Positions 1 to 64,000 of a stretch of 64,000 bases of DNA are shown here, piece by piece. Position 1 is the first letter of the stretch, and the number at the start of each line of letters is the position of its first letter. The notes under the pieces were generated by a model. That model was not told the origin of the DNA, searched no databases, and saw only the letters and a program-made list of their open reading frames with translations. Both the position numbers and the translations under genes were made by a program. The DNA is from Halodesulfurarchaeum formicicum (GTDB lineage: Archaea > Halobacteriota > Halobacteria > Halobacteriales > Halobacteriaceae): the NCBI RefSeq assembly GCF_001886955.1, contig NZ_CP016804.1, positions 1,860,001-1,924,000 on the forward strand. Reading direction: 5' to 3'.

Positions 1-84
1 GAGGAGTCCATCCACCAGCACAACGCCCACGCCGAGCGGATCGCGACGATGGACGAGTTGCGAGCAGAAGTCACCGGCGAGTAG
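1..84 (+). CDS. C-terminal end of an unidentified protein (5' end outside window)
   Basis: An open frame enters from the left edge and ends at a TAG at 82-84. It gives 27 residues beginning EESIHQHNAHAERIATMDEL, hydrophilic and probably helical. The frame has the GC-rich third positions of real haloarchaeal genes. Too little is visible to name a family. fxsA follows 47 bp downstream on the same strand with its own TATA-like TTAAG. Confidence 0.5.
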   Translation, partial: EESIHQHNAHAERIATMDELRAEVTGE

Positions 85-131
85 TCGGCCAGGGCCGAAG
101 GGTTATACTTCTTAAGCCGCTATCCGGAGTC

Positions 132-677
132 ATGTTGCGGTTGCTCCTGGCCGGCCTGCTCCTGATTCCCCTCGCGGACATCGCCCTCCTGGTTGTGGTC
201 GCCGGGACGATCGGCTGGGCCCCGACCGTCGCGCTGGTCGTGCTCACGGCCCTCCTGGGGATGCTCTTTGTCAGAGCCGAAGGACGACACACACTCCGAC
301 GGATGCAGCGTTCGCTGGCCGAGGGCGAGTTGCCGACCGACCAGGTCGTCGACGGCGGGTTGCTCATCGCTGCGGGGGCCTTCCTGCTCACGCCGGGGCT
401 CGTGACCGACGCGGTGGGCTTTCTCCTCGCGCTCCCGCTCTCGCGAGTGCCCATCCGGATCGTGCTCAAGCGCTATGTCATCACGCCGATGATCGACAGC
501 CGAACGGGCGGCTTCGCGACAGGGCGAGTCTACACGGCCGGCTTCCCTGGGTCCGATGGATCGGGTGGGGACGGGGCCGGCCCCTGGACGACTGGGCCGG
601 GCTCGAATGACGGCGGATCGACGGGCGATACGATCGACCTGGGACCCGAGGAGTACGACGTCTCCGAGGAGCGCTGA
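132..677 (+). CDS. fxsA: FxsA family cytoplasmic membrane protein
   Basis: 181 residues. The first ~120 match the FxsA family: an N-terminal hydrophobic helix (about 2-18) followed directly by a second (about 20-45), an amphipathic stretch with EGRHTLRRMQ, then a hydrophobic pair around 77-105 containing LLTPGLVTDAVGF, the family hallmark. The last ~60 residues are a Gly/Asp/Ser-rich, probably disordered tail typical of haloarchaeal versions. In E. coli the protein is an inner-membrane protein that relieves phage T7 exclusion by F plasmid; its archaeal role is unknown. It is a single gene before a tRNA. Family assignment is firm, function is not. Confidence 0.85.
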   Translation: MLRLLLAGLLLIPLADIALLVVVAGTIGWAPTVALVVLTALLGMLFVRAEGRHTLRRMQRSLAEGELPTDQVVDGGLLIAAGAFLLTPGLVTDAVGFLLALPLSRVPIRIVLKRYVITPMIDSRTGGFATGRVYTAGFPGSDGSGGDGAGPWTTGPGSNDGGSTGDTIDLGPEEYDVSEER

Positions 678-741
678 GATCCCGTCGCCGGCCGGCGAAA
701 GGAAACCCTTTTACTTCCCAGCGGGCAAGTCGGGGTTGTCA

Positions 742-815
742 GGGCCAGTAGCTCAATTAGGTAGAGCGCCACTCTGATAAGGTGGAGGCTTGCGGTTCAA
801 ATCCGCACTGGCCCA
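742..815 (+). tRNA. tRNA-Ile (anticodon GAT)
   Basis: 74-nt cloverleaf. The acceptor stem GGGCCAG (742-748) pairs with CTGGCCC (808-814), with discriminator A815 and no encoded CCA. The D stem is GCTC/GAGC. The anticodon stem is 769-773/781-785 with loop CTGATAA and anticodon GAT at 776-778. The T arm contains GGTTCAAATCC. A TATA-like TTTTACT lies about 30 bp upstream (707-714). No intron is seen. The 3' end is partly duplicated 140 bp downstream, which suggests use as an integration site. Confidence 0.97.
793..815 (+). repeat. attachment-site-like core within the 3' end of tRNA-Ile (left copy)
   Basis: These last 23 nt of the tRNA gene recur at 933-955 with a single T-to-C difference at the ninth base of GGTTCAAAT/CCC. 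Archaeal integrases of the SSV/pNOB8 type and many haloarchaeal tyrosine recombinases use tRNA 3' ends this way. No integrase gene is present in the window. Confidence 0.6.
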
Positions 816-828
816 TATTTTACGGCAC

Positions 829-877
829 TTCGCCGACGAGCGACGCTTGTGTCGCTCGTCGCGAATGGCGAGGCGAA
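829..877. repeat. nested inverted repeat between the two tRNA-Ile 3' ends
   Basis: An 11-bp perfect palindrome arm, CGACGAGCGAC (834-844), pairs with 851-861 around a 6-nt loop. An outer 6-bp stem, TTCGCC (829-834), can pair with GGCGAA (872-877); the two stems share base 834. A second inverted repeat, ATCACG (902-907)/CGTGAT (925-930), lies just to the right. No gene is seen in 816-1069. Confidence 0.7.
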
Positions 878-932
878 ATTGGGTGTGCGGATTTGAGCCC
901 TATCACGAGCGAGCCTGCGAGCGACGTGATTT

Positions 933-955
933 CGGTTCAAACCCGCACTGGCCCA
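933..955 (+). repeat. partial second copy of tRNA-Ile 3' end (att-like scar)
   Basis: 22 of 23 bases match the tRNA-Ile 3' end, ending exactly at the discriminator A. A 15-bp inverted copy of the T-arm segment (one mismatch) also lies at 885-899. The 117 bp between the two direct copies contain only hairpins, so this is either the scar of an excised or eroded element or a tandem attachment site. Confidence 0.65.
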
Positions 956-1069
956 CTTCTCGAAGACCCACACCGTGGAGCGACCAGCTTGCTGTGTAGC
1001 GAGACGTGGCTGCAAAATTTGGACCCGCTGTCTCACACGGCCGCAGTTATCCTCGAGACATCCACGCTG

Positions 1070-1396
1070 TCAGCCATACGCGAACTTGACATCCTCCCCG
1101 CCATTAAGTGGGAGGCTTCCGCTTGCTATACGTGAGGGAGGGAGGTGACGGTCGTAGATATTCCGTCGATGGCCGACCGCCTCGACAACGAGGACGTCGT
1201 CAGCCTGATCCCACGTGACAATCGCCCGATAGTCGCCCGCTCGGAGTTTATGGTACGGATACCCAGTGAGTTTCTCGAGGCGATGGGAGGTCCAATCTTT
1301 CGCCTCGTCGAGTTTCTTGACCAGTCGCTCCTGCGCATCTTTTTCGAGCCCCGCCAGTAAATCAAGGGCTTTCGGCGTCCACTCGACCTCAGTCAT
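1070..1396 (-). CDS. RelE/ParE-superfamily toxin of a type II toxin-antitoxin pair
   Basis: 108 residues. The fold signature is visible: N-terminal W-T-P-K-A helix, LEKDAQERLVKKLDEA helix, then the strand block KLRAGDYRAIVTWD and the terminal VVEAVGHRRNIYDR, where the basic RelE active-site residues lie. Members of the family cleave mRNA on the ribosome. The start ATG overlaps the upstream antitoxin gene by 8 nt (antitoxin first), the usual coupled order. A RelE domain normally ends near NIYDRHLP; the last ~20 residues here are read out of an IS200/IS605-like hairpin at 1086-1122, so the C-terminus appears extended by insertion. Activity after this change is uncertain. Confidence 0.8.
   Translation of the reverse strand: MTEVEWTPKALDLLAGLEKDAQERLVKKLDEAKDWTSHRLEKLTGYPYHKLRAGDYRAIVTWDQADDVLVVEAVGHRRNIYDRHLPPSRIASGSLPLNGGEDVKFAYG
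1086..1122. mobile_element. degenerate IS200/IS605 (IS1341-type) terminal hairpin
   Basis: The sequence contains TTGACATCCTCCCC, followed by a 6-bp stem (CCTCCC 1093-1098 with GGGAGG 1110-1115) and GCTTCC. This is the arrangement recalled from ends of haloarchaeal IS200/IS605 elements and their MITE-like derivatives. No transposase frame remains nearby, so it is a solo end or a short non-autonomous remnant. The identification rests on motif memory, not on a database match. Confidence 0.5.
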
Positions 1397-1667
1397 CGAT
1401 GCCCAGACGGCCCTTCACATCGTCCTGCGAAACGGTCTCGCCCTGCTCGCGTTGTTTTCGGCTCTCGGCGAGGTGCTCCAGCGCTTCGGTCGATAGTTGC
1501 GTCGGGGGATTGACGGCACTTCGAAGGGCCTCACGGATAAATTCGGACTTGTTCGCGTAGCCGCGTTCCTCCCAGACCTCGTCGATTTGTGTCAACAGCG
1601 ACTGTGGCACCCTGACGTTGATCTTCTCCATCTTTCCGTCGCCAGCGGCGTCACTGTCGGTGCTCAT
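1389..1667 (-). CDS. ribbon-helix-helix (CopG/RHH) antitoxin
   Basis: 92 residues from the ATG at 1667, chosen because it follows a TATA-like TACTTAC and a palindrome at leaderless spacing; longer in-frame readings lack gene-like composition. After a short acidic head (MSTDSDAAGDGK) comes the RHH core: strand MEKINVRVPQSLLTQIDEV, then helices EERGYANKSEFIREALRSAV. The tail (residues 62-92) is charged and would wrap the RelE toxin. The gene overlaps the toxin by 8 nt. It presumably represses its own operon through the inverted repeat at 1673-1690. Confidence 0.85.
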   Translation of the reverse strand: MSTDSDAAGDGKMEKINVRVPQSLLTQIDEVWEERGYANKSEFIREALRSAVNPPTQLSTEALEHLAESRKQREQGETVSQDDVKGRLGIDD

Positions 1668-1672
1668 GTAGT

Positions 1673-1690
1673 GTGATACATGCGTATCAC
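1673..1690 (-). promoter_or_regulatory. antitoxin operator palindrome and promoter
   Basis: A perfect 7-bp inverted repeat, GTGATAC-N4-GTATCAC, occupies -6 to -23 of the antitoxin start. It sits immediately inside a TATA-like TACTTAC at -24 to -30. A bound RHH dimer or toxin-antitoxin complex here would cover the transcription start, as expected for autorepression. Confidence 0.75.
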
Positions 1691-1850
1691 GTAAGTAGCT
1701 TCGGTTGAATCCGGACGGGAATTCCAAAATTGATGGTTCTACAGACATGTTGAAGCTCCCTCCCACAGTATTCCCCATTGCCAAAACCAACCGGGAAAGC
1801 GAGCATAGACGGTCTTCAAACCAGGCTGGGACGGCGTGGGACCGACTTCC

Positions 1851-2888
1851 TTAGTCCTCGGAGCCCGCAGCATCGTCGTCATCGTCCGCTTCTTCGTCAC
1901 CGTCCTCCTCGTACTCGTCATCTTCGTCGTCGTGATCGTGTTCGTCCGCCGCGTCCTCGAAGTCGACGGATAGCTCCCCGTCCCGATCCGCGTGGGTGAC
2001 TTCGATCTCCAGTTCGTCATCGACAGGAACGGTCACGGTCAGCGTCCCGTTTTCGCCGGTTTCACCGACGGGTTCGTCGTTGACGGACACCGTGGCGTTG
2101 CTGATAGCGTTACCGTCGGCGTCCAGCGCGGTGACGGACAGGTTCGCACCCGGTTCGAGCGTGCCTTCGACGACCAGGTCGATCTGCCCCTCCTCGTCCG
2201 CGTCATCGTCTTCCTCGGCCGACTCGAGTGGGATTTCGAGCTCACCCGCCGCCTCGTATTCGACTTCGACTTCAAACTCGTCCGCCTCGGGGACGGTCAC
2301 CGTGATCGTCCCGCTGGAGTCGGTCGTACCGACGTGCTCGCCGTTGACGGACACGGCTGCGCCAGCAACCGGGTATTCCGCGTGGGTAGCAGTGATGGTC
2401 ACGTTCTCGCCGACACTGGCGTTCCCATCCACGCCGAGGTCGAGTGACTCGTCCTCGTCACTCTCATCCATGTCGTCGTCTTCGGTCGCTTCCGTGTCCT
2501 CATCCGCGAGTGGGATTTCGAGTTCGCCTTCCCGTTCGGCTTCGACCTCGACCTCGAATTCATCGTCGTCCGGGACCGTGACGGCGATGGTCCCGTTCTC
2601 GTCAGTCTCGTACGTGTCTTCACCATTGACACTCACAGCGGCGAACCGGACCGGTTCGCCGTCCCGGCTGGCGGTAAGCGTGACTGTCTCACCGAGTGTG
2701 ACGGTTCCGTCGACGGTGATGTTGACCGCACCATCTGTTTCGATTCCGTCCGCGGGTCCCTGTTCGCCGTTGTCCATGGCCCCGAGTGGCCCCGAGCCCT
2801 GTGTCGCCATGGCGGCGGTCGCGCCAGAAGCGATCACGAGGACCGAAACCACGAGGGCAGCTACGGTTCCGAATTTTACTGGTATCAT
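1851..2888 (-). CDS. secreted acidic protein with three tandem beta-sandwich-like repeats
   Basis: 345 residues. A hydrophobic N-terminal helix (about 7-26, ending ATAAMAT) looks like a Sec signal. Three repeats follow at about 52-127, 147-226 and 236-308. Each has the pattern G-x-V-T-x-G-E-x-V-T-x-T, then AAVSVNGE, a G-T-x-T-V-T-V-P strand, D/E-E-F/L-E-V-E-V, and a closing EGELEIPL-type strand, as in Ig-like or carboxypeptidase-regulatory-like domains. The repeats are joined by Asp/Glu runs, and the protein ends in a ~35-residue D/E/H tail. There is no visible C-terminal membrane anchor or PGF motif. It is probably an extracellular adhesin or cation-binding protein; no specific function is recognised. 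It stands alone, downstream of a hairpin element. Confidence 0.75.
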   Translation of the reverse strand: MIPVKFGTVAALVVSVLVIASGATAAMATQGSGPLGAMDNGEQGPADGIETDGAVNITVDGTVTLGETVTLTASRDGEPVRFAAVSVNGEDTYETDENGTIAVTVPDDDEFEVEVEAEREGELEIPLADEDTEATEDDDMDESDEDESLDLGVDGNASVGENVTITATHAEYPVAGAAVSVNGEHVGTTDSSGTITVTVPEADEFEVEVEYEAAGELEIPLESAEEDDDADEEGQIDLVVEGTLEPGANLSVTALDADGNAISNATVSVNDEPVGETGENGTLTVTVPVDDELEIEVTHADRDGELSVDFEDAADEHDHDDEDDEYEEDGDEEADDDDDAAGSED

Positions 2889-3031
2889 GACGGGAGGTTC
2901 GTAAATTCCGTAACGTATCCAGACCTATGAACCGGGAAGACTGCTTAGCCGATTTCCGCCCAGTTCAGTCGAATTAAACGGCCTTGTCGGGATTCGAAAC
3001 TACACCCGTTCTACAGATAAGCAAGGCGAAT

Positions 3032-3108
3032 GCCTCGGGGTCGTACGGAAATCGAAGATTTCCGTGATGATGAGAATCGGAGATTCTCGAACTACTTGAC
3101 CCCGAGGC
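3032..3108. repeat. three-way-junction palindrome (possible IS200/IS605 right end or structured RNA)
   Basis: An 11-bp perfect outer stem, GCCTCGGGGTC (3032-3042)/GACCCCGAGGC (3098-3108), encloses two perfect hairpins. Arms 3045-3053/3057-3065 (9 bp, loop GAA) form the first and arms 3072-3078/3082-3088 (7 bp, loop GGA) the second. The folded form is a three-way junction in DNA or RNA. The intergenic stretch 2889-3180 contains no gene. Sequences of this style occur near ends of haloarchaeal IS1341-type elements, but no transposase is seen. Confidence 0.7.
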
Positions 3109-3180
3109 GGTTCACATGACTGTCCGTCCGGTCTCAAAAACCGGAGACAAAACGTGTCGGGACGTCGTTCGGCTGGGTAG

Positions 3181-3825
3181 TCACTCCGACTGCAGCGCCT
3201 CGAACCGCGATTCGAGGTCCGCAAGCGTCGAGCGATACTGTTCGATCTGGGTCGCCAGCCGGTCCTCGAACGCGTCGAGCTGCTCGTGCATGTCTTCGGA
3301 GAGCTCCCCGGACTGGCCCTCGATCTCGGCCTGGAGGGATTCGTACTGGTCGACGACCACTTCCAGCGCGTCCAGCGTCCGGGCCTCGAAGTCGTCGTTC
3401 GCATCCAGGATGAGGTCCAGCTGCGCGTCGAGGCTGCTGAGCGCCCCGTCGACCGCCGCCTCGTACTCCTCGATACCGGCTTCGGCGGCTTCATCGGCGG
3501 ACTCGACCATGTCGTCGTGAGCCGCGAGCAGGTCGTCGAAGCCACCCTCGACGGCCTGACGGAGGTCTTCGAGTGCCGCCTCGTCGGTCGGCGTGGTTGC
3601 CTCGATGGCCTCGAGGATGTCCTCGATCGCCCGCTGGCCGACCTCCAGGGTGCGCCGGTGGACGTCCGTGCCCTCGACTGCAGCCGAGCGCATGGCCGCG
3701 GCGAACGCCGCCGGGGCACTCGCCGACTCCTCGGCGAACTGCTGTCCCTGTTCGATCACGTCACGTTGCATCTCGAACATCGCCCCGAAAGGCGAGTCGT
3801 CGGTGGAATCGGTATCCTCAGTCAT
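3181..3825 (-). CDS. phaP: phasin-like PHA granule-associated protein
   Basis: 214 residues, almost wholly amphipathic helix and coiled coil, rich in Ala, Glu and Asp, with the start motif DSPFGAMFEMQRDVIEQGQQF that is typical of haloarchaeal phasins. Phasins coat polyhydroxyalkanoate granules and regulate their size. It overlaps by 8 nt the AbrB-type gene in front of it, matching the phaRP arrangement described for Haloferax mediterranei. No phaE or phaC synthase gene is in the window, so the operon is separated from the synthase or the strain uses it for another hydrophobic surface. The call rests on helix pattern plus gene order. Confidence 0.75.
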   Translation of the reverse strand: MTEDTDSTDDSPFGAMFEMQRDVIEQGQQFAEESASAPAAFAAAMRSAAVEGTDVHRRTLEVGQRAIEDILEAIEATTPTDEAALEDLRQAVEGGFDDLLAAHDDMVESADEAAEAGIEEYEAAVDGALSSLDAQLDLILDANDDFEARTLDALEVVVDQYESLQAEIEGQSGELSEDMHEQLDAFEDRLATQIEQYRSTLADLESRFEALQSE

Positions 3826-4120
3826 TGTCCTGGTTGCGCTTGAGCGGCACGATCACTGCCTGGACGATATCACCCTCGCCGAGGTCGAGGACCTCGCGTT
3901 CGGCGTCGGGAATGCTGATCCGGCCACCACTCTGGATCCGGGTCTTGAACGTCGCCGTCCCCTGGACCGCCTCCAGCGGGAACGACTCGGGCGTGGGAAC
4001 CGCATCGAGCATGGCTTCGGTCATCTGTGCTGAGGTTTCGGTCGCGTCGGAGCCCGCCTGCCCCATCGCCTTCGCGAAGGCCGAGGGAAACATGGCGGAG
4101 TTGGAGTCGTCGTCTGTCAT
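3818..4120 (-). CDS. phaR: AbrB/SpoVT-type regulator PhaR
   Basis: 100 residues. The C-terminal half (about 55-95) is a swapped-hairpin AbrB domain: TFKTRIQSGGRISIPDAEREVLDLGEGDIVQAVIVPL in broken form, with the conserved G-R-I-S-I-P and L-G-E-G-D turns. The N-terminal half is a short amphipathic region (MFPSAFAKAMGQ) like the granule-binding segment of phasins. In Hfx. mediterranei the equivalent protein binds both PHA granules and its own promoter, giving granule-dependent derepression of phaRP. The gene is first in the operon, with a TATA-like CTTATGG about 30 bp before the start. Confidence 0.75.
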   Translation of the reverse strand: MTDDDSNSAMFPSAFAKAMGQAGSDATETSAQMTEAMLDAVPTPESFPLEAVQGTATFKTRIQSGGRISIPDAEREVLDLGEGDIVQAVIVPLKRNQDND

Positions 4121-4342
4121 TGCGACACCTGACCATTCGTCCCTGTGACCATAAGTGTTTCCACTAAATGGAGTTAATCACCGTTTGATACCAGATAGTG
4201 GTGCATTTTGGTTTTGTTCGGTGTGGTTGCGATGCTGCGGGTTCGTCCTCCCCCACCCCGGAGGGTGGCACGGCCGGGGACTGGGCCCGTGACTCGGGCC
4301 GCGAACGACACCTAGATACGTCCGCCACCCCCAGCCATCCGC

Positions 4343-5854
4343 ATGGAGGTGGCGCTCGTCATCCTCGACGGCTGGGGACTCGGCGACCACGACCGATTGA
4401 ACGCGATCGAGGCCGCTCACACCCCCACGTTCGATCGCTACTGGGACACGGGCGTCACCGGCACCCTCCGCACCGACGGGCCGACCGTGGGCCTGCCGGA
4501 GGGACGCATGGGAAACAGCGAGGTGGGTCATCTCACCATCGGAGCCGGGCGCCCACTAGATCAACCGGCCCTCCGCATCGACCGACAGATCGAAGCCGGC
4601 ACCTTCTGCGAGAACGAGGCCCTCCGGACCGTTTTCGACGACACCAGAGAACAGGACGGACGGCTGCACCTCATGGGGCTGGTCAGTGACGGCGGCGTTC
4701 ACGCCGATCAGGCCCACTTACACGCGCTCATCGAGTGTGCCGCCGCGGAGGGCCTGGAGGTGGTGATCCACGCCTTCATGGACGGCCGGGACACGAGCCC
4801 GACCGCCGGCGAGGCGTTCATCACCGAACTCCAATCCGAAATCGAGCGGATCGGAACCGGCTCGGTCGCGACCGTCACCGGCCGCTACTACGCGATGGAC
4901 CGGGACGGGAACTGGGAGCGAACCAAACGGGCCTACGACGCGATCGTAAACCGTGAGGCGACACATGAGGCCAAATCGGCACGGGCCGCCGTCGAACAGT
5001 CGTATGACCGTGGAGACACGGACGAGTTCATCGAACCGACCCTGATCGCGGACGGGCCGCCACTCGAATCCGGTGATGGCGTGGTCTTCTGCAACTTCCG
5101 GGCCGATCGGGCACGCCAGCTCACCCGGATGCTCGCGGACATCGACCCCGCCTGGCCCCAGTCGACGGAGCCACCGGAGATCACGCTCGCGACGATGACC
5201 GAGTACGATCGGCGCTTCGATCTGCCCGTCCTCATCGAACCAAACGAGCCCGAAATCACCCTTGGTGCGGTCCTCGAACGGGCCGGGTTGACACAGCTCC
5301 GGATCGCCGAGTCCGAGAAGTACCCCCACGTCACGTACTTCCTCAACGGCGGCCGCGAGATCGAGTTCGAGGGCGAAATCCGGGAGATCGTCGCCAGCCC
5401 GGACGTGCCGACCTACGATCAAAAGCCGGAGATGAGCGCAGCCGGGGTCACCGACGCCGCGGTCCGGATCATCGACGAGCAGGACCCTGACGTACTCGTG
5501 CTCAACTACGCGAACCCCGACATGGTCGGGCACACGGGCGACTACGAGGCGACGATCGAGGCCGTCGAGACCGTCGACGCCGAACTCGATCGCCTGGGCA
5601 CGGCCATCCGGGAGGCAGGTGGCCACCTGCTCGTAACCGCCGACCACGGCAACGCCGAGGACATGGGCACGCCGGAGACACCGCACACGGCCCACACGTT
5701 CAATCCAGTCCCGTTCATCTCGATCGATCCCGCGAACGGTAACGGCCGCATTCGCGAGGGCGGGACCCTCGCGGATCTCGCGCCAACGATCCTCTCGATT
5801 CTCGGACTCGACCGCCCCGAGGGGATGACGGGACGCTCCCTGCTCACGAATTAA
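4343..5854 (+). CDS. gpmI: 2,3-bisphosphoglycerate-independent phosphoglycerate mutase
   Basis: 503 residues, full length for the bacterial-type, two-domain GpmI. It interconverts 3- and 2-phosphoglycerate in glycolysis and gluconeogenesis using two Mn ions and a phosphoserine. Asp9 in VILDGWG and the nucleophile Ser59 in MGNSEVGHL are present, as are the second-domain metal ligands around DHGNAED and HTAHT near 430-450. HAFMDGRDTSP marks the substrate-binding domain. It starts at the ATG at 4343 after a 220-bp spacer without genes, and its 3' end overlaps the convergent amidohydrolase by 4 nt. Cytoplasmic housekeeping enzyme. Confidence 0.96.
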   Translation: MEVALVILDGWGLGDHDRLNAIEAAHTPTFDRYWDTGVTGTLRTDGPTVGLPEGRMGNSEVGHLTIGAGRPLDQPALRIDRQIEAGTFCENEALRTVFDDTREQDGRLHLMGLVSDGGVHADQAHLHALIECAAAEGLEVVIHAFMDGRDTSPTAGEAFITELQSEIERIGTGSVATVTGRYYAMDRDGNWERTKRAYDAIVNREATHEAKSARAAVEQSYDRGDTDEFIEPTLIADGPPLESGDGVVFCNFRADRARQLTRMLADIDPAWPQSTEPPEITLATMTEYDRRFDLPVLIEPNEPEITLGAVLERAGLTQLRIAESEKYPHVTYFLNGGREIEFEGEIREIVASPDVPTYDQKPEMSAAGVTDAAVRIIDEQDPDVLVLNYANPDMVGHTGDYEATIEAVETVDAELDRLGTAIREAGGHLLVTADHGNAEDMGTPETPHTAHTFNPVPFISIDPANGNGRIREGGTLADLAPTILSILGLDRPEGMTGRSLLTN

Positions 5855-7218
5855 GGTCTCTCGTACACGATCTCGCCGTCGACGACCGTCAGGTCCACCG
5901 AAAGCTCGGAAGCGGGCCGGTCCCAGGGGGAATCAGAGAGCACGATTACGTCCGCTGGGGCCCCGACCTCGATCGTCCCCGGAGACCCGCCGCGGGCGAG
6001 TGGGCCACGCGTCCCCGCCTGCAGCGCCTCCGTCACGGCAAGTCGCTGTTCGGGGCCGGGCGCGGACCGCAGGCGCTCGATCGCCCGAAGCGGGGCCATC
6101 GAGAACCCGTCGCTCCCGAGTGAGAGTGACACGCCGGCCGCATGCAGGCGACCGTAGCGGCCATCACGCCCTGACTCGGCCCGGTCGAGCGTGTCCGGAC
6201 TGACGACGACCGTCGCCAATCGCGCTGCGAGCGCCCGTATCTGGTCGTCACGCACCCGATCGGCGCGATCGATCACGAGACCGGCTTCGAATTCCGAGAG
6301 CACCTCATCGAGGGCCTGCTCGTCGGTTGCCAGGGGCCGGACGGTGAGGCCCGCGGCCGATGCCGCCTCGCGGAGCGCCGCGAGCGACGGGAGCGTCGAT
6401 TCGTCGGCCAGTTGCTGGTCGACGTCGACCCGGATCGCCCCCATCCGCAATCGGTCGTTCCCCGCACCGGTTGGTATCCCAAGAGTTCTCGCCGCCGCGA
6501 TGGGGTCGCCGGCGTCCCCGACTGCCGGCCGGCGGTCCACCTGCACTCGCAGCGACAGCGCCCCCGCTCGATCGAGGGCCTGGTAGGCGCGGGCCGTCGT
6601 GGCGGTCAGCACGTCGTCCTGGACCCCAGTGACGCCGTGTCGATGGGCGTGTTCGATCCCCGCCTCGATCAGGTCCCGGGCCCGGTCACGGCCGGAAGCG
6701 AGTGCTTCCCAGACCGGCCGCGAATCGGGCCACTCGACGACGCCGCTCTCCACTGGCTCGTGGCCGATAGTGTCGACCGCGACCGAGTTGAGCGTCATTG
6801 TCTTCCGGTCCCCGCTGATCGCGACGACGGGCCGGGTCTCGCTCACGGCGTCGAGATCGGTCCGATCGAGCGAGGCGTTCGGCGAGCCGACACCGACGAC
6901 CCACTCCCGATCCCGTTGGGCGTCGGTCCGAAGTCGGGAACGCGCCGTCTCCGCATCCACACCGGAGAGATCGGCGCGACGGCGTCGAAGCCCGATTCCC
7001 AGCAGGTGGGCGTTCGCGTCCACGAACCCCGGGATCACCGGCCGGCCGTCGAGATCGACTCGGGTGGTCTCGATTCCCTCCAGAAACTCGACCTCGTAGG
7101 TGTCCGCGACACGGACGACGATACCGTCACGGACCGCGAACGCCTCGGCGGTCTGATCCGGGTGCGAGAGCGTGTGGACCTCGCCATCGACGAAGATCGC
7201 GTCGGCGGGTGCAGCCAT
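5851..7218 (-). CDS. amidohydrolase-family protein (YtcJ-like) with altered metal site
   Basis: 455 residues. It opens with the beta-strand leader IFVDGEVHTL and VDLDGRPVIPGFVDANAHL, and closes with the cap strand GAPADVIVLSDSPWD..VVDGEIVYERP, the standard composite fold of metal-dependent amidohydrolases. The usual HxH after PGFVD is changed to N-A-H, so one ligand is missing, and the protein is shorter than typical YtcJ proteins (about 530-560). GVTGVQDD and SLGSDGFSMAPL occupy the positions of later metal-site motifs. It may bind a single metal or be non-hydrolytic. Substrate unknown. The zinc-ribbon gene lies 44 bp upstream on the same strand. Confidence 0.8.
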   Translation of the reverse strand: MAAPADAIFVDGEVHTLSHPDQTAEAFAVRDGIVVRVADTYEVEFLEGIETTRVDLDGRPVIPGFVDANAHLLGIGLRRRRADLSGVDAETARSRLRTDAQRDREWVVGVGSPNASLDRTDLDAVSETRPVVAISGDRKTMTLNSVAVDTIGHEPVESGVVEWPDSRPVWEALASGRDRARDLIEAGIEHAHRHGVTGVQDDVLTATTARAYQALDRAGALSLRVQVDRRPAVGDAGDPIAAARTLGIPTGAGNDRLRMGAIRVDVDQQLADESTLPSLAALREAASAAGLTVRPLATDEQALDEVLSEFEAGLVIDRADRVRDDQIRALAARLATVVVSPDTLDRAESGRDGRYGRLHAAGVSLSLGSDGFSMAPLRAIERLRSAPGPEQRLAVTEALQAGTRGPLARGGSPGTIEVGAPADVIVLSDSPWDRPASELSVDLTVVDGEIVYERP

Positions 7219-7262
7219 ATCCCAACGGACGGGCCGGCGAGCAAAACGGTTGGGTTTCGGAC

Positions 7263-7778
7263 TCAGAGTCGGCGAAAGCCAGCGGCCCCCCGGACGACCA
7301 GCCCCTGGCGGGTGAGTTTCTCCAGGATCTCGCGGGCGGCGTCTGCCGGCACCCCGTGCTCGCTCGCGTACTCGACGATCGCCGACTCGGTCGGTTCATC
7401 GAGGGCGTCCAGGGCGGCCAGCACACGGTCACGACGACTCATCGAGCCGGTGTCCGCTTCGGTGGCGGCCGCGGCGACCTGATCCGGATCCAGGCCCTGT
7501 CCTTCGAGATACTCCCGATCGTCGACCCCCGCAGATTCGATCGCCGCGGCCATCTCGCTCACGGAGTCCAGTTTCTCGTAGGCTTCCGCCCGGTCCTGGG
7601 CGCTCGCGAGCATCGCCGAGCGAACCTCCCGGGCCGCCTCGCGGTCCTCGGTCGTGGTGAACTTCTTGAGCCGGTCGAACTGGTGGCGGGTCCCACAGCG
7701 CGGGCACGTGGTCGTCTCGGGCCGGTCCGCGACGATCCAGAGTGCCTGACAGTTCGAGCAACCCACCACGGCGTACAT
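7263..7778 (-). CDS. haloarchaeal zinc-ribbon/winged-helix protein (DUF5817-like)
   Basis: 171 residues. The N-terminal zinc ribbon has CSNC at 8-11 and CPRC at 25-28 within GCSNCQALWIV and TTTCPRCGTRHQF. A helical middle (50-105) is followed by a C-terminal winged-helix-like segment (about 115-168: RRDRVLAALDALDEPTESAIVEYASEHGVPADAAREILEKL in broken form, ending VRGAAGFRRL). From memory the N-terminal part resembles DUF5817, common in haloarchaea and uncharacterised. The layout suggests a nucleic-acid-binding role, which is inference. It lies between the amidohydrolase and cbiA on the same strand. Confidence 0.8.
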   Translation of the reverse strand: MYAVVGCSNCQALWIVADRPETTTCPRCGTRHQFDRLKKFTTTEDREAAREVRSAMLASAQDRAEAYEKLDSVSEMAAAIESAGVDDREYLEGQGLDPDQVAAAATEADTGSMSRRDRVLAALDALDEPTESAIVEYASEHGVPADAAREILEKLTRQGLVVRGAAGFRRL

Positions 7779-7803
7779 AGGTTACAGTGGTCGGTCCGCC
7801 CTG

Positions 7804-9111
7804 TTAAACCTCATCGACCCGGTCGAGGAAGGTATCGAAGGCCCCGCTCTCCGGGTGGACGTGGGTGTAGGTGCCGAGCGTGGCGTACTCGGTCAGCCCG
7901 TCCCGTCCGTCACTGATGCCCTCGCCGCGTGACATCGAGAAGGCGAGCGTGGCGTCCGAATCGAGGGTCGCCGTGGAGTAGTGAAATTCGTGGCCCCGGC
8001 GATGGTCGCCCCGGTTTGCGGTGAGGGTGTCCCGGTCGGCCACCAGTTCGACGTGATCCAGCGCCTGGTACCGTTCGGTCATCCGGATCTCGGCTGGCAG
8101 GACTCCAGCCATCCGGTAACTGTCACCCGCGGTGGTTTCAAGCGTCTCCGAGAGGGCCATCAACCCGCCACACTCCCCGAAGACCGGCGTGCCGGCCACA
8201 GCGCGCTCTCGGATCGCATCCAGGGTGTCGCTCGCTTCGAGTTCGGCGGCGAACCGCTCCGGATAGCCGCCCGGGAGGTAGATGCCGTCACACTCTGGGA
8301 CGGGATCGCCAGCCACGGGCGAGAAGGTGCGGACGGTTCCAGCGGTTTCGAGGCGCTCGCGAGTGGCGGCATAGAGAAACGAGAAGGCCTGATCGCGAGC
8401 CAGCGCGATACAGGAATCAGTCTCGGGTGGATCGGGCACCGCTGGAGCGGCCGGGGGTTCACGAGCCGCGTCGAGCAATCGATCGGTTCGAATGTGCTCG
8501 GCGGCCGCGGAGAGCCCTTCGCGTGGCAGGGTGGCCTCCTCGCCCATGAAGAGTCCGAGATGCCGATCCGGGATGTCGAGGTCCTCGCGGGGCGGGATGC
8601 GACCGAAATAGGTCAGGTCGTCGGGGAGCGCAGCCCGGATCCCGTCCTCGTGGCGGCCGCCGTGGGCCCGCTGAGCGATGATCCCGGCCACCTCGATGTC
8701 GGTCCCGGCCTGGGTGGCGTACTGCTGGAAGCCAAGCGCGGTCGCCGCCACGCTCTCCATCCCGGCTTTGGCATCGACGATCAGCACGACCGGCAGTGAG
8801 AGGGCGTCCGCAACCATCGCCGTGCTGGAGGCATCACCGTCATACAGGCCCATGACACCTTCGACGACCGCCATGTCCCCGCTCCCACGGGCGTAGTTCC
8901 GGCGGACGCCATCCGTCCCCTCCATCCAGACATCAAGCGTGCGCGAGGGGCGACCCGCGATCGCGGCGTGATGGCTGGGGTCGATGAAGTCCGGGCCCGC
9001 CTTCGCGGGCTGAACGTCGACGCCGGCCTCCTCGAGGGCCGTCATGACGACCAGCGAGGCGACGGTTTTGCCCACGCCGGAAGCCGTGCCGCCCAGGACG
9101 ACGCCCTTCAT
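7804..9111 (-). CDS. cbiA: cobyrinate a,c-diamide synthase
   Basis: 435 residues. An N-terminal dethiobiotin-synthetase-like ATPase domain carries GGTASGVGKTVAS (7-19). A C-terminal class I-like glutamine amidotransferase has the nucleophile in VFGECGGLMAL and the closing TYTHVH. The enzyme amidates carboxylates a and c of cobyrinate using ATP and glutamine. Its start overlaps the precorrin-2 dehydrogenase stop by 4 nt, so the order cobA, dehydrogenase, cbiA forms one leftward operon. Length and motifs are normal. In organisms with CobN the product of CbiA-type amidation can be the chelatase substrate. Confidence 0.95.
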   Translation of the reverse strand: MKGVVLGGTASGVGKTVASLVVMTALEEAGVDVQPAKAGPDFIDPSHHAAIAGRPSRTLDVWMEGTDGVRRNYARGSGDMAVVEGVMGLYDGDASSTAMVADALSLPVVLIVDAKAGMESVAATALGFQQYATQAGTDIEVAGIIAQRAHGGRHEDGIRAALPDDLTYFGRIPPREDLDIPDRHLGLFMGEEATLPREGLSAAAEHIRTDRLLDAAREPPAAPAVPDPPETDSCIALARDQAFSFLYAATRERLETAGTVRTFSPVAGDPVPECDGIYLPGGYPERFAAELEASDTLDAIRERAVAGTPVFGECGGLMALSETLETTAGDSYRMAGVLPAEIRMTERYQALDHVELVADRDTLTANRGDHRRGHEFHYSTATLDSDATLAFSMSRGEGISDGRDGLTEYATLGTYTHVHPESGAFDTFLDRVDEV

Positions 9112-9713
9112 GGGTGATGCTCCATGGCCAGCGTTCTGGCCTGCTCGAACTTCCCGGCTTCGAGTGTCTCGTGGATCCGGTCGTCTTCGAGGACGTCCCA
9201 GAGGAACTCCCGACGGGCCGCCGACGGGAGGTCCTCGGCCCGCTCGCGGAGTTCGGACTGGAGTTCGACCATCGGATCGAGGGTCTCGAACTCGGCTTCC
9301 AGTTGCTGTCTGAGGTATTTGCTCACGGCCGGGCTTCCCCCGCCGGTGGCGATACCGACCGTGAGGTTATCGCCCGCAATCACACTCGGGGTGATGGTCC
9401 GCCCGGCCTCGTCCACCCGGTTCACGAGCGCGCCCTGTTCGGCCGCCCGAGCGGCGATCCGGTCGTTCAACTCGGCGTCGTCGGTTGCGGGGATCACGAG
9501 AAACGCGTCGTCGGCGTACCAGGCCGCGAGGTCCCCATCGATCTGGGTCCGGTGGAGCCGACAGTCGATCTCCGAGAAGCGCTCGTGGAAGGCAAGTGAG
9601 GGGACGACGACCTCGGCTTCGGTGGCAAACAGCGCGGCCTTCCTCGCGGCGACCGCGCCACCGCCGAAGATGACGACTCGACGGTCCGTGAAATCGTGAA
9701 AGAGCGGGATCAT
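9108..9713 (-). CDS. precorrin-2 dehydrogenase / sirohydrochlorin ferrochelatase-type (Met8/CysG-N)
   Basis: 201 residues. An NAD-binding Rossmann start, VVIFGGGAVAARKAALF (13-29), leads to the siroheme-synthase middle domain, with TDDAELNDRIAARA and the conserved LTVGIATGGGSPAVSKYLR block. It oxidises precorrin-2 to sirohydrochlorin, the branch point to siroheme and cobalamin; whether it also inserts iron cannot be told from sequence. It overlaps cobA by 4 nt upstream and cbiA by 4 nt downstream, so it feeds the cobalamin branch here. Confidence 0.92.
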   Translation of the reverse strand: MIPLFHDFTDRRVVIFGGGAVAARKAALFATEAEVVVPSLAFHERFSEIDCRLHRTQIDGDLAAWYADDAFLVIPATDDAELNDRIAARAAEQGALVNRVDEAGRTITPSVIAGDNLTVGIATGGGSPAVSKYLRQQLEAEFETLDPMVELQSELRERAEDLPSAARREFLWDVLEDDRIHETLEAGKFEQARTLAMEHHP

Positions 9714-10582
9714 CGCGGTTGGCCGGACGCCCAGTCGATGTCGGGGACCCGATCACGCATCGAGACGACCTCGCCGATGACCGTCGTCGCGGGGGGTTCG
9801 ATGTCTGCCGCCGCGGCCCGGTCGACGACGGTTCCCAGCGTGGCGGTGAGGGTCTGCTGTTCGTCCCAGGTCACCTTCTCGATCATGGCGGTGGGGACAT
9901 CCGCCGGAACGCCCCGGTCCCGGAGGCGGCCGACGTAATCCGGGAGACGCTTGACACCCATCAGGACGATAAGCGTCTCGCCGCCCTCGACGCGTTCGGC
10001 CAGCGCGTCCCAGTCGACGTGGTCCTCGCTCTTCTCCGCGGCCTCGTGTCCGGTGATGACGGTGAAACTGGAGGAAATCTCCCGGTGGGTGACGGGGATA
10101 CCCGCGAGTTCCGGGGCCGCGACGACACTCGTCACGCCGGGCACGACCCGGAAGGGCACGTCTCGGGCCGCGAGAAACTCCGCCTCCTCGCCGCCGCGGC
10201 CGAAGACGACCGGATCGCCGCCCTTCAACCGAACCACCGATTCGCCCGCCCGGGCGCGGTCCAGCATGAGATCGTGGATCTGGTCCTGGGTCGTCCGGGG
10301 CTGGGTGCGTTTGCCCACGTCGATGCATTCCGCTCCCTCAAGGGAGTCGACGATCGCCGCACTCGTCAGCGAATCGTAGAGGACGACATCCGCACTCTGG
10401 AGGAGTCGCCAGGCCCGGACGGTCAACAGCCCGGGGTCACCCGGCCCCGCACCGACCAGTGCGACCGACCCGCCATCCCGGACCCAGAGGTCGGCGGGTG
10501 AATCGGTGCCACAGGCCATCTCGACGGGGGACTGTGCTGTGGCCGCCTGGCGGTCGTCGAATTCGCCGTTCAACCGCGTCAT
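9710..10582 (-). CDS. cobA: uroporphyrinogen-III C-methyltransferase (SUMT)
   Basis: 290 residues from the ATG at 10582. The tetrapyrrole methylase fold is clear: VALVGAGPGDPGLLT, ADVVLYD, VRLKGGDPVVFGRGGEEAEFL, VVPGVTSVVAAP, GIPVTHREISSSFTVITGHE. It adds methyls at C2 and C7 of uroporphyrinogen III to give precorrin-2. The start is uncertain. A TATA-like box at 10753-10759 sits 30 bp before an ATG at 10726, which would give a 338-residue protein, but the added 48 residues are Ser/Pro/Arg-rich with weaker third-position GC; an ATG at 10519 gives 269. First gene of the leftward operon, divergent from cbiM. Confidence 0.93.
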   Translation of the reverse strand: MTRLNGEFDDRQAATAQSPVEMACGTDSPADLWVRDGGSVALVGAGPGDPGLLTVRAWRLLQSADVVLYDSLTSAAIVDSLEGAECIDVGKRTQPRTTQDQIHDLMLDRARAGESVVRLKGGDPVVFGRGGEEAEFLAARDVPFRVVPGVTSVVAAPELAGIPVTHREISSSFTVITGHEAAEKSEDHVDWDALAERVEGGETLIVLMGVKRLPDYVGRLRDRGVPADVPTAMIEKVTWDEQQTLTATLGTVVDRAAAADIEPPATTVIGEVVSMRDRVPDIDWASGQPR

Positions 10583-10726
10583 CGCCCGCCCAACTGGTGG
10601 CGCCGGCGTGGACGCGGTCACGCTGCCGAGCGGGGCATCCAGCCCCTCACTCGATCGACCCGACGATTGGTTCGTCTCTGTCCGGGCCCGCCCAGCATTG
10701 CCCGCCGACTCCCGTGAATTCCCCAT

Positions 10727-10822
10727 GGTACCCGAGGCTCTTGGCTCCGGCGTATTAAATCTAATTTTGTTTATCGCAATCCAAATTGTTTTAATTGGGC
10801 CCCCAGAAGCTATTCCCACAGC
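10727..10822. promoter_or_regulatory. divergent promoter region cobA / cbiM
   Basis: AT-rich 96 bp between cobA and cbiM. On the minus strand TTTAATA (10753-10759) lies 27-33 bp before the ATG at 10726. On the plus strand TTTAATT (10790-10796) lies 27-33 bp before cbiM at 10823. A short inverted repeat, CAAT-N4-ATTG (10777-10788), lies between the two boxes, touching the cbiM side. Confidence 0.65.
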
Positions 10823-11485
10823 ATGCACATTGCAGAGGGATTTCTGCCACCGGTCTGGGCCGCGGCCTGGGCACTGTTCGCCGCCCCGTTCGTCGCCTAC
10901 GGGACCTATCGGGTCGCGACCTACGTACGGAAATCGCCGGAGCGAATGGCGATGCTGGCCCTCGCCGGGGCCTTCATGTTCGTGCTCTCGGCGATGAAGT
11001 TCCCCTCGGTCACCGGGAGCACGTCCCATCCCACCGGGACGGGCATCGCGGTCGTGCTCTTCGGCCCGGCCGTGACCGCCGTGCTCTCGACCATCGTCCT
11101 GGTCTATCAGGCACTCCTGCTCGCTCACGGCGGGATCACCACCCTGGGGGCGAACGTCGCCTCGATGGGGATCATCGGTCCCGCGGTCGGCTGGCTGGGC
11201 TACCGGGCCGTCCGTGACCGGACGGGCATCGTCACCGGGACCTTCGTGGCGTCGGTGCTGGCCAACTGGGCGACCTATATCGTGACGTCGGTGCAACTCG
11301 GGGCGGCGTTCCCGGCCGGGGGCGGAATCGCCGGGGTGCTCACAGCCGCGGGGAACTTTGCTGCGGTCTTCGCGGTGACACAGCTCCCCATCGCAATCGT
11401 GGAGGGGGTGATCGCCGCCGCGATGATCAAACAGCTTCTGGCGGTCAAACCCGCCGTGACGTCGAAACTGGGGGTGTCGACGTGA
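10823..11485 (+). CDS. cbiM: cobalt ECF transporter S component CbiM
   Basis: 220 residues, about six to seven membrane helices. It begins MHIAEGFLP, the invariant N-terminus whose Met-His segment coordinates Co(II), which also fixes the start. Later segments AGAFMFVLSAMKFPSVTGSTSHPTG (in parts) and GVITTLGAN-like loop match the family. It is the substrate-binding membrane unit of the CbiMNQO cobalt importer. Start is leaderless, 30 bp after a TATA-like box. It overlaps cbiN by 4 nt. Four transporter genes in a row next to corrin genes leave little doubt about cobalt as substrate. Confidence 0.96.
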   Translation: MHIAEGFLPPVWAAAWALFAAPFVAYGTYRVATYVRKSPERMAMLALAGAFMFVLSAMKFPSVTGSTSHPTGTGIAVVLFGPAVTAVLSTIVLVYQALLLAHGGITTLGANVASMGIIGPAVGWLGYRAVRDRTGIVTGTFVASVLANWATYIVTSVQLGAAFPAGGGIAGVLTAAGNFAAVFAVTQLPIAIVEGVIAAAMIKQLLAVKPAVTSKLGVST

Positions 11486-11745
11486 ACCGACTCACACTGC
11501 TCGCGGGGCTCGCCGTGATCGGTCTCCTCCTGATTCCGGTCCTGGCACCCGGGATCGGTGCCTGGGGCGGGGCAGACGGGGCCGGGATGGCACTGGTCGC
11601 CGACCAGGAACCGGCCTACGAGCCGTGGTTCGAGTCGATCTGGACGCCACCGTCCGGCGAGATCGAATCCGTACTGTTCAGCCTCCAGGCGGCGATCGGG
11701 GGCGGCATCATCGGCTACCTGCTTCGTGGCTGCCCGGACAACTGA
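11482..11745 (+). CDS. cbiN: cobalt ECF transporter component CbiN
   Basis: 87 residues with two membrane helices (about 4-25 and 66-82) flanking an external loop rich in Glu, Pro and Trp (PAYEPWFESIWTPPSGEIES), the usual CbiN layout. CbiN activates metal loading of CbiM. GTG start overlapping cbiM by 4 nt, and cbiQ starts one base after its stop. Confidence 0.93.
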   Translation: MNRLTLLAGLAVIGLLLIPVLAPGIGAWGGADGAGMALVADQEPAYEPWFESIWTPPSGEIESVLFSLQAAIGGGIIGYLLRGCPDN

Positions 11746-11746
11746 A

Positions 11747-12472
11747 ATGCACACGACACTCGAGGGCGTCCAGCAGTCGGCGACCCCCGCGATCAGGGGG
11801 CCGCTGCAGGTGTATGTCGTCGTTTTTGCCCTCGGGTTGACCCTCGCCGCCCCGACTCGACTGGGGCAGGCAGTCGCCGGGCTCTGTTTTCTCGGCCTCA
11901 CGATCGATGCGGTCGGTGTCGGACCGCTGCGCTGGCTCGGCGTGCCCGTGTTCTTCCTCGCACCCGGGCTCGCGGTGGTTCTGGTCACGGCCCCCGGTGC
12001 GGTACTGTACGAACTGGGGCCGCTCACGGTGACCGACACCGGCCTGCAAACGGCGCTTGACACCACCGTTCGGTCGCTTGCCACCCTCTCGATCCTGGCG
12101 TATTTGATCGCCTCGACCCCCGTCTCGACGGTCGTGCTGACCCTCCGGAAGGCCGGACTCCCGAACGTGCTCGTGGAGTTGTTCCTCTATGTCTACCGGG
12201 CCATCGCGACGGTTATGGCCGAGGCCGAGCGGATGCACACCGCGGCGACAGCCCGGGTCGGGTTCGGAAATCGACGGGCCACGCTCCGGACGATGAAACT
12301 GCTGGCAAGCGCGCTTTTCGTCCGCACGATCGACCGCGTCGAGGCCCTCGACGAATCGCTGCGGGCCCGATGCTACGACGGCGAACCGCCGGCCCAGGCC
12401 CACGTGGAGAGCGAGGGCTATGGCTACGCGCTCGGCGTGCTGGTGCTGCTCGTGGGGGTGCACCTGCTGTGA
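11747..12472 (+). CDS. cbiQ: ECF transporter T component CbiQ
   Basis: 241 residues from the ATG at 11747, right after the cbiN stop. Several hydrophobic helices (about 20-40, 45-90, 110-135) precede the cytoplasmic coupling region AEAERMHTAATARVGF and the second coupling segment ESLRARCYDG, which contact the ATPase. A last helix ends the protein. It couples CbiO ATP hydrolysis to CbiM. Overlaps cbiO by 4 nt. Confidence 0.93.
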   Translation: MHTTLEGVQQSATPAIRGPLQVYVVVFALGLTLAAPTRLGQAVAGLCFLGLTIDAVGVGPLRWLGVPVFFLAPGLAVVLVTAPGAVLYELGPLTVTDTGLQTALDTTVRSLATLSILAYLIASTPVSTVVLTLRKAGLPNVLVELFLYVYRAIATVMAEAERMHTAATARVGFGNRRATLRTMKLLASALFVRTIDRVEALDESLRARCYDGEPPAQAHVESEGYGYALGVLVLLVGVHLL

Positions 12473-13173
12473 CCCTCCGCGCCGAGGGCGTCGCCTTTGC
12501 CTACCACGGGTCGCCGGTGCTGACGGGCGTCGACTTCACGGCCGAGACCGGCGTGGTAACTGCCCTGCTCGGCCCGAACGGGGCCGGCAAGTCCACCCTC
12601 CTCAAACACTTCAACGGGCTCCTGCGGCCCGACGCGGGACGGGTGCTGGTTGACGGCACCGAGATCGAAGACGACGAGGCGATCCTGCGCGAGGTTCGAT
12701 CCCGGGTTGGCTTTGTCTTCCAGAATCCCGCGGATCAACTCATCGCGCCCACAGTTCGCCAGGACGTGACCTTCGGCCCGCGAAACATCGGGGTCGCCGA
12801 CGCGGTGGATGTAGACAGCCTGCTCGCCCGAGTGGGGCTGCCCGACGCCGGCGACCGACATCCACACACCATGAGCAACGGCGAGCAAAAGCGAGTCGCC
12901 CTGGCCGGCGTCCTGGCGATGGACCCGGATTACGTCGTCATGGACGAGCCGACGGCCGGGCTCGACGGGGACGGAGCCGCCCAGTTCGTGGGCCTGATCG
13001 AAGACCTGGTCGCTGCGGGAGTCACCGTCCTCCTCTCGACGCACCACGTCGGCTTCGCCACGACCGTCGCGGACCGGATCGCCGTCCTCACAGAGGGGGA
13101 AATCAAGTACGAGGGAAAGGATATCGACCGGGAGACGGCCGTCCAGTTCGGCCTCCGGACCTGGGCCCTCTAA
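12469..13173 (+). CDS. cbiO: cobalt ECF transporter ATPase CbiO
   Basis: 234 residues from a GTG at 12469 that overlaps the cbiQ stop (GTGA). Walker A GPNGAGKST (35-43), Q loop VFQNPADQL, signature MSNGEQKRVALAG (Ser-Asn-Gly-Glu-Gln in place of LSGGQ), Walker B YVVMDEPTAGLDGDG and the switch His in STHHVG are all visible. It is one half-ATPase and would act as a homodimer. Last gene of the transporter operon; cbiT follows after a 64-bp spacer with its own promoter. Confidence 0.95.
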   Translation: MTLRAEGVAFAYHGSPVLTGVDFTAETGVVTALLGPNGAGKSTLLKHFNGLLRPDAGRVLVDGTEIEDDEAILREVRSRVGFVFQNPADQLIAPTVRQDVTFGPRNIGVADAVDVDSLLARVGLPDAGDRHPHTMSNGEQKRVALAGVLAMDPDYVVMDEPTAGLDGDGAAQFVGLIEDLVAAGVTVLLSTHHVGFATTVADRIAVLTEGEIKYEGKDIDRETAVQFGLRTWAL

Positions 13174-13182
13174 GGAAGGTGA

Positions 13183-13212
13183 GTTTGTCCTACTACAAAC
13201 GATATTGTTTTA
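13183..13212 (+). promoter_or_regulatory. cbiT promoter with palindromic operator
   Basis: A perfect inverted repeat GTTTGT-N6-ACAAAC (13183-13200) lies at -55 to -38 of cbiT, next to a TATA-like TTTTA (13208-13212, -30 to -26). A related 18-mer (13 of 18 bases on the opposite strand) occurs in the chlID/cobN spacer at 21225-21242, suggesting a shared regulator of the cobalamin genes. Confidence 0.55.
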
Positions 13213-13237
13213 GTCGGGCGTCCGTTTGGTCACGACG

Positions 13238-13789
13238 ATGGGACGGATCTCGCTCCCCGAATCGACCGCGCCGGGCCCCACCAAGCCGGCAGTCAGGGCC
13301 CTGGTCCTGTGGAAACTCGACCTCGAACCGGACGACCACGTCGTCGACGTGGGTGCCGGGACCGGGGCTGTAACGCTCGAAGCCGCCCAGGTCGCCGATC
13401 GGGTCACCGCGATCGAGCGGGATCCGGACCGGGTGGCGGCGATCCGAACGAATCGGGAGGCCTCGACCGTCGAGGGCACGGTATCCGTGACACAGGCTGT
13501 TGCGCCCGAGGGACTGCCGGACGCCGCCGACGCCGTCTTCGTCGGTGGGACGCGGAACCTCGATGGCGTGCTCGACTGGATCGAGCAGGTCGCCCCGCGG
13601 ACAGTCGTCCTGAACGCGGCCCGACTGGAGACGGCCGTTCGAGCTATCACCGAATTCCGGGCGCGGGATTTCGATCCCGAAATCCGGCGAATTGCGATCG
13701 GAACGGGCCAGGAACTGGCCGGCGAGACGGCGATCGAGCCCCAGCGACCAGTGTACATGATCGCCGGCACGCCGGGGGGTGGGGCATGA
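13238..13789 (+). CDS. cbiT: cobalt-precorrin-6B C15-methyltransferase (decarboxylating)
   Basis: 183 residues from the ATG at 13238, chosen because the TATA-like box lies 26-30 bp upstream. A Rossmann-type SAM methyltransferase (class I, unlike the other corrin methylases): GPTKPAVRALVLWKL entry, VVDVGAGTGAVTLEAA (35-50) SAM loop, AIERDP acidic end of strand 2, DAVFVGGTRNLDGVL. It methylates C15 and decarboxylates the acetate side chain at C12. It leads the ring-modification operon cbiT-L-F-G-H-H-X and overlaps cbiL by 4 nt. Confidence 0.94.
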   Translation: MGRISLPESTAPGPTKPAVRALVLWKLDLEPDDHVVDVGAGTGAVTLEAAQVADRVTAIERDPDRVAAIRTNREASTVEGTVSVTQAVAPEGLPDAADAVFVGGTRNLDGVLDWIEQVAPRTVVLNAARLETAVRAITEFRARDFDPEIRRIAIGTGQELAGETAIEPQRPVYMIAGTPGGGA

Positions 13790-14427
13790 CCCTCTACGGG
13801 GTTGGCCTGGGTCCCGGCGACCCGAAGCTGGTGACGGTCCGCGGGAAAGAACTCATGGAGCGAGCCGAGCGGGTGTACGCGCCGGGTGATCTCGCCGCGG
13901 AAATCGCCGGCGAATTCGTTCCGGACGAGCGAATCGAGCAGCTTTCCTTCCCGATGACCCGGGACGAGAGCGCACTGCGGGCCGCCTGGGAGGAGGCCGC
14001 CGAAGTCGTCGCCCCCGCCGCCGAGACGGGGACAGTCGCCTTCGTGACCATCGGCGACCCGAAGATCTACTCCACGTTCTCGCATCTGGAGCGGGCGATG
14101 AAGGAGTACCAGGCGGTCGACGTGGAGACCGTGCCGGGCGTGAGTGTCCTTTCGGCCTTCACCGCGGCGATGGACGTGACGATCGACGACGGCCCGATCG
14201 ACGTGCGGGAGGCCCGGGCCGGCGTTCCCACGGACGGTCCCGATCAGTGTCTCCTGCTGAAGGTGACCGACGTGACAGCGACACACCAAAAACTGACCGC
14301 GGCCGGCTACGACGTGATCTACGGTCGACGACTCTTCATGAACGACGCCACAGTGACCACCGAGCCCACGAGTCTCGAAGACGACTACTTCACCGTCGCG
14401 TTCGCCACACGGGGGCGATCGGCATGA
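13786..14427 (+). CDS. cbiL: precorrin-2 / cobalt-precorrin-2 C20-methyltransferase
   Basis: 213 residues. Tetrapyrrole methylase motifs in order: LYGVGLGPGDPKLVTV, ERVYAPG, VAFVTIGDPKIYSTFSHL, VETVPGVSVLSAFTAAM, then the second SAM-side lobe. The combination FPM..D, GDPKIYST and PGVSVLSA is that of the C20 enzyme. It carries out the third ring methylation. ATGA overlaps on both sides couple it to cbiT and cbiF. Confidence 0.93.
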   Translation: MTLYGVGLGPGDPKLVTVRGKELMERAERVYAPGDLAAEIAGEFVPDERIEQLSFPMTRDESALRAAWEEAAEVVAPAAETGTVAFVTIGDPKIYSTFSHLERAMKEYQAVDVETVPGVSVLSAFTAAMDVTIDDGPIDVREARAGVPTDGPDQCLLLKVTDVTATHQKLTAAGYDVIYGRRLFMNDATVTTEPTSLEDDYFTVAFATRGRSA

Positions 14428-15209
14428 GCGGCGTTCCCTGGCAGCAGGGCGAAGCGATCCCCTTCGTCGGGGCGGGGCCGGGCAACCCCGAACTCATTAC
14501 GGTTGCCGGCCGCGAGGCCCTCGAAGGCGCCGACCTGGTGGTACATGCCGGGTCGCTCGTCAACAGCGACGTCCTAGTAGCCTACGCCCCCGACGCTCGC
14601 TGGGTCGATAGCGCCGGCAAGGATCTCGAAACGCTGGTCGAGACCATGGCCACGGCGTACGAGGACGGCGAGGCGGTCGTCCGGTTGCACAGCGGGGACC
14701 CCTCGATTTTCGGGGCCGCCCTCGAACAGATCGACGCGCTGGCCGAGCGGGAAATCCCGGCCTACGTGATCCCGGGCGTCACCGCCGCCTTCGCCGCGAG
14801 CGCCACGCTTGGCACCCAGCTCACCCTTTCGGGGATCGCCAACCACGTGGCGATCACGCGCCCGCGCGGAAAGACCCTCGACGCCGAGCAGGATCACGTG
14901 ACCGAGTTCGTCGGCATGGGCGACGTGACGACGGCCGTCTACCTGGGCACACATGCCATCGAGGGGATGATGGACCGGCTGCTCGAGGCCGGCGAGGATC
15001 CCGAGACGCCGGTCGCCGTGGTCTATCACGCCTCCTGGCCCGACGAGGACGTGATCAAAGGCACGATCTCGGACATCACGGCCCAGGTCGAAGCGGCCGG
15101 CTACCAGGCGAGCGCGCTCGTACTGATCGGCGAGGCGGTCACCGGCGGCGGGTACGACCGCTCACATCTCTACGGCGGCTGGGCGACCGACGCGGGTGAT
15201 GATTCGTGA
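14424..15209 (+). CDS. cbiF: cobalt-precorrin-4 C11-methyltransferase
   Basis: 261 residues. IPFVGAGPGNPELITV, ADLVVHAGSLVNSDVL, VVRLHSGDPSIFGAALEQ, YVIPGVTAAFAASATLGTQLTL and VYHASWPDEDVIKGT are characteristic of CbiF/CobM. It transfers a methyl from SAM to C11. It starts in an ATGA overlap with cbiL; its stop overlaps the GTG start of cbiG. Confidence 0.94.
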   Translation: MSGVPWQQGEAIPFVGAGPGNPELITVAGREALEGADLVVHAGSLVNSDVLVAYAPDARWVDSAGKDLETLVETMATAYEDGEAVVRLHSGDPSIFGAALEQIDALAEREIPAYVIPGVTAAFAASATLGTQLTLSGIANHVAITRPRGKTLDAEQDHVTEFVGMGDVTTAVYLGTHAIEGMMDRLLEAGEDPETPVAVVYHASWPDEDVIKGTISDITAQVEAAGYQASALVLIGEAVTGGGYDRSHLYGGWATDAGDDS

Positions 15210-16123
15210 CCGGGGAGAGCGAGGTCGATTCGGTCGCGGTGATCGCCTTCGAGCGGGACACGGAGGCGGCCACCGAAATCGCCACCGCCCTGGAAGCGCC
15301 GGGCCGGACCGTCGAGCACGTGGAGTACGCTGACGGCGTGTTTGAGGCCGCGTGGGACCGGGATGCCATCGTGGCCGTGATGGCCAGTGGCATCGTCGTC
15401 CGGAAGATCGCCCCGCTGCTGGAAGACAAGTGGACCGACCCGGCCGTCGTAGCAATCGACGGAGATCACACCTGGTCGCTGCCACTCGTGGGCGGCCATC
15501 ACGGGGCCAACCGCCTTGCAGCGGAACTCACTGCCGTCGGGGCCGTGCCGGCCGTAACCACGGCGACGGAGGCCGCCGGAAAACAGGCCGTCGAAGGGCG
15601 GGCCGAGGCACTCGACGCGACCATCGAGACCCCGGACTCCACGGTCGCGACGAACCTCGCCGTACTCCGCGAAGCGCTGGGGCCGGTCGAGCGCCTCGAA
15701 GGGCCCCGGGCGGTCCTGGTGGACGAGGACGTGACCGTCCTCCGGCAGTCGGGGGACGCCAACCTGGTCCTGGGAACCGGCTGCCGCGCCGGAACCGACG
15801 CCGAAACCTGCAAGCAGGCCTGGCGTGGGGCGCTCGAAGCCGCCGATCGCGAGCTCTCGGAGGTGGCTTTTGTCGCGACCGGCGACCTGAAAGCCCAGGA
15901 GCCGGGGTTACGTGAGGCTGCCGCGGATCTGGACCTCGGACTGGTAACTTTCGAGAGGGAGACCCTGGAGGACTTCGAGGGACCCAGTCCGTCGAAGGCC
16001 CGGGAACTGACCGGCTGGCCCGGCATTGCCGAGGCCAGTGCCCTCGCCGGCGGTCACGATCACGAGTTACTGGCCGAAAAGCGGCAGTTCGAGGACCAGG
16101 TTACGGTGGCGATCGGCCGATGA
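15206..16123 (+). CDS. cbiG: cobalt-precorrin-5A hydrolase
   Basis: 305 residues from a GTG overlapping the cbiF stop. The central CbiG region has VAVMASGIVVRKIAPLLEDKWTDPAVV (in parts) and LPLVGGHHGANRLA; the C-terminal CbiG domain begins near GTGCRAGTDAETCKQAW and continues with VAFVATGDLKAQEPGL. It opens the delta-lactone and releases acetaldehyde (C20 extrusion) in the anaerobic pathway. Its presence marks the early-cobalt route rather than the oxygen-dependent CobG route. Confidence 0.94.
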   Translation: MTGESEVDSVAVIAFERDTEAATEIATALEAPGRTVEHVEYADGVFEAAWDRDAIVAVMASGIVVRKIAPLLEDKWTDPAVVAIDGDHTWSLPLVGGHHGANRLAAELTAVGAVPAVTTATEAAGKQAVEGRAEALDATIETPDSTVATNLAVLREALGPVERLEGPRAVLVDEDVTVLRQSGDANLVLGTGCRAGTDAETCKQAWRGALEAADRELSEVAFVATGDLKAQEPGLREAAADLDLGLVTFERETLEDFEGPSPSKARELTGWPGIAEASALAGGHDHELLAEKRQFEDQVTVAIGR

Positions 16124-16953
16124 CCGAGTGGCAAACGGCGGGCCACGTCACCCGCCCGATGGACGGGGCAAACGGCAAGCTACTCGTGGTCGGAATCGGT
16201 CCCGGCCGCCCCGATCACCTGACGCAGGCGGCCCGCGAGGCGATCCAGGCCGCGGATACGGTCTACGCGGCCTCGCTGTATCAGGAGTTCCTGGACGAAA
16301 CCGGACTGCTCGACGATTCGACGGTGATCGAGTCGAGTCGAAACGCGAAGGAGCGTCAGGCCCGGGAGACCTTCGACCGAGTTCAGTCGGGCGAGACAGT
16401 CCTCCACGTCTCAGGGGGCGACCCGAACGTCTATGGAAAATCCGACCTGCTCGTGGCACTGGCCGAGACCGAAGCCGACGGCGAGATCCCGATCGAAATC
16501 GTCCCCGGGGTGACCGCTGCGCTCGGCGGAGCAGCCTTACTGGGCGCGCCCCTCTCGAATGACTTCTGTACGATCTCGCTGTCGAGTCAGCGCCGCGAGC
16601 AGGCCGAAATCGACGAGAAACTCGCGGCGGCGACCAGGGCCGGTTTCGTGCTCGTGCTCTACAACGGCTGGCGATCGCTCCCCGAGGCGCTCTCGATCGT
16701 CAGCGAGCACCGCCCCGGATCGGTGCCGGTCGCGATCCTCGAAGACGTCGGCCGAGGGGACCGTGGCCGCAATCCGGCTGGCGAGACCGTCGCGATCTCG
16801 CGGCTGGCCGACGCCGCGTCCGAACTCGACCCACAGACCCCGGGCACGCTCGTCGTGATCGGGACCGAAGCCTCCCGCGTGCTCGAACCGGCCGGAGACG
16901 GCCGCCCGTTTTTCGTCACGCCGCGGGGCGATACGACACCACTTCACCAATGA
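16120..16953 (+). CDS. cbiH1: precorrin-3B / cobalt-precorrin-3 C17-methyltransferase, paralog 1
   Basis: 277 residues. LLVVGIGPGRPDHLTQAAREAI, YQEFLDETG, VLHVSGGDPNVYGKSDLL, EIVPGVTAALGGAALLGAPLSNDFCTISLS and LYNGWRSLPEALSI identify the CobJ/CbiH family. It contracts the ring with C17 methylation. A close neighbour, also CbiH-like and the same length, follows with a 4-nt overlap; the two share only the motif blocks and are diverged, so they are unlikely to be simply redundant. Which one performs the classical reaction cannot be decided from sequence. Confidence 0.92.
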   Translation: MTEWQTAGHVTRPMDGANGKLLVVGIGPGRPDHLTQAAREAIQAADTVYAASLYQEFLDETGLLDDSTVIESSRNAKERQARETFDRVQSGETVLHVSGGDPNVYGKSDLLVALAETEADGEIPIEIVPGVTAALGGAALLGAPLSNDFCTISLSSQRREQAEIDEKLAAATRAGFVLVLYNGWRSLPEALSIVSEHRPGSVPVAILEDVGRGDRGRNPAGETVAISRLADAASELDPQTPGTLVVIGTEASRVLEPAGDGRPFFVTPRGDTTPLHQ

Positions 16954-17783
16954 CAGAGAGACCGAGCGATCCCGAAACGGGAACAGACGAGACGAATCGA
17001 ACGACAGCGGACGTCGGCCGCCTGGTCGCCGTCGGCATCGGCCCGGGCCATCCCGAGGGGATGACAGTTCGGGCTCGGGAGACCCTCCAGGCCGTCGAGC
17101 AGATCGTGGGTTACGAGACCTACATCGACCTGCTTCCGGACGCCCTGCTCGACGCCGCCGAGTCGGTCTACGCGACCGGCATGGGTAGCGAGGTCGAGCG
17201 AACCGAATCGGCGGTCGACCGGGCCATCGACGGGGCGTCGGTCGCGCTCGTCGGGAGCGGCGACCCGAACGTCTACGCGCTCGGCGGCCTCGTCCTCGAA
17301 GTCCTCGAATCGCGGGGTGTAGCGCCCGCAACCGTGGACTTCGAGGTCGTGCCGGGAGTGCCAGCGGCCCAATCGAGTGCGGCCCGCCTGGGTGCCCCGC
17401 TCGTGAACGACGCAGTGACGATCAGCCTCTCGGATCATCTCACCACCCGCGAGGAGATCGAATCGCGGCTCCGGGCCGTCGCACCCGAGGACTTCGCCAT
17501 CGCCATCTACAACCCCTGGAGCCCGAACCGGGCGGCGATCTTCCAGCAGGCCTGTGAGATCCTGCTGGAACATCGGGCACCCGACACGCCAGTCGGGATC
17601 GTCCACGGCGCTGGGCGGGCGGACGAACAGACACGCCTGCTCACGCTCGGGGAACTGCCCGAGATGGGCGACGCTGAAGTCCTCGACATGACCGCGACGA
17701 TCGTCGTCGGCACCGAGGAGACACGCATCTGGGGCGATCGCATGATCACGCCCCGTGGGTACGAACGAAAGTACGACTACTGA
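16950..17783 (+). CDS. cbiH2: precorrin-3B / cobalt-precorrin-3 C17-methyltransferase, paralog 2
   Basis: 277 residues with a ~20-residue hydrophilic head before LVAVGIGPGHPEGMTVRARE. Key blocks: IVGYETYIDLLPD, VALVGSGDPNVYALGGLV, FEVVPGVPAAQSSAARLGAPLVNDAVTISLSDHLTTREEIE (in parts) and AIAIYNPWSPNRAA, the last being the canonical CobJ YNP segment. On this basis it looks closer to classical CbiH than its upstream paralog, whose equivalent is LYNGWRS. ATGA overlap with cbiH1; cbiX starts 11 bp after. Confidence 0.92.
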   Translation: MTERPSDPETGTDETNRTTADVGRLVAVGIGPGHPEGMTVRARETLQAVEQIVGYETYIDLLPDALLDAAESVYATGMGSEVERTESAVDRAIDGASVALVGSGDPNVYALGGLVLEVLESRGVAPATVDFEVVPGVPAAQSSAARLGAPLVNDAVTISLSDHLTTREEIESRLRAVAPEDFAIAIYNPWSPNRAAIFQQACEILLEHRAPDTPVGIVHGAGRADEQTRLLTLGELPEMGDAEVLDMTATIVVGTEETRIWGDRMITPRGYERKYDY

Positions 17784-17794
17784 GTCGATTTACC

Positions 17795-19006
17795 ATGACA
17801 ACGAACACACCGGTGTTACTCGCCGGACACGGCTCTCGACGCGAGGAATCGAACGAACAGGTCAAGGAAGTCGCGGCGGCCCTGGAGGACCGCCTGGGCG
17901 AGCGGGTCATGCCCGCCTACATCGAGTTGACCGAACCCCTCATCGACGAGGGGATCGAGACGCTGGCCCCGGAGGCGGAGTCGGTCACGGTCGTCCCGCT
18001 CTCCCTGTTCGCGGCGGGCCACGTGAAAAACGACATCCCGCTTTTCGTCCAGCACGCCCGCCAGGCCTACCCCGACGTCGAGTTCAACTACGGGTCGAAC
18101 CTGGGGGCCCGCCCGGAGATGATCGAAATCGTCGCCGACCGCATCAGCGAGGCCGCCGCGACGATGGACGCCGACCCGGAGACCGACGACGTCGCCGTGG
18201 TCTTTGTCGCCCGCGGGTCGAGTGATCCGGACGCCAACGCCGAGGCCTACCGGCTCGCCCGACTCGTCCAGGAGGGACGACCCTACACCCGAGTCGAGCC
18301 GACCTTCATCGGCATCACCGAACCGCTCTTCGATCAGACCCTGACCGAGGTGAGTCGCCACGAACCGGACGCGGTGATCGTCATGCCCTACATGCTCGGC
18401 GATGGAGTTCTCAACCAGCGGATCGCGGATACCGTCGCGGAGTACGACACGGCACACCCGGAGATCGAAACTGCACACACCGACGTCTTAGGCGTCGACG
18501 AGCGGCTCATCCGGGCGCTGGAACACCGGGTCATGGAGGCCCGTCAGGGCACGGTCTCGATGTCCTGTGACCAGTGTATCTACAAGGTCACACTCGAAGA
18601 TTACGAGGACGAGGTCGGCGGCGAGAAGGCCTTTGTCCACTCGCTGGAGCATACCCTGGCCCACGTGAGCGACGACCACGAACACAGTCACGACCACGGC
18701 CACGGCGACGGTCACGACCACAGTCACGGTGACGGAGACGACCACAGCCACAGCCACGGAGACGGAGAGGATGACCACGGAGACGGACATGGCCACAGCC
18801 ACGGGGATGGCCACGGGCACGGACACGGCCACAACGAGGATGGTGGCCATGGCCACGGACACGACCACGGCGATGGCCACGGACACGACCACGGCGATGG
18901 CCACGGACACGACCACGGCGATGGCCACGGGCACGGCGACGACCATGGCCATAAACACGGCCACGGGGACTGTGACGGCCACGGCAACTGTGGCGGCCAC
19001 GAGTAG
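17795..19006 (+). CDS. cbiX: long-form sirohydrochlorin cobaltochelatase CbiX with histidine-rich tail
   Basis: 403 residues. Two CbiX halves fill about 1-270: LLAGHGSRREESNEQV with its catalytic His and PLSLFAAGHVKNDIP in the first, VVFVARGSSDPDANAEA and MPYMLGDGVLNQRI in the second. A short linker has CDQC near 248. From about residue 295 a tail of roughly 108 residues contains about 37 His in Gly-His-Asp-His units, with two Cys near the end. CbiX inserts Co(II) into sirohydrochlorin without ATP. The tail should bind several metal ions and may store cobalt or buffer nickel and zinc. Bacterial CbiX often has a shorter His stretch. Confidence 0.93.
   Translation: MTTNTPVLLAGHGSRREESNEQVKEVAAALEDRLGERVMPAYIELTEPLIDEGIETLAPEAESVTVVPLSLFAAGHVKNDIPLFVQHARQAYPDVEFNYGSNLGARPEMIEIVADRISEAAATMDADPETDDVAVVFVARGSSDPDANAEAYRLARLVQEGRPYTRVEPTFIGITEPLFDQTLTEVSRHEPDAVIVMPYMLGDGVLNQRIADTVAEYDTAHPEIETAHTDVLGVDERLIRALEHRVMEARQGTVSMSCDQCIYKVTLEDYEDEVGGEKAFVHSLEHTLAHVSDDHEHSHDHGHGDGHDHSHGDGDDHSHSHGDGEDDHGDGHGHSHGDGHGHGHGHNEDGGHGHGHDHGDGHGHDHGDGHGHDHGDGHGHGDDHGHKHGHGDCDGHGNCGGHE
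18851..18922 (+). repeat. three perfect 24-bp tandem repeats coding GHGHDHGD units
   Basis: Three identical 24-bp copies occupy 18851-18874, 18875-18898 and 18899-18922 inside the CbiX His-rich tail; flanking sequence is a degenerate version of the same unit. The perfect identity at DNA level points to recent slippage or unequal recombination, so tail length is likely to vary between strains. Confidence 0.9.
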
Positions 19007-19016
19007 CTCGGCCTGA

Positions 19017-21224
19017 CTAGTCGTTCGCGGATTTTCTGACGGCCTGAACCGAGGCTTCGGAGAGCTCTTCGAGTGGGATCGCTCGCGCCCCGGCGGCGGT
19101 CACCAGGTCGTCGATGAGGGCGGCCCGGTCCCCCGGTTGACTCGCGTCGACCACCAGCACCTCCCCGGCCGTCTCGCCGAGGGTAGTGGCTGCCTCGCGG
19201 GTTGCCGCTGTGGGACTGCCCGTGGCGACGTTGGGGCGGCCGTCGGTCACCACGACGGCGACGCTCACGGCCGGGTCGGCCCGCTCGATCAGTTCGCTTG
19301 CAGTCTCCAGGCCGGCCGGCAGCGGGGTGCGATCGCCAGCTGGCAGGTCCTTGAGATGTCGCGCGGCAAGCGAGACGCTGTCGGTCGGGGGCAGGAGGAC
19401 CTCCGCATCGTCGCCGGCAAAGGCCACGAAGGCGACCTCGTCCCGCTCCTCGTAGCTCTCCTTGAGCAGTTCGAGCACCGTCCCCTTGGCCGCCCGCATC
19501 GCGGGCCGCATCGAGGCGCTGGCGTCGACGGCGAACACCACGAGGGCCGTCGCCGATCCCGCCCGGACCGACTGGCGGAGGTCCCGGCGTTCGAGGGGCT
19601 CACTGCCACGTTTGGCGCCCTCCCGCACCGACGCCGCCACGTCCACGTCCGCGGCCGATTCCGCGGGTGCGGTTCGGATCCGCGGGCCGTCGGCGTCGAC
19701 GGCCGGGTCAGTTTCGGCCCGGCCCGATCCGACCGGGTCGGCCTCCGACTGGGCGCTGGGGTCGATCTGGAGATCGGGGGCGGCACTCGACCCAGGTGAC
19801 GGGGAAGCGATGCCGGGTGGCGGCCGGGCCGTCTCTTCGTCCGGCGACGCTTCCGCGTCCGGGTCGTCCTCGTCGCCAGTTTGGTCCGCGGACTCGCTGT
19901 CATCGTCGTCGCGGCCCGCTTCCTGCCCGTCGCCGGGTTCGGCTTCGGTCTCGCGGCCCCCCGTCCCACCGCTTTCCGACCGGGCGTCCGGCGGGGACTC
20001 GGGCTGTCGAGAACGGTTCGAATCACCATCCTCGGGGTTCGAATCGTCGCTTCCCGTTGTGTCCGAGTCCCCACCGCCGCCGGCAGTCGAATTGCCATCC
20101 CCCTCGCCTCGGCCCTGGCGCTGGTCGCGGCGCTGGTCACCGGCCCCGTCCTCGGGTTCAGCGTCACCCGCAGTCGACTCCTCGTCCTGGCTCTCTGGCT
20201 CCGGCGGTGTGGGATCGTCGCCGAAGTGATCAGCAAGCACGTCCTCCAGGGGTGTGTGGTCCTCGAACGGACGACTCTGAAGCCGATGGGGAAGCGCGTA
20301 GCGAAGCGCGGTCTCCACGTCGGCCTCCCGAACCGTCTCGCGACCGTCCAGGGCCGCGAAGGTGCGGGCCGCCCTGGCGGCGGCGATATCGCCACGATGG
20401 CCGTCAACGCCGGCGTCGACACAGACCTCGGCGATGGTTTCGGCGAGTTCCGTCGGGAGCGCGACCGTTTCGAGTGCTGCCCGGGCGTCGAGAAGCGTCT
20501 CGCGGAGCCGCTGGATGTCTTGCTGGTGGGCCGCGGCCGGATCGCTCGTGGGGTCACGTTCAAGCGCGGATTCGACGATCGCTACCCGCTCGTCGAGGTC
20601 CTCGCTTCCGGTCACCTCGACCTGGAGCGCAAAGCGATCCCGAAGCTGTGGTCGGAGGTCCCCCTCCTCGGGGTTCATCGTCCCGATCAGCGTGAAATCC
20701 GCCGGATGCGTCTCGCTCACGCCGTCCCGCTCGACCCGGTTGACGCCACTGGCGGCGGCATCGAGCAACACGTCCACCAGATGGTCGTCGAGCAGGTTCA
20801 CCTCGTCCACGTAGAGAAAGCCGCGATTCGCCTGGGCGAGCAGGCCCGGCTCGAAGGTCGACTCGCCGTCGAGTGCATCCGAGAGGGAGAGCGAACCGAC
20901 GACCCGCTCGCGGGTGGCCCCCAGGGGCACCGTAACCAGCGGGACGGGCCGGGTCTCGACCGGCGGATCGGTTCGCGTTCGACACGAGTCACACTGTCGA
21001 GCGGGGTCGTCGGGCGGACAGCCGTAGGGGCAGTCTGCGACCGCCCGCTGGGTCGGAAGCAAGTCCACGAGTCCCCGGACCGCCGTCGACTTCGCCGTCC
21101 CTTTCTCGCCCTGGATCAACAGGCCGTCGATGGCGTCGTTCGCCGCGACCGCGAGCAGCGCCCGCTTGAGGCGATCCTGCCCCACGATCGCCGGAAACGG
21201 GACGTCGGACTGAAACCCAACCAT
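19017..21224 (-). CDS. chlID: fused ChlI-ChlD-type chelatase ATPase/VWA subunit
   Basis: 735 residues. N-terminal AAA+ module: Walker A GEKGTAKST (40-48), a Cys-rich insert CPYGCPPDD..CDSC near 70-85, Walker B GFLYVDEVNLLDD, sensor LIGTMNPEEGDLRPQLRDRF (in parts). A long acidic Ser/Gly/Asp/Glu linker (about 345-520) follows, then a von Willebrand A domain with MIDAS DASAS near 560 and later TDGRPN. This is BchI and BchD in one chain, the motor for CobN in archaea. It is divergent from cobN across a 32-bp spacer. Magnesium chelation is unlikely because no chlorophyll genes are present. Confidence 0.92.
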   Translation of the reverse strand: MVGFQSDVPFPAIVGQDRLKRALLAVAANDAIDGLLIQGEKGTAKSTAVRGLVDLLPTQRAVADCPYGCPPDDPARQCDSCRTRTDPPVETRPVPLVTVPLGATRERVVGSLSLSDALDGESTFEPGLLAQANRGFLYVDEVNLLDDHLVDVLLDAAASGVNRVERDGVSETHPADFTLIGTMNPEEGDLRPQLRDRFALQVEVTGSEDLDERVAIVESALERDPTSDPAAAHQQDIQRLRETLLDARAALETVALPTELAETIAEVCVDAGVDGHRGDIAAARAARTFAALDGRETVREADVETALRYALPHRLQSRPFEDHTPLEDVLADHFGDDPTPPEPESQDEESTAGDAEPEDGAGDQRRDQRQGRGEGDGNSTAGGGGDSDTTGSDDSNPEDGDSNRSRQPESPPDARSESGGTGGRETEAEPGDGQEAGRDDDDSESADQTGDEDDPDAEASPDEETARPPPGIASPSPGSSAAPDLQIDPSAQSEADPVGSGRAETDPAVDADGPRIRTAPAESAADVDVAASVREGAKRGSEPLERRDLRQSVRAGSATALVVFAVDASASMRPAMRAAKGTVLELLKESYEERDEVAFVAFAGDDAEVLLPPTDSVSLAARHLKDLPAGDRTPLPAGLETASELIERADPAVSVAVVVTDGRPNVATGSPTAATREAATTLGETAGEVLVVDASQPGDRAALIDDLVTAAGARAIPLEELSEASVQAVRKSAND

Positions 21225-21256
21225 ACTTGTAGTAGACCAACCCGAGTATAATAAGG
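21225..21256. promoter_or_regulatory. divergent promoter/operator chlID - cobN
   Basis: The whole spacer is 32 bp. On the minus strand the TATA-like TTATTATAC (21246-21254) lies 22-30 bp before the chlID start. The 18-mer at 21225-21242 (GGTTGG-TCTACT-ACAAGT on the minus strand) resembles the cbiT operator and covers the region 15-32 bp before cobN, so one bound protein could block both genes. Confidence 0.55.
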
Positions 21257-24200
21257 ATGTGTTCCATCGGGCTCTACACGGCGACCGACCAGCCGGTCAC
21301 CGCGATCAGGGCGGCCGCCGATCGGCTGTCCGGGGTCGACCTCCTGGTCCGCTCGGGGGCCGCCCTGGACGGTCCGGAGGCGGTTTCGGAGTTCGTCGAT
21401 CGGCTCGCTCGTTGTGACGTGGCGGTTTTCTGGTTGCACGGCTCCGAATCCCGGCTGCCGGACTTCGAATCCGTCCGCGAACGCCTGGTCGAACGCGGCG
21501 TTCCAGTCGTCGTCGCTCGATCGGGCACCGCTACGGGGGACACGGATTCGACCGTCGAGCCGGGGGTTCAGTCCACCGTCCGGGCGTATCTCGACCGCGG
21601 CGGGGTGCTCAACATGGAGAACATGATCAGGTACCTCGCCGACGAGTTCGACGCGGCCGACTGGCCCCACGACGAACCGGTCGATCTGCCCTCGACGGGC
21701 GTGTATCACCCCGACCATCCGGGAGCGACAGTCGAGGACCTCCGCGAAACCTTCGACCCGGATCGGCCCACCGTGGGCATCTGGTTCTACGAGAGCCACT
21801 GGACCTTCGAGAACACCCGGTACGTGGACAGCCTCGTCAGGGCCCTCCAGTCCGAGGGGGTAAACGCCTTCCCGGTGTTCACGAACCCGACCGGGGAGCG
21901 AGACGCCCGCTGGGTCGCCGAGCACTGGTTCAGTGACGAATCGGGTGCGGTCGTCGATGCGGTCCTCACGACGTTCATGTACTCGCTGACGATGGACGAA
22001 CGGGGGCGTTCGGCGAGCGAACCGGCAGATTCCACGGCGGGATTCCTCGCGGCGCTGGACGTGCCCGTGGTGCAGGCGATGGTCTCGATGCGCTCCCGGG
22101 CAGCCTATCGGGCCGACGACGCGGGGCTTCCAGCCTTCGAGCTGGCGCTCTCAGTGGCCCTGCCCGAACTCGACGGCGTGGTCGTCTCCCACCCGATCAG
22201 CGGCAAGGAGCGGGCGGCTGGCACGTGGGACGGGGCGGCCGACGGGACCGCACCCCTCCTCCACCAACCACTCGAAGACCGGGTCGGGCACGCGGCCAGG
22301 CTGGTATCGAACTGGGCTCGGCTCGGGCGCAAACCCCCCAGTGACAAGCAAGTTGCGGTGGTCCTCCACAACTATCCCCCCTCGGACGACGGGATCGGGA
22401 CCGCCTTCGGCCTCGACACGCCGGCGAGCCTGGATCGACTCCTGGATCAGTTGGCCGATCGCGGGTATCGAATCACTGATCGGCCCGCGGCGGGCCAGCA
22501 AATCGTCGAGCAACTGGTCGAACAGCTCACCCTGGATGCCCGGTGGACCGACCCCGAACAGCCCGAAAACGGGCTCACCCAGATCGAGCCGTCGACCTAC
22601 CGGGAGTGGTTCACCGATCTGGATTCGGCCCTCGAAGCGGCCATTCGCGAGGAGTGGGGCCCGCCGCCGACGGCTCCGATCGACATTCCCGGGGTCGATC
22701 TGGGGTCGGTCGTGGTCACCGTCCAGCCCCCGCGGGGCTTCGAGGCCGACCCCGAGAAGGTGTATCACGACTCCGCCCTGCAACCGCCTCACGAATACGT
22801 GGCCGCCTACGGCTGGCTCCGTGAGCAGTTCGACGCGGACGCGGTGGTGCACCTGGGCACCCACGGCAGCCTGGAGTGGCTCCCGGGCAAGACCGTGGGG
22901 CTCGACGGGGCAAGCGCCCCGGACGGCCTGCTCGACGGCCTGCCGAACGTCTACCCCTACATCGTCAACAACCCGGGCGAGGGGACCCAGGCGACCAGAC
23001 GCTCCTATGCCACGATCGTCGACCACCTGACCCCGCCGATGGACACCGCCGGCGTCCACGACGACCTCGCCGACCTCGAAACGATGGTCAGGGAGTACCG
23101 TGACCGATCCCGGGACGGGGCGAACGACGCCGACCTCAGCGGGCTCGCGACCCGCATCCGGGAGCAGGCCCAGGCACAGGACCTGGGGCCGGATCTGGGC
23201 ATCGACGACCTGCAGCGTGTCGAAACGGACCGGCTGGTCCGTGAACTGCACGCCTACCTGACCGACGTGAAGACGAGTCAGATCCGGATGGGATTGCACA
23301 CGCTCGGGGAGCCACCCGCAGGCGAACGACTCGTGGCGTATCTCGTGGCACTCACACGCTTTGCGAACCCCGGTGCGCCGAGCTTGCGGGAGTCGGTAGC
23401 CGGAGCCATGGGAATCGACGCCGAGCGGATGATCGAGGAGCCGGAGACCTACGACCCGGCACTCGACTGTTTCTATGCCGACGCCGCCGAAGCGGTCACG
23501 GAGCGGAGCCTCGAACTCGTGGAAGCGCTGGCCGAGCGTGACTTCGAAGTCACGAGAGGGGAAATCGAGGCGCTTTCCGAGGATCTCCCGGTGCTCGGCG
23601 AGAAACGTGATCCGGAGGCGGTCGCGGATCTTCAGGCCGTCCTGCGGTACATCGCGGCTGAGCTGGTCCCCCGGATCGAGGCCGCAGCGGACGAACTCAC
23701 GAACACGGCCGCCGCGCTCGCCGGACAGTACGTCCCGCCGGGCGGAAGTGGGGCCCCGACCCGGGGGAACGCAGATCTCCTGCCCACGGGCCGGAACTTC
23801 TACACCCTCGATCCGCGCCGCGTGCCCTCGAAGGCAGCCTGGCAAGTCGGCCAGTCGGTCGCCGACGGCGTCCTCGATCGCCATCTGAACGAGGAGGGGG
23901 CGTATCCCGAGGAGGTCGGCGTGGTCGCCTGGGGGACCCCGACGGTTCGGACCCGGGGCGAGACGATCGCCCAGATCCTCGCGCTGCTTGGCGTCGAGCC
24001 AGTCTGGACTGACGCCGGCCGGGTCGAGTCGGTCGAACCGGTCCCCCTCGATGACCTGGGCCGCCCCCGGATCGACGTGACGACCCGAATTTCGGGCCTG
24101 TTCAGGGACGCGTTCCCCAGCGTGGCCGGACTCGTCCAGGAGGCCGTGGAGACGGTCGCCAGTCTCGACGAGCCGCCGGCAAAGAACTTCGTCCGCAAGC

Positions 24201-24985
24201 ACGCACTCGAAGCGGCAGGGGAAACGGCCGGCGGGGCTGGTGATCTGGACCTGAAGCGGGTCTTCACGACCCGGCCCGGCGGCTACGGGTCCGGGACGAA
24301 CAAGGCGATCACCACTGGCGAGTGGACGGACGAGAGTGACCTCGCGGACGTGTTCGTGAACTGGGGCGGCTACGCCGTGGACGGCGACGGCGAGGTCGAA
24401 GCGGCCCACGACGCCCTGGAGGACCGACTCGAACGGATCGAGGCGACAGTGAAACTCGAAGACACCGCCGAACAGGACGAGTTCGACAGTTCGGACTGGT
24501 ATGCCTTCCACGGCGGGCTCAAGCGGGCCGTGGCCGACCGGAGCGGCAGCGAACCGGCCTCCTACGTGGGGGACGCGAGCGACCCGGACCGACCGCAGAT
24601 CTACACCAACGAGGAGAAACTCAGACAGACGATGCGCACCAGAGTACTCAACCCCGACTGGATCGACAGTATGGAAGCACACGACTACAAGGGCGCGGGC
24701 GACCTCGCGACCACCGTCGAGATCACGCTGGGCTGGGCGGCGACCACCGACGCAGTCAGCGACACGCTGTGGGAGCAGGTGGCAGACGCGTATGCCTTCG
24801 ACGAGGATCGACAGGAGTGGTTCATGGACGAGAACCCGTGGGCCCTGGAGCACGTGACCGAGACACTGCTGGAGGCCATCGACCGGGACCTCTGGGCGGC
24901 CGACCAGGAGACGATCGACCGGCTTCGGGACCTCCAGTTGTCGGTCGACGGCGAACTCGAAGCGGACCCGGAGGTGGCCCGATGA
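21257..24985 (+). CDS. cobN: cobaltochelatase large subunit CobN
   Basis: 1242 residues, the normal size for CobN/BchH-type porphyrin chelatase. Recognisable blocks: [16 protein letters not shown] early, [35 protein letters not shown] and [30 protein letters not shown] (in parts) in the core, RIGLHTLGE-like [19 protein letters not shown] and [17 protein letters not shown] toward the C-terminus. It inserts Co(II) into the corrin diamide with an AAA+ motor, supplied by chlID next door. Its presence beside cbiX means two different cobalt-insertion enzymes are encoded in one locus. It overlaps cbiC by 4 nt. Confidence 0.95.
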   Translation: [1242 protein letters not shown]

Positions 24986-25647
24986 CGGACGCCTCCGAAA
25001 CGGACCTCGGCGCGACGACCGAGGACGGGGACGCGATCGCCGAAGCGAGTCTCGACATCGTCTCGAAACTCGTTCCGGGGGACACGCTGCCGGACCGGTT
25101 CCGTCGCAAGGCCGTCCACGCGACCGGCGACCCCGAGTTCCAGTATCTCATGCGGTTCGGCAACGATCCCATCCACAGCGGGGCCGAAGCCGTGCTGTCG
25201 GGCGCCCCGATCATCACCGACGTGAACATGCCCCGTCACGGCATCACCGACCGGGGACATGACTGCGAGAAGTACACGGCACTGGGCGAGGGGGACGACC
25301 GCGCCGAGGAGACGGGAATCACTCGGACCGAAGCCGGCGTGATCGCACTCGACGAGCAGGGCGTCTATGACGACGCCATCGCGGTGATCGGCAACGCGCC
25401 GACCGCGGCGCTTTCCCTCGCCGAACGGATCGAAGCGGGAACCCGACCCGCAGCGGTCGTCGCGACACCGGTCGGCTTCATCAAGGCCGCCGAGAGCCGG
25501 GCACGGCTCCGGGAAGCCGGCGAGGCAACTGGCGTCCCGACGATCACGAACGTGGGCCGACGCGGCGGGAGTGGGCTGGCTGCAGCGCTTACGAACGAGC
25601 TCATTCACGTCGCATCGGATATCGGGGACGGGGTGATCGAAGTATGA
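24982..25647 (+). CDS. cbiC: precorrin-8X / cobalt-precorrin-8 methylmutase
   Basis: 221 residues from the ATG in the ATGA overlap with cobN. RRKAVHATGDPEFQYLMRF carries the catalytic His that protonates the ring; ADSIHSGAEAVLSGAPIITDVNM-like segment (DPIHSGAEAVLSG, TDVNMPRHGI) and ATPVGFIKAAESRARL with VGRRGGSGLAAAL are family blocks. It moves a methyl from C11 to C12 to form (hydrogeno/cob)yrinate. Overlaps cbiE by 4 nt. Confidence 0.95.
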   Translation: MTDASETDLGATTEDGDAIAEASLDIVSKLVPGDTLPDRFRRKAVHATGDPEFQYLMRFGNDPIHSGAEAVLSGAPIITDVNMPRHGITDRGHDCEKYTALGEGDDRAEETGITRTEAGVIALDEQGVYDDAIAVIGNAPTAALSLAERIEAGTRPAAVVATPVGFIKAAESRARLREAGEATGVPTITNVGRRGGSGLAAALTNELIHVASDIGDGVIEV

Positions 25648-26402
25648 GCGAGTACGACCTCGATTCGGGGCCCGATCCGGCCGACGCGGCCGCCGCCGAG
25701 CCGGAGGACCCAGCAGCACAGAATCCGGTGATCGCGGTCGGGATCGGGCCGGGTAACACCGACTTCCTCACGAAACGTGGCCGGGACGCGATCGCGCAGG
25801 CGGACGTGGTCGTCGGCTTCGGCACCGTCGTCGAGATGGTCGCCGAACTCACCGACGCGGAGTTGCTGACCTGTGGATACAAGGACGAGGCCGAAGCCCT
25901 CGCGGCCTTCGGCGAGCGGGTCGCCGAGGGAGCCAAGGGCGTGGCCGTGCTCATGGGCGATCCGAACCACTCGGGGTATCAGTTCCTCGGGAAGGTCGAG
26001 AACGCGGTCGACCGGCCGGTCCAGGTCGTCCCGGGGATCTCGGCGATTCAGGTGGCGGCGAGTCGGGCCCGGACGCCCATGGAGGACACCCGGTTCGTCA
26101 CGCTGCACAAGTCCGGGGACATCGAGCCCGGTCTACAGCGCCTGCGGGCGGTCGTCGGCGAGCGCAACCTCCTGGTGCTTCCCAGACCGTACGACGTGAT
26201 GCCCGGCGACATCGCTGCCGACCTGCTCGATTCGGGTGCGGATCCCGAACTCGACACGCTCGTCCTGGAAGAACTCACCCACGAGAGCGAGACGGTGACC
26301 CGGCTCACGCTGGGGGAACTGGCCAAACATGCCGGCGGTGACGGCCCAGAGGACACGCCTTTCTCCGACCTCTCGGTGCTTTCGGTTCGCGCCCCGCGGT
26401 AG
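25644..26402 (+). CDS. cbiE: cobalt-precorrin-7 C5-methyltransferase
   Basis: 252 residues. After an acidic head of ~28 residues come the methylase blocks VIAVGIGPGNTDFLTKRG, ADVVVGFGTVVEMV, VAVLMGDPNHSGYQFL, VVPGISAIQVAASRARTPMEDTRFVTLHKSG (in parts) and LVLPRPYDVMPGDIA. This pattern is CbiE. With the separate CbiT upstream it replaces the fused bacterial CobL. Last gene of the corrin operon. Confidence 0.94.
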   Translation: MSEYDLDSGPDPADAAAAEPEDPAAQNPVIAVGIGPGNTDFLTKRGRDAIAQADVVVGFGTVVEMVAELTDAELLTCGYKDEAEALAAFGERVAEGAKGVAVLMGDPNHSGYQFLGKVENAVDRPVQVVPGISAIQVAASRARTPMEDTRFVTLHKSGDIEPGLQRLRAVVGERNLLVLPRPYDVMPGDIAADLLDSGADPELDTLVLEELTHESETVTRLTLGELAKHAGGDGPEDTPFSDLSVLSVRAPR

Positions 26403-26416
26403 TCGTGTACAACAAC

Positions 26417-26449
26417 TGAGATTGGTGTATCTCAACCGTAATTGTTTAC
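26417..26449 (+). promoter_or_regulatory. promoter and palindromic site before the NitT/TauT-type ABC operon
   Basis: A perfect inverted repeat TGAGAT-N6-ATCTCA (26417-26434) stands 10 bp upstream of a TATA-like TTTAC (26445-26449), itself about 30 bp before the ATG at 26478. The palindrome differs from the cobalamin-promoter motif, so the transporter may be under separate control. Confidence 0.55.
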
Positions 26450-26477
26450 CTTTTCCTCCCGGTAGCAACGAGCAAGA

Positions 26478-27575
26478 ATGGAGCCAGCAGACCAAAACGA
26501 CGGGGCTGGGGGACGGGCCGAAGCCGTCAGGGATCGGGAGTCGACTCGACTCGACCGACGAGGGTTTTTGAGCACGGCCGGCGCGGCCCTCGCGACGGGT
26601 TCGCTGGCTGGCCTGGCCGGGTGTTCGGGCGGGGAGACAGAACCCACACTCTCCATCGGGTACAAGCCGAAGTTCGCGGCCCTGCAGTACCTCGTGATGA
26701 GCGAGGCGGGCTATCTTTCGGAACTCGATGCAACCGTCGAGCCGACGAACTTCGCGGGGACGGACGCGTCGATCATCTCGGCGTTCGCCGACGGCAACCT
26801 CGACGTCGGCTTTTTCGGGGTCACCCAGACCCTCAAGATGATCGAGAAGGGGGTCCCGGCGACCGGTGTCGCCGCGAATCACAAGAACGGCTTCGTCCTC
26901 GTCGGCGAGCCCACCTTCGCGGCGCAGTTTGAAAGCGAGGGGGCAGACGCGTTCCGAAAGCGTAGCGAGGACCGGGGCGAGCCCGTCCAGTTCACCACGG
27001 GCCCCACGGGCGGCATGGGCAACCTCGTCACGACCTACTGGCTCTTCGAGGAACTCGGACTCTCCCGGGATGTCATCGAGATCCAGACCATGGCCGGTAT
27101 CAAGGCCATCCGACGGTCGCTGCTCTCGGGGAACGCCACCGGGACCGCACTCGACGAACCGACGCTGACTCGACTCGCAACCGAGGACGCCGCGGTCGAG
27201 TACCTCGCCGAACCCGAGTCCTTCCTGCCCGAGTTGCCCGGCGGTATCATGGTCGTCCGCGATGAACTCCTCGAGGAACAGCCCGGCCTGGCCCGGGGGG
27301 TCACCAGGGCCCACGTCCAGGCAACCGAGTTGATCAACGACCAGCCCGCCGAGGCAGCGGCCGCCGCGAGCGCGGCGATCGGTGACTCCCTCTCGACGGC
27401 GACCGCCCGCCAGGCCATCGACTCCGCGGCCTCCACCTACGTCTCCGACCCGCGGGAGATCGAGGCCGGGACCGGCGTCTTCGCCGACTACATGCGTTCG
27501 GAGGGGATGCTCGACTCGGAGGTGGGCTTTGCCGAGGCCTTCGACCTGGCGGTCTACGACGCGGTTTCGAACTGA
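26478..27575 (+). CDS. ABC transporter substrate-binding lipoprotein (NMT1/SsuA-like)
   Basis: 365 residues. Twin-arginine motif DRRGFLS (26-32), hydrophobic stretch, and lipobox LAGC with Cys49 mark a Tat-exported lipoprotein. The mature part opens with LSIGYKPKFAALQYLVMSE and has SIISAFADGNLDVGFFGVTQTLKMIEKGVP (in parts), the fold of NitT/TauT-family periplasmic proteins, and an ARQAIDSAAS-type helical end. Members bind nitrate, sulfonates, thiamine precursors and other small anions or rings. The ligand here is unknown; position directly after cbiE raises the idea of a cobalamin-related precursor, which is only inference. Confidence 0.88.
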   Translation: MEPADQNDGAGGRAEAVRDRESTRLDRRGFLSTAGAALATGSLAGLAGCSGGETEPTLSIGYKPKFAALQYLVMSEAGYLSELDATVEPTNFAGTDASIISAFADGNLDVGFFGVTQTLKMIEKGVPATGVAANHKNGFVLVGEPTFAAQFESEGADAFRKRSEDRGEPVQFTTGPTGGMGNLVTTYWLFEELGLSRDVIEIQTMAGIKAIRRSLLSGNATGTALDEPTLTRLATEDAAVEYLAEPESFLPELPGGIMVVRDELLEEQPGLARGVTRAHVQATELINDQPAEAAAAASAAIGDSLSTATARQAIDSAASTYVSDPREIEAGTGVFADYMRSEGMLDSEVGFAEAFDLAVYDAVSN

Positions 27576-27576
27576 C

Positions 27577-28389
27577 ATGGCAGTCGACTTCGACCTCGAC
27601 CGCACCGAAGGGATCGACGCCGGGTGGTCAGGGAGCCACGCGTGGCTCGGGAGCTCCCGGCTCCGCCGAGGCCTGGGTGGGACCGTCCTCTTTCTCGGCT
27701 TCTGGTGGCTCGTGGCCCAGCCCCAGCCGGCCTACCTGCTCCCGACGCCGGTCGAGGTCGGCCAGGCGCTCGTGACCGAACTCGCCAGTGGGGCCGCGTT
27801 CGTCTATCTCGGGCAGAGCCTGCTCCATTACGTCCCGGGGGTCGTTCTCGGCGTGCTCGCCGGGAGCGGCGTGGGCGTGGCTGCCGGCTGGAACCAGGTC
27901 TTCGACGACGCGTCGGCCCCCGTCATCCGGGTGTTGCGACCCATCCCGCCGCTGGCCTGGATCGTCTTTGCCATCATGTGGTTCGGCTTCGGCCATCTGG
28001 GGGCGGCCTTTATCGTCTTCATCGGGGCGTTCTGGATCGCCTTCTACAACGCCTACAGCGGCGTGGAAGACGCCTCGACGGAGCTGATGGAGGCCGCCAC
28101 GACGTTGGGCGTGGACTCGGACTGGCGGCTGCTCAAGCGGGTCGTCCTCCCCGATGCCACCCCCGCCCTCTTCACCGGGCTCCGGACGAGCGTGGGGCAG
28201 AGCTGGATGATGGTGATCGCCGCCGAACTCTTCGGTGCGCCGGGAGTCGGCTACGAGATCATCACGAGCGCCAACAACCTCGCCATGCCGCGGAGCATCG
28301 CCTATATGCTGGTCATCAGCGCGGTCTTTCTCCTCTCGGACTGGGCGGTTCGAAGCCTGGAGGGGCGGGCACTCGCGTGGCGACAATGA
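27577..28389 (+). CDS. ABC transporter permease (NitT/TauT family)
   Basis: 270 residues from the ATG one base after the lipoprotein gene's stop codon. About six membrane helices; the cytoplasmic coupling motif is ELMEAATTLGVDSDWRLLKRVVLP (EAA..G form, in parts), followed by ATPALFTGLRTSVGQSWMMVIAAE, typical of SsuC/TauC permeases. It forms the homodimeric channel with the ATPase encoded immediately downstream, which it overlaps by 4 nt. Confidence 0.9.
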   Translation: MAVDFDLDRTEGIDAGWSGSHAWLGSSRLRRGLGGTVLFLGFWWLVAQPQPAYLLPTPVEVGQALVTELASGAAFVYLGQSLLHYVPGVVLGVLAGSGVGVAAGWNQVFDDASAPVIRVLRPIPPLAWIVFAIMWFGFGHLGAAFIVFIGAFWIAFYNAYSGVEDASTELMEAATTLGVDSDWRLLKRVVLPDATPALFTGLRTSVGQSWMMVIAAELFGAPGVGYEIITSANNLAMPRSIAYMLVISAVFLLSDWAVRSLEGRALAWRQ

Positions 28390-29156
28390 CCGCAAATCAC
28401 CCCAGCCCCGGAACGATCCGCTTCGACCGCGTCGAGAAGACCTACCAGACTACAGATGGCGGCTATACGACTGCAGTGGCTGACGTGTCACTCACAGTCG
28501 AGCCGGGAGAGTTACTGACGGTCGTCGGGCCCTCCGGCTGTGGCAAGACCACGCTGATCCGGCTGGTTGCGGGGCTAGAGGCCCCGACTGCGGGCCGCGT
28601 TCAGGTCGATGGCACGGACGTCCCCGGGCCAGCCCCGGAGCGACCCGTCGTCTTCCAGGAGCCCCGGCTCTTTCCCTGGCTCACCGCCCGGGAGAACGTC
28701 GCGTTCGGCCTGCGAGAGACAGATCACACCGAGGCGAAGATACGACAGCGGGCGGCCGAACAGCTGAAATCGGTGGGCCTCGGGGACGCCGGTGGGGCCT
28801 ACCCGACGGAACTCTCCGGCGGGATGAAACAGCGAGTGGGGCTGGCCCGAGCGCTCGCCGTGCAACCGCCGGTACTGCTGATGGACGAACCGTTCGGGAG
28901 TGTCGACGCTCACACCAGCCGGGATCTCCAGGACGACCTGTTGTCAGTCTGGAGTCGGACGGAGCGGACGGTCCTCTTTGTCACCCACGACATCGGCGAG
29001 GCGGTCTACCTGGGCGACCGGGTGGTCGTGATGGGGACGGACCCGGGCCACATTCGTGAAACCGTCACCGTCGACGTGGCCCGCCCCCGGGACCGAACCG
29101 ACCCCGCGCTCGCCGACTATCGCGAGCGGATCCTCGAACTGATCGACGGTAACTAA
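28386..29156 (+). CDS. ABC transporter ATPase (NitT/TauT family)
   Basis: 256 residues. Walker A VGPSGCGKTT (47-56), VVFQEPRLFPWLTARENVAFGL (Q-loop region, in parts), signature LSGGMKQR, Walker B VLLMDEPFGSVDAHT and switch His VTHDIGEAVYLGDRV match SsuB/TauB. It starts in an ATGA overlap with the permease gene and ends the three-gene operon. Confidence 0.93.
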   Translation: MTANHPSPGTIRFDRVEKTYQTTDGGYTTAVADVSLTVEPGELLTVVGPSGCGKTTLIRLVAGLEAPTAGRVQVDGTDVPGPAPERPVVFQEPRLFPWLTARENVAFGLRETDHTEAKIRQRAAEQLKSVGLGDAGGAYPTELSGGMKQRVGLARALAVQPPVLLMDEPFGSVDAHTSRDLQDDLLSVWSRTERTVLFVTHDIGEAVYLGDRVVVMGTDPGHIRETVTVDVARPRDRTDPALADYRERILELIDGN

Positions 29157-29180
29157 GGGAGCCACCCCCGTTGGGCCGGT

Positions 29181-29516
29181 ATGGATCACGTCTCCCGCAA
29201 CACAGTCGAGACCGCCGAACCGGTCGATGGCGTTCAGCTGACACTGCTTGCCGCTGGCGAGCGCATGAGCGTCCAGCACTTTCAGATCGAACCGGGCGCG
29301 ACCGTCCCGGAGCACAGCCATCCCCACGAACAGGTCGGCTACCTCGTGGCCGGGGAGCTGACCTTCCTGATCGAGGGCGAGGAAATCGTCGTGAGTGAGG
29401 GAGACTCCTACAGTCTTGCGAGCGAGGAACCACACGGCGTCGAAAACCGAGGCGACACCGTCGTCGAGGGCATCGACGTGTTCAGCCCGCCACGGACCGA
29501 TCCCGACTGGGCCTGA
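29181..29516 (+). CDS. small cupin-domain protein
   Basis: 111 residues. Single cupin barrel with both metal motifs: PEHSHPHEQVGYLVAGELTFLIEGEE (in parts) for motif 1 with three His and one Glu, and SEEPHGVENRGD for motif 2 with the fourth-strand His. Such proteins bind Fe, Mn, Ni or Zn and serve as dioxygenases, isomerases or sensors; the substrate cannot be told. It lies 24 bp after the ABC operon on the same strand and abuts the convergent icd gene with no spacer. Confidence 0.85.
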   Translation: MDHVSRNTVETAEPVDGVQLTLLAAGERMSVQHFQIEPGATVPEHSHPHEQVGYLVAGELTFLIEGEEIVVSEGDSYSLASEEPHGVENRGDTVVEGIDVFSPPRTDPDWA

Positions 29517-30773
<1,257 letters not shown>

Positions 30774-30858
30774 AGGCGACCGGAGAGGGGGGCGGGCCAA
30801 AAGGACTGCCCTTCCCCGGGACCGCGCAATTTTCGCCGCCGGGGGCCGAGGACACGGT

Positions 30859-31710
30859 ATGCAAGTCCTCGCACACGGGGGCGCGGGAACCACCCCGGAG
30901 GAACCAGCGGCGCGCCAGGCGACCCTCGATGCGGCCGTCCAGCGCGGTGCTGAAGCCCCGACCCCACTCGACGCGGTAGAAACAACGCTCCGGCGACTGG
31001 AGGCCGATCCCCGGTTCAATGCCGGCGTGGGAAGCGCCGTTCAGAGCGACGGGGTGATCAGGACCGACGCCGGTCTCATGACCGGCGAGGGGCAGATCGG
31101 CGCGGCCGCCGCGATGGCGGGAGTCGAGCACGCCGCGAGCGTCGCGCGAGTGGTTCTCGCGGAGACACCACACGTCATGCTCGCCGGCGGCCGGGCCAGC
31201 GCCCTGGCCGCCGAGTTCGGCATCGAAACCGAGGCCGACCTCTGGACCGAGCGCTCGCGTCAGCGGTGGGCCGACGCCTCGCCACCCGAGGGCGGTCCGC
31301 GTGCCCAACTGGACTGGGTGCGCGAGCAGTTCGGCGGCCACGACACGATCGGGGCAGTTGCCACCGACGGCGAGGCCATCGCGGTCGGGACCTCGACCGG
31401 CGGCCGCTGGTTCGCGCTTGCGGGGCGGGTTGGTGACGTGCCCCAGGTCGGCAGCGGCTTCTACGCGAGCGAACGGGCCGCCGCGAGCGCCACTGGGGCC
31501 GGCGAGGACATCGCTCGGGTCACGCTCTCCCGGCTGGCCGTCGACCTGGTCGAGTCCGGTGCCAACCCGGCCACAGCAGCCGAGCGCGCACTCGCAGCGT
31601 TCGAGGAGCAGACGGGCTCGACCGCCGGACTGATCGTGCTCGACCCCTCGGGCGACCGGGGGACGGCGTTCAATTCGGCCGCGATGCAGACCGCCTGGGG
31701 AACCGACTGA
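30859..31710 (+). CDS. isoaspartyl peptidase / plant-type L-asparaginase (Ntn hydrolase)
   Basis: 283 residues. MQVLAHGGAGTTPEE start, FNAGVGSAVQSDGVIRTDA substrate region, and the self-cleavage site GGHD-Thr163-IGAVATDG, where Thr163 becomes the nucleophile of the beta subunit. VGDVPQVGSGFYAS and ATGAGEDI are the oxyanion and substrate-binding loops. It hydrolyses isoaspartyl dipeptides or asparagine and would remove damaged proteins' beta-linkages. The cleavage motif here is HDT rather than the more common HGT. Divergent from icd with an 85-bp spacer. Confidence 0.92.
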   Translation: MQVLAHGGAGTTPEEPAARQATLDAAVQRGAEAPTPLDAVETTLRRLEADPRFNAGVGSAVQSDGVIRTDAGLMTGEGQIGAAAAMAGVEHAASVARVVLAETPHVMLAGGRASALAAEFGIETEADLWTERSRQRWADASPPEGGPRAQLDWVREQFGGHDTIGAVATDGEAIAVGTSTGGRWFALAGRVGDVPQVGSGFYASERAAASATGAGEDIARVTLSRLAVDLVESGANPATAAERALAAFEEQTGSTAGLIVLDPSGDRGTAFNSAAMQTAWGTD

Positions 31711-31749
31711 CCCGCAAGCGCTTTCTCCCTGTCGGCTGAATCCGGGGCC

Positions 31750-32643
31750 ATGGAAGACGTGGACCTCTCCGCCGAGCGCTTCGAGAAGTATCGAGAGGCC
31801 GGACGGATCCTCCGGGAGACCCTCGATGCCGCCGCCGAGAAAGTCGAGCCCGGTGCCAGCCACCTGGACGTCGCCGAGTTCGCCGAGGCACAGATCGAGG
31901 CCGCCGGGGCCGAGCCGGCCTTCCCGGCGAACATCAGCATCGACGAGGAGGCCTCACACGCCTCCCCGGGTCGGGACGACGAATCGGAGTTCCACGAGGG
32001 CGAACTGGTCTGCCTGGACGTGGGTGTGCACGTCGACGGCTGGATCGCCGACGCGGCGATCAGCGTCGACCTGGGCGATCACACGGACCTCATCGAGGCG
32101 GCCGAGGAGGCACTCGACGCGGCGATCGAGGTCGCCGGGCCGGGCGTGCACACCGGCGAGATCGGGGCCGAGATCCAGGACGTCATCGAGGCGTATGGCT
32201 ACAACCCGGTCGTGAACCTGAGCGGCCACGGGCTCGCGGAGTACGACGCCCACACGAACCCGACCATTCCCAACCGGGGGGTCGACACCGGCGTCGAACT
32301 CGAAGTCGGGGACGTGATCGCGATCGAGCCCTTCGCCACCGACGGCGGCGGGACCGTCTCGGAGGGCCAGAAGACCGAGATCTACTCGCTGCGACAGGAG
32401 CGCTCGGTGCGGAACCGACGGGCCCGCGAACTCTTGGAGGAGATCGTCGAGCGCTACGACCGGTTGCCCTTCGCGGCCCGGTGGTTCGAGGGGGCCCGGA
32501 CCGACATGACGCTGAACCGGCTGACCCAGCAGAACGTCCTTGAGAGCTATCCGGTGCTGAAGGGCCCGGACGGCACGAAGATCAGCCAGGCCGAGCACAC
32601 GATGATCGTCACCGAGGACGGCGTCGAGCTCACCACCGACTGA
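31750..32643 (+). CDS. map: methionine aminopeptidase, type II
   Basis: 297 residues, with the ~60-residue insertion (about 175-235) that defines type II enzymes of archaea and eukaryotes. Metal ligands are in DVGVHVDGWIADAAI (two Asp), SGHGLAEYDAHTNPTIPN (His), IEPFATDGGG (Glu) and the final Glu in the last strand before LTTD. It removes initiator methionine from nascent proteins. The gene stands in a run of rightward housekeeping genes, 39 bp after asparaginase. Confidence 0.95.
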   Translation: MEDVDLSAERFEKYREAGRILRETLDAAAEKVEPGASHLDVAEFAEAQIEAAGAEPAFPANISIDEEASHASPGRDDESEFHEGELVCLDVGVHVDGWIADAAISVDLGDHTDLIEAAEEALDAAIEVAGPGVHTGEIGAEIQDVIEAYGYNPVVNLSGHGLAEYDAHTNPTIPNRGVDTGVELEVGDVIAIEPFATDGGGTVSEGQKTEIYSLRQERSVRNRRARELLEEIVERYDRLPFAARWFEGARTDMTLNRLTQQNVLESYPVLKGPDGTKISQAEHTMIVTEDGVELTTD

Positions 32644-32679
32644 CCCAACAGTTACCTCCGCCCCGGGCCATCCCCCGGT

Positions 32680-33219
32680 ATGGACACGATCTTCTCGCCC
32701 TGGCGGATCGACTGGGTCGAGCGGAACCCGGCCGAAGACGAGATCGAGGGCTGTCCGTTCTGTGTGTTGCCCGAACGGGACACCGACCGGGACAGCCGCA
32801 TTCTCGCCCGCAACGACCAGGCCTTCGTCATTTTGAACAACTATCCCTACAACCCCGGCCACGCGATGGTGGTCCCCTACGAGCACACCGGCGAATATCG
32901 GGATCTGGACGAGGACACCCTGCTGGGACACAGTCGCCTCCTCCAGCAGACCCTCGAAGCGCTGGATCGGGCCCTCTCACCCAGCGGCTTCAACACGGGA
33001 TACAACCTCGGGGACGGGGCCGCTGGCGGGTCGATCAACGACCACGTCCACGCCCACGTCGTGCCCCGATGGCGGGGGGATACCAACTTCATGCCGGTCA
33101 TCGCTGACACGAAGATGATCGTCGAGGCCGTCGATGACACCTACGAGCGCGTCCACGAGGCCTTCGGAACGCTTCCGGACGCGACAGTTCCCGGGCCCGA
33201 TCAGGCCGTCGAACTCTGA
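32680..33219 (+). CDS. HIT family hydrolase
   Basis: 179 residues. FSPWRIDWVERN start, zinc-ligand CPFC, FVILNNYPYNPGHAMVVPYEHTGEY (in parts) and the histidine triad NDHVHAHVVPRW. The length and N-terminal Cys pair place it with the Fhit/Ap4A hydrolase-type branch. Likely splits dinucleoside polyphosphates or nucleoside phosphoramidates. 36 bp after map. Confidence 0.92.
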   Translation: MDTIFSPWRIDWVERNPAEDEIEGCPFCVLPERDTDRDSRILARNDQAFVILNNYPYNPGHAMVVPYEHTGEYRDLDEDTLLGHSRLLQQTLEALDRALSPSGFNTGYNLGDGAAGGSINDHVHAHVVPRWRGDTNFMPVIADTKMIVEAVDDTYERVHEAFGTLPDATVPGPDQAVEL

Positions 33220-33292
33220 ACGGACAGCTCGCGGTTCTACCGGCCCGAAAACTGCCGATAACGGTTTTTCCCTCGCGAGCGAACACTGCCGG

Positions 33293-33721
33293 ATGAGCGA
33301 ACTGGCACTCACCAGCGCCGGCACCCAATCGATCCGGCCAGCGGTCCTCTACTGGCCGCTCGCCGTCTGGGCAGTTATGGCCATACTCGCGGTACTCAAC
33401 GGCGGATTCCGGGAACTGGTCCTCGTCCCGCGACTCGGGACGTATCCGGCCCACGTCCTCAGCACGCTCCTGCTCGTGGCCGTAATTAGTCTGGTCGCGG
33501 CCTGGTACTTCGGCTGGACAGAAATTGCACACACCCAGGCGGAGTTGCTGCTCATCGGCGGGCTCTGGACCCTGTTGACGATCGGCTTCGAGTTCCTCGT
33601 CGGCTTTCTCGCCGGCGAGCCGGTGGGAACCACGCTCGCACAGTACGACGTGCTCGCCGGCCGGATCTGGGTGCTCGTCCCGATCGTGCTGTTCGTCGCG
33701 CCACTGGTTTTCGGCCGGTAG
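33293..33721 (+). CDS. four-helix membrane protein of unknown function
   Basis: 142 residues from the ATG at 33293, which has a TTTTTCC stretch about 27 bp before it. Hydrophobic helices at about 18-37, 50-72, 82-104 and 120-140; a Glu in the first loop (GGFRELVLVPRLG) and in the third helix (TIGFEFLVGF) are embedded or near-membrane. No motif of a known transporter was recognised. Stands alone after the HIT gene. Confidence 0.75.
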   Translation: MSELALTSAGTQSIRPAVLYWPLAVWAVMAILAVLNGGFRELVLVPRLGTYPAHVLSTLLLVAVISLVAAWYFGWTEIAHTQAELLLIGGLWTLLTIGFEFLVGFLAGEPVGTTLAQYDVLAGRIWVLVPIVLFVAPLVFGR

Positions 33722-33759
33722 TCGGGAACACTCTTCCCCACGGCGGGCCTGGTTGGCGT

Positions 33760-34020
33760 ATGCCCACGGTCCACGAACTGCGAAACGAGATCCGAGTCGC
33801 CGTCGGCCGACACGAGCGGATCGAATCGACGGGATTCACCAAAGAAGCGCTCGCGGCCATCTGTGCGGCCGTCGGAGCGCCGGTCGACACGAGCCGACTC
33901 CCGCCGAAAGCCGAGATGCGGAATCGAATCGCCAACGCACTCGAACTGGAGGCGGATTCGTTCGATCGGTCCTTCAGGAAGGCCGAACTGGAGGCGATCG
34001 CAAGCGTCGTGCGCGAGTGA
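33760..34020 (+). CDS. small conserved-type haloarchaeal protein, function unknown
   Basis: 86 residues, mostly helical, charged: LRNEIRVAVG, FTKEALAAICAAVGA, PPKAEMRNRIANALELE, FRKAELEAIASVV. The two halves look like a repeated helix-turn pattern (FTKEALAAI / FRKAELEAI), which may be an internal duplication of a short helical unit. ATG is 39 bp after the membrane gene. Third-position GC supports coding. No family recognised. Confidence 0.7.
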   Translation: MPTVHELRNEIRVAVGRHERIESTGFTKEALAAICAAVGAPVDTSRLPPKAEMRNRIANALELEADSFDRSFRKAELEAIASVVRE

Positions 34021-34048
34021 GCGGGACACACCGACTGGCGATCGCCCC

Positions 34049-34201
34049 GTGACTACAGCGTATGCGGAACTGACGTTTCACGGACTCGACATCGGGCTGG
34101 TCGAGCCCGGCGACGATCTGATCGAGCGGCTCCTCGAAACCACGGCCAGGAGTGGTTCTAGACCGGCTCGCCGAAGGCGTAGAAGGTGTTGTGATCCGTG
34201 A
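34049..34201 (+). pseudogene. possible remnant of a CofE-like (F420-0 ligase) N-terminus
   Basis: A GTG-initiated frame reads about 36 residues, including GLDIGLVEPGDDLIERLLET, which resembles the start of coenzyme F420-0:glutamyl ligase domains (pattern G-L-P-x-V-x-P-G-D-D-L). The frame then runs antisense into the end of the convergent methylthiotransferase gene and gives an Arg-rich, non-gene-like tail before stopping. This fits a gene fragment, but chance resemblance over 20 residues cannot be excluded. Confidence 0.25.
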
Positions 34202-35405
34202 TCGTGACCTCGAAGCGCTCGCCGAGTGAGCGGTCCCCGGTCAGTTCGCCCGGGACGACGATCCGGTGGTAGGCGTCGTCGTAGGCCTGGATCGAGTCCC
34301 CCGTGCCTGGTTCGACGGCCATGACCTCACGTCGGGTGCCCAGCAGGTCTTCGTGGACCGCCCCGACGATCTCCGCCTTGCGTGCCGAGAGGTCCTTCGA
34401 GCGCTCCTTCTTGACCGTGCCGCCGAGCCCCTTCATGTCAGCCGCGTCGGTCCCCGGGCGCTTCGAGAAGCGGGTGACGTTGATGGTCTCGGGTTCGACA
34501 GTTTCCAGGAGATGCACGCTCTCTTGGTGGTCGGCCTCGGTCTCCGTGGGAAAGCCGACGACGAAATCCGTCGCCAGCGTCCACTCATCGAGAGTCCGAT
34601 CGAGGGTGTTGACGATCTCGCGGAACTCCGCGACTGAGTGCTGACGACGCATTGCGTCGAGGACGGAATCAGAGCCCGACTGGACCGGCAGGTGGAGGAA
34701 GTTGTAGAGTTTGGGGCACTCCGCGAGGAGGGTGGCGATCTCCTCCCGGATCGGGTAGATCCCCCAGGGGTTTGCCATCCCGATCCGGACCCGGAAGTCC
34801 CCGTCGAGATCACAGAGCCCCCGGAGCAACTCCGGGAGCCATCGCTCGCCCTGATCGAGGCCGTAGACGCCCGTGTCCTGGCCGGTGATCCGGATCTCGC
34901 GGGCCCCCGCGTCGAGCAGTTCGCGGGCCCGGTCGAGGTTCCGCTCGACCGGCGGCGAGTCGATGCGCCCGGTCGCGGCCTTGGTGATGCAGTACGAACA
35001 GTCGCTCATGCAGCCACGAGCGAGGGGCAGAATGCCGATCACGCCATCCAGAATCGGTTCAGTGTCGGGCGTGACAGTCGGACACTCCCCGTTGCCGACG
35101 GCCTGGGGTACCTCGTCCCAGCCCAGCACCTGGGCGTCCACGCCGGCCTCTTCGAAGGCCGTCTCCTGGGCCAGTGCCATACAGCCCGTGACGATGAGAT
35201 CCGTTCCAGAATCGAGTTCGGCGGCCCGGCGGAGCATGTTGTTCTCCGTGGTCTCGATCACGGTACAGGTGTTGAGGATCACCACATCGGCGGCCTCGGG
35301 TGACTCGACCGGCCGGTGCCCGCCGTCACGGAGCCGCCGCTCGATGTGGCGGCTCTCGCCCCGGTTGGCCGTACACCCGTAGGTCTCGATGTAGTACCGG
35401 GCCAT
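34158..35405 (-). CDS. tRNA t6A37 methylthiotransferase (MtaB/CDKAL1-type)
   Basis: 415 residues. N-terminal UPF0004 domain with Cys11 in ETYGCTANRGES, Cys in NTCTV and Cys in TGCMA for one [4Fe-4S]; radical-SAM triad ARGCMSDCSYC near 133-141; C-terminal TRAM domain from about 350 to 412. It converts t6A37 to ms2t6A37 in tRNAs reading ANN codons. Archaeal members belong to the CDKAL1 branch. Convergent with a small-protein gene; its 3' end overlaps a possible CofE fragment. Confidence 0.92.
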   Translation of the reverse strand: MARYYIETYGCTANRGESRHIERRLRDGGHRPVESPEAADVVILNTCTVIETTENNMLRRAAELDSGTDLIVTGCMALAQETAFEEAGVDAQVLGWDEVPQAVGNGECPTVTPDTEPILDGVIGILPLARGCMSDCSYCITKAATGRIDSPPVERNLDRARELLDAGAREIRITGQDTGVYGLDQGERWLPELLRGLCDLDGDFRVRIGMANPWGIYPIREEIATLLAECPKLYNFLHLPVQSGSDSVLDAMRRQHSVAEFREIVNTLDRTLDEWTLATDFVVGFPTETEADHQESVHLLETVEPETINVTRFSKRPGTDAADMKGLGGTVKKERSKDLSARKAEIVGAVHEDLLGTRREVMAVEPGTGDSIQAYDDAYHRIVVPGELTGDRSLGERFEVTITDHNTFYAFGEPV

Positions 35406-35461
35406 CGACTCAGGGTTGTCCCGAACCCGGAAAAGCGTCGCGCTTGGGGCCGATTGGACGG

Positions 35462-36100
35462 CTACTCGGGCGCGCCCGACAGAATCTCGACCCCCGAACT
35501 CGCCCCGATGCGCTCGGCCCCGGCCTCGAGCATCGCCATCGCCGCCTCGTAGCTCCCGATGCCGCCGCTCGCTTTAACCGGTCGGTACTCGGCCAGGAGT
35601 TCGACGTCTTCGACCGTGGCCCCGCCATCCGCAAAGCCGGTCGCGGTCTTCAGGAAGTCCACGTCGGCAGCCACGGCGGCCTCGCCGGCGGCGTGTTTCT
35701 CCGCTTCGGAGAGCAGCGGCGCCTCGACGATGACTTTGACCGGGACGGCCACCGCCTCGACGATCGCAGCCAGTTCAGCCGTGACGGCCTGGGTCTCGCC
35801 CGCCTGGAGCCGCCCGACGTTGAGGACCACGTCGAGTTCGTCAGCGCCCGCCTCGACGGCTCGGACTGCCTCCTCGCGTTTGATCGCCGGGTCGTGCTGG
35901 CCGTGTGGGAAGCCGATCACGGTGGCGATGGTCGTCTCCGCTTCGGCCAGGTCGCGGGCTTCGGCCACGTAACACGGCGGAATACAGACGTTCATGCCCC
36001 ACGCTTCGGCTTCCTCGATTACCTGGCGCACGTCGGCTTTAGTCGTCTCCGGGCCGAGAACCGTATGATCGATGTGTCCCGCGAGTTCGTCCTGGTTCAT
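35462..36100 (-). CDS. deoC: deoxyribose-phosphate aldolase
   Basis: 212 residues from the ATG at 36100. Class I aldolase barrel with Asp90 in [10 protein letters not shown], Schiff-base Lys151 in FLKTATGF and Lys176 in [16 protein letters not shown] is the substrate-binding start. It cleaves deoxyribose 5-phosphate to acetaldehyde and glyceraldehyde 3-phosphate. With the nearby isomerase, PfkB kinase and nucleoside phosphorylase it suggests nucleoside catabolism; a role on another sugar phosphate is possible. Confidence 0.94.
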
Positions 36101-36134
36101 ACTCGCCCGGACGGGCGGGACTGCCAAAAAGAGC

Positions 36135-36728
36135 TCACTCGACCATTCCGGGGGCCCGACCGAGTGCCGTCGCGAGTTCCTCGGCGAGGGCGCCCTGCAG
36201 GTGCGCCCGGTAGGCTGGCCGGGAGACGAGCCCGCGGCTTCGGTCGCTCACGGTCACCTCGCCGTGAACGACGTACGGATCGGCGTTCGTGACAACCAGT
36301 GATGAGCCCTCGGTCGCCAGGCCGGTCGCGAGGCTCACGTTCCCCGACCCGACGAAGGCAAAGCTGGCGGTCACACGACCGCTGGGCGCAACTGGGTTGT
36401 ACTGGACCGAGCGCTCGCGAAGGTCGACGACCAGAATCGAGCCGTTCCAGTCAGCAGTCGGCTCGGGGGCCTGCTCGATCGACTGGAACGTGGACGAGAG
36501 TTCGGTAGCGAGGTCACCACGCAGCATCGAGGCGTGTGGGTCCTCGCCCAGGACGACGAGCTGAACCGGGCGCTCGACCGGCGCGGCCGCGTCCCCGAGC
36601 TGGCTCGTCCCGACCGAGGCGTTCGCCGTCGTCTCTGACTCCAGCACCTGGAAGTCCGCGAACGCAAAGAGGGCTCCCACCAGGGCGAGGAGCAGAACCG
36701 CGACGAGGAGGATACGACGGGCGTCCAT
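36135..36728 (-). CDS. membrane-anchored extracellular protein of unknown function
   Basis: 197 residues. A single N-terminal helix (about 6-24, [20 protein letters not shown]) is followed by a polar domain with alternating strands ([65 protein letters not shown]). It lies 34 bp upstream of deoC on the same strand and is divergent from the isomerase gene. No domain recognised. Confidence 0.7.
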
Positions 36729-36800
36729 ACCTTACGTACTTGACACGCCATCCTGTAGTTACCGGTGGATCGGGGGCGATTTTTTGGCCCGTGCCCGCCA

Positions 36801-37757
36801 ATGGCACCTATGCCCATCGAGGAGGTCGAGGAGACCGCCGAGGCCATCGAGACCATGGAGATCCGTGGGGCAGCCACCATCGCCGGGGCGGCCGCAGCGG
36901 CCCTGGAGAGTCAGGCCGCGGCGAGCGAGGCCACCGACCCCGAGGCTTTCGAGGCCGAGCTCCGGGCGGCCGCCCGGACCCTCTATCAGACCCGGCCGAC
37001 GGCGGTGAGCCTACCGAACGCGCTGCGATTCGTCCTCCAGGACCTCGAGGGGGCGACCGTCGAGGAGCTTCGGGAGACCGTCCTGACCCGGACCCGGAAG
37101 TTCCGTGCGGATCTGGAACACGCCCAGGAGCGACTGGGCCGGATCGGCGCGAACCGGCTGCGGGACGGTGACGTCATCATGACCCACTGTCACTCCACCG
37201 ACGCGTTGGCGACGGTGGAGCACGCCGTCGACGCCGGGAAAGACATCGAGGCCATCGTGAAGGAGACACGCCCACGAAACCAGGGGCACATCACGGCCCA
37301 GCGGCTCCGCGAACTCGGCGTCCCGGTGACGTTGATCGTCGACAGCGCCGCCCATCGGTATCTCAACGACGTCGATCACGTCCTCGTCGGAGCCGACAGC
37401 ATCGCCGCGGATGGCTCGGTGATCAACAAGATCGGCACCAGCGGGCTGGCGGTCAACGCCCGTGATCGGGGCACGCCTATCGTGGTCGCAGCCCAGACGA
37501 TCAAGCTCCATCCCGGCACGCTCACGGGCCATACAGTCGAGATCGAGATGCGTGCGGAAAGCGAGGTCATCTCCAAGGCGGACCGCGAGAAAATCGGGGA
37601 GATCACCGTAAAGAACCCGGCCTTCGACGTCACGCCGCCCCGGCACGTCGACGCGATCATCACCGAACGGGGCCAGTACCCACCCGAAAGCATCGTCTCG
37701 CTCATGCGGGAACTCTACGGTGACGTGGACGAGGAGCCCTGGGCGGAGCCGAACTGA
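36801..37757 (+). CDS. ribose-1,5-bisphosphate isomerase
   Basis: 318 residues. An eIF2B-alpha/MtnA-like fold: helical head (EEVEETAEAIETMEIRGAATIAGAAA, in parts), GDVIMTHCHSTDAL with the catalytic Cys, LIVDSAAHRYLNDVDHVLVGADSIAADGSVINKIGT (in parts) with the catalytic Asp, and closing FDVTPPRHVDAIITERG. The KETRPRNQG segment is typical of R15P isomerases rather than translation factors. It converts ribose 1,5-bisphosphate to ribulose 1,5-bisphosphate. An in-frame ATG at 36810 fits a TTTTTT box slightly better, so the start could be three codons later. Confidence 0.9.
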   Translation: MAPMPIEEVEETAEAIETMEIRGAATIAGAAAAALESQAAASEATDPEAFEAELRAAARTLYQTRPTAVSLPNALRFVLQDLEGATVEELRETVLTRTRKFRADLEHAQERLGRIGANRLRDGDVIMTHCHSTDALATVEHAVDAGKDIEAIVKETRPRNQGHITAQRLRELGVPVTLIVDSAAHRYLNDVDHVLVGADSIAADGSVINKIGTSGLAVNARDRGTPIVVAAQTIKLHPGTLTGHTVEIEMRAESEVISKADREKIGEITVKNPAFDVTPPRHVDAIITERGQYPPESIVSLMRELYGDVDEEPWAEPN

Positions 37758-37810
37758 GACCCCGACCGGCCAAGGACAACGCTTTCGGCCCCGGGCGGGC
37801 GAGTGAGGGT

Positions 37811-38629
37811 ATGTTGCTACCGACCGGGTCGACGCTGCCGCCGCTCCCCTATCTGGTGGGGCTGGCGGCCGCGTTGCTGGTGGTGAGTGCCTGGTTGTAC
37901 CGCCGGGACGTGGCACTGCAGACCCGCACCGTGCTGGCGCTCGCGCCGTGGATGGTACTGGGGTCGGCCCTGTACGTCTGCTATCAGATCGGAGCCGCCC
38001 CGGCCGCGCTCGCGCCGCTTTGCAGTTCGCCCACGGTCTATGCCTCGACGGCGGTGCTCGCCGGCCTGGTCTGGGCGCTCGCGAGTCGGTTCGAGGCCAC
38101 CGACCGCTGGCTGGCCGGCACCGGTGTGGTCCTCTCGCTTTTCCCCATCGGCGTTGCCATCGCCGTCGCGCTGGACGCTGAGTCGTTCAGCCCCGGGTGG
38201 TCGATCCTCGGCGCGGTGCTCGCCGGCCTGCTGGCGCTTCTCATCTGGTATGTGCTGGGTCAGTACCAGCCGGAAACGACAGCCATTCTCGGCCCAGCCG
38301 GTGGGGTGGCAGTCTTCGCGCACGTCCTGGACGGCATTTCCACGACGATCGGAATCGACGTGTTACAGTTCGGCGAGCAGACCCCCCTCTCGGCGGCGCT
38401 CATCGAACTCGGGGCCGCGCTCCCGACCGCGCCCTACATCGGCACTGGCTGGGTGTTCGCCCTGGTGAAGATCGCGCTGGGCGTGGCCGTCGTCTGGTTC
38501 ATTGCCGATCTGGTCCGGGACGACCCGCCGCTGGGGAACGGGCTACTCCTGGTGATTACGGCCGTGGGACTGGGGCCCGCAACACACAACCTCATTCTCT
38601 TCGCCGTCGCCGGGCCCGCCGGGGTTTAA
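37811..38629 (+). CDS. DUF63 family membrane protein
   Basis: 272 residues with about eight hydrophobic helices. LPPLPYLVGLAAALLVVSAWLYRR (in parts), VFAHVLDGISTTIGIDVLQFGEQTPLSAALIELG (in parts) and GPATHNLILF match DUF63, an archaeal integral membrane family with conserved His and Asp in the membrane (AHVLDG, ATHN). Function unknown; the buried charged residues suggest transport or catalysis. Between the isomerase and the kinase genes. Confidence 0.85.
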   Translation: MLLPTGSTLPPLPYLVGLAAALLVVSAWLYRRDVALQTRTVLALAPWMVLGSALYVCYQIGAAPAALAPLCSSPTVYASTAVLAGLVWALASRFEATDRWLAGTGVVLSLFPIGVAIAVALDAESFSPGWSILGAVLAGLLALLIWYVLGQYQPETTAILGPAGGVAVFAHVLDGISTTIGIDVLQFGEQTPLSAALIELGAALPTAPYIGTGWVFALVKIALGVAVVWFIADLVRDDPPLGNGLLLVITAVGLGPATHNLILFAVAGPAGV

Positions 38630-38654
38630 CACCCAGCGGGGCCCAGTGACAGCT

Positions 38655-39581
38655 ATGGGTCGGATCATCGCCGCCGGGCACCTCAACTGGGATGTCACCC
38701 TGCGAGTGACGGCCCTCCCGGACCCTGATGGAGAGGCCCAGATCACCGAGCAGCACCGGGCCGGGGGCGGCAGCGCGGCCAACGTCGCCAGCGCGCTCGC
38801 CGGCTTCGGCCTGGCGGCCGGCCTGATCGGGAGTGTTGGCACCGACCAACACGGCCGGATGGCGACCCGCGAACTCAGAACCCAGGGGGTAGACACCGAC
38901 AGCGTCGTCACTGTCGAGGGCGAGACGACGGTCAAGTACATCGTCGTGGACGAGGCCGGCGAGGTCATGGTCCTGGCAAACGACGGCGTAAACGAGGCCA
39001 TCGGACCCGAGGCCGTCGAGCCGGCGATGGTCGAGGGGGCCGATCACGTCCATCTCACCGGCCAGCGACCGGATACAGCGGCGGCGCTCATCGAAGTCGC
39101 GAACGCGGCCGGGCTCACGGTAAGCTTCGATCCCGGCCGGCGGATCGAGCAACGGGCCTTCGAGCCACTCCTGGACCAGGTGGACGTCCTCCTCCTCAAC
39201 GAGCGGGAGGCAACCGCCGTGTTTCCCGCCGCGTCCGGGCCCCCGATCGAGCGGGCGGCCAGCCCCGACCGGGTCATCGTCGTCAAGCGTGGCGCGGACG
39301 GCGCGAGTGTGTACACGGGAGACGAGACCCACCATCACCCGGGGTTCGCCGTCGAGGCCGTGGACACCACCGGAGCGGGGGACGCCTTCGCGGCGGGATT
39401 CCTGGCGGCCACGGTCGGCGGGGAGTCCTTCGGGCGGCCAGGAAGCGGCGCCGAACCCGATTACGAGCGGGCGCTCGCGGTCGCGAACGGAAGCGGCGCG
39501 CTCACGGTTCAGGCGGCGGGGGCCCGGTCGGCACCCAGTCGGGTTGCACTCGCGGCCTTCCTCGCCGAACGGACCGTCTAA
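38655..39581 (+). CDS. PfkB family sugar/nucleoside kinase
   Basis: 308 residues from the ATG at 38655. GGGSAANVASALAGFG substrate motif, VLLLNEREATAVF, and the anion-hole/catalytic signature DTTGAGDAFAAGF with its Asp. PfkB kinases include ribokinase, nucleoside kinases and the haloarchaeal ribose-1-phosphate kinase. Placement between R15P isomerase and a nucleoside phosphorylase favours ribose 1-phosphate (product R15P) or a nucleoside as substrate; this is inference from neighbours. Confidence 0.88.
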   Translation: MGRIIAAGHLNWDVTLRVTALPDPDGEAQITEQHRAGGGSAANVASALAGFGLAAGLIGSVGTDQHGRMATRELRTQGVDTDSVVTVEGETTVKYIVVDEAGEVMVLANDGVNEAIGPEAVEPAMVEGADHVHLTGQRPDTAAALIEVANAAGLTVSFDPGRRIEQRAFEPLLDQVDVLLLNEREATAVFPAASGPPIERAASPDRVIVVKRGADGASVYTGDETHHHPGFAVEAVDTTGAGDAFAAGFLAATVGGESFGRPGSGAEPDYERALAVANGSGALTVQAAGARSAPSRVALAAFLAERTV

Positions 39582-39624
39582 CTCACACCAGCGGGCTTTT
39601 CGACCCGCCGCGGTATGGAACGGT

Positions 39625-40353
39625 ATGGGCAACCAGCCACACATCCAGGTCGCTGCCGGGGAGGTAAACGAGATCGCGCTGCTCCCGGGTGATCCGGGCC
39701 GCGTCGATCGCATCGCCGCCCAGTGTACCGACGCGACGACCGTGGCCCAAAATCGGGAGTACAAGGTCGTCAACGCCACCTACGAGGGCGTCGACCTGAC
39801 CATCGTCTCGACCGGAATCGGCTCGCCCTCCGCGGCCATCGCCGTCGAGGAACTCGAACGCGTGGGCGTCGAGACGGTGATCCGGGTCGGCACCACCGGG
39901 GCCCTCCAGGCCGACATGGAGATCGGCGACATGGTCGTCGCGACCGGGGCCACCAAGGACGAAGGGACCTCGAAGCGCTACGAGAGCGTGGCGAACCCCG
40001 CCGTCCCGGATTATGACGTGGTCTCGGCGCTGGTCGAGGCCGCCGAGGCAAACGACGAGGCCGTCCACGTCGGCCCGATCGCGACCGACGACGCCTTTTA
40101 CGCCGAAACCGACGCCGTCGTCGCCGACTGGGAGGCCGCCGGCCTCCTGGCCGTCGAGATGGAGGCCGCGGCGATCTTCACGCTCGCCCGGCGCAAGGGG
40201 ATGGACGCCGGCGCGATCTGTACCGTCGACGGCAATCTCGTCTCCGGGAGCCAGAAGGGCGAGGGCGAGGAAGAACTCCCGCCAAAAGCAAAGGACAACG
40301 TCGAGCGAGCCATCGGTCTGGCACTGTCCGCGGCGACGTCCCTGGCCGACTGA
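39625..40353 (+). CDS. nucleoside (uridine-type) phosphorylase
   Basis: 242 residues from the ATG at 39625. LLPGDPGRVDRIAA with phosphate loop, VSTGIGSPSAAIAVEEL, IRVGTTGALQADMEIGD and LLAVEMEAAAIFTLARRKG match the NP-I family, Udp branch. It phosphorolyses nucleosides to a base and ribose 1-phosphate. 43 bp after the PfkB gene; the product could be passed to that kinase and then to the isomerase. Confidence 0.92.
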   Translation: MGNQPHIQVAAGEVNEIALLPGDPGRVDRIAAQCTDATTVAQNREYKVVNATYEGVDLTIVSTGIGSPSAAIAVEELERVGVETVIRVGTTGALQADMEIGDMVVATGATKDEGTSKRYESVANPAVPDYDVVSALVEAAEANDEAVHVGPIATDDAFYAETDAVVADWEAAGLLAVEMEAAAIFTLARRKGMDAGAICTVDGNLVSGSQKGEGEEELPPKAKDNVERAIGLALSAATSLAD

Positions 40354-40386
40354 AAGGCTCTTTGCCGGCCGGCCCGAACGCCGGAT

Positions 40387-40662
40387 ATGGAGTGGAAGCT
40401 CTTTGCCGACCTCGCCGAGACGGCCGGCGAGAAGCGGGTCGCCGTCGATCCGGCCCCCGAACCGACCGTCGAGGACGCCCTGGAGGCGCTCTTCGAGTCC
40501 CATCCGGCGCTCCGGGACCGCGTGCTGGCCGACGGCGAGGTGGCCGATCACGTCAACCTGTTGCTGAACGGCGAGTCCGTGACCGACCGCGAGTCGGGAC
40601 TGGGGACCCAGGTCGAGTCGGGGGACGAACTCGCGCTGTTCCCGCCGGTCAGCGGCGGGTAG
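40387..40662 (+). CDS. samp: ubiquitin-like small archaeal modifier protein / MoaD-like
   Basis: 91 residues in a beta-grasp pattern: MEWKLFADLAETAGEKRV, helical EDALEALFESHPALRDRV, VNLLLNGESV, GDELALFPPVSGG. The Gly-Gly C-terminus is complete, and VSGG is the same ending as H. volcanii SAMP1. Such proteins are adenylated by an E1-like enzyme and joined to lysines or act as sulfur carriers for molybdopterin. No E1 gene is in the window. Its last 14 bases overlap the convergent acetyltransferase gene. Confidence 0.92.
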   Translation: MEWKLFADLAETAGEKRVAVDPAPEPTVEDALEALFESHPALRDRVLADGEVADHVNLLLNGESVTDRESGLGTQVESGDELALFPPVSGG

Positions 40663-41557
40663 GTCGCCCGGTCAGATCGACCCGAACCACGAAATCGGGA
40701 TTATCGGCCAGTTCGATCCGGTGCGCCGCGGCGTCCCCGACCACGCGAGGCGTCTCGGGGAGCAATACACGAACCCGGTCAGCACCGACCATCGCTGCAT
40801 CACGCGAGATCGCAGCCAGGAGATCCCCAGCCGCAGGCAGGTCCTCCCAGGCCGCGAGGCCGTACTCCGCCCAGGTCGCTGATTGATCACCCGCCTCACG
40901 CTCGATGACACGGGCCCGGTAGGTCGCGGCGACGACCCCGTCCCGGTCGATCGAAAGCACCGATTCGGTCTCCCCAGCCCACTGAAAGTCGCCCAGGGTC
41001 ACCTCCGAGAGCGCCCACGGGACCTCGCTGTCCAGCCCCAGGCCATCAAGCGTGTCCCGCTCCCGGGCGTGTTGCCAATAGGTCCAGGCCGCCTTCGGGT
41101 CCCGACGCACCGTCCCATCGACCTCGGCCTCGGGGTCGGGTTCCGGGTGGCCCCACCGGAACTCTACGCCCGAATCGAAGCCCGCGGCCCGGGTGAGCCC
41201 CAGGCCCATCACGTTCCAGGAGAACACCATCGCCCGCCCGACGGTCGCACCGGCCTCACGCGCCCACTCGAAAGCCCGGTCGGTCAGGGCCTCGCCGACG
41301 CCGGAGCCACGATGGGCCGGATCGACGCGCAGCCCCTGAAACCAGGCCTCGTGACCGGAGAGCAGGACCGCGCGAATCAGGCCGATCGGCGTGCCATCCG
41401 CTTCGGCGACGAAGGTCTGCTGGTCCGGCCCCGTCTGGGTGGCCCACTTCGGGAAAATGTGGTTGATGTAATCCCCGCCCTCGTACTGCTCCCAGGTGTC
41501 CTGGGTGAACGCCGCGATGGCGTCCTGGTCCGTCTCGCGGGCGGGGCGAATCCTCAT
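40649..41557 (-). CDS. GNAT family N-acetyltransferase
   Basis: 302 residues from the ATG overlapping the gatD stop (ATGA). IRPARETDQDAIAAFTQDTWE start, then the acetyl-CoA motif LRVDPAHRGSGVGEALTDRAFEWAREAG (in parts), with R-G-S-G-V-G. The first ~150 residues are the GNAT domain; the second half (from about 170) has no recognised domain, perhaps a degenerate second GNAT. Substrate unknown. Translational coupling with gatD suggests co-production. Confidence 0.85.
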   Translation of the reverse strand: MRIRPARETDQDAIAAFTQDTWEQYEGGDYINHIFPKWATQTGPDQQTFVAEADGTPIGLIRAVLLSGHEAWFQGLRVDPAHRGSGVGEALTDRAFEWAREAGATVGRAMVFSWNVMGLGLTRAAGFDSGVEFRWGHPEPDPEAEVDGTVRRDPKAAWTYWQHARERDTLDGLGLDSEVPWALSEVTLGDFQWAGETESVLSIDRDGVVAATYRARVIEREAGDQSATWAEYGLAAWEDLPAAGDLLAAISRDAAMVGADRVRVLLPETPRVVGDAAAHRIELADNPDFVVRVDLTGRPTRR

Positions 41558-42795
41558 GTCCAGGGGACCGATCGGTCGGTCAGTTCGCCCGCAAGCGAGG
41601 TCTGCATCGCACTTTCCACGTCGGCCCGGTTCGCGAGGACCCACATGAGCTTCACGAGGGCCGTTCCCGGGAGCATGTCCTCGCCCTCGATGACCCCCGC
41701 CTCCAGGAGGTCCCGACCGGTGTCGTACACCCGGTCACAGACCCGGCCTTCGAGACACTGACTGGTCATGACGACGGTCGTCCCCCGGTCGGTCAGTTCC
41801 TCGATCTGCTCGATCATGTCGGTGTGGACGTGGCCCAGCCCGGTACCCTCGATCACCACGCCCTCCTTCTCGCGGACCATGGACAGGCAGGTCTGATCCA
41901 TTCCCGGGGTGAACTTCACGAGTTCGACCTCGGTCTCCAGCCCGCTTGTGACCGAGAGGTCCTGTTCGCCACGCTCGCGATACGCGCCGTCGAAGGTCAC
42001 CGCGCCGGTCTCGTAGTCCACGTGTCCCAGTGGCTCGCCACCCACCGTCTCGAAGGCGTTCCGCCGGGAGGTGTGATTCTTCCGGGCGCGGGTCCCCCGA
42101 TGCAGCGCGACCCGGTCGTCCGACTCGGTGGCGTGCATCGCGATCATGACCTCCGCGGCGTCTGCCTTGGCCGCCCGAACCGCCCCGACGACGTTGACCA
42201 CGTTGTCAGAGGAGGGCCGGTCGGCCGAGCGCTGGCTCCCCGTGAAGACGATCGGCACGGGACTGTCGAGCATGAAGGAGATCGCGCTGGCCGTGTACTG
42301 CATGGTGTCCGTGCCGTGCATCACGACGATGCCGTCGGCCCCGGCCTCGATTTCGGCCTCGATTACGGCCGCCAGGTCCTGCCAGACCGCCGGCGTCATG
42401 TTCTCCGAGAGGATGTTGCGCACGACCCGGCCGCGGTAGTTCGCCATGCCCGCCAGTTCGGGGACGGCCCGGAGCACGTCCTCGGCGTCGAACTGCGCGG
42501 TGACCGCCCCGGTCCGATAGTCGACCGTCGAGGCGATGGTCCCGCCGGTGGTCAAAAGCGAGATTGTCGGCAAGTCGTCGTCGAACTCGACAGTGGAGGT
42601 CTCCTCGGTATCCGACTCGGCGACATCATAGACGTCTGCTTCGAGGACCTCGACTGTGGCTGCCGCCCGATCCACACCGACGTTGTACCCGCTTTCGAGC
42701 TTGACGACGAGATGTGTCCCCGTCGAGGAGGGCATCACGATACCCTCGTGTTCCTGTCCGGCCCGCTCGACGCGGACGCGATCCCCTGGGTTCAT
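41554..42795 (-). CDS. gatD: glutamyl-tRNA(Gln) amidotransferase subunit D
   Basis: 413 residues from the ATG at 42795. A short N-terminal barrel-like domain (PGDRVRVERAGQEHEGIVM) precedes an asparaginase-type glutaminase with TTGGTIAS (catalytic Thr), VMHGTDTMQYTASAISFML and EGTGLGHVHTDM. GatD supplies ammonia to GatE for Gln-tRNA formation in archaea. gatE is not in the window. Confidence 0.94.
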   Translation of the reverse strand: MNPGDRVRVERAGQEHEGIVMPSSTGTHLVVKLESGYNVGVDRAAATVEVLEADVYDVAESDTEETSTVEFDDDLPTISLLTTGGTIASTVDYRTGAVTAQFDAEDVLRAVPELAGMANYRGRVVRNILSENMTPAVWQDLAAVIEAEIEAGADGIVVMHGTDTMQYTASAISFMLDSPVPIVFTGSQRSADRPSSDNVVNVVGAVRAAKADAAEVMIAMHATESDDRVALHRGTRARKNHTSRRNAFETVGGEPLGHVDYETGAVTFDGAYRERGEQDLSVTSGLETEVELVKFTPGMDQTCLSMVREKEGVVIEGTGLGHVHTDMIEQIEELTDRGTTVVMTSQCLEGRVCDRVYDTGRDLLEAGVIEGEDMLPGTALVKLMWVLANRADVESAMQTSLAGELTDRSVPWT

Positions 42796-42830
42796 GAACG
42801 GGCGTAATCGGGCTCGACTCTTGAAAGCAC

Positions 42831-43493
42831 CTACTCCCGGTCGCGGCGGATCCGCCACTTCCGACCCACCTGCTCGACGACGCCCTCCCCTACGAGCCGT
42901 GAAAGTACCGTCTCGACCAGTTGTTCGGGGATCTCGACCTCACGGGCCAGGGCGGCCGTGGAACGGGTCCCCCCGGCCAGCGCGCCGAGGACTTCCGCGT
43001 TCAGATGGCCACCGTTCTCCCCGTCGATCGTCCGGGAGAGTTCGGCCTGCACCTCCGTGAGTCGGCCCTGAACCCACCGCTGGGCCATCGAGAGTTCCCG
43101 TTCGAGTGCCCGCAGGTCATCCAGGCTCGCGGCCAGATCGCCCACGTCCGTGGCTTCGTCGAACTCGGTCGTAACCTGAAGGTGCGAACACCGGCCCAGG
43201 TCCAGATCCGCGCTGGCCGGATACGCGCTTTTGGCCCCGAAATCGTAGGGCGAGACCTGGACCTCAAGGCGGAGGTTCTGGGCGATGTGGAAGTACTTCC
43301 GCCGCCGGTCATCGACGTGGCTCTCGACCAGACCGGCCTCGTCCAGGCGGCGCAGATGGTCGATAACTGCTTTCGGACTCACGTCGAGATAATCGCTGAT
43401 CTCCGTGACGTAACTGGGCTTGCGAGCGAGGAGCCGCAGGATCCGCCGGCGGTTCTCGTTGCCAAGCAGATCGAGGAGCGCCCCGGAGTCCAT
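42831..43493 (-). CDS. ArsR-like winged-helix transcriptional regulator
   Basis: 220 residues from the ATG at 43493. DSGALLDLLGNENRRRILRLLARKPSYVTEISDYLDVSPKAVIDHLRRLDEAGLV (in parts) is an ArsR-type HTH, followed by a wing with RRRKYFHI, a middle region with LGRCSHLQV, a helical segment, and a second short HTH-like element near the C-terminus (STAALAREVEIPEQLVETVLSRL). Two HTH units in one chain are a common haloarchaeal layout. Target unknown. 35 bp upstream of gatD on the same strand. Confidence 0.88.
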   Translation of the reverse strand: MDSGALLDLLGNENRRRILRLLARKPSYVTEISDYLDVSPKAVIDHLRRLDEAGLVESHVDDRRRKYFHIAQNLRLEVQVSPYDFGAKSAYPASADLDLGRCSHLQVTTEFDEATDVGDLAASLDDLRALERELSMAQRWVQGRLTEVQAELSRTIDGENGGHLNAEVLGALAGGTRSTAALAREVEIPEQLVETVLSRLVGEGVVEQVGRKWRIRRDRE

Positions 43494-43581
43494 ATACCCG
43501 ATTTCGGGGATCGGCGGGGAAAAGCATGTCTGTGCCACCCGGCGACGGACTTATGGCCGAGTATGCCAGATTATAACACAC

Positions 43582-43920
43582 ATGTTCGCACCGTTCTCGA
43601 GCGGGTATTACCTCGGTCGGCTCTACGTGGAGCCGGCACCGGGCACGGAGGCCGTCCTGCACGAAGCCCAGCACGAGAGCGTCAATCGGGAGCTCTACGC
43701 CACGGGGGACGGGGTCGAGCGACTCGACCACCCGCTGATCATGAAACTCGAGAACAACCACTTCGCCGTGCATCCGGACCGGACGATTCCGGAAGGGGCC
43801 CTCGCCGTGCCCGAGTCCATCCTCGAATCGACGACCGTCGAGCACCCGCCGGAGCTCCGTGAAGTGCTGCTCGCGAAGGCCGACCACGCCAGGCGGTTGG
43901 TCGACTTCGGGGCGGTCTGA
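43582..43920 (+). CDS. haloarchaeal DUF5802-like small protein
   Basis: 112 residues from the ATG at 43582. FAPFSSGYYLGRLYVEP start and LDHPLIMKLENNHFAVHPD middle fit a small protein common in haloarchaea; from memory DUF5802. Compact alpha/beta without cysteines. No function is known. An A/T-rich stretch (ACTTATGG) about 30 bp upstream supports its own leaderless promoter. Confidence 0.75.
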   Translation: MFAPFSSGYYLGRLYVEPAPGTEAVLHEAQHESVNRELYATGDGVERLDHPLIMKLENNHFAVHPDRTIPEGALAVPESILESTTVEHPPELREVLLAKADHARRLVDFGAV

Positions 43921-44012
43921 GAGCCGCGGCGGGTTTGAATTCGAGAGGACGTAAAGCGGCGAGAGACTGCCCGAGCCCCAGGTACTTCCTCGGGCAGCCC
44001 CTCATCTCTGTC

Positions 44013-44441
44013 ATGGATACCCCCGAGACACCACCGGAAGAGCGCACCGAAGCCGAGTGGCGCGAGGTCCTGACCGACGCCGAGTACCAGATCCTCCGGG
44101 AACAGGGCACCGAACCGAAGTTCAGCGGCGACCTGCTCGATGTCGACGAGCCAGGGGTCTTCCGGTGTGCCGGGTGTGACACCGTGCTCTTCGAGAGCGA
44201 GCACAAGTTCGACTCGAACTCCGGATGGCCGAGTTTCTACGACGTGGCCGCCGCGGGCAACATCGAGACAGCGGTTGACACCAGCCACGGCATGGAGCGA
44301 ATCGAAGTCCGCTGTGGGACCTGTGGCGGGCATCTGGGCCACGTTTTCGATGACGGGCCGGAACCGACCGGGAAACGGTACTGCATCAACTCGGTGGCAC
44401 TCGAATTCGACCCGGACGAAATCGGCGAGACCGATCCCTGA
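44013..44441 (+). CDS. msrB: peptide-methionine (R)-S-oxide reductase
   Basis: 142 residues from the ATG at 44013. Zinc-binding CAGC and CGTC pairs, SGWPSFYD substrate pocket, GHVFDDGPEPTGKRYCINSVAL with the catalytic Cys in RYCINS. Reduces methionine-R-sulfoxide in oxidised proteins. The start is supported by acidic haloarchaeal-type head PETPPEERTEAEWRE. Stand-alone gene; MsrA is not in the window. Confidence 0.95.
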   Translation: MDTPETPPEERTEAEWREVLTDAEYQILREQGTEPKFSGDLLDVDEPGVFRCAGCDTVLFESEHKFDSNSGWPSFYDVAAAGNIETAVDTSHGMERIEVRCGTCGGHLGHVFDDGPEPTGKRYCINSVALEFDPDEIGETDP

Positions 44442-44553
44442 GAGGCCTCTGACCCGCTTGAGCGAGCGGATTTGGGTTTCCGGTGCCTCGGGAACCGCCG
44501 ATCGCGTGTCGAAAAGTGGAAACTATTATACCTCTTGCCCATAGACTGGCGAA

Positions 44554-44585
44554 ATACCTGGTATGGCAGGCGCTATACCGGGTAT
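44554..44585. promoter_or_regulatory. tandem ATACCNGGTAT palindromes
   Basis: Two perfect 11-bp palindromes, ATACCTGGTAT (44554-44564) and ATACCGGGTAT (44575-44585), are centred 21 bp apart (two helical turns), so proteins bound to them would lie on the same face. A TATA-like CTATTATA (44523-44530) lies 24 bp to the left. They sit in 212 bp between convergent genes (msrB and an HTH regulator), where no protein gene is evident. An unseen small RNA or a binding site for the neighbouring regulator are the options. Confidence 0.6.
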
Positions 44586-44653
44586 GGGGCGTGGCCTTCC
44601 TCTCCCCTCAACCCCTGGCTACCCCCCATTTTCGAGCGAAACGAACCAGCTAG

Positions 44654-45616
44654 CTACGGCTCCGGCGAACCGCCACGGGCCGCAATCAGATCGCGGAACT
44701 CCGTCGCGTCCTCGACTTCCTCGGCTTCGTCCCGCTCGATAATCGCGGTGCCCTCGATCGATTCGGACTCCGCCTCGTCGACGAAGTAGACCGACCGGGT
44801 GTGGATGACCTGTCGTAGCGAGCCCATGATCCGGGCGCGTTTGACCGCCGCGTCGGTGAACGCCGAGTGGCCGGTCAGCACCGGGGCCGTGCCATCCCGG
44901 TCCTCGCTCACGGCCTTGAACGGGGCGCGAACGGTGGGATGGACGTCGAACCCGACCCGGGTGAGCATCGCGACGATGGGGCGGTCCGCCGGGTCCACGT
45001 CCGGGTCCTCCGGGGTGGGTTCCGCATCGCGGATGTCCTCGGCGCCGTCGAGCACGGAGACGGGGCTGGTGAGCTCCTGCTCGAAGAGCTCCTCCAGCTG
45101 GGCGGCGACCTCCACGCTCGCGTTCATGCCGTCCTCGTACTTCGAGACCGTCCGTCGAGAGACGCCCAGTTCGGTCGCCAGCCGTCCCAGACTCCAGCCA
45201 CGCTCCTCGCGCTTGTCCGCCAGAATGTCCCCGTCGATGTTCACGTAGAGCCCGCCCGGGGCAGCGTAGATCAGCGGCGGCACCCCGTGCACGAACAGGT
45301 CCATCGCGGTGTCGGGATTGAGCACCGGCACGCCGTGTCTGAAGTAGACAACCCCGGGATCGAGGTCCTCGTCGCGGGTGCGCAGGCCGATGACCATCGG
45401 GGTTCCACGGAGGTACGTGCCCAGACGGCGCATCTCCCGACCGGTCGGTCCATCAAAGGCGTCGATGTTCCCCAGGATCTTCACCAGGAGGAGGTCCTCG
45501 TCGCGTCTCGCAGCCAGGTCGAAGCTCTTCGGGCGCGTCGAGCACCGGTCGCTCACCGTGAACCCCGCGTCGGATAGCATCGCGGTGATGTTGTCGATGA
45601 GCGCCGATCGAGTCAT
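44654..45616 (-). CDS. archaeal HTH-type transcriptional regulator (COG1395-like)
   Basis: 320 residues from the ATG at 45616. N-terminal domain (about 1-125) has a PD-D/E-nuclease-like look ([23 protein letters not shown]), then an XRE/Cro HTH at about 133-190: [29 protein letters not shown]. The C-terminal part is an alpha/beta domain. This is the widespread archaeal 'putative HTH-type regulatory protein' family. Target unknown. Divergent from tiaS. Confidence 0.88.
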
Positions 45617-45750
45617 TACGGACAGATAGGGAACTCGTCCCCTAAATGCGTTGCGGGCCCAGCACCGCCGGACGCGGGCGATTTCGGGGGGTGGACCACA
45701 AACAAGCAAGTCGCGGATCGCTTAAGCCGATCGACCCCCAAGCGCCGGGC

Positions 45751-47010
45751 GTGACGGTCCTCGGACTCGACGACACCGACTCCCGCGAACGGGGGATGTG
45801 TACGACCTACGTCGCCACGCGGGTCGCCGAGCGGCTTCGCCGGGCCGGGGCCAGGATCGATCGGCTGCGGCTGGTCCGGCTCAACCCGGCGGTCGAGTAC
45901 AAGACCCGGGGGAACGCCGCGCTGGCCATCCACACCGACGCGGCTCCCGACCTCGCGCTGGCGACGGCCCGCGAGGTCATCGACGGACTCGCGGAACTCG
46001 ACGACGAGCGCACACACCCGGGGGTCGTCGCCGCCGAGGGACCCATCGAGCAGGCGGTCCAGCAGTTCGGTCGTCGGGCCATCCGCGAGCTGCTCGATCG
46101 GGAGACGGCCATCGACCGTATCGAGGCCGCGGGATACAGTCATGCCGGCTGGAAGCAAGCCCGGGGCACGATCGGTGCGCTGGCCGCGATCGGTGTCAGT
46201 GCCGCCTTCGAGGACTGGACCTACGAGTACATCGCCTACCGCGAGCCCGAGCGCTGGGGAACCGAGCGGTCGATCGAGATCGACTCGGTCTTCGACGCGG
46301 CCGATCAGTTCTACCCGACCGCCTGGGACACCGTCGACCGGGGTGAGGGTGAGCCAGTCTGTGTGCCCAACGCGCCGGGACCGATCCTGTACGGCATCCG
46401 CGGGGACGAACCCAACGCGGTCGCCGCCCTCGCAGCCGGGATCGAGAGCGAGCCGGTCCACACACAGACCCTCTTCGAGACGAACCAGGGGACCGACAGC
46501 CACCTCCGGGACGCCGCGATCGAGGACATCCAGGACGGCCGGGCCTACCGCGTGACTGGCCGGGTCATCGAGACACCCGAAACGCGGGCCGGCGGTCACG
46601 TCTTCACCGCGATCGCGGACGGGTCCGGTCGGCTCTCCATTGTGGCCTTCGAGCCCACGAAGCGGTTTCGGGACCGGGTCCGGGCGCTGCGAGTCGGCGA
46701 CCGGATCACCGTCGCCGGCGAGGTCACGGACGGAACGCTCAAACTCGAGAAGTTCGCCGTCCGGGACCTCGTCAGGCAGCGGGCGGTAACACCGACCTGT
46801 CCGGATTGCGGGCGACGGATGGAGAGTGCCGGCGCGGGCCAGGGCTACCGGTGTCGAGACTGCAACACCAGTACCGACTCGAAGGAACTCGCCCCGATCG
46901 AGCGGGACCTCTCGCGGGGCTGGTACGAGGTGCCACCGTGTGCGCGCCGCCACATCGCGAAACCACTCGTCCGAGGTGGGTTCGACGCGCCGACACATCC
47001 CGAGCACTAG
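45751..47010 (+). CDS. tiaS: tRNA(Ile2) 2-agmatinylcytidine synthetase
   Basis: 419 residues from the GTG at 45751, giving the family start VTVLGLDDTDSRERGMC; TATA-like CTTAAG lies 26-31 bp before it. GNAALAIHT nucleotide-binding region, kinase-like core to ~270, OB-fold (YRVTGRVIETPETRAGGHVFTAI, in parts) and a zinc ribbon CPDCGRRMES..YRCRDC near 350-373. It attaches agmatine to C34 of tRNA-Ile(CAU) so that it reads AUA; the tRNA-Ile in this window has anticodon GAT and is not its substrate. Confidence 0.93.
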   Translation: MTVLGLDDTDSRERGMCTTYVATRVAERLRRAGARIDRLRLVRLNPAVEYKTRGNAALAIHTDAAPDLALATAREVIDGLAELDDERTHPGVVAAEGPIEQAVQQFGRRAIRELLDRETAIDRIEAAGYSHAGWKQARGTIGALAAIGVSAAFEDWTYEYIAYREPERWGTERSIEIDSVFDAADQFYPTAWDTVDRGEGEPVCVPNAPGPILYGIRGDEPNAVAALAAGIESEPVHTQTLFETNQGTDSHLRDAAIEDIQDGRAYRVTGRVIETPETRAGGHVFTAIADGSGRLSIVAFEPTKRFRDRVRALRVGDRITVAGEVTDGTLKLEKFAVRDLVRQRAVTPTCPDCGRRMESAGAGQGYRCRDCNTSTDSKELAPIERDLSRGWYEVPPCARRHIAKPLVRGGFDAPTHPEH

Positions 47011-47017
47011 GGGCACC

Positions 47018-47127
47018 ATATAAAGGCCGTCCGACTTTCGTCTGACTCCCGACCCAACCCGACGATGGCGACGGAGAGAGCGGTCATGACGGCGCGAGGA
47101 TTCCGCCCTCGAAACGCATTTATGTGA
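47018..47127 (+). other. orphan promoter with 20-codon mini-ORF
   Basis: A strong TATA-like box, ATATAAA (47018-47024), predicts a start near 47048. An ATG at 47065 opens a 20-residue frame (MATERAVMTARGFRPRNAFM) ending in TGA at 47127. No known peptide matches. It could equally be the 5' part of a non-coding RNA or an upstream promoter for the next gene. Confidence 0.3.
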
Positions 47128-47173
47128 TAGTGTAACGTGTACTTACATATCCCCGGGCCACGTATACTATGGT

Positions 47174-47359
47174 ATGTCCCATCACTCCGGCGCGTACGAG
47201 GGGGACAGGGAGAGTGGGGACCTCGCCCATCGGATCGAGGACTACTCGCAGGGCGCGGAGTGTACACTCTTCCCCTCGATCTGTGACGAGGACGACCTGC
47301 TGACGCGGTGGATCACCGCCGAGGAGGGGGCCTTCGTCGACCTCGCAGAGATGCGATAG
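47174..47359 (+). CDS. small haloarchaeal protein (DUF7511-like)
   Basis: 61 residues. A His/acidic head, then CTLFPSICDEDDLLTRWITAEEGAFVDLAEMR (in parts), a pattern seen in short haloarchaeal proteins; from memory DUF7511. TATA-like TTACATAT (47143-47150) lies 24-31 bp before the ATG. Its stop directly abuts the convergent thrC stop. Function unknown. Confidence 0.7.
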   Translation: MSHHSGAYEGDRESGDLAHRIEDYSQGAECTLFPSICDEDDLLTRWITAEEGAFVDLAEMR

Positions 47360-48439
47360 CTACGCGCTGGGGTCCGTTTTCAGTCCGCTTCCGGTCAGTG
47401 GCACCACGACCTCGGCTGTCGAATCGAGGTCCCGTTCGCGGTACGTTTCGAGCCCAGCGACGGCCACTGCACTCGTCGGTTCCACGTGAAAGCCAGCCCG
47501 GTGAAGGGCCTTCCAGGCGGCCCGGGTCTCGGCTTCGCCGACGGCGATCGCGTCCCCGTCAGTCGTCTCGATGGCCCGCTCGATCTCCGCGTTTCGGGCG
47601 GGCTCGGCGATCTGGATGCCGTCTGCAAAGTCGTTTCTGGCCCCCGAACCGTCGTTCGCGATCGGGGCGACCCCCGCAGCCTGCACGCCCAGCAATCGGG
47701 GGCGCTGGTCGAGCCAGCCAGCCGCGTCCATGGCCTCGAATCCGCGAAACAGACCGAGAAAGAGGGTGCCGTGTCCGATCGGGGCGACGACCGCGTCCGG
47801 GGCCGACCCGCCCCGCTGGGCGACGATCTCGAAGGCCGTCGTGGCCGTCCCGGCGAGAAAGGCCGGGTTCCAGGCGTGGCTCGCGTACCAGCCCGCCCCG
47901 GACTCGACGGCCGATCTGGCAGCCGCACTGACGGCCGCTCGATCCCCGGGGACTTCCACGACTGTTGCCCCTGTGCCAGCGATGGCTGCCCGCTTTGCGG
48001 GTTTCACGCCCTCGGGGACGTAGATCTCGGCGTCGATCCCGGCCCGGGCCGCGTACAGGGCGATGGCCGCCCCCGCGTTCCCCGAGGAGTCCTCGACGAT
48101 CCGCTCGACGCCCAGGGCGGCCGCCCGCGAGAGTGTCGTCGTCGCGCCGCGATCCTTGAAACTGCCCGAGGGAGAGACATACTCCAGTTTGAAATCCGCG
48201 TTCCACTCCGGGGCCTCAACGAGGGGCGTGAACCCCTCGCCGAGACTCACCTCGCGGTCGACGGGGAGGAGTGAGTGAAACGCCCAGAGTCCCTGATCGC
48301 GGTCGAACGCCGGCGGCGTCTCCGGCACCGCCGGCGTCGCGTCGATCTCCAGCGGCGCGCCACACGCACAGCGCCAGGGCTCGTCCGGACCAGGCTCGTA
48401 CTGGCGACCGCAGGCCGGGCACACCAGTCCAGGGACCAT
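47360..48439 (-). CDS. thrC: threonine synthase
   Basis: 359 residues. An N-terminal zinc ribbon-like CPACGRQY..WRCACG is followed by the fold-type II PLP enzyme: SPSGSFKDRGATTTL holds the Schiff-base Lys, VEDSSGNAGAAIALYAA binds the cofactor, and GHGTLFLGLFRG is the phosphate loop region. It forms threonine from O-phosphohomoserine. The start overlaps the upstream peptidase gene stop by 1 nt (TAATG), suggesting an operon. Confidence 0.93.
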   Translation of the reverse strand: MVPGLVCPACGRQYEPGPDEPWRCACGAPLEIDATPAVPETPPAFDRDQGLWAFHSLLPVDREVSLGEGFTPLVEAPEWNADFKLEYVSPSGSFKDRGATTTLSRAAALGVERIVEDSSGNAGAAIALYAARAGIDAEIYVPEGVKPAKRAAIAGTGATVVEVPGDRAAVSAAARSAVESGAGWYASHAWNPAFLAGTATTAFEIVAQRGGSAPDAVVAPIGHGTLFLGLFRGFEAMDAAGWLDQRPRLLGVQAAGVAPIANDGSGARNDFADGIQIAEPARNAEIERAIETTDGDAIAVGEAETRAAWKALHRAGFHVEPTSAVAVAGLETYRERDLDSTAEVVVPLTGSGLKTDPSA

Positions 48440-49392
48440 TAGCGTTCGATCCCCGTGCCCACCGAGCAGACGTACTCGCCGGTGGCCGCCTGCGGGAGGC
48501 GACGGGCCCGCCAGAAGATCCCCGAATTCTCGGCGTGGACCCGGGCCTTCTCGGTCCCGAGTGGGTCGGTCACTGTGAACAGCGGATCACCGGGCTGGAC
48601 CGGCGCCCCCAGCTCCTGCTGGAGGTGGACCAGGCCCCCAACGGGTGACCCATAGCGGTCGAAGCCGGTCGCGCGATTCTGGTCTTTCGGAGCCGCATCT
48701 CCCGGGAGAAAGCCGTAGTACTCGAGGACCCGCCGGACCCCGCGCACCCCGACCTCGATGCTCGACTCGTCCCAGCCGACGGTCCCGCCGAGTTCGGGGT
48801 CGATGGTCGGGATACCGGCGTCCGGGGCGGCCCGGGCGAGTTGCCCCTCCGGCCCTTTCTGGTCGAGGACGTGGCCCGCATCGAACACCTGGGCGAGCTC
48901 CAGGCAGGCGTCGTGCTGGCGGTGATGTCGACCACACCGCACCCGTGTCTCGTCGATCATCTGGCTCGTCGAGCCCTGATGGAGGTCGACGACCAGGTCC
49001 GCGTCGGTCGCGGCCTGGAAGGTGGCGTGGGCGATCCGCTCCGAGGAACTCCCGTCCGGATCTCCGGGATAGGCCCGGTTCAGCTTCGTGTCGTCGATGG
49101 GGTTGCGGTGTTCGGCCACCTGGAAGCCATAGACGTTCGCGATGGCGACGACGGTGATCGTCCCCGCGATCTCGGCCGGATCGAGTTGCGGGAGCAAGCG
49201 AGTGAGCACCCCGAGCCCGTTGAGTTCGTCGCCGTCGCTGACAGCCTGCAGGTAGAGCGTCTTCCCCGAACTGGCACCGTTGATGACGGCGACGGGGAGC
49301 CCGACTTCCGATCCGTCTCGGGCCTCGCCGACGACCAGTCGGCCGGTGTCCATCTCCCCCGGGGCCGCCTGTGCCGTACCCAGCGATTGCAT
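48439..49392 (-). CDS. succinylglutamate desuccinylase/aspartoacylase family protein
   Basis: 317 residues from the ATG at 49392. The zinc carboxypeptidase-like core has INGASSGKTLYLQAVSDGDELNGLGVL (in parts), NPIDDTKLNRAYPGD and VVDLHQGSTSQM, which give the usual metal ligands except that the first H-x-x-E is here SSGKTL-like, so the classic HGNE motif is altered. The C-terminal third has a biotinyl-lipoyl-like strand pattern (GLVHLQQELGAPVQPGDPLFTV). Substrate unknown. It overlaps thrC by 1 nt. Confidence 0.85.
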   Translation of the reverse strand: MQSLGTAQAAPGEMDTGRLVVGEARDGSEVGLPVAVINGASSGKTLYLQAVSDGDELNGLGVLTRLLPQLDPAEIAGTITVVAIANVYGFQVAEHRNPIDDTKLNRAYPGDPDGSSSERIAHATFQAATDADLVVDLHQGSTSQMIDETRVRCGRHHRQHDACLELAQVFDAGHVLDQKGPEGQLARAAPDAGIPTIDPELGGTVGWDESSIEVGVRGVRRVLEYYGFLPGDAAPKDQNRATGFDRYGSPVGGLVHLQQELGAPVQPGDPLFTVTDPLGTEKARVHAENSGIFWRARRLPQAATGEYVCSVGTGIER

Positions 49393-49436
49393 TGGTACGA
49401 ACGGCGTCCGGGGAGCCCTTGTAGCGTTCGGTCCGA

Positions 49437-50633
49437 TCACGGCGCGGTCGCGAGTGCCGTGAGGTTGGCCGCCCCGCTGCGGGTGCCTTTGGCCAGAAGC
49501 ACGTCACCCGCGCGGACTGCCGTCTCCGGCCCGGGCTGGACCTCCCACTCGTCGCTGCCGTTCGTCGGTCGTCGCACCGCGATTACCCGCATCCCGGTCT
49601 CGGTCTTGACCGCGCGCTCGCCGAGGGTCGTCCCGTCCAGTTTGCTCCCGGCCTCGACCGTTGTGCGGGTGAGGACCTCGTCGGACTCCTCGACAGCCTC
49701 CTGGACGACGACGTGGGAGTCGAGCCCGCGAATGACCCCCTCGCTGATCTCCAGGGCGGCGTCGCTGATGACCTCCGTACTCTGGGCGATGTGGACCAGG
49801 CCCCGCAGCGACACCGGGTCGGCGGACTGGGCGGCCGCTCGAAGCGTCCAGGCCTCGAAGCGGGACTTCAGCGCGTCGACCTCGGCCTCCAGTTCGATGA
49901 CCTCCTCGGCCAGCGGCACGCTGTCATAAAGCACGCTGCCGTAGGCCAGGTCGACGGCCAACTCGCTCATGTTCTTCATCAGGACCAGCGAGTTGACCGC
50001 CCGATCGAGGTCCGCGTCCTCCACGTCGGGGATGACTGGTGGCGAGTAGGACTCGCCCGCGGCCGTCTCGACGACCTCGATGATCCCCGCTTCCGGCCCG
50101 CGAAGCAAGAGCACGTCCCCGGCTTCCAGCCGGGTCTCTCGGGAGGGGTTGAGCACCCAATCGCCACCCCGTCGGATGGCGATCACCCGGACCCCAGTTT
50201 CGGTCTCCAGGTTGAGACCACCGAGCGTGTGCCCCGCGTACGGCGAGGATTCGATGACGTTGGTCCGGACCAGGGTCTCGATCGCGACGGGCAGGGAGGC
50301 CCGCATGTTCTCCGGGAGGCCGATATCCTCGAGGACCACCTTCGCGATGTCGCCCGCGGCGTCGCTGATCTTCTCCGCGGCCCCCGTAATTCCCAGGACG
50401 GGAGCGAGCGACTCGGCGTCTTCGGGGTTCCGGGCCGCGAGCATGAGACTCATGCGAGCGCGGATCTGGAGCACGTCCATCCGCTCTTCGAGTGCCAGGA
50501 CCTCCTCGGCAATCGCGTCGCTGTGATGCAGGACCGCGGAGTAAGAGAGGTCGATGAGGAGTTCGGCGGTGTCTTTCATCTCCGCGAGGAGGGCTTTCAC
50601 GCTCGCGGGCTCGTACTCGACGCGGCCGGCCAT
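49437..50633 (-). CDS. duplicated PhoU-TrkA_C potassium-transport regulator
   Basis: 398 residues from the ATG at 50633. Two copies of the same architecture: PhoU-like helical bundle (about 8-100 and 218-310) followed by a TrkA_C domain (about 110-190 and 315-395). Each TrkA_C has GVRVIAIRRGGDWVLNPSRETRLEAGDVLLLRG-type strands (in parts). Such proteins gate TrkH/KtrB-type or related cation transport in response to ligands. No channel gene is adjacent. A haloarchaeon with high internal potassium would need such control. Divergent from citrate synthase. Confidence 0.88.
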   Translation of the reverse strand: MAGRVEYEPASVKALLAEMKDTAELLIDLSYSAVLHHSDAIAEEVLALEERMDVLQIRARMSLMLAARNPEDAESLAPVLGITGAAEKISDAAGDIAKVVLEDIGLPENMRASLPVAIETLVRTNVIESSPYAGHTLGGLNLETETGVRVIAIRRGGDWVLNPSRETRLEAGDVLLLRGPEAGIIEVVETAAGESYSPPVIPDVEDADLDRAVNSLVLMKNMSELAVDLAYGSVLYDSVPLAEEVIELEAEVDALKSRFEAWTLRAAAQSADPVSLRGLVHIAQSTEVISDAALEISEGVIRGLDSHVVVQEAVEESDEVLTRTTVEAGSKLDGTTLGERAVKTETGMRVIAVRRPTNGSDEWEVQPGPETAVRAGDVLLAKGTRSGAANLTALATAP

Positions 50634-50779
50634 GCCCAACAGTTCAGGCCAGCGGACAAAAAGGATACGGGACGATCCGCGGCAAAACTTCCATCTCGAT
50701 TGGACGGACGTTCAAAAATTGAGTCCAATCGACTACAATTCGGACGTTTGTCTGCACCCAAACGAGTCGATCACGAAAG

Positions 50780-50787
50780 ATATACCC
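50780..50787 (+). promoter_or_regulatory. TATA-like box of citrate synthase
   Basis: GATATACC lies about 40 bp before the citrate synthase ATG, in an AT-rich spacer (50634-50822) that also serves the divergent PhoU/TrkA-C gene. The distance implies a short 5' leader of 10-15 nt rather than a leaderless start. Confidence 0.4.
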
Positions 50788-50822
50788 CATCCTGTGCCAT
50801 ACCCCGGAAGGTAACGACATCC

Positions 50823-51974
50823 ATGACAACCGAGCTCAAGAAGGGCCTCGAAGGAGTCCTGGTCGCGGAGTCCGCCCTCAGCGACATCGATGGCGACGCA
50901 GGGGAACTCTACTACCGGGGCTATCCGATCGAAGCGCTGGCCGAGGAGGCGACATACGAGGAAGTACTCTACCTCCTCTGGAACGAAGACCTGCCGACCG
51001 CCGCAGAACTGGCGGATTTCGAAGCCGAAATGCGAGAGGCCCGAGCCGTGAAACCGGGAATCATCGACCTGCTCCAGCTGTTGGCCGACTCCGGCGAGCG
51101 GCCCATCTCGGCGCTGCGCTCCTCGGTCTCCATGCTCTCGGCCGAGGACCCCGCCACCGGTAGTGACCCGACCGACCTGGAGGCGGCCCGGCACATGGGC
51201 CGGCGGATCTCCGCGAAGTTCCCGACCGTGCTCGCGGCCTTCGATCGGCTCCGGCGGGGCAAAGAGCCCGTCGAGCCCCGCGAGGACCTGGGTCTGGCAG
51301 CGAACTTCCTCTACATGCTGCATGGCACCGAACCCGACCCGGTCGACGCGGAGATCTTCGACAAGGCACTGACACTGCACGCCGACCACGGACTCAACGC
51401 CTCGACATTCACCGCGATGGTCGTCGGTTCCACCCTGGCTGACGTGTACAACAGCGTCACGGCGGCGGTCGCCGCACTCTCGGGTCCACTTCACGGCGGA
51501 GCCAACCAAGACGTCATGGAAGCGCTCCTGGAGATCGACGAGGGCCCGTTGACCGCGACGGAGTGGATCAAGGAGCTTTTGGACTCCGGCGAGCGCATCC
51601 CGGGCTGGGGTCACCGGGTCTACAACGTACGTGATCCGCGGGCGAAGATCCTCGAATCCGAACTACGGCGGCTCTCGAACCGGACCGAGGACTGCCACTG
51701 GCTCGAATACCTGGAGGATCTAGAGACCCATCTCACCGAGGAGGTCGGCCTCCCGGAGAAGGGGGTCGCCCCGAACGTCGATTTCTACTCCGGCGCGATC
51801 TACTACCAGCTCGGGATTCCACTGGACATGTTCACGGCCATCTTCGCGATGAGCCGGAGCACCGGGTGGATCGGGCACGTCCTGGAGTACCAGGCGGACA
51901 ACAAGCTTATTCGGCCCCGTGGGCGCTACATCGGGCCGGACCGCCGCGAGTTCGTCCCGATCGAGGAGCGGTAG
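50823..51974 (+). CDS. citZ: citrate synthase
   Basis: 383 residues from the ATG at 50823. KGLEGVLVAESALSDIDGDAGELYYRGYPIE (in parts) is the archaeal/Gram-positive type start; LHADHGLNASTFTA and GPLHGGANQDVMEAL have the catalytic His residues, GHRVYNVRDPRA and FYSGAIYYQLGIPLDMFT the Asp. Condenses oxaloacetate and acetyl-CoA; icd for the same cycle is 20 kb to the left. Preceded by its own promoter. Confidence 0.96.
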   Translation: MTTELKKGLEGVLVAESALSDIDGDAGELYYRGYPIEALAEEATYEEVLYLLWNEDLPTAAELADFEAEMREARAVKPGIIDLLQLLADSGERPISALRSSVSMLSAEDPATGSDPTDLEAARHMGRRISAKFPTVLAAFDRLRRGKEPVEPREDLGLAANFLYMLHGTEPDPVDAEIFDKALTLHADHGLNASTFTAMVVGSTLADVYNSVTAAVAALSGPLHGGANQDVMEALLEIDEGPLTATEWIKELLDSGERIPGWGHRVYNVRDPRAKILESELRRLSNRTEDCHWLEYLEDLETHLTEEVGLPEKGVAPNVDFYSGAIYYQLGIPLDMFTAIFAMSRSTGWIGHVLEYQADNKLIRPRGRYIGPDRREFVPIEER

Positions 51975-52221
51975 TTGGAGCGCGGTATCGCGTGACAGAA
52001 GTCAGACAATCGGGATAGAACGCTTTAGACGGCCACATTCCTGCCTGTTTCACTTTCACCACGCATGGGAATGAATTAATACATCCCGGGACAATAATCC
52101 AGTTGCGGGTCACACCTCCCCTCCGTTCCCCCTCTTTCATCCTCGTGAGTCCCAACGCTCGGTCCGTCCCATATCCTGACCCATCACAAACCGTTAACAA
52201 CCCCTGTGGCTTAGGCGGGAT
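51975..52221. other. intergenic region before ilvA
   Basis: No gene is seen. A GTTAAC-type TATA box (CCGTTAAC, 52187-52194) lies 28-35 bp before ilvA. An AT-rich block at 52073-52082 (GAATTAATAC) is a further possible box without an associated frame. Confidence 0.5.
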
Positions 52222-53433
52222 ATGCTCAGCCTATCCGACATCGAGACGGCCCGGGACCGCGTCGATGACGTGGCCCTGCGGACCAGTCTCGAGTCCCAGC
52301 GGACGTTCTCCCGGATGACGGGCGCTGACGTGCGGCTGAAGTTGGAGAACACCCAGCGAACCGGCTCGTTCAAGATCCGCGGTGCGACAAACCGAATTCG
52401 GAGCCTCACCGAGGAAGAGCGAGAAGGCGGGGTTATCACTGCGAGCGCGGGCAACCACGCCCAGGGCGTGGCCCTCGCTGCGAAACACACCGGGGTCGAC
52501 GCGTTGATCGTCATGCCCGAGTTCGCGCCGATCTCGAAGGTCAACGCGACCGAGAGCTACGGCGCGGAGATCGAACTCTACGGCGAGGACTACGCGGACG
52601 CCCAGGAGCGGGCCCACGAACTGGCCGAGGACTCCGATCGCACCTACGTGCACGCGTACGACGATCAGGCCGTCCAGGCCGGCCAGGGCACGATCGGCCT
52701 GGAGATTATCGAGGACTGCCCCGAGGTCGACACCGTCGTCGTTCCGATCGGGGGCGGGGGACTGATCGGCGGCATCGCGACCGCGATCAAGGCTCGAAAG
52801 CCCGATACCCGGGTCATCGGCGTGCAGGCCGAGGGGGCCGCGACGGTGGCAAATTCCCTCGACAAGGGCGCGACCGAGGAACTCGACTCCGTGGACACGA
52901 TCGCGGACGGCATCGCGACGGGGGCCGTGGGCGAGACCACCCTCCCGATCATCGACGAGCGGGTCGACGAGATCGTGACCGTCGACGACAGCGAAACCGC
53001 CTCCGCGATGGTGCTACTCCTCGAACGGGTGAAGACCCTGGTCGAGGGAGCCGGCGCGGTGCCGATCGCGGCCCTGCTGGGCGAGAAATTCGACATCGAG
53101 GACGACGAGACGATCGTGACCGTGCTCAGCGGCGGGAACATCGACCTGAACCTGCTGACGACGGTCCTCGAACGCGGGCTGGTCGACCGCGGCCGCTTCG
53201 TGAAGCTCCGGACAGTCATGAAAGACCGGCCGGGGGCACTCCGGGACTTCCTCAACATCGTGACGAACGCCCAGGCCAACATCTACGAGATCAACCACGA
53301 TCGGGCCCGCCAGTCCTTCGCGATCGACGCCACTGAGATCGAGATGGACCTGGAGACCCGCGGGCACGAACACGTCGAAGAGATCCTCTCGAAGCTTCGG
53401 GACGCCGGGTTCCAGGTCGAAGTGCGGACGTGA
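52222..53433 (+). CDS. ilvA: threonine ammonia-lyase (biosynthetic-type, with ACT domain)
   Basis: 403 residues. TGSFKIRGATNRI holds the PLP lysine, ITASAGNHAQGVALAAK the substrate loop and IGGGGLIGGIATAI the phosphate loop. A C-terminal ACT domain (about 325-402, VMKDRPGALRDFLNIVTNAQANIYEINHDRA in parts) implies allosteric control, probably by isoleucine or valine. Converts threonine to 2-oxobutyrate and ammonia. ridA follows 52 bp downstream, which is a logical partner. Confidence 0.95.
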   Translation: MLSLSDIETARDRVDDVALRTSLESQRTFSRMTGADVRLKLENTQRTGSFKIRGATNRIRSLTEEEREGGVITASAGNHAQGVALAAKHTGVDALIVMPEFAPISKVNATESYGAEIELYGEDYADAQERAHELAEDSDRTYVHAYDDQAVQAGQGTIGLEIIEDCPEVDTVVVPIGGGGLIGGIATAIKARKPDTRVIGVQAEGAATVANSLDKGATEELDSVDTIADGIATGAVGETTLPIIDERVDEIVTVDDSETASAMVLLLERVKTLVEGAGAVPIAALLGEKFDIEDDETIVTVLSGGNIDLNLLTTVLERGLVDRGRFVKLRTVMKDRPGALRDFLNIVTNAQANIYEINHDRARQSFAIDATEIEMDLETRGHEHVEEILSKLRDAGFQVEVRT

Positions 53434-53485
53434 AGGATGGCCGGTTTTGCCTGGCTTTAAGGGCCCGCACTGCGAGGAAGGGAAT

Positions 53486-53863
53486 ATGAAGCGTGTCATC
53501 GAGACAGCAGAAGCGCCGGCGGCAGTCGGTGCGTACAGCCAGGCAACCACCAACGGCGACCTCGTTTTCACCGCCGGACAACTGCCCATGACCGCCGAGG
53601 GCGAGCTGCTCGAGGACGAGCCCATCGAGGTCCAGACCCGCCAGGCCCTGGAGAACGTCAAGGCGATCCTCGATGAGGAGGGGCTGACGATGCAGGATGT
53701 CCTCAAGGTCACCGTCCTGATGGACGACATCGACGAGTTCGACGCGATGAACTCGACCTATGCGGAGTACTTCCAGGACAATCCCCCGGCCCGCAGCGCC
53801 TTCGAGGTCGCCGAGGTACCCAAGGGCGCGAAAATCGAGATCGAAGTCATCGCCGCCCAGTAA
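53486..53863 (+). CDS. ridA: RidA family enamine/imine deaminase
   Basis: 125 residues from the ATG at 53486; a TATA-like CTTTAAGG about 30 bp before the ATG supports this and an own promoter. VGAYSQATTNGDLVFTAGQLPM, VLKVTVLMDDIDEFDAMN and NPPARSAFEVAEVPKGAKIEIEVIA (in parts) with the conserved Arg in PPARSAF. RidA hydrolyses reactive 2-aminoacrylate/enamine intermediates released by PLP dehydratases such as IlvA, its neighbour. Confidence 0.94.
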   Translation: MKRVIETAEAPAAVGAYSQATTNGDLVFTAGQLPMTAEGELLEDEPIEVQTRQALENVKAILDEEGLTMQDVLKVTVLMDDIDEFDAMNSTYAEYFQDNPPARSAFEVAEVPKGAKIEIEVIAAQ

Positions 53864-53872
53864 CTCGACCGG

Positions 53873-54082
53873 ATGGACCCTCGAACCCGCGCGAGTCTGC
53901 TCTGGGGGGCGGCCGGGGCGCTCACGTTCCTGGTGCTCGCCCAGACCACGCGGTTGTTCGGCCCGATCGAGCTGGGGATGGGGCTGCCAAAGCTACTCCC
54001 GATCGCACTCGCGGTCTTCGCAGTGAGTGCCTGGCTCGGGTACGTGGTCGAAAGACGGCTGGCACAAAACAGACAGGTTTAA
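53873..54082 (+). CDS. small two-helix membrane protein
   Basis: 69 residues. Two hydrophobic helices (about 8-27 and 40-58) with a short loop (FGPIELGMGLPKLL) and a basic C-terminus (VVERRLAQNRQV). 9 bp after ridA, so probably co-transcribed. No family recognised. Its stop codon region doubles as the TATA box (GTTTAATT) of tRNA-Ser. Confidence 0.7.
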   Translation: MDPRTRASLLWGAAGALTFLVLAQTTRLFGPIELGMGLPKLLPIALAVFAVSAWLGYVVERRLAQNRQV

Positions 54083-54109
54083 TTCGGGGACCCGACTAGG
54101 GGAGAGCGG

Positions 54110-54190
54110 GCCGGGATGGCCGAATGGCAAAGCGCACGCCTGGAAAGCGTGTCCCCTTTGGGGTTCTGGGTTCAAATCCCAGTCCCGGCG
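54110..54190 (+). tRNA. tRNA-Ser (anticodon GGA)
   Basis: 81 nt with a class II long variable arm (stem CCCC/GGGG near 54153-54162). Acceptor GCCGGGA (54110-54116) pairs with TCCCGGC (54183-54189); discriminator G54190, no CCA encoded. Anticodon stem CACGC/GCGTG (54135-54139/54147-54151), loop CTGGAAA, anticodon GGA at 54142-54144. GTTTAATT about 30 bp upstream is a likely TATA box. No intron. Confidence 0.96.
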
Positions 54191-54312
54191 TTTTCACGGA
54201 CCCACCACGAATCAGGAGCGACCGGTAACGGCTACGAGACCCGAAAATCGGGGTTCAATGTGTTCGTCACGAGCGGGCCGAAGTCGATTGTGGCGACCCC
54301 GATACCGAACCC

Positions 54313-54319
54313 TTTTATA
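54313..54319 (+). promoter_or_regulatory. thermosome promoter TATA box
   Basis: TTTTATA lies 27-33 bp before the ATG at 54346, preceded by CGAACCC, close to the BRE of haloarchaeal cct heat-shock promoters. The 155-bp spacer after tRNA-Ser has no gene. Confidence 0.6.
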
Positions 54320-54345
54320 GAAGGACAAACAATCGCCGCGTGACT

Positions 54346-56022
54346 ATGGCAGAGCGACGAATGCAGGGCCAGCCCATGATCATCATGGGGGACGACGCCC
54401 AGCGGATGAAGGACAAGGACGCACAGGAGCACAACATCTCGGCCGCCCGCGCCGTCGCGGACTCGGTACGCACGACACTCGGGCCGAAAGGGATGGACAA
54501 GATGCTCGTCTCCTCGATGGGTGACGTTACGGTGACAAACGACGGCGTCACCATCCTGCAGGAGATGGACATCGACGACCCCACCGCCGAGATGATCGTC
54601 GAGGTCGCCGAGACCCAGGAGGACGAGGCCGGAGACGGCACCACGACCGCCGTCGCCGTCGCAGGCGAACTCCTCAAGGAGGCCGAGGAGCTGCTCGATC
54701 AGGACATCCACGCGACTGCCGTCATCAAGGGCTACAACATGGCCGCCGAGCGGGCCCGCGCCGAGGTCGATGAGGTCGCGATCTCCGTGGACCCCGACGA
54801 CGAGGATCTCGTGCGCAGCGTCGCCGAGACCTCCATGACCGGCAAGGGCACCGAACTCGACAAGGAGCTTCTCTCGGATCTGCTCTACCGTGCGCTCCAG
54901 ACCGTCGCCATCGAGGCCGAGGACGGGTCCACCGTCGTCGACCTGAACGACGTCGAGATCGAGACCCAGACCGGGCGACAGATCGGCGAGAGCGAACTAC
55001 TCTCCGGGGCCGTCGTCGACAAGGACCCCGTCCACGACAACATGCCGACCGAGGTCGAGGACGCGTCGGTCCTGCTTCTCAACGAGGCCATCGAGGTCGA
55101 GGAGACCGAGACCGACACGACCGTGTCGGTCGACAACCCCGACCAGCTCCAGCAGTTCCTGGAGAAAGAGGAGGCCCAGCTGCAGGAGAAAGTCGACCAG
55201 ATCGCCGAGGTCGGTGCCGACGTGGTCTTCTGCCAGAAGGGCATCGACGACATGGCCCAGCACTTCCTCGCGAAGGAGGGCATCCTCGCGGTTCGTCGCA
55301 CGCGCAAGAGCGACATCGAGTTCCTGCAGGACGTCCTCGGCGCTTCGATCGTGACCGATCTGGATTCGGTCACCGCGGCCGACCTGGGCTCGGGTTCGGT
55401 CACCCGGGACGAGACCGACGAGATGTTCTACGTCGAGGGCAGCGGTGACGGCGCCCACGGCGTCACGCTCCTGCTCCGCGGCGCGACCGACCACGTCGTC
55501 GACGAGGTCGAGCGCAGCGTCACCGACGCGCTGGACGTCGCCTCCCAGGCGCTGACCGACGGTCGCGTGCTCCCCGGCGGCGGCGCGATCGAAGTCGAAC
55601 TGGCCGACCGCGTCCGGAACTTCGCGGACGGCGTCGAGGGTCGCGAGGCCCTGGCCGTCGAGGCCTTCGCCGACGCCCTGGAACTCGTCCCGCGCGTGCT
55701 GGCGAGCAACGCCGGCCTGGACTCCATCGACACGCTGGTCGAGATGCGAGCCGCCCACGAGGGCGGCGACCAGCGCGCCGGCCTGAACGTCTTCACCGGC
55801 GACATCGAGGACACCTTCGAGGCTGGCATCGTCGAGCCCGCACACTCGAAGGAACAGGCCCTGAGCTCCGCCTCCGAGGCCGCCAACCTCGTCCTGAAGA
55901 TCGACGACATCATCTCCGCCGGCGACCTCTCCACCGAAGGCGAGGAAGACGAAGGCGCCGGTGGCATGGGCGGCGGCATGGGCGGTATGGGCGGTATGGG
56001 TGGCATGGGCGGCGCGATGTAA
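54346..56022 (+). CDS. ths: thermosome (group II chaperonin) subunit
   Basis: 558 residues from the ATG at 54346. [31 protein letters not shown] (in parts), [15 protein letters not shown] ATPase motif, and GGGAIEVEL in the C-terminal equatorial half match archaeal CCT subunits. The tail ends in GGM repeats, typical of haloarchaeal thermosomes. It forms ATP-driven double-ring folding chambers. Heat-shock-like promoter upstream; downstream is the hairpin string at 56029-56244. Only one subunit gene is in the window; haloarchaea usually have two or three. Confidence 0.96.
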
Positions 56023-56028
56023 ACGCAC

Positions 56029-56244
56029 GTTTTGCTCTGCGGGGCGCCTTCGGCGCCCCTCGGCAAAACCTGTCGCGCAGGAGCGCAGCTCCTGCTGGAT
56101 CCCAAAAAGCTCCGCTTTTTGAGCACACTAAAATCGCGCCTGCTCCTGTCGCGCGGCCACAGGCCGCGCGGTAGTCCGCAGGCGCGACCGCGTGAACGCG
56201 GAGAAACCCGCGCCTCGGGTTCTATCGAACCGCTCGGCGCGGGT
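56029..56244. repeat. string of six consecutive stem-loops downstream of the thermosome
   Basis: Six palindromes follow one another. A: outer GTTTTGC (56029-56035)/GCAAAAC (56063-56069) round 8-bp arms 56041-56048/56052-56059. B: arms 56077-56084/56088-56095. C: 56103-56110/56114-56121. D: outer 10-bp 56134-56143/56178-56187 round 9-bp arms 56150-56158/56162-56170. E: CCGCG (56188-56192/56197-56201). F: outer 8-bp 56207-56214/56236-56243 round GGTTC (56218-56222)/GAACC (56227-56231). Most inner loops are 3 nt. The 352-bp spacer 56023-56374 has no convincing gene. Hairpin A may also act as the thermosome terminator. Confidence 0.75.
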
Positions 56245-56374
56245 ATGCTACTGGTGTGGTTTCGAACCCGTGTGATTGCAAGAGCTGAATTTTGCGCTAC
56301 ATTTTCGTTACTATCTGGATTGCTACAATCGGACGGTGATGAATCCAAGGCGCGATTTCAGCAGGTGGTCGTGT

Positions 56375-56659
56375 TCAATCGTCGGCAGTATACGCGGCTC
56401 CACGGTGTTCGATGCGGTGCACTTCCAGTACGTGGTCGTTCCAATTCAGGACACAGCCGAGTCGATACTGTCCGATACGGAGCTTCGAGAACGGGCCACC
56501 TGCCAGCGGTTCGAGGTAGTCATCAGGTTCACGCCACTCGGAGTCGACAATGTCGTCCAGCTTCGACACGATACGATCCTGGACGTGTGAATCGAGAGCA
56601 TCGAATTGATCGAGCGCAGCGGGAGCGAACTTCCAGGTCCAGTCCTTACTGGTCGACAT
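56375..56659 (-). CDS. RelE/ParE-superfamily toxin, second copy
   Basis: 94 residues from the ATG at 56659 inside the antitoxin 3' end. Pattern DWTWKFAPAALDQFDALDSHVQDRIVSKLDDI (in parts), PLAGGPFSKLRIGQYRLGCVLNWNDHVLEVHRIEHRGAAY (in parts) matches RelE: helices, then KLRIGQYRL and the final basic strand IEHRGAAY. Diverged from the copy at 1070-1396 but with the same layout. It overlaps the antitoxin gene by 14 nt. Composition is more AT-rich than surrounding genes. Confidence 0.85.
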   Translation of the reverse strand: MSTSKDWTWKFAPAALDQFDALDSHVQDRIVSKLDDIVDSEWREPDDYLEPLAGGPFSKLRIGQYRLGCVLNWNDHVLEVHRIEHRGAAYTADD

Positions 56660-56939
56660 CGTCGTCCATCGCTCCAACGACCTCGTCACGGTTTACCAGT
56701 TCCTCATCGCCGAGGCGCAAGCCATGTTCGCTTGCGGCAATCTGCTTCCACCCCTCGCGAGTGAAGGCAGGATGTTTGACTGCATCACGGATGGCGTATC
56801 GCAGAAACTCGCTCCGTGAGTTGAATCCCTCCTCTTTCCACGTCCCGTCGATGTCCTCAAGGAAGGCTTTGCTGATTCGGAGATTGACCTGAGTCATCTC
56901 CGGCTCGTCGTCGTTTGGAGCTGTTCCAGCACCGGACAT
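56646..56939 (-). CDS. ribbon-helix-helix antitoxin, second copy
   Basis: 97 residues from the ATG at 56939 (the longer in-frame reading of 85 further codons lacks gene-like composition). MTQVNLRISKAFLEDIDGTWKEEGFNSRSEFLRYAIRDAVKHPAFT (in parts) is an RHH strand and two helices; the acidic tail (NRDEVVGAMDDDVDQ) would bind the toxin. A 6-bp inverted repeat TATACA-N13-TGTATA (56942-56966) directly upstream is a candidate autoregulatory site. Confidence 0.85.
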   Translation of the reverse strand: MSGAGTAPNDDEPEMTQVNLRISKAFLEDIDGTWKEEGFNSRSEFLRYAIRDAVKHPAFTREGWKQIAASEHGLRLGDEELVNRDEVVGAMDDDVDQ

Positions 56940-56941
56940 GA

Positions 56942-56966
56942 TATACAGATAATATACTCTTGTATA
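56942..56966 (-). promoter_or_regulatory. operator/promoter of second toxin-antitoxin operon
   Basis: Perfect inverted repeat TATACA (56942-56947)/TGTATA (56961-56966) begins 3 bp before the antitoxin start; TATA-like bases overlap the right arm. Half-site sequence differs from the GTGATAC repeat of the first pair, so cross-regulation is not expected. Confidence 0.5.
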
Positions 56967-57218
56967 GAGAAAAGCATTTGGGTTCCGTTGACTACCGTAA
57001 CGGATCTGTCCGATTATCTGATGGTTTTTGCATACCGTGCTGAACACAACGTCTATATTCAGCAAAAGACCGTATCCAATGCCAGATTTTTGCCAAAAGT
57101 AGAAGGGCCGGAACGTTTCCTGTGAATGCGAGCGAAATAATCGCGCTGAACAACTGTGCCGGCCCGTCGATCCGCGAGTCAATCCAAGCAAAGCCGATCG
57201 CAGCGTACCGCCAGCCTG
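56967..57218. other. AT-richer spacer without recognisable gene
   Basis: 252 bp between the TA operon and lrp, visibly lower in GC than neighbours, with short poly-T runs and no frame of gene-like composition. It may be part of the same transferred segment as the TA pair. Confidence 0.4.
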
Positions 57219-57677
57219 CTACTCCTCCACGGGAAGTTCGAACTGGTCACACTCGACCGGTGCGGCAAGCACCACGCTCGTGTTGCTCTCCTTGATCGCC
57301 GGCTCGACGAGCAGTTCCTTGATGATCTCGTCCATCGAGTCGGTGTCCTCGAACTTGCCGACCGCGATGATGTCGAACTCGCCGGTCACCTCATAGACGG
57401 TGATCATCCGGTCGACGGCCTTCAGCCGGTCGGTGATCTCCGGAATCGCCTCGCCCTCGACTTTCAACTGCAGAATTGCGGTCACGTCGTACCCGAGCGT
57501 GTCATAATCGACCACCGGGACGAACCCCTTGATCGTCCCCGCCGCCTCCAGACTCTGCAGATGATTCGAGACCGTCGTCACCGAGACACCCAGGGACTCG
57601 CCGACGCTCCGCAGGCTGGCCCGACCGTCCGCGAGCAGTTCGTTGATCAGTTCCGCGTCGAGGTTTTCGTAGGTCAT
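57219..57677 (-). CDS. lrp: Lrp/AsnC family transcriptional regulator
   Basis: 152 residues. N-terminal winged HTH ([43 protein letters not shown] in parts, about 7-52) and C-terminal RAM ligand-binding domain (about 65-145). Divergent from glnA, an arrangement known in Halobacterium, where Lrp controls glnA. The symmetric GTCCAATA/TATTGGAC pair in the spacer is a probable binding site. Likely acts as an octamer or tetramer sensing amino acids. Confidence 0.93.
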
Positions 57678-57718
57678 GAACCCTGATTGGAACTGAAGCG
57701 CCTTATGAGTTTACGTTT

Positions 57719-57786
57719 GTCCAATAATCCTCCCGAAATCCGCAATTGAGTCAACCGTTAGGGCTATAAAACCTCACGTATTGGAC
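57719..57786. promoter_or_regulatory. lrp-glnA intergenic operator pair and glnA TATA box
   Basis: GTCCAATA (57719-57726) and its exact reverse complement TATTGGAC (57779-57786) are centred 60 bp apart. TATAAAA (57765-57771) is 20-26 bp before the glnA ATG; the right half-site lies between TATA box and start, the left half-site about 45 bp before lrp. An Lrp octamer bridging both halves would wrap the promoter. Confidence 0.7.
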
Positions 57787-57790
57787 TTGG

Positions 57791-59176
57791 ATGTCGAAAC
57801 AAATGACAACCGGCGCATCTCACCCCGACGGCGGGCTCACCGAAGCCGAACAGGCGGTACTGGACCGGATCGAACAGGAGAACATTCAGTTCCTGCGGCT
57901 GCAGTTCACCGACATTCTGGGCACAGTCAAACACGTCTCGATCCCCGCAAGCCAGGCCGAGAAGGCCCTGACCGAGGGGATCTACTTCGACGGCTCCTCG
58001 ATCGAGGGCTTTGTCCGCATCCAGGAGTCGGACATGCGCCTGGAGCCGGACCCAGATACCTTCGCGGTCATCCCCTGGCGGGACGAGAAGAGCGGCGAGG
58101 CGGCCCGCCTGATCTGTGACGTCATCGACGCCACGACCGGCGAGCCCTTCGTCGGCGACCCGCGGACGGTCCTCAAGCGCGCTATCGCCCGCGCCGAGGA
58201 CATGGGCTATACGCTCAACGTCGGCCCAGAGCCCGAGTTCTTCGTCTTCGAGAAGGACGAGAACGGCCGCGCGACCACGACGACCCACGACGCGGGCGGG
58301 TACTTCGATCTGGGACCGAAGGACCTGGCCTCCGATCTGCGCCGGGAGATCATCTTCAACCTGGAGGAGATGGGCTTCGAGACCGAAGCGAGCCACCACG
58401 AAGTCGCCGCCGGGCAACACGAGATCGACTTCAAGTACGATGATGCCCTGACGACCGCGGACAACATCGCGACCTTCAGGTCGGTCGTGCGGGCCACCGC
58501 CGAACTCCACGACTACCACGCGACGTTCATGCCAAAGCCCATCGCGAAGGTCAACGGCAGCGGCATGCACACCCACCTCTCGCTTTTCACCGAGGACGGC
58601 GAGAACATCTTCCACGACGGCGACGACGAGTTCGGCCTCTCCGAGCGGGCAAAGCACTTCCTCGGAGGCATCCTCGAACACGCCCCGGCGATCACGGCCA
58701 TCGCCAACCCGACCGTGAACTCGTACAAGCGCCTGGTGCCGGGCTACGAGGCCCCGGTCTACATCGCCTGGAGTGGTGTCAACCGCACCGCGCTGGTCCG
58801 CATCCCCGCGGCCCGTCACCCCGCGGCCTCCCGCATCGAACTTCGGTCGCCGGACCCCGCCGCGAACCCCTACCTGGCCATTGCCGTGATGCTCCACGCC
58901 GGCCTCGACGGGATGGAAAAGGAAATCGAGGCCCCGGACCCGGTCCGGGAGAACATCTACAAGTTCGACGAGGAGAAACGCGAGGAGTACGGCATCGAGA
59001 CCCTCCCCGAGAACCTCGGGCAGGCCGTCGACGCGCTGGAGGAAGACGAGGTCGTCCAGGAGGCCCTGGGCGAACACGTCACCGAGAAGTTCATCGAGGC
59101 AAAGCGCCAGGAGTTCCAGGAGTACAACCTCGCAGTCTCCGAGTGGGAACTGGACCGGTACCTCGAGAAGTTCTGA
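57791..59176 (+). CDS. glnA: glutamine synthetase, type I
   Basis: 461 residues. [42 protein letters not shown] (metal Glu), [20 protein letters not shown] (in parts), [30 protein letters not shown] (in parts) are the GS-I signature blocks. Adenylylation-loop Tyr of bacterial GSI-beta is not evident, in line with the alpha type. Assimilates ammonium. An alternative ATG at 57803 also fits the promoter. Controlled probably by the divergent lrp. Confidence 0.97.
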
Positions 59177-59218
59177 GGACCGAAACACTAGCCTGACTCG
59201 GGGCCGTACGGGTCCCTA

Positions 59219-59647
59219 ATGGGTGACTCAGCGGAGGAGATAAACGACGACCGTCGCCAGGAGCTCTTGGGACGGATCTCCCGGCAGACGGCCACCATCG
59301 GCCAGCGCATACCCGAGACGATCAATATCGACGGCGACCCCTTCGACCTGCGGGACTTCGTTCTGGAGACTAAATCACAGGGCTCGATCCCGCCCGAGCG
59401 CCGCGAATCGGTTCGGACGGTCCGAAAGACCCTCACGAAAGAGCGAGAGGCACGTCGAGAGCGCCTGGAGACCGAATCGCTCACCGAACAGGAGGCGACG
59501 AACCTCGTCCAGGACATCCTCGGGCTGGACCGGGCGATCACCGCCCTGGGGAACCTCGCCGAGACAGATCTAGCGGCCAGGAGCCACGAGGAGTACGTGG
59601 ACGGAACCCGCCGCTGGGTCGACTTCGTCGATCAACTCACCGACTAG
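59219..59647 (+). CDS. haloarchaeal DUF5788-like helical protein
   Basis: 142 residues, almost all helical and charged: RRQELLGRISRQTATIGQRIPETINIDGDPFDLRDFVLETKSQGSIPPERRE (in parts), then a coiled KTLTKEREARRERLETE and LVQDILGLDRAITALGNLAE. From memory matches DUF5788, haloarchaea-specific. Function unknown. 42 bp after glnA; overlaps the convergent PAP2 gene by 4 nt. Confidence 0.8.
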   Translation: MGDSAEEINDDRRQELLGRISRQTATIGQRIPETINIDGDPFDLRDFVLETKSQGSIPPERRESVRTVRKTLTKEREARRERLETESLTEQEATNLVQDILGLDRAITALGNLAETDLAARSHEEYVDGTRRWVDFVDQLTD

Positions 59648-60219
59648 AAGAGCGCCCAGATCGCAAGCGAGACCGCGACGACGCCGGCAGTTCCAAGGAG
59701 GGTCCGCCGCGGGCGCAACTGTGCGGCCCGAAGTCCAGCCGTTGCGACGATCACCCCCACCGCAATCCCCGCGAGTACGTCCAGCAGATAGTGTACCCCG
59801 AGCAGCAGCCGGGTCGCGGCGATGATGCCAACGGCGAGGGCGGCCAATAGGTAGGGGCCATAGCCTTCCCACCGGGCCACGCCCACCAGTGCGGTCGCGA
59901 CCCCAGCCGTCGCCGTCGTGTGCCCACTCGGGAACCCGTAGCCGTCCTCGGGAATGAGCATCAGCGTATCAGGCGGTCGCCCCAGCCCAAAGCCGTATTT
60001 CAGCAGGATCGATGCCGAGAGAGCGAGCGCTACGGCCACCAGAAATCGCCGGGCCGTGTCCGGGGCGATCCGACCGCTCCAGACCCCGCCCACCGAGCCA
60101 CCGATCGAGGCGGCAGCCAGCAGTTTCGGACCGCCGAAGGCGGTGAGCACTACCAGCAGCGGGACGACCGGCTCCGGAACCTGGGCGACCAGCGCCTCGG
60201 TTACGCCGAGGTTTCTCAT
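59644..60219 (-). CDS. PAP2 family phosphatase (membrane)
   Basis: 191 residues from the ATG overlapping the YihY stop (ATGA). About five helices. The three PAP2 motifs are intact: KYGFGLGRPP, PSGHTTATAG and RLLLGVHYLLDVLAG with catalytic His. Likely dephosphorylates phosphatidic acid, polyprenyl pyrophosphates or a similar lipid phosphate. Translationally coupled to YihY. Confidence 0.9.
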   Translation of the reverse strand: MRNLGVTEALVAQVPEPVVPLLVVLTAFGGPKLLAAASIGGSVGGVWSGRIAPDTARRFLVAVALALSASILLKYGFGLGRPPDTLMLIPEDGYGFPSGHTTATAGVATALVGVARWEGYGPYLLAALAVGIIAATRLLLGVHYLLDVLAGIAVGVIVATAGLRAAQLRPRRTLLGTAGVVAVSLAIWALF

Positions 60220-61394
60220 GAGCGGACGTTCCGAAGGACTTCGAGCAATCGTCCGGGAACGCTTGCGGCCTGGATACCCATTCCGAACAGCACCAGTTGC
60301 ACGTAGAGTCCCAGCGTGGAGAGCCACACGACGATCATCGCGAGGATGGCCCAGCCACCCTGGAGCCAGTAGAAGGCCCCCAAGGTCATCGCCGTCCCGT
60401 AGAGCAGAACGAGGTACGGCCCCCAACCCGTGGCCTTGCCCGCTCGCTGACGCTTGCGGACGTAGGCTTTCAGCTCCGATTCGATCGCCGACCGGCTCAT
60501 CGTCTTCTCGTCGAGATCCGCCCGGAGCCCCTCGACCTCCCGGGCGAGTTCGCCGATATCCGGGGCCGGTTCGGTCCGCTCGCTGTCCGTTGCTGCTGTC
60601 GCTCCGTCCCGGTCGCCGGGGGTTCCTCCGACCAACACGATGTTCACTACTGCCCCCACCATGATAATAATCCCGCCGAGATACAGCCAGGAGACAAGCA
60701 GGAGTCCAGCCCCCAGAACCCCGTAGAGCTGGAAGTTCCCGGCGTACGTGGCATACACTGAGAACCCAGTCGCCAGCACCGCCCAGCCGACGGCTGCGAG
60801 GACGGTCCCCGGAAGTGCCTGGCGAGGGGAGAGATCGACGTCGGGGAACCGGTAGAACATCGGGAAGAAGGCGACCACCAGCACGCCGGGGAGACTGAGC
60901 TGACTCAACACGCCGATAAACGGGAGCCACTCGAAGTAGGGGATGAGGACCCCCAGCAATGCCGAGGCGGCGAGCGCGAGGGGAATCGCGAAGAAGACGA
61001 TCACCGCGTCGAGGAGTCGAGCCAGGAGCGATTTTTCGATGGATACCCCCTCGACCTGGGAGAACGCGATGTCGAGCCCCCGGAAAATCTTGCTGGCCGA
61101 CCACGCCAGGACCAACAGGCTGGCGATACTGGCCCCGCCGCTCCCACGGCTGTCCGTGAGCGAGCCCTCGATCACATCCACGGCGGCCGGCGAGAGGAAC
61201 TGGTCGGCCCCGTGAAGGGCCGTTTCGAGGCTGGGTCCGCCGAGCGTCTGGGCGATCGCGAGCCCCAGCAGTGCCAGCGGAATGATCGAGACGAACCCGT
61301 AATAGGCGATGGCCGCCGCGAGAAAGGTCGCCTGACTCCGCTGCACCTCCCGAACGACCGCGATCGGGACGGTCCAGAGCACGGATCGATGCAT
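60216..61394 (-). CDS. YihY/BrkB family membrane protein
   Basis: 392 residues from the ATG at 61394. Six-helix YihY core (about 25-265) with FLAAAIAYYGFVSIIPLALLGLAIAQ, SASKIFRGLDIAFSQVEG (in parts) and LYLGGIIIMVGAVVN. A long C-terminal cytoplasmic part contains a charged coiled segment (about 275-325, EPAPDIGELAREVEGLRADLDEKTMSR in parts), then two more helices. Family role unclear (the old RNase BN name is wrong). Forms a two-gene unit with the PAP2 gene. Confidence 0.88.
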   Translation of the reverse strand: MHRSVLWTVPIAVVREVQRSQATFLAAAIAYYGFVSIIPLALLGLAIAQTLGGPSLETALHGADQFLSPAAVDVIEGSLTDSRGSGGASIASLLVLAWSASKIFRGLDIAFSQVEGVSIEKSLLARLLDAVIVFFAIPLALAASALLGVLIPYFEWLPFIGVLSQLSLPGVLVVAFFPMFYRFPDVDLSPRQALPGTVLAAVGWAVLATGFSVYATYAGNFQLYGVLGAGLLLVSWLYLGGIIIMVGAVVNIVLVGGTPGDRDGATAATDSERTEPAPDIGELAREVEGLRADLDEKTMSRSAIESELKAYVRKRQRAGKATGWGPYLVLLYGTAMTLGAFYWLQGGWAILAMIVVWLSTLGLYVQLVLFGMGIQAASVPGRLLEVLRNVRS

Positions 61395-61433
61395 GGCCAA
61401 CCGTTCGCGAGCCAGTCTCAAATACCCAACCGA

Positions 61434-62549
61434 TCAGGCCATCCCGAAGGCGGCCTCGATCTCGGCGAGTGTCGCGTCGGTCTTGAACGTCGTCCCGCCG
61501 TAGTGAGTCCGGGAGGCGGCGTGGCCGGCCGCCCGCAGCGTCTCCAGGAACTCGTCCATCCCGATCGCCGGTTCGTTCCAGCGGCGGTAGAGTCCGTGCT
61601 GGTCGTAGTGAGTCGGGGTGGCGAGTTCGCTCTGCAGGCGGTCGAGCAAGCGCTCGGCCCGTGTCGCCGTCCCCATCGACTCATCGAGGGCGGCGATAGT
61701 GGCCCCAACAAAGTCATCCTCGTGGGTCGGCCCGAGCCAGAGCGGCCCCGCAGTCACGACCGCGTCGCTCCCACAGTGCGGACACGTCTCGGGCGGGTGC
61801 GAGATGAGTCCCGATTCGGTCTCACGAGCGTTGCAGTTCCGGCAGTGATGCACGAATCCGAGTTCGTCGATCGCCGCGTTCGCATCCGTCGCCCGATGGG
61901 ACAGTTCGAGGTAGGTCCGGACGTAGTGGTCCGAGACGTGGCTCAGGATCGGGGTGACACCGACGTCGTAGCGAGCGGCGGTGCGGGCAAGCGCGCCAAG
62001 GAGGATGCGAAGCCCCATCTCGGCGTGATACTCGGTGTTCCGTGGAACCGCACTGTAGCGACGCACCCCGCTCTCGAAGTGCGCGCCACAGAGCGGCGCG
62101 GTATCGGTCGCAGTTACCGCGACCAGGTTGCGAGCGTTCGCGAAGGCCGCATCAGCAAACGGGATTGGCGAGCCAAACGGGTCCAGGTCCACCACGTCGA
62201 AGAGTGTTCCCTGGTCGTGGAGCAACGCGTTCGCGTCGCGGTGGTAGACAGTCCCGTCCAGGTCGTTTGTGGCCAGGTTCTCGCGAGCCAGATCGACGGC
62301 GTCGGGATCCACGTCCGCAAGCGAGACGTCCCACCCGGCGGCCGCCGCCCGGACCCCGCGGATTCCGCTGGCAGCCGTCGCGTCGAGGTAGGTGCCCACG
62401 CGGGGCTCCCGCTCACGGTAGGCGGTGAGGGCCGCAATCGTGATGTCCCGGTTCAGCTCCTGGTCGGTGTTGAAGAAGACGGCGTCGGACCGGCCCGCGT
62501 CGGGTTGCTCGGGGACCGCGACGGTGACCTGGCCCTCGGTTCGGTTCAT
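61434..62549 (-). CDS. trm1: tRNA (guanine26-N2)-dimethyltransferase
   Basis: 371 residues from the ATG at 62549. [37 protein letters not shown] (SAM loop), [18 protein letters not shown] with the catalytic D-P-F-G, and CRNCN..CPHCG zinc site near 250-275 are the Trm1 family marks. It makes m2,2G26 in tRNA. Divergent from the SWIM protein gene. Confidence 0.95.
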
Positions 62550-62619
62550 ACCCCGATTCCGGGCGACACCGTGAAAAGCCGCCCGGGGCAAACGGACAGC
62601 CTTTCACTCCCGGGGTCGA

Positions 62620-62976
62620 ATGACCGGTGTGGATTCGCCAGCCGACTGGCGGGCAGCCCTCGCCGAGACCGGCGAGCTCACCCCCGAGATCACGAGCGCG
62701 ATCCTCGACGCCCACGGGGACCGCGGCAAGCGGGCCATCGAGGCGGTCACGGAGTCCCGGGTGAAGGCCTACCGAGACTTCACGGTCGTGGTGGGCCACG
62801 GCGACGAGTACATCGTCGAGGACGACGGGTGTACCTGCGAGGACGCCACGTACAATCTGGACGAGGAGGATCCTGCGGCCCTCTGCTGGCACGCCATCGC
62901 GGTGGCGATCGCCGAACGCATCGACGCCGTCGATCACCACGACATGTGGTACGCCGACGTCCGGGAGTTCGTCTAG
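62620..62976 (+). CDS. SWIM-type zinc protein
   Basis: 118 residues. The helical head includes TSAILDAHGDRGKRAIEAVTE; the middle YRDFTVVVGHGDEYIVEDDG forms strands; DGCTCEDATYNLDEEDPAALCWHAIAVAIAERI (in parts) has the C-x-C-xn-C-x-H zinc motif of SWIM domains. SWIM domains bind DNA or proteins; in haloarchaea short SWIM proteins of this kind are widespread and some accompany recombination factors. No specific role can be set. Convergent with hisH, 4-nt overlap. Confidence 0.85.
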   Translation: MTGVDSPADWRAALAETGELTPEITSAILDAHGDRGKRAIEAVTESRVKAYRDFTVVVGHGDEYIVEDDGCTCEDATYNLDEEDPAALCWHAIAVAIAERIDAVDHHDMWYADVREFV

Positions 62977-63632
62977 GCGTCGGCCGCGAAGGCCACGAAG
63001 TTCTTCAAGAGTCGCAATCCGATCTCGCCGCTTTTCTCCGGGTGGAACTGGGTCCCGATGACGTTTCCGGCCTCGTTCGCGATGACCGCCGGGAACTCCA
63101 CGCCGTACTCGCTTGTTACGAGAATCGAATCCGTATCCTCCGGAACGCCGTAGTAGGAGTGCACGAAGTAGGCGTACCCGCCGTCGATGCCCTCGATTAC
63201 GGGGTGGGATCGTTTCACGTCGAGTTCGTTCCAGCCCATATGCGGGATCTTCAGGTCGCCGCGGAACTTCACGTTCCGGCCGGGGACCAGATCCAGGCCC
63301 GTCACGTCACCCTGTCCCGCCCGGTCGGCCTCCTCGCTCGTCGTCAACAACATCTGCATCCCTAGACAGATACCCAAAATTGGCTGTCCAGCCGCGGCTG
63401 CCTCTAGCAGTGCCTCCCGGAACGGGCCAGCGTTCTCCATCCCGTCGCCGAAGGCACCGACGCCGGGGAGGATGACGCCATCAGCCGACTGGATGGCCTC
63501 GGGGTCATCGACGATCCGAACTGTCGCACCCGCTCGCTCCAGGCCGCGGGTCACGCTGCGCAGGTTCCCCAGGCCGTAATCGAGCACCACGATGTCGGCC
63601 GCCGGGGCCTGGCCTCCCGTGGATGTATCCAT
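62973..63632 (-). CDS. hisH: imidazole glycerol phosphate synthase glutaminase subunit HisH
   Basis: 219 residues from the ATG at 63632. VVLDYGLGNLRSVTRGLERAG, LPGVGAFGDGM, ILGICLGMQMLLTTSEE with the nucleophilic Cys, and GTQFHPEKSGEIGL with His and Glu of the triad. Supplies ammonia to HisF for histidine and purine-precursor synthesis. No other his gene is in the window, as is common in haloarchaea where they are dispersed. Confidence 0.95.
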   Translation of the reverse strand: MDTSTGGQAPAADIVVLDYGLGNLRSVTRGLERAGATVRIVDDPEAIQSADGVILPGVGAFGDGMENAGPFREALLEAAAAGQPILGICLGMQMLLTTSEEADRAGQGDVTGLDLVPGRNVKFRGDLKIPHMGWNELDVKRSHPVIEGIDGGYAYFVHSYYGVPEDTDSILVTSEYGVEFPAVIANEAGNVIGTQFHPEKSGEIGLRLLKNFVAFAADA

Positions 63633-63670
63633 ACCCGTGTGTGCGGGGGTCACGGATTAGACCCTTTCCA

Positions 63671-64000
63671 TTACCGCAACCCCGCCACGAGTTCGGTCGC
63701 CTCGTCGATCACCGCCTCGAAGGTCTCCCGAGTGCTGGGATCGTACAGGGTCGCCGCGGGGTGAAGCCCGATAAGGACCCGGTAGGCCGTCCCGTCGATC
63801 GTGATCGACTCGACGCTGCCGGCCTCGTTCGTCACGGCGACCGACCGACCCAGGAGATGTTCGCTCGGCACTTTCCCGAGCGTGACGATCACGGCTGGAT
63901 CCACGCCCGCTACCTCCCGCTCCAGGTGGGGCCGGCAGTTCGCCAGTTCGGTCGCGGTCGGGTCCCGATTCTCCGGCGGGCGGCACTTGACGGCGTTCGT
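63671..64000 (-). CDS. udg: uracil-DNA glycosylase, family 4 (5' part outside window)
   Basis: C-terminal 109 residues only, entering from the right edge. TNAVKCRPPENRDPTATELANCRPHLE (in parts) holds two of the four [4Fe-4S] cysteines, then DPAVIVTLGKVPSEHLLG and IGLHPAATLYDPSTRETFEA with the HP loop of family 4. Removes uracil from DNA in repair. 38 bp upstream of hisH on the same strand. Confidence 0.9.
   Translation of the reverse strand, partial: TNAVKCRPPENRDPTATELANCRPHLEREVAGVDPAVIVTLGKVPSEHLLGRSVAVTNEAGSVESITIDGTAYRVLIGLHPAATLYDPSTRETFEAVIDEATELVAGLR

Follow-up and report, generated by a model that had tools for sequence, protein, structure and literature searches.

The locus and its palindrome

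The window analyzed here is a stretch of 64,000 nucleotides of the Halodesulfurarchaeum formicicum genome (contig NZ_CP016804.1, positions 1,860,001 to 1,924,000). Between two minus-strand ORFs (1851-2888 and 3181-3825) lies a palindrome at 3032-3108, which a sequence-only reading had described as an 11-bp outer stem enclosing two perfect hairpins; direct reading of the letters confirmed 11 outer pairs and inner hairpins of 9 and 7 pairs, all 27 of them Watson-Crick. The same three-way junction was reproduced by DNA folding (z = -4.25 with flanks). Folded as DNA, the segment 3015-3115 yielded z-scores of -5.0 on the plus strand and -5.9 on the minus strand, and 0 of 200 shuffles folded as well as the element in each of these tests. 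The window holds one convincing copy only. Homologous copies were, however, found in the same genome, in the family and in the order, which indicates that the palindrome is not a product of chance. Farther away, small adjacent ORFs on the minus strand at 1070-1790 match a ParE toxin and a CopG-type ribbon-helix-helix protein, and they likely represent a toxin-antitoxin pair about 1.2 kb from the element.

The relevant unit is 3015-3115, which is longer than the interval described initially (Table 1). Its boundaries were set from homologous 103-bp siblings, in which empty sites fix the ends, and from an alignment with the ends of a complete tnpA/tnpB element. Plain GCCTCGGGG/CTTGACCCCGAGGC copies with the same ends served as the reference for the cassette limits; the 9-nt palindrome arm is common to LE, RE and plain copies. 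By eye, the element ends AGATAAGCAA and GGCGGTTCAC are not complementary, such that there are no terminal inverted repeats, and the element is too short to code a transposase. Nothing was found that indicates a host function for this copy. Its cassette differs from the consensus of 102 analyzed copies by two C-to-T changes, T3071 (C in 95/102), which leaves the eighth pair of hairpin 2 non-Watson-Crick, and T3093 (C in 92/102). These two differences suggest that the window copy may be decaying.

Table 1. Positions in the window of the element, its parts and its immediate surroundings.
Feature	Position	Strand	Remarks
Target pentamer TCTAC	3010..3014	+	left of the element, read from sequence
Whole element	3015..3115	+	101 bp, terminal-only PATE (palindrome-associated transposable element) carrying a two-hairpin cassette
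Left-end (LE) terminal segment of IS200/IS605 element	3015..3031	+	aligns with the LE of L008:3739-5758
Outer stem	3032-3042/3098-3108		11 bp
5' arm of outer stem	3032..3042	+	9-nt arm of the transposon-end palindrome, then TC, which starts the cassette
Inserted two-hairpin cassette	3041..3094	+	54 nt, edge good to about 1 nt
Inner hairpin 1	3045..3065	+	arms 3045-3053/3057-3065, 9 bp, loop GAA
Inner hairpin 2	3072..3088	+	arms 3072-3078/3082-3088, 7 bp, loop GGA
3' arm of outer stem	3098..3108	+	
Right-end (RE) terminus GGTTCAC	3109..3115	+	common to the RE of the complete element and RE copies after tnpB genes
Flank homologous to sister genome G022	3122..3900	.	BLAST, 95.6% over 779 bp

Relationship to a complete IS200/IS605 transposon

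Four other copies and one plain right-end palindrome are present in the same genome. The closest copy is 91-92% identical to the window palindrome and forms the LE of a complete IS200/IS605 element (L008:3739-5758, genome positions 512,739-514,758) with the same termini as the window copy. In this element, an LE with the three-way junction is followed by a minus-strand tnpA (512,866-513,225), a plus-strand tnpB and the RE GCCTCGGGGCTTGACCCCGAGGCGGTTCAC. Its tnpA is a Y1 transposase (Y1_Tnp, E = 3.7e-38) and the one match to PF01797 in this genome, and its tnpB carries a Cas12f1-like TNB domain. Hairpin 1 has the same arms in this LE and in the window copy, with loop TTC in the former and GAA in the latter.

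Based on these comparisons, the segment 3015-3115 very probably represents the LE and RE of an IS200/IS605 transposon fused at their common palindrome GCCTCGGGG..CCCCGAGGC, with the coding core lost and a second, two-hairpin element lodged in the loop of the palindrome. The junction is probably a composite of these two parts and not one designed structure. The likeness to the IS200/IS605 family (Y1 HUH tnpA plus tnpB) extends to the termini, the subterminal hairpins, the target-site rule and the partner element; the difference is that the window copy has no gene. The sequence-only reading had guessed at the right end of a lost TnpB element or a MITE, and both guesses were essentially right: the element appears to consist of the fused ends of a tnpA/tnpB transposon and it belongs to a short mobile family. 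Of the suggested guide-RNA 3' end, just the last right-end hairpin is left; the omega-RNA part from the tnpB 3' region would be absent, judging by the architecture.

Copies across the family and the order

The sequence-only reading had named the lack of any other copy or covarying homolog as a ground for refutation; copies with covarying arms were found in the same genome and in others. BLAST recovered homologous copies in 13 of 26 genomes of the family, a few of them being chance matches in coding sequence (the low-scoring matches L022, L023, L024, L031 and L032 look like unrelated coding sequence). With a covariance model, matches at E-values up to 0.01, weak ones included, were obtained for 169 of the 195 genomes in the order. 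We chose 100 loci, mostly the strongest, from the family and order matches. These contained 173 matches, of which 102 were analyzed; they are related by descent and not independent, and the covariance model, like the cassette pattern used below, favors paired copies. The matches dropped were opposite-strand matches of the same palindromes, a duplicate (L102:4-88) and matches below 75 bits, a few of which are separate weaker copies. Three further BLAST copies (L021, L029 and L039) lie outside the analyzed set.

On their left, the 102 copies typically carry an LE terminus (TCTAC AGGCGGAGCAGGCCGAGT..) or a tnpB end; on their right, they typically carry LE interior (..GGGTGAAGCC) or an RE terminus (GGCGGTTCAC). 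Classified by pattern, 40 copies are fused LE+RE as in the window, 14 are LE, 43 combine an RE-type right side with another left side and 5 are unclear. Of the 43 RE-type copies, 18 follow an L008-type tnpB that ends no more than 250 bp upstream, versus 0 of the 40 fused copies; for the window copy, no match to this tnpB was found within 1.5 kb on either side. The remaining 25 RE-type copies had no match within 250 bp to this single tnpB query, and all four of the upstream ORFs tested by Pfam among copies without a match were TnpB. In one RE-type copy (L088), tnpA and not tnpB lies 74 bp upstream. Of the 14 LE copies, 3 have a tnpA whose end lies within 250 bp on the downstream side; the other 11 have no tnpA within that distance, one of them with tnpB 71 bp downstream. 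LE copies without a nearby tnpA include loci L122, L128, L129 and L134-L136 of genome G035 and L013, L026 and L033 of genome G023, and several look like parts of longer non-coding PATEs. One sibling fused copy of the window's own genome (L010:4785-4982, near 1,504,784-1,504,892) sits directly 3' of a tRNA-Ser (CGA) gene predicted by ARAGORN.

Mobility and target site

The own-genome copy near 728,034 is absent from the sister genome G022, and the G022 copy at 275,867 is absent from the genome of the window. Both polymorphic siblings are 103 bp long and 79-81% identical to the window copy, which is nearer to the LE of the tnpA/tnpB element (92%) than to these queried siblings. Compared by eye, with slashes marking the junctions, the first site reads ..GCCGTCTAC/AGTTCG.. 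when empty and ..GCCGTCTAC/AGGCGG...GGTTCAC/AACTCG.. when filled, and the second reads ..TCCAC/CCGCC.. when empty and ..TCTAC/element/CCGCC.. when filled. The siblings are therefore placed directly 3' of TCTAC or TCCAC without target duplication. For the window copy, no empty site was readable in G022 because synteny with that genome ends 7 bp from the element's right end, where the BLAST alignment begins; a search of 58 genomes for more relatives of this flank returned G022 itself and one weak match.

TCTAC also borders the window element on its left. The pentamer was found within 26 nt upstream of the palindrome in 35 of 48 fused copies, a close variant in 6 and neither in 7, although this count is partly circular as 40 of the 48 were classed by a pattern that needs [CT][TC]AC[AC]G. 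Four copies at different loci of the two genomes share 92-97% mutual identity in the five pairs compared, cassette included, and this similarity favors movement of the short, cassette-loaded form itself. Alternatively, the sibling polymorphism could have come from excision, or from insertion of a full element and subsequent deletion of its core.

Single-stranded DNA most likely is, or was, the form in which the element moves. The single Y1 transposase of the host would recognize the subterminal hairpin and join the element 3' of TCTAC without duplication, with TnpA presumably acting in trans. The core may have been deleted by recombination between the two end palindromes, and fused copies are what such an event would leave. 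The cassette would have arrived as an insertion of its own that the transposase tolerated, and its inner hairpins would be kept perfect at the DNA level.

Distribution of the cassette and its candidate mover

Loaded copies add TCGTnCG-hairpin-TGATGA-hairpin-AACCA between GGGG and CTTGA, and the length of the insertion ranges from 53 to 66 nt in 192 cassettes, mostly 54-60 nt. A strict cassette pattern (TGATGACGAGA N5-25 TCTCGAACCA) was found in 116 of the 195 genomes of the order, and plain palindromes with a short loop (GCCTCGGGG..TTGACCCCGAGGC) in 86 of them; the backward-pattern control gave 0 among the matches listed in both cases. The 30 plain loci examined include fused copies (e.g., L179, L180 and L181) and copies with a tnpB-end flank (e.g., L192, L196 and L202). 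The same tnpB-end flank is found with the cassette in L092 and without it in L008, L196 and L202. Among 30 strict-pattern loci, 9 are in PATE/IS605 palindromes and 21 are elsewhere (one cut by a contig edge). At least 120 strict-cassette stretches were matched in named genomes, and the titles of the 80 listed all point to haloarchaea; viral contigs gave 0 exact matches to the strict pattern.

Y1 transposases were detected in 70 of the 86 genomes with plain palindromes versus 45 of the 109 without (odds ratio 6.2, p = 1.5e-8, rho = 0.51 across 195 genomes, descent ignored). The corresponding association is weak for the cassette, with Y1 matches in 76 of 116 carriers versus 39 of 79 non-carriers (p = 0.027, rho = 0.18, descent ignored), and no Y1 match was found in 15 genomes, a few of which are incomplete, that contain 3-19 strict cassettes. 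These figures favor a Y1 transposase as the mover of the cassette at most weakly. The available text of one study reports that subclass 1.1 (IS200 type) alone has been seen in Archaea (PMC6006769).

DNA hairpins, RNA fold and other explanations

Covariation alone would have suggested an RNA, which makes the count of G-U versus A-C pairs useful here as a simple test that separates DNA hairpins from RNA folds. Because a G-U pair reads as A-C on the opposite strand, near-equal counts mean no strand preference. In the inner stems of the 102 copies, 1677 of 1722 pairs are Watson-Crick, 16 are G-U and 29 are other, including 14 A-C. Likewise, 174 distinct cassettes have 16 G-U and 12 A-C pairs in their inner stems. 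Watson-Crick counts are inflated, as the covariance model and the cassette patterns select paired copies and the patterns fix some stem bases; a covariance model that scores RNA pairs should, if anything, favor G-U. Of the 348 loops in the 174 cassettes, 320 have a closing 5'C-3'G pair, and 104 loops are GNA, 119 are TNC (GNA on the opposite strand), 5 are CNT and 1 is ANG. Copies with identical arms often have mutually reverse-complement loops, such as those of the window copy and the IS605 LE. GNA loops closed by at least two G-C pairs are described as very stable DNA mini-hairpins in the available text of PMC4686876; many cassette stems have just one G-C pair beside the loop. Overall, the cassette hairpins look to be kept at the DNA level.

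It is highly unlikely that the element is instead a structured non-coding RNA, such as the 3' portion of an omega-RNA, under selection for how the RNA folds. The structured-RNA reading made from the sequence alone was not borne out, as the inner stems show no G-U preference in their errors and no Rfam family was recovered: five loci gave no match at gathering score, and the window stretch gave one chance-level match (E = 4.8). GNA loops are about equally frequent on either DNA strand and the tnpB-side part of an omega-RNA appears to be missing. Some observations do point toward RNA. The right-end hairpins of TnpB elements belong to omega-RNAs, with right-end hairpins in H. salinarum omega-RNAs described in the available text of PMC12558985, and a transcribed 489-bp PATE is on record (PMC10544981, available text). 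Moreover, the outer, host stem has 845 Watson-Crick, 32 G-U, 15 A-C and 26 other pairs out of 918, an excess of G-U over A-C (binomial p = 0.019). Cassettes outside PATEs show a similar but non-significant tendency (14 G-U versus 6 A-C, p = 0.12), whereas those in PATEs lean in the opposite direction (2 versus 6).

The plain and loaded ends could also be related in the reverse order, with a three-way junction native to the IS605 lineage and plain hairpins arising through loss of the inner hairpins. Several lineages do have inner hairpins in their LE and RE, and loaded copies show polymorphism. We nevertheless regard this scenario as very unlikely, because plain palindromes are common and are also found at matching ends, because the cassette occurs at many sites without the palindrome, and because the presence of the cassette and that of plain palindromes are unrelated across genomes (p = 0.88). 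Finally, the palindrome could stand alone, made on the spot by template switching and with no relation to transposons. The perfect arms, and the reverse-complement loops on the same arms, fit template switching as a way in which the arms stay perfect. As an origin this is extremely unlikely and was refuted by the homologs in many genomes, which have fixed termini, lie at transposon ends and have empty-site counterparts. Template switching may nonetheless be the mechanism that keeps the inner arms identical. Fused transposon ends with an inserted cassette remain our preferred reading of the locus.

Comparison with known elements

The element resembles the PATEs described in the available text of PMC3119063 in having no genes, no terminal inverted repeats, a near-terminal palindrome and no target duplication. 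Judged by the match to the LE and RE of the complete element, its palindrome is related to IS605-type ends, and mobility without target duplication is documented through the two sibling copies with empty sites. The same text reports terminal-only PATEs of 52 bp in Haloquadratum walsbyi, fused IS605-type ends formed by core deletion; without its cassette, the element described here measures 47 bp. The length of 101-103 bp is the main difference and results from the cassette that fills the palindrome. According to that text, the small mobile repeats called SMR-A elements (HqIRS42/43/55) are likewise gene-less, sit inside near-terminal PATE/IS605 palindromes and cause no target duplication, and they, like the cassette, have no assigned mover. 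They are, however, about 110 bp long with prominent inverted terminal repeats, whereas the cassette has 53-66 nt, two hairpins and, by eye, a terminal symmetry limited to a short GTTCG..CGAAC. We therefore did not assign the cassette to SMR-A, despite its insertion into a palindrome. SMR-A elements were also proposed to inactivate their hosts (PMC3119063, available text), whereas the cassette-loaded PATEs described here are insertion-polymorphic.

A second likeness is to the CGTC-tagged REP dimers in the available text of PMC3733652 and to the REPINs of PMC3116915. The CGTC dimers have two short opposed hairpins with stems of 8-9 bp and a CCA tail, some of them lie inside palindromes, and they have no dedicated transposase in that account. 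The stems of the cassette are mostly 8-10 bp, and CGAACCA is present in 90 of the 102 model-found copies (the extended cassette pattern fixes this motif). The differences are that CGTC REPs are reported from five bacterial phyla and the cassette is found in haloarchaea, that the cassette has TGATGA at the center between its hairpins with no unpaired CGTC tag at the hairpin heads (no GACG..CGTC), and that its loops are mostly triloops versus 4-5 nt.

The element is best seen as a known kind of mobile remnant with an unusual and probably under-described inner element. Earlier work has described PATEs as well as hairpin repeats that sit in palindromes, but the cassette family, its breadth and its mobile loaded copies appear to be new. 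No prior account of the cassette was found in the literature searched, although an entry may exist in supplementary tables, ISfinder or subscription papers. Tentatively, the cassette could represent an undescribed archaeal REPIN-like class: a DNA parasite made of two hairpins, about 55 nt long and widespread among haloarchaea, which settles in hairpin loops of other transposons and leaves them mobile. The arms of this parasite would vary freely in sequence but remain almost perfectly paired, owing to a process at the DNA level (G-U not tolerated, loops inverted and d(C-GNA-G) apices on either strand), and its mover would be an enzyme other than the known Y1 transposases. The cassette family provides a parallel in Archaea to the REP dimers of bacteria, among which some likewise have no known mover. 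A striking palindrome thereby becomes a testable case of nested gene-less DNA elements. If loaded ends are still moving, this would argue against the published suggestion that hairpin insertions inactivate IS605 elements and would raise the question of how a Y1 transposase reads a three-way junction.

Surroundings of the cassette

Outside PATEs, the outer-stem score was at least 6 in 31 of 137 cassettes versus 8.9% of shuffled flank pairs, with medians equal at 3 and with part of these 137 being PATEs missed by the split. These values lend weak support to a general rule that the cassette sits in a hairpin loop there. Non-PATE cassettes (e.g., L212, L236, L237, L245 and L252) often have recurring flanks, such as ..GAGCGAAG/cassette/CGAGCGAG.. 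or ..CTCGCTG/cassette/CGCGCTTC.., and perhaps belong to a larger mosaic repeat family of haloarchaea. By eye, L037 (around 1501) and L168 seem to have cassette-like hairpin pairs within the tnpB coding sequence or at its 3' end; such insertions may alter TnpB or its guide RNA. Two loci of Halorubrum coriense, L219 and L266, each contain two cassettes 84 bp apart in the same orientation, which suggests local tandem duplication.

Follow-up and report, generated by a model that had tools for sequence, protein, structure and literature searches.

The window analysed here, a stretch of 64,000 nucleotides from Halodesulfurarchaeum formicicum, contains a thermosome gene whose stop codon TAA (56020-56022) is directly followed by a string of hairpins (56029-56244), which an earlier note suggested could be a class of modular palindromic element, a structured RNA or a multi-part terminator insulating a mobile toxin-antitoxin module. 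By inverted-repeat search and folding, we identified four stems of 8-9 bp, all perfect and closed by 3-nt loops (at 56041, 56077, 56103 and 56150), as well as nested outer stems (56029-56035/56063-56069, 56134-56143/56178-56187 and 56206-56214/56236-56244; Table 1). The 3-nt loops ascribed to the string hold for these four stems, but loops of 4 nt close the hairpin at 56188-56201 (TGAA) and the inner one of the last module (TATC). Folded as DNA, 56029-56244 reaches -81 kcal/mol, against -50.4 +/- 3.7 for shuffled sequences (z -8.2); folded as RNA it reaches -130.5 (z -8.5), and its opposite strand -134.5 (z -8.8). None of 200 shuffles matched the fold energy for DNA, RNA or the opposite strand, and z is about -8 whichever strand is folded, so the string is a real structure. 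The remark that hairpins of similar triloop style lie near 3045-3088 was also correct. An Rfam scan of the window at gathering score returned tRNAs only, and the string is without a family match.

Table 1. Features of the thermosome tail and related hairpins in the window
Feature	Position	Strand	Basis
Thermosome gene (host gene of the tail)	54340..56022	+	Open frame; orthologues in 31/31 relatives
Module A	56023..56072	+	Inverted repeats, folding, covariance model R1 family
53-bp double-hairpin insert	56073..56125	-	Empty paralogous site; R2 match on minus strand, 56070-56127
Module D	56126..56187	+	Inverted repeats, folding, dispersed repeats
Small hairpin CCGCG-TGAA-CGCGG and AG linker	56188..56203	+	Folding
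Module E	56204..56253	+	Inverted repeats, folding, BLAST
Two triloop hairpins of the same style as the string, elsewhere in the window	3045..3088		Stems at 3045 and 3072, loops GAA and GGA

Anatomy of the thermosome tail and its neighbourhood

BLAST of 56023-56260 against relatives resolved the string into separate dispersed repeat families, namely A (56023-56072), a middle block, D (56126-56192 in this comparison) and E (here about 56197-56253). Module A comprises the leader ACGCACG, the outer stem GTTTTGC/GCAAAAC, the internal loop TCTGC/TCG and the inner stem GGGGCGCC-TTC-GGCGCCCC (56041-56059). The insert holds hairpins at 56077-56095 (loop GCA) and 56103-56121 (loop TCC). Module D consists of the linker CACTAAAA, its outer stem and the inner stem CGCGCGGCC-ACA-GGCCGCGCG (56150-56170), and recurs in BLAST at G000:166000 in the same genome, at G018:966115 and at G002:724805. 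The place of the small hairpin is taken by GCGAGCACTCAGTGCTCGC in the tail of a second thermosome gene and in G002. Module E, with the inner hairpin GGTTC-TATC-GAACC within its outer stem, has relatives in the genomes G005, G016 and G017, and is missing from the G002 locus.

Past the other thermosome gene of this genome (G000:165950-166065), A runs directly into D. Where the window copy reads GGCAAAACCTG, 53 bp and CACTAAAA, the paralogous tail reads GGCAAAACCTGCACTAAAA, which provides the empty site CCTG^CACTAAAA for the 53-bp block. Since the paralogous tail reads straight through, 56073-56125 is a two-hairpin insert that interrupts the right arm of A's outer stem. Relatives of this double hairpin were found with the model R2 in 47 of the 97 Halobacteria, and its arms covary, with 16 cells of two-sided change versus 5.2 in shuffled alignments, based on only nine sequences. 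In the second thermosome tail (L167, ~6080-6160), about four tandem copies of a ~20-bp unit TCGCGGAGAATAACGAACC follow D.

Within the same genus, the G002 thermosome is 99% identical to that of the window, and in its tail A, the insert and D come after ~115 bp of hairpins whose GA lies on the sense strand; in G001, both thermosome genes are followed solely by sense-GA hairpins, in a different order. Besides the two thermosome tails, few intergenic indels separate G000 and G002, so turnover is modest overall in the window's own genus. The thermosome tails of G002 and G001 (L186, L187, L215 and L216) contain another hairpin-tail family, with GA/GA mismatches and GAA loops in gene sense; its module order is shuffled between congeners, and its polarity is opposite to that of A tails. 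A 46-bp piece at 1086-1131 of the window (TTGACATCCTCCCC...TATAC), which we take to resemble an IS605-type transposon end, is present in the window's genome and missing in G002. In G029, a genome without A, a short stretch that matches both the window query and the double-hairpin model recurs on contigs C1, C2, C5, C31 and C40.

A ParE-type toxin gene (Pfam PF05016, E 2.5e-5) and, beside it, a gene that probably encodes the antitoxin and has no Pfam match occupy 56375-56897 on the minus strand, between the string and an Lrp/AsnC gene. The toxin-antitoxin pair is missing at the orthologous G002 site, where the string is present, and no such pair accompanies A and D at the second thermosome gene. 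This comparison supports the view that the pair is mobile or was recently gained or lost, and does not support the suggestion that the string insulates it: the pair is an independent neighbour, on which the string does not depend.

Range, position and turnover of module A

We searched about 85,000 genomes with the exact frame pattern TTTGCTCTGCG-N15-30-CTCGGCAAAA and found it in 112 stretches. Five of these lie outside the Halobacteria, all without stems; we rejected them as copies of A and take them as chance matches. A structure-based search with free arms, as the earlier note had proposed, found the family across the Halobacteria: the covariance model R1 detected A in 81 of the 145 sampled genomes and 38 of the 58 genera, with as many as 27 copies in a genome. 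The frame thus recurs widely with differing arms, which strongly supports a class of modular palindromic element. Among 120 genomes sampled across the phylum, all eight R1 positives were Halobacteria, and A was absent from every non-halobacterial genome sampled. Its presence is patchy, many relatives being without A at the same gene, and no match was found in viral contigs (exact pattern) or in plasmids and phages (window sequence). We found no published description of this hairpin-tail family in the open-access literature; its novelty is provisional, subscription papers lying outside our search.

We called genes on 1.30 Mb with a simple codon model; of the 79 copies of A with a sense gene upstream, 69 start 2-12 nt past its stop codon, in a single orientation. 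The following gene is convergent in 40 cases and co-directional in 32. Several convergent gene pairs carry two inverted A modules, one per stop, and one copy lies 8 nt past an intron-bearing tRNA. Recurrent hosts are the thermosome and the families ending in KNKQSGIEDFM, DDLFKFF and GEEQLIA. At two loci (L121, 560-740; L329, 1380-1520), an intact tRNA is followed 120-150 nt later by a copy of its 3' end, and A comes just after this copy; the tRNA 3' end is thus duplicated, and A follows the second of the two. A T5 tract occurs within 300 nt at 19% of A-bearing ends versus 17.5% of others, and within 60 nt at 1.6% versus 5%, while a T4 tract is found at 97% of A ends versus 19% of others. As the T5 frequency is alike with and without A, A neither provides nor substitutes for the known strong terminator signal, and we rejected it as a substitute for T5 terminators.

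Among 33 diverse copies of A, 90.5% of the cells pair, and cells with two-sided changes number 100, against 36.6 in shuffled alignments and 11-23 in slid controls; because the copies are related, the shuffles somewhat overstate significance, a fault from which the slid controls are free. Although the first pattern prescribed the core pair of the outer stem, this pair is free at other loci and covaries there (G-C 152, A-T 6, C-G 5, T-A 5 and mismatches 3, total 171). Since the copies were picked by their conserved frame, the conservation of the frame is partly due to this choice, which leaves the covariation of the free arms unaffected. One-sided (G-U) intermediates are almost nil among the many two-sided changes, and counts of G-T versus A-C in the stems are too sparse to use.

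Tails of the same genes in the congeners G114, G085 and G059 keep linkers such as GATGAAAAGCACTCCTCC and GTCGTCGGCCCGCTC, while the inner hairpins are swapped as arm pairs; in one congener tail the core is swapped too, from TTTTGC/GCAAAA to TTTTCC/GGAAAA. Flank identity between G114 and G085 is about 91-95%, and some tails are unchanged in A (groups g1 and g2). The outer 6-mer is common to 51% of same-gene pairs versus 10% between genes, and the inner arm to only 17% versus 9%; as the outer 6-mer follows the gene and the inner arm mostly does not, the tail stays and its inner cassette changes. A few inner arms of A recur across species. The double hairpin shows filled and empty orthologous sites between G059 and G114, and a second double hairpin of ~51 bp (TGAGCGAAAGC...GCTTCCGTAG) is present or absent, without target duplication, at three orthologous loci (groups g1 in G085, g8 in G059 and g9 in G114). 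In an automatic intergenic comparison of G114 with G085, hairpin-bearing pairs had a mean identity of 65% versus 82% for the rest; because this set holds only 12 pairs, some of which are gene-call gaps, the curated orthologues carry the argument for replacement. Together with the arm covariation in A and R2, stem replacement at orthologous sites supports the earlier reading that the structure, and not the sequence, is shared. The same inner arms of A were also seen with reverse-complement loops (TTC and GAA), as would result from an inversion of the inner hairpin at its site.

Loop size, GA mismatches and strand polarity

Perfect stems of at least 8 bp in intergenic haloarchaeal DNA show a strong excess of 3-nt loops, whereas the distribution in coding DNA is flat, so the triloop style is not due to chance; 4-nt loops are not enriched. 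The intergenic hairpins favour cGNAg triloops, GNA or TNC loops making up 90 of 125 intergenic versus 6 of 49 coding cases. Tandem mismatches are mostly TC/TC or GA/GA in intergenic stems and a random mix in coding ones, and TC/TC stands in a pyrimidine-TC-purine context in 78 of 87 cases. These counts come mostly from loci chosen for carrying A; an unselected sample of the window's own genome gave the same loop excess (14/16 in convergent spacers), and a small control of 50 kb from E. coli had no triloop stems. GNA loops closed by G-C give DNA mini-hairpins of extraordinary stability that contain a sheared G-A pair (PMC4686876). By general chemistry, the tandem GA mismatches would also pair in the sheared form.

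The two strands differ consistently. Past A, the gene-sense strand carries TC/TC 56 times versus GA/GA 7 times when the next gene is convergent, and 35 versus 0 times when it is co-directional; the GNA loops and GA/GA mismatches thus lie on the strand antisense to the upstream gene. We rejected the GA strand as a 3' UTR of the convergent neighbour, since the polarity is the same with a co-directional next gene. The antisense strand is the more stable in 110 of the 115 copies with DNA parameters and in 105 of 115 with RNA parameters, compared with 46 of 110 in a coding control. The antisense rule is not universal among hairpin tails, because the tails of G001 and G002 have GA on the sense strand. 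A structured RNA, one of the possibilities raised before, is not favoured, given the empty Rfam result, the better fold of the antisense strand and the lack of enrichment of tetraloops.

Known systems and possible explanations

Extragenic palindromes are usually recognised by sequence and are often tied to a transposase. In the present family, linkers, position, orientation and fold persist although the stems differ from one congener to the next, so that a structure model recovers the family where ordinary repeat finders pick up only fragments of it. SMR-A elements of Haloquadratum walsbyi are ~110 bp long, with prominent terminal inverted repeats and high within-type identity, and their mobilisation has been termed enigmatic, while the PATEs of this species derive from IS605 ends (PMC3119063). 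Like the hairpin tails, both are haloarchaeal, without a transposase gene or target duplication, and are short elements inserted within the palindromes of others; we found such insertion for the 53-bp block within A (56073-56125) and at the orthologous filled and empty sites. They differ in that the units here measure 53-60 bp with two adjacent hairpins, that stems are replaced with the fold kept, and that units stand at stops in one orientation. R1 gave one clear match in 30 loci (100 kb) around Y1 transposases, TnpB-only transposons being left out; this is about background density and does not support A as a PATE or the end of a Y1 transposon. REPs and REPINs with RAYTs in bacteria are, like the hairpin tails, short dispersed extragenic palindromes, often paired (PMC3116915, PMC3733652). 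Unlike theirs, the shared part of A is linker and fold, the inner arms varying and the linkers being conserved, and no Y1 transposase (PF01797 only) was found in G007, G107, G140 and G016, which have 22, 27, 10 and 4 A modules.

Mitochondrial double-hairpin elements are two-hairpin units whose presence differs among related species; their stems are conserved and their loops vary, and no flanking duplication was reported for those of Allomyces (PMC2800124). R2 likewise behaves as two hairpins forming a movable unit, a likeness by analogy only; it lies in archaeal chromosomes within a larger gene-tail element. Archaeal intrinsic terminators (T-tract, hairpin-assisted in Haloferax) resemble the tails in lying just past stops, where hairpins can contribute, and a hairpin motif is able to terminate transcription in Haloferax volcanii (PMC7237163). 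They differ from A tails, which are long and modular, have a frame common across genera and, near the stop, carry T4 tracts rather than T5 or longer. SMR-A elements and PATEs are the closest for insertion in palindromes, and REPINs and the mitochondrial elements for the general kind.

On balance, we lean towards regarding the string as a tail that belongs to the thermosome gene, one local case of a family, spread across the haloarchaea, of modular and non-autonomous palindromic DNA elements that exchange their cassettes. Each copy would consist of conserved linkers holding hairpin cassettes, set a few nucleotides past a stop or tRNA end in one orientation, and the preserved trait would be the fold: stems of 8-10 bp, mostly with cGNAg 3-nt loops, with neighbouring modules forming helices with tandem GA/GA mismatches on the antisense strand. 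As both arms change together while the linkers stay, cassettes are probably replaced via recombination or gene conversion between the linkers. Selection would act on the folded DNA strand, the strand asymmetry suggesting that the template strand folds as DNA. The placement of A, its single orientation and the presence of one module for each gene at convergent stops suggest a function connected with the gene end, where the folded tail might hinder read-through, perhaps as the multi-part terminator of the earlier note, or re-pairing of the transcript with its template. Such a 3' boundary is the least certain step, read from sequence features, and we would put it somewhat below an even chance. 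Still more tentatively, what is inherited may be the DNA fold itself, with cassettes swapped between the tails of different genes via the linkers and the template strand folding by a sheared-GA code acting at the gene 3' end. No enzyme or protein partner of the tails was found. If the reading as a gene tail with exchanged cassettes holds, it would open to genetic tests what marks the 3' ends of haloarchaeal genes, how transposase-free palindromes spread and whether selection acts on a folded DNA strand in a chromosome.

The modules could instead be selfish mobile palindromes that spread via a folded single strand and a putative enzyme and survive at gene ends because they do little harm there, the main rival account, which we consider unlikely. 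It agrees with the dispersed copies, the patchy presence, the filled and empty orthologous sites of two double-hairpin kinds without target duplication, the insert within the palindrome of A and the strand-specific fold, and explains inserts and patchiness equally well, but not the anchoring: the very tight stop spacing, the single orientation, the one module at each stop of a convergent pair, the recurrence of host genes from genus to genus and the inheritance of the outer arms together with the gene. Against it stand also the lack of a Y1 transposase in the A-rich G007 and G107 and the lack of copies in viral contigs, plasmids and phages with the queries used. A selfish origin and a gene-end role may both hold, for instance in a domesticated element. 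An RNA-level structure, in which a 3' UTR or terminator of the upstream mRNA is selected for pairing, seems decidedly improbable: the location directly past stops, the excess of T4 tracts, hairpin termination in Haloferax volcanii (PMC7237163) and a covariation that fits RNA as well as DNA are set against a sense strand with TC/TC mismatches and TNC loops that folds more weakly even with RNA parameters, an enriched loop size of 3 and not 4, and an unchanged T5 frequency.

Very improbable, in our judgement, is mutational upkeep, whereby palindromes are made and perfected by fold-back template switching in replication and tolerated without function at gene ends. The near absence of one-sided intermediates is consistent with it, and GNA mini-hairpins, being exceptionally stable in DNA (PMC4686876), could nucleate the fold-back; template switching should, however, erase mismatches, whereas TC/TC is kept with one polarity, linkers and position are conserved, and a few inner arms recur across species. 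Chance sequence drift, for which we found nothing in favour, has a negligible probability, being contradicted by the fold z-scores, the structural homologues across the Halobacteria and the covariation of the arms.
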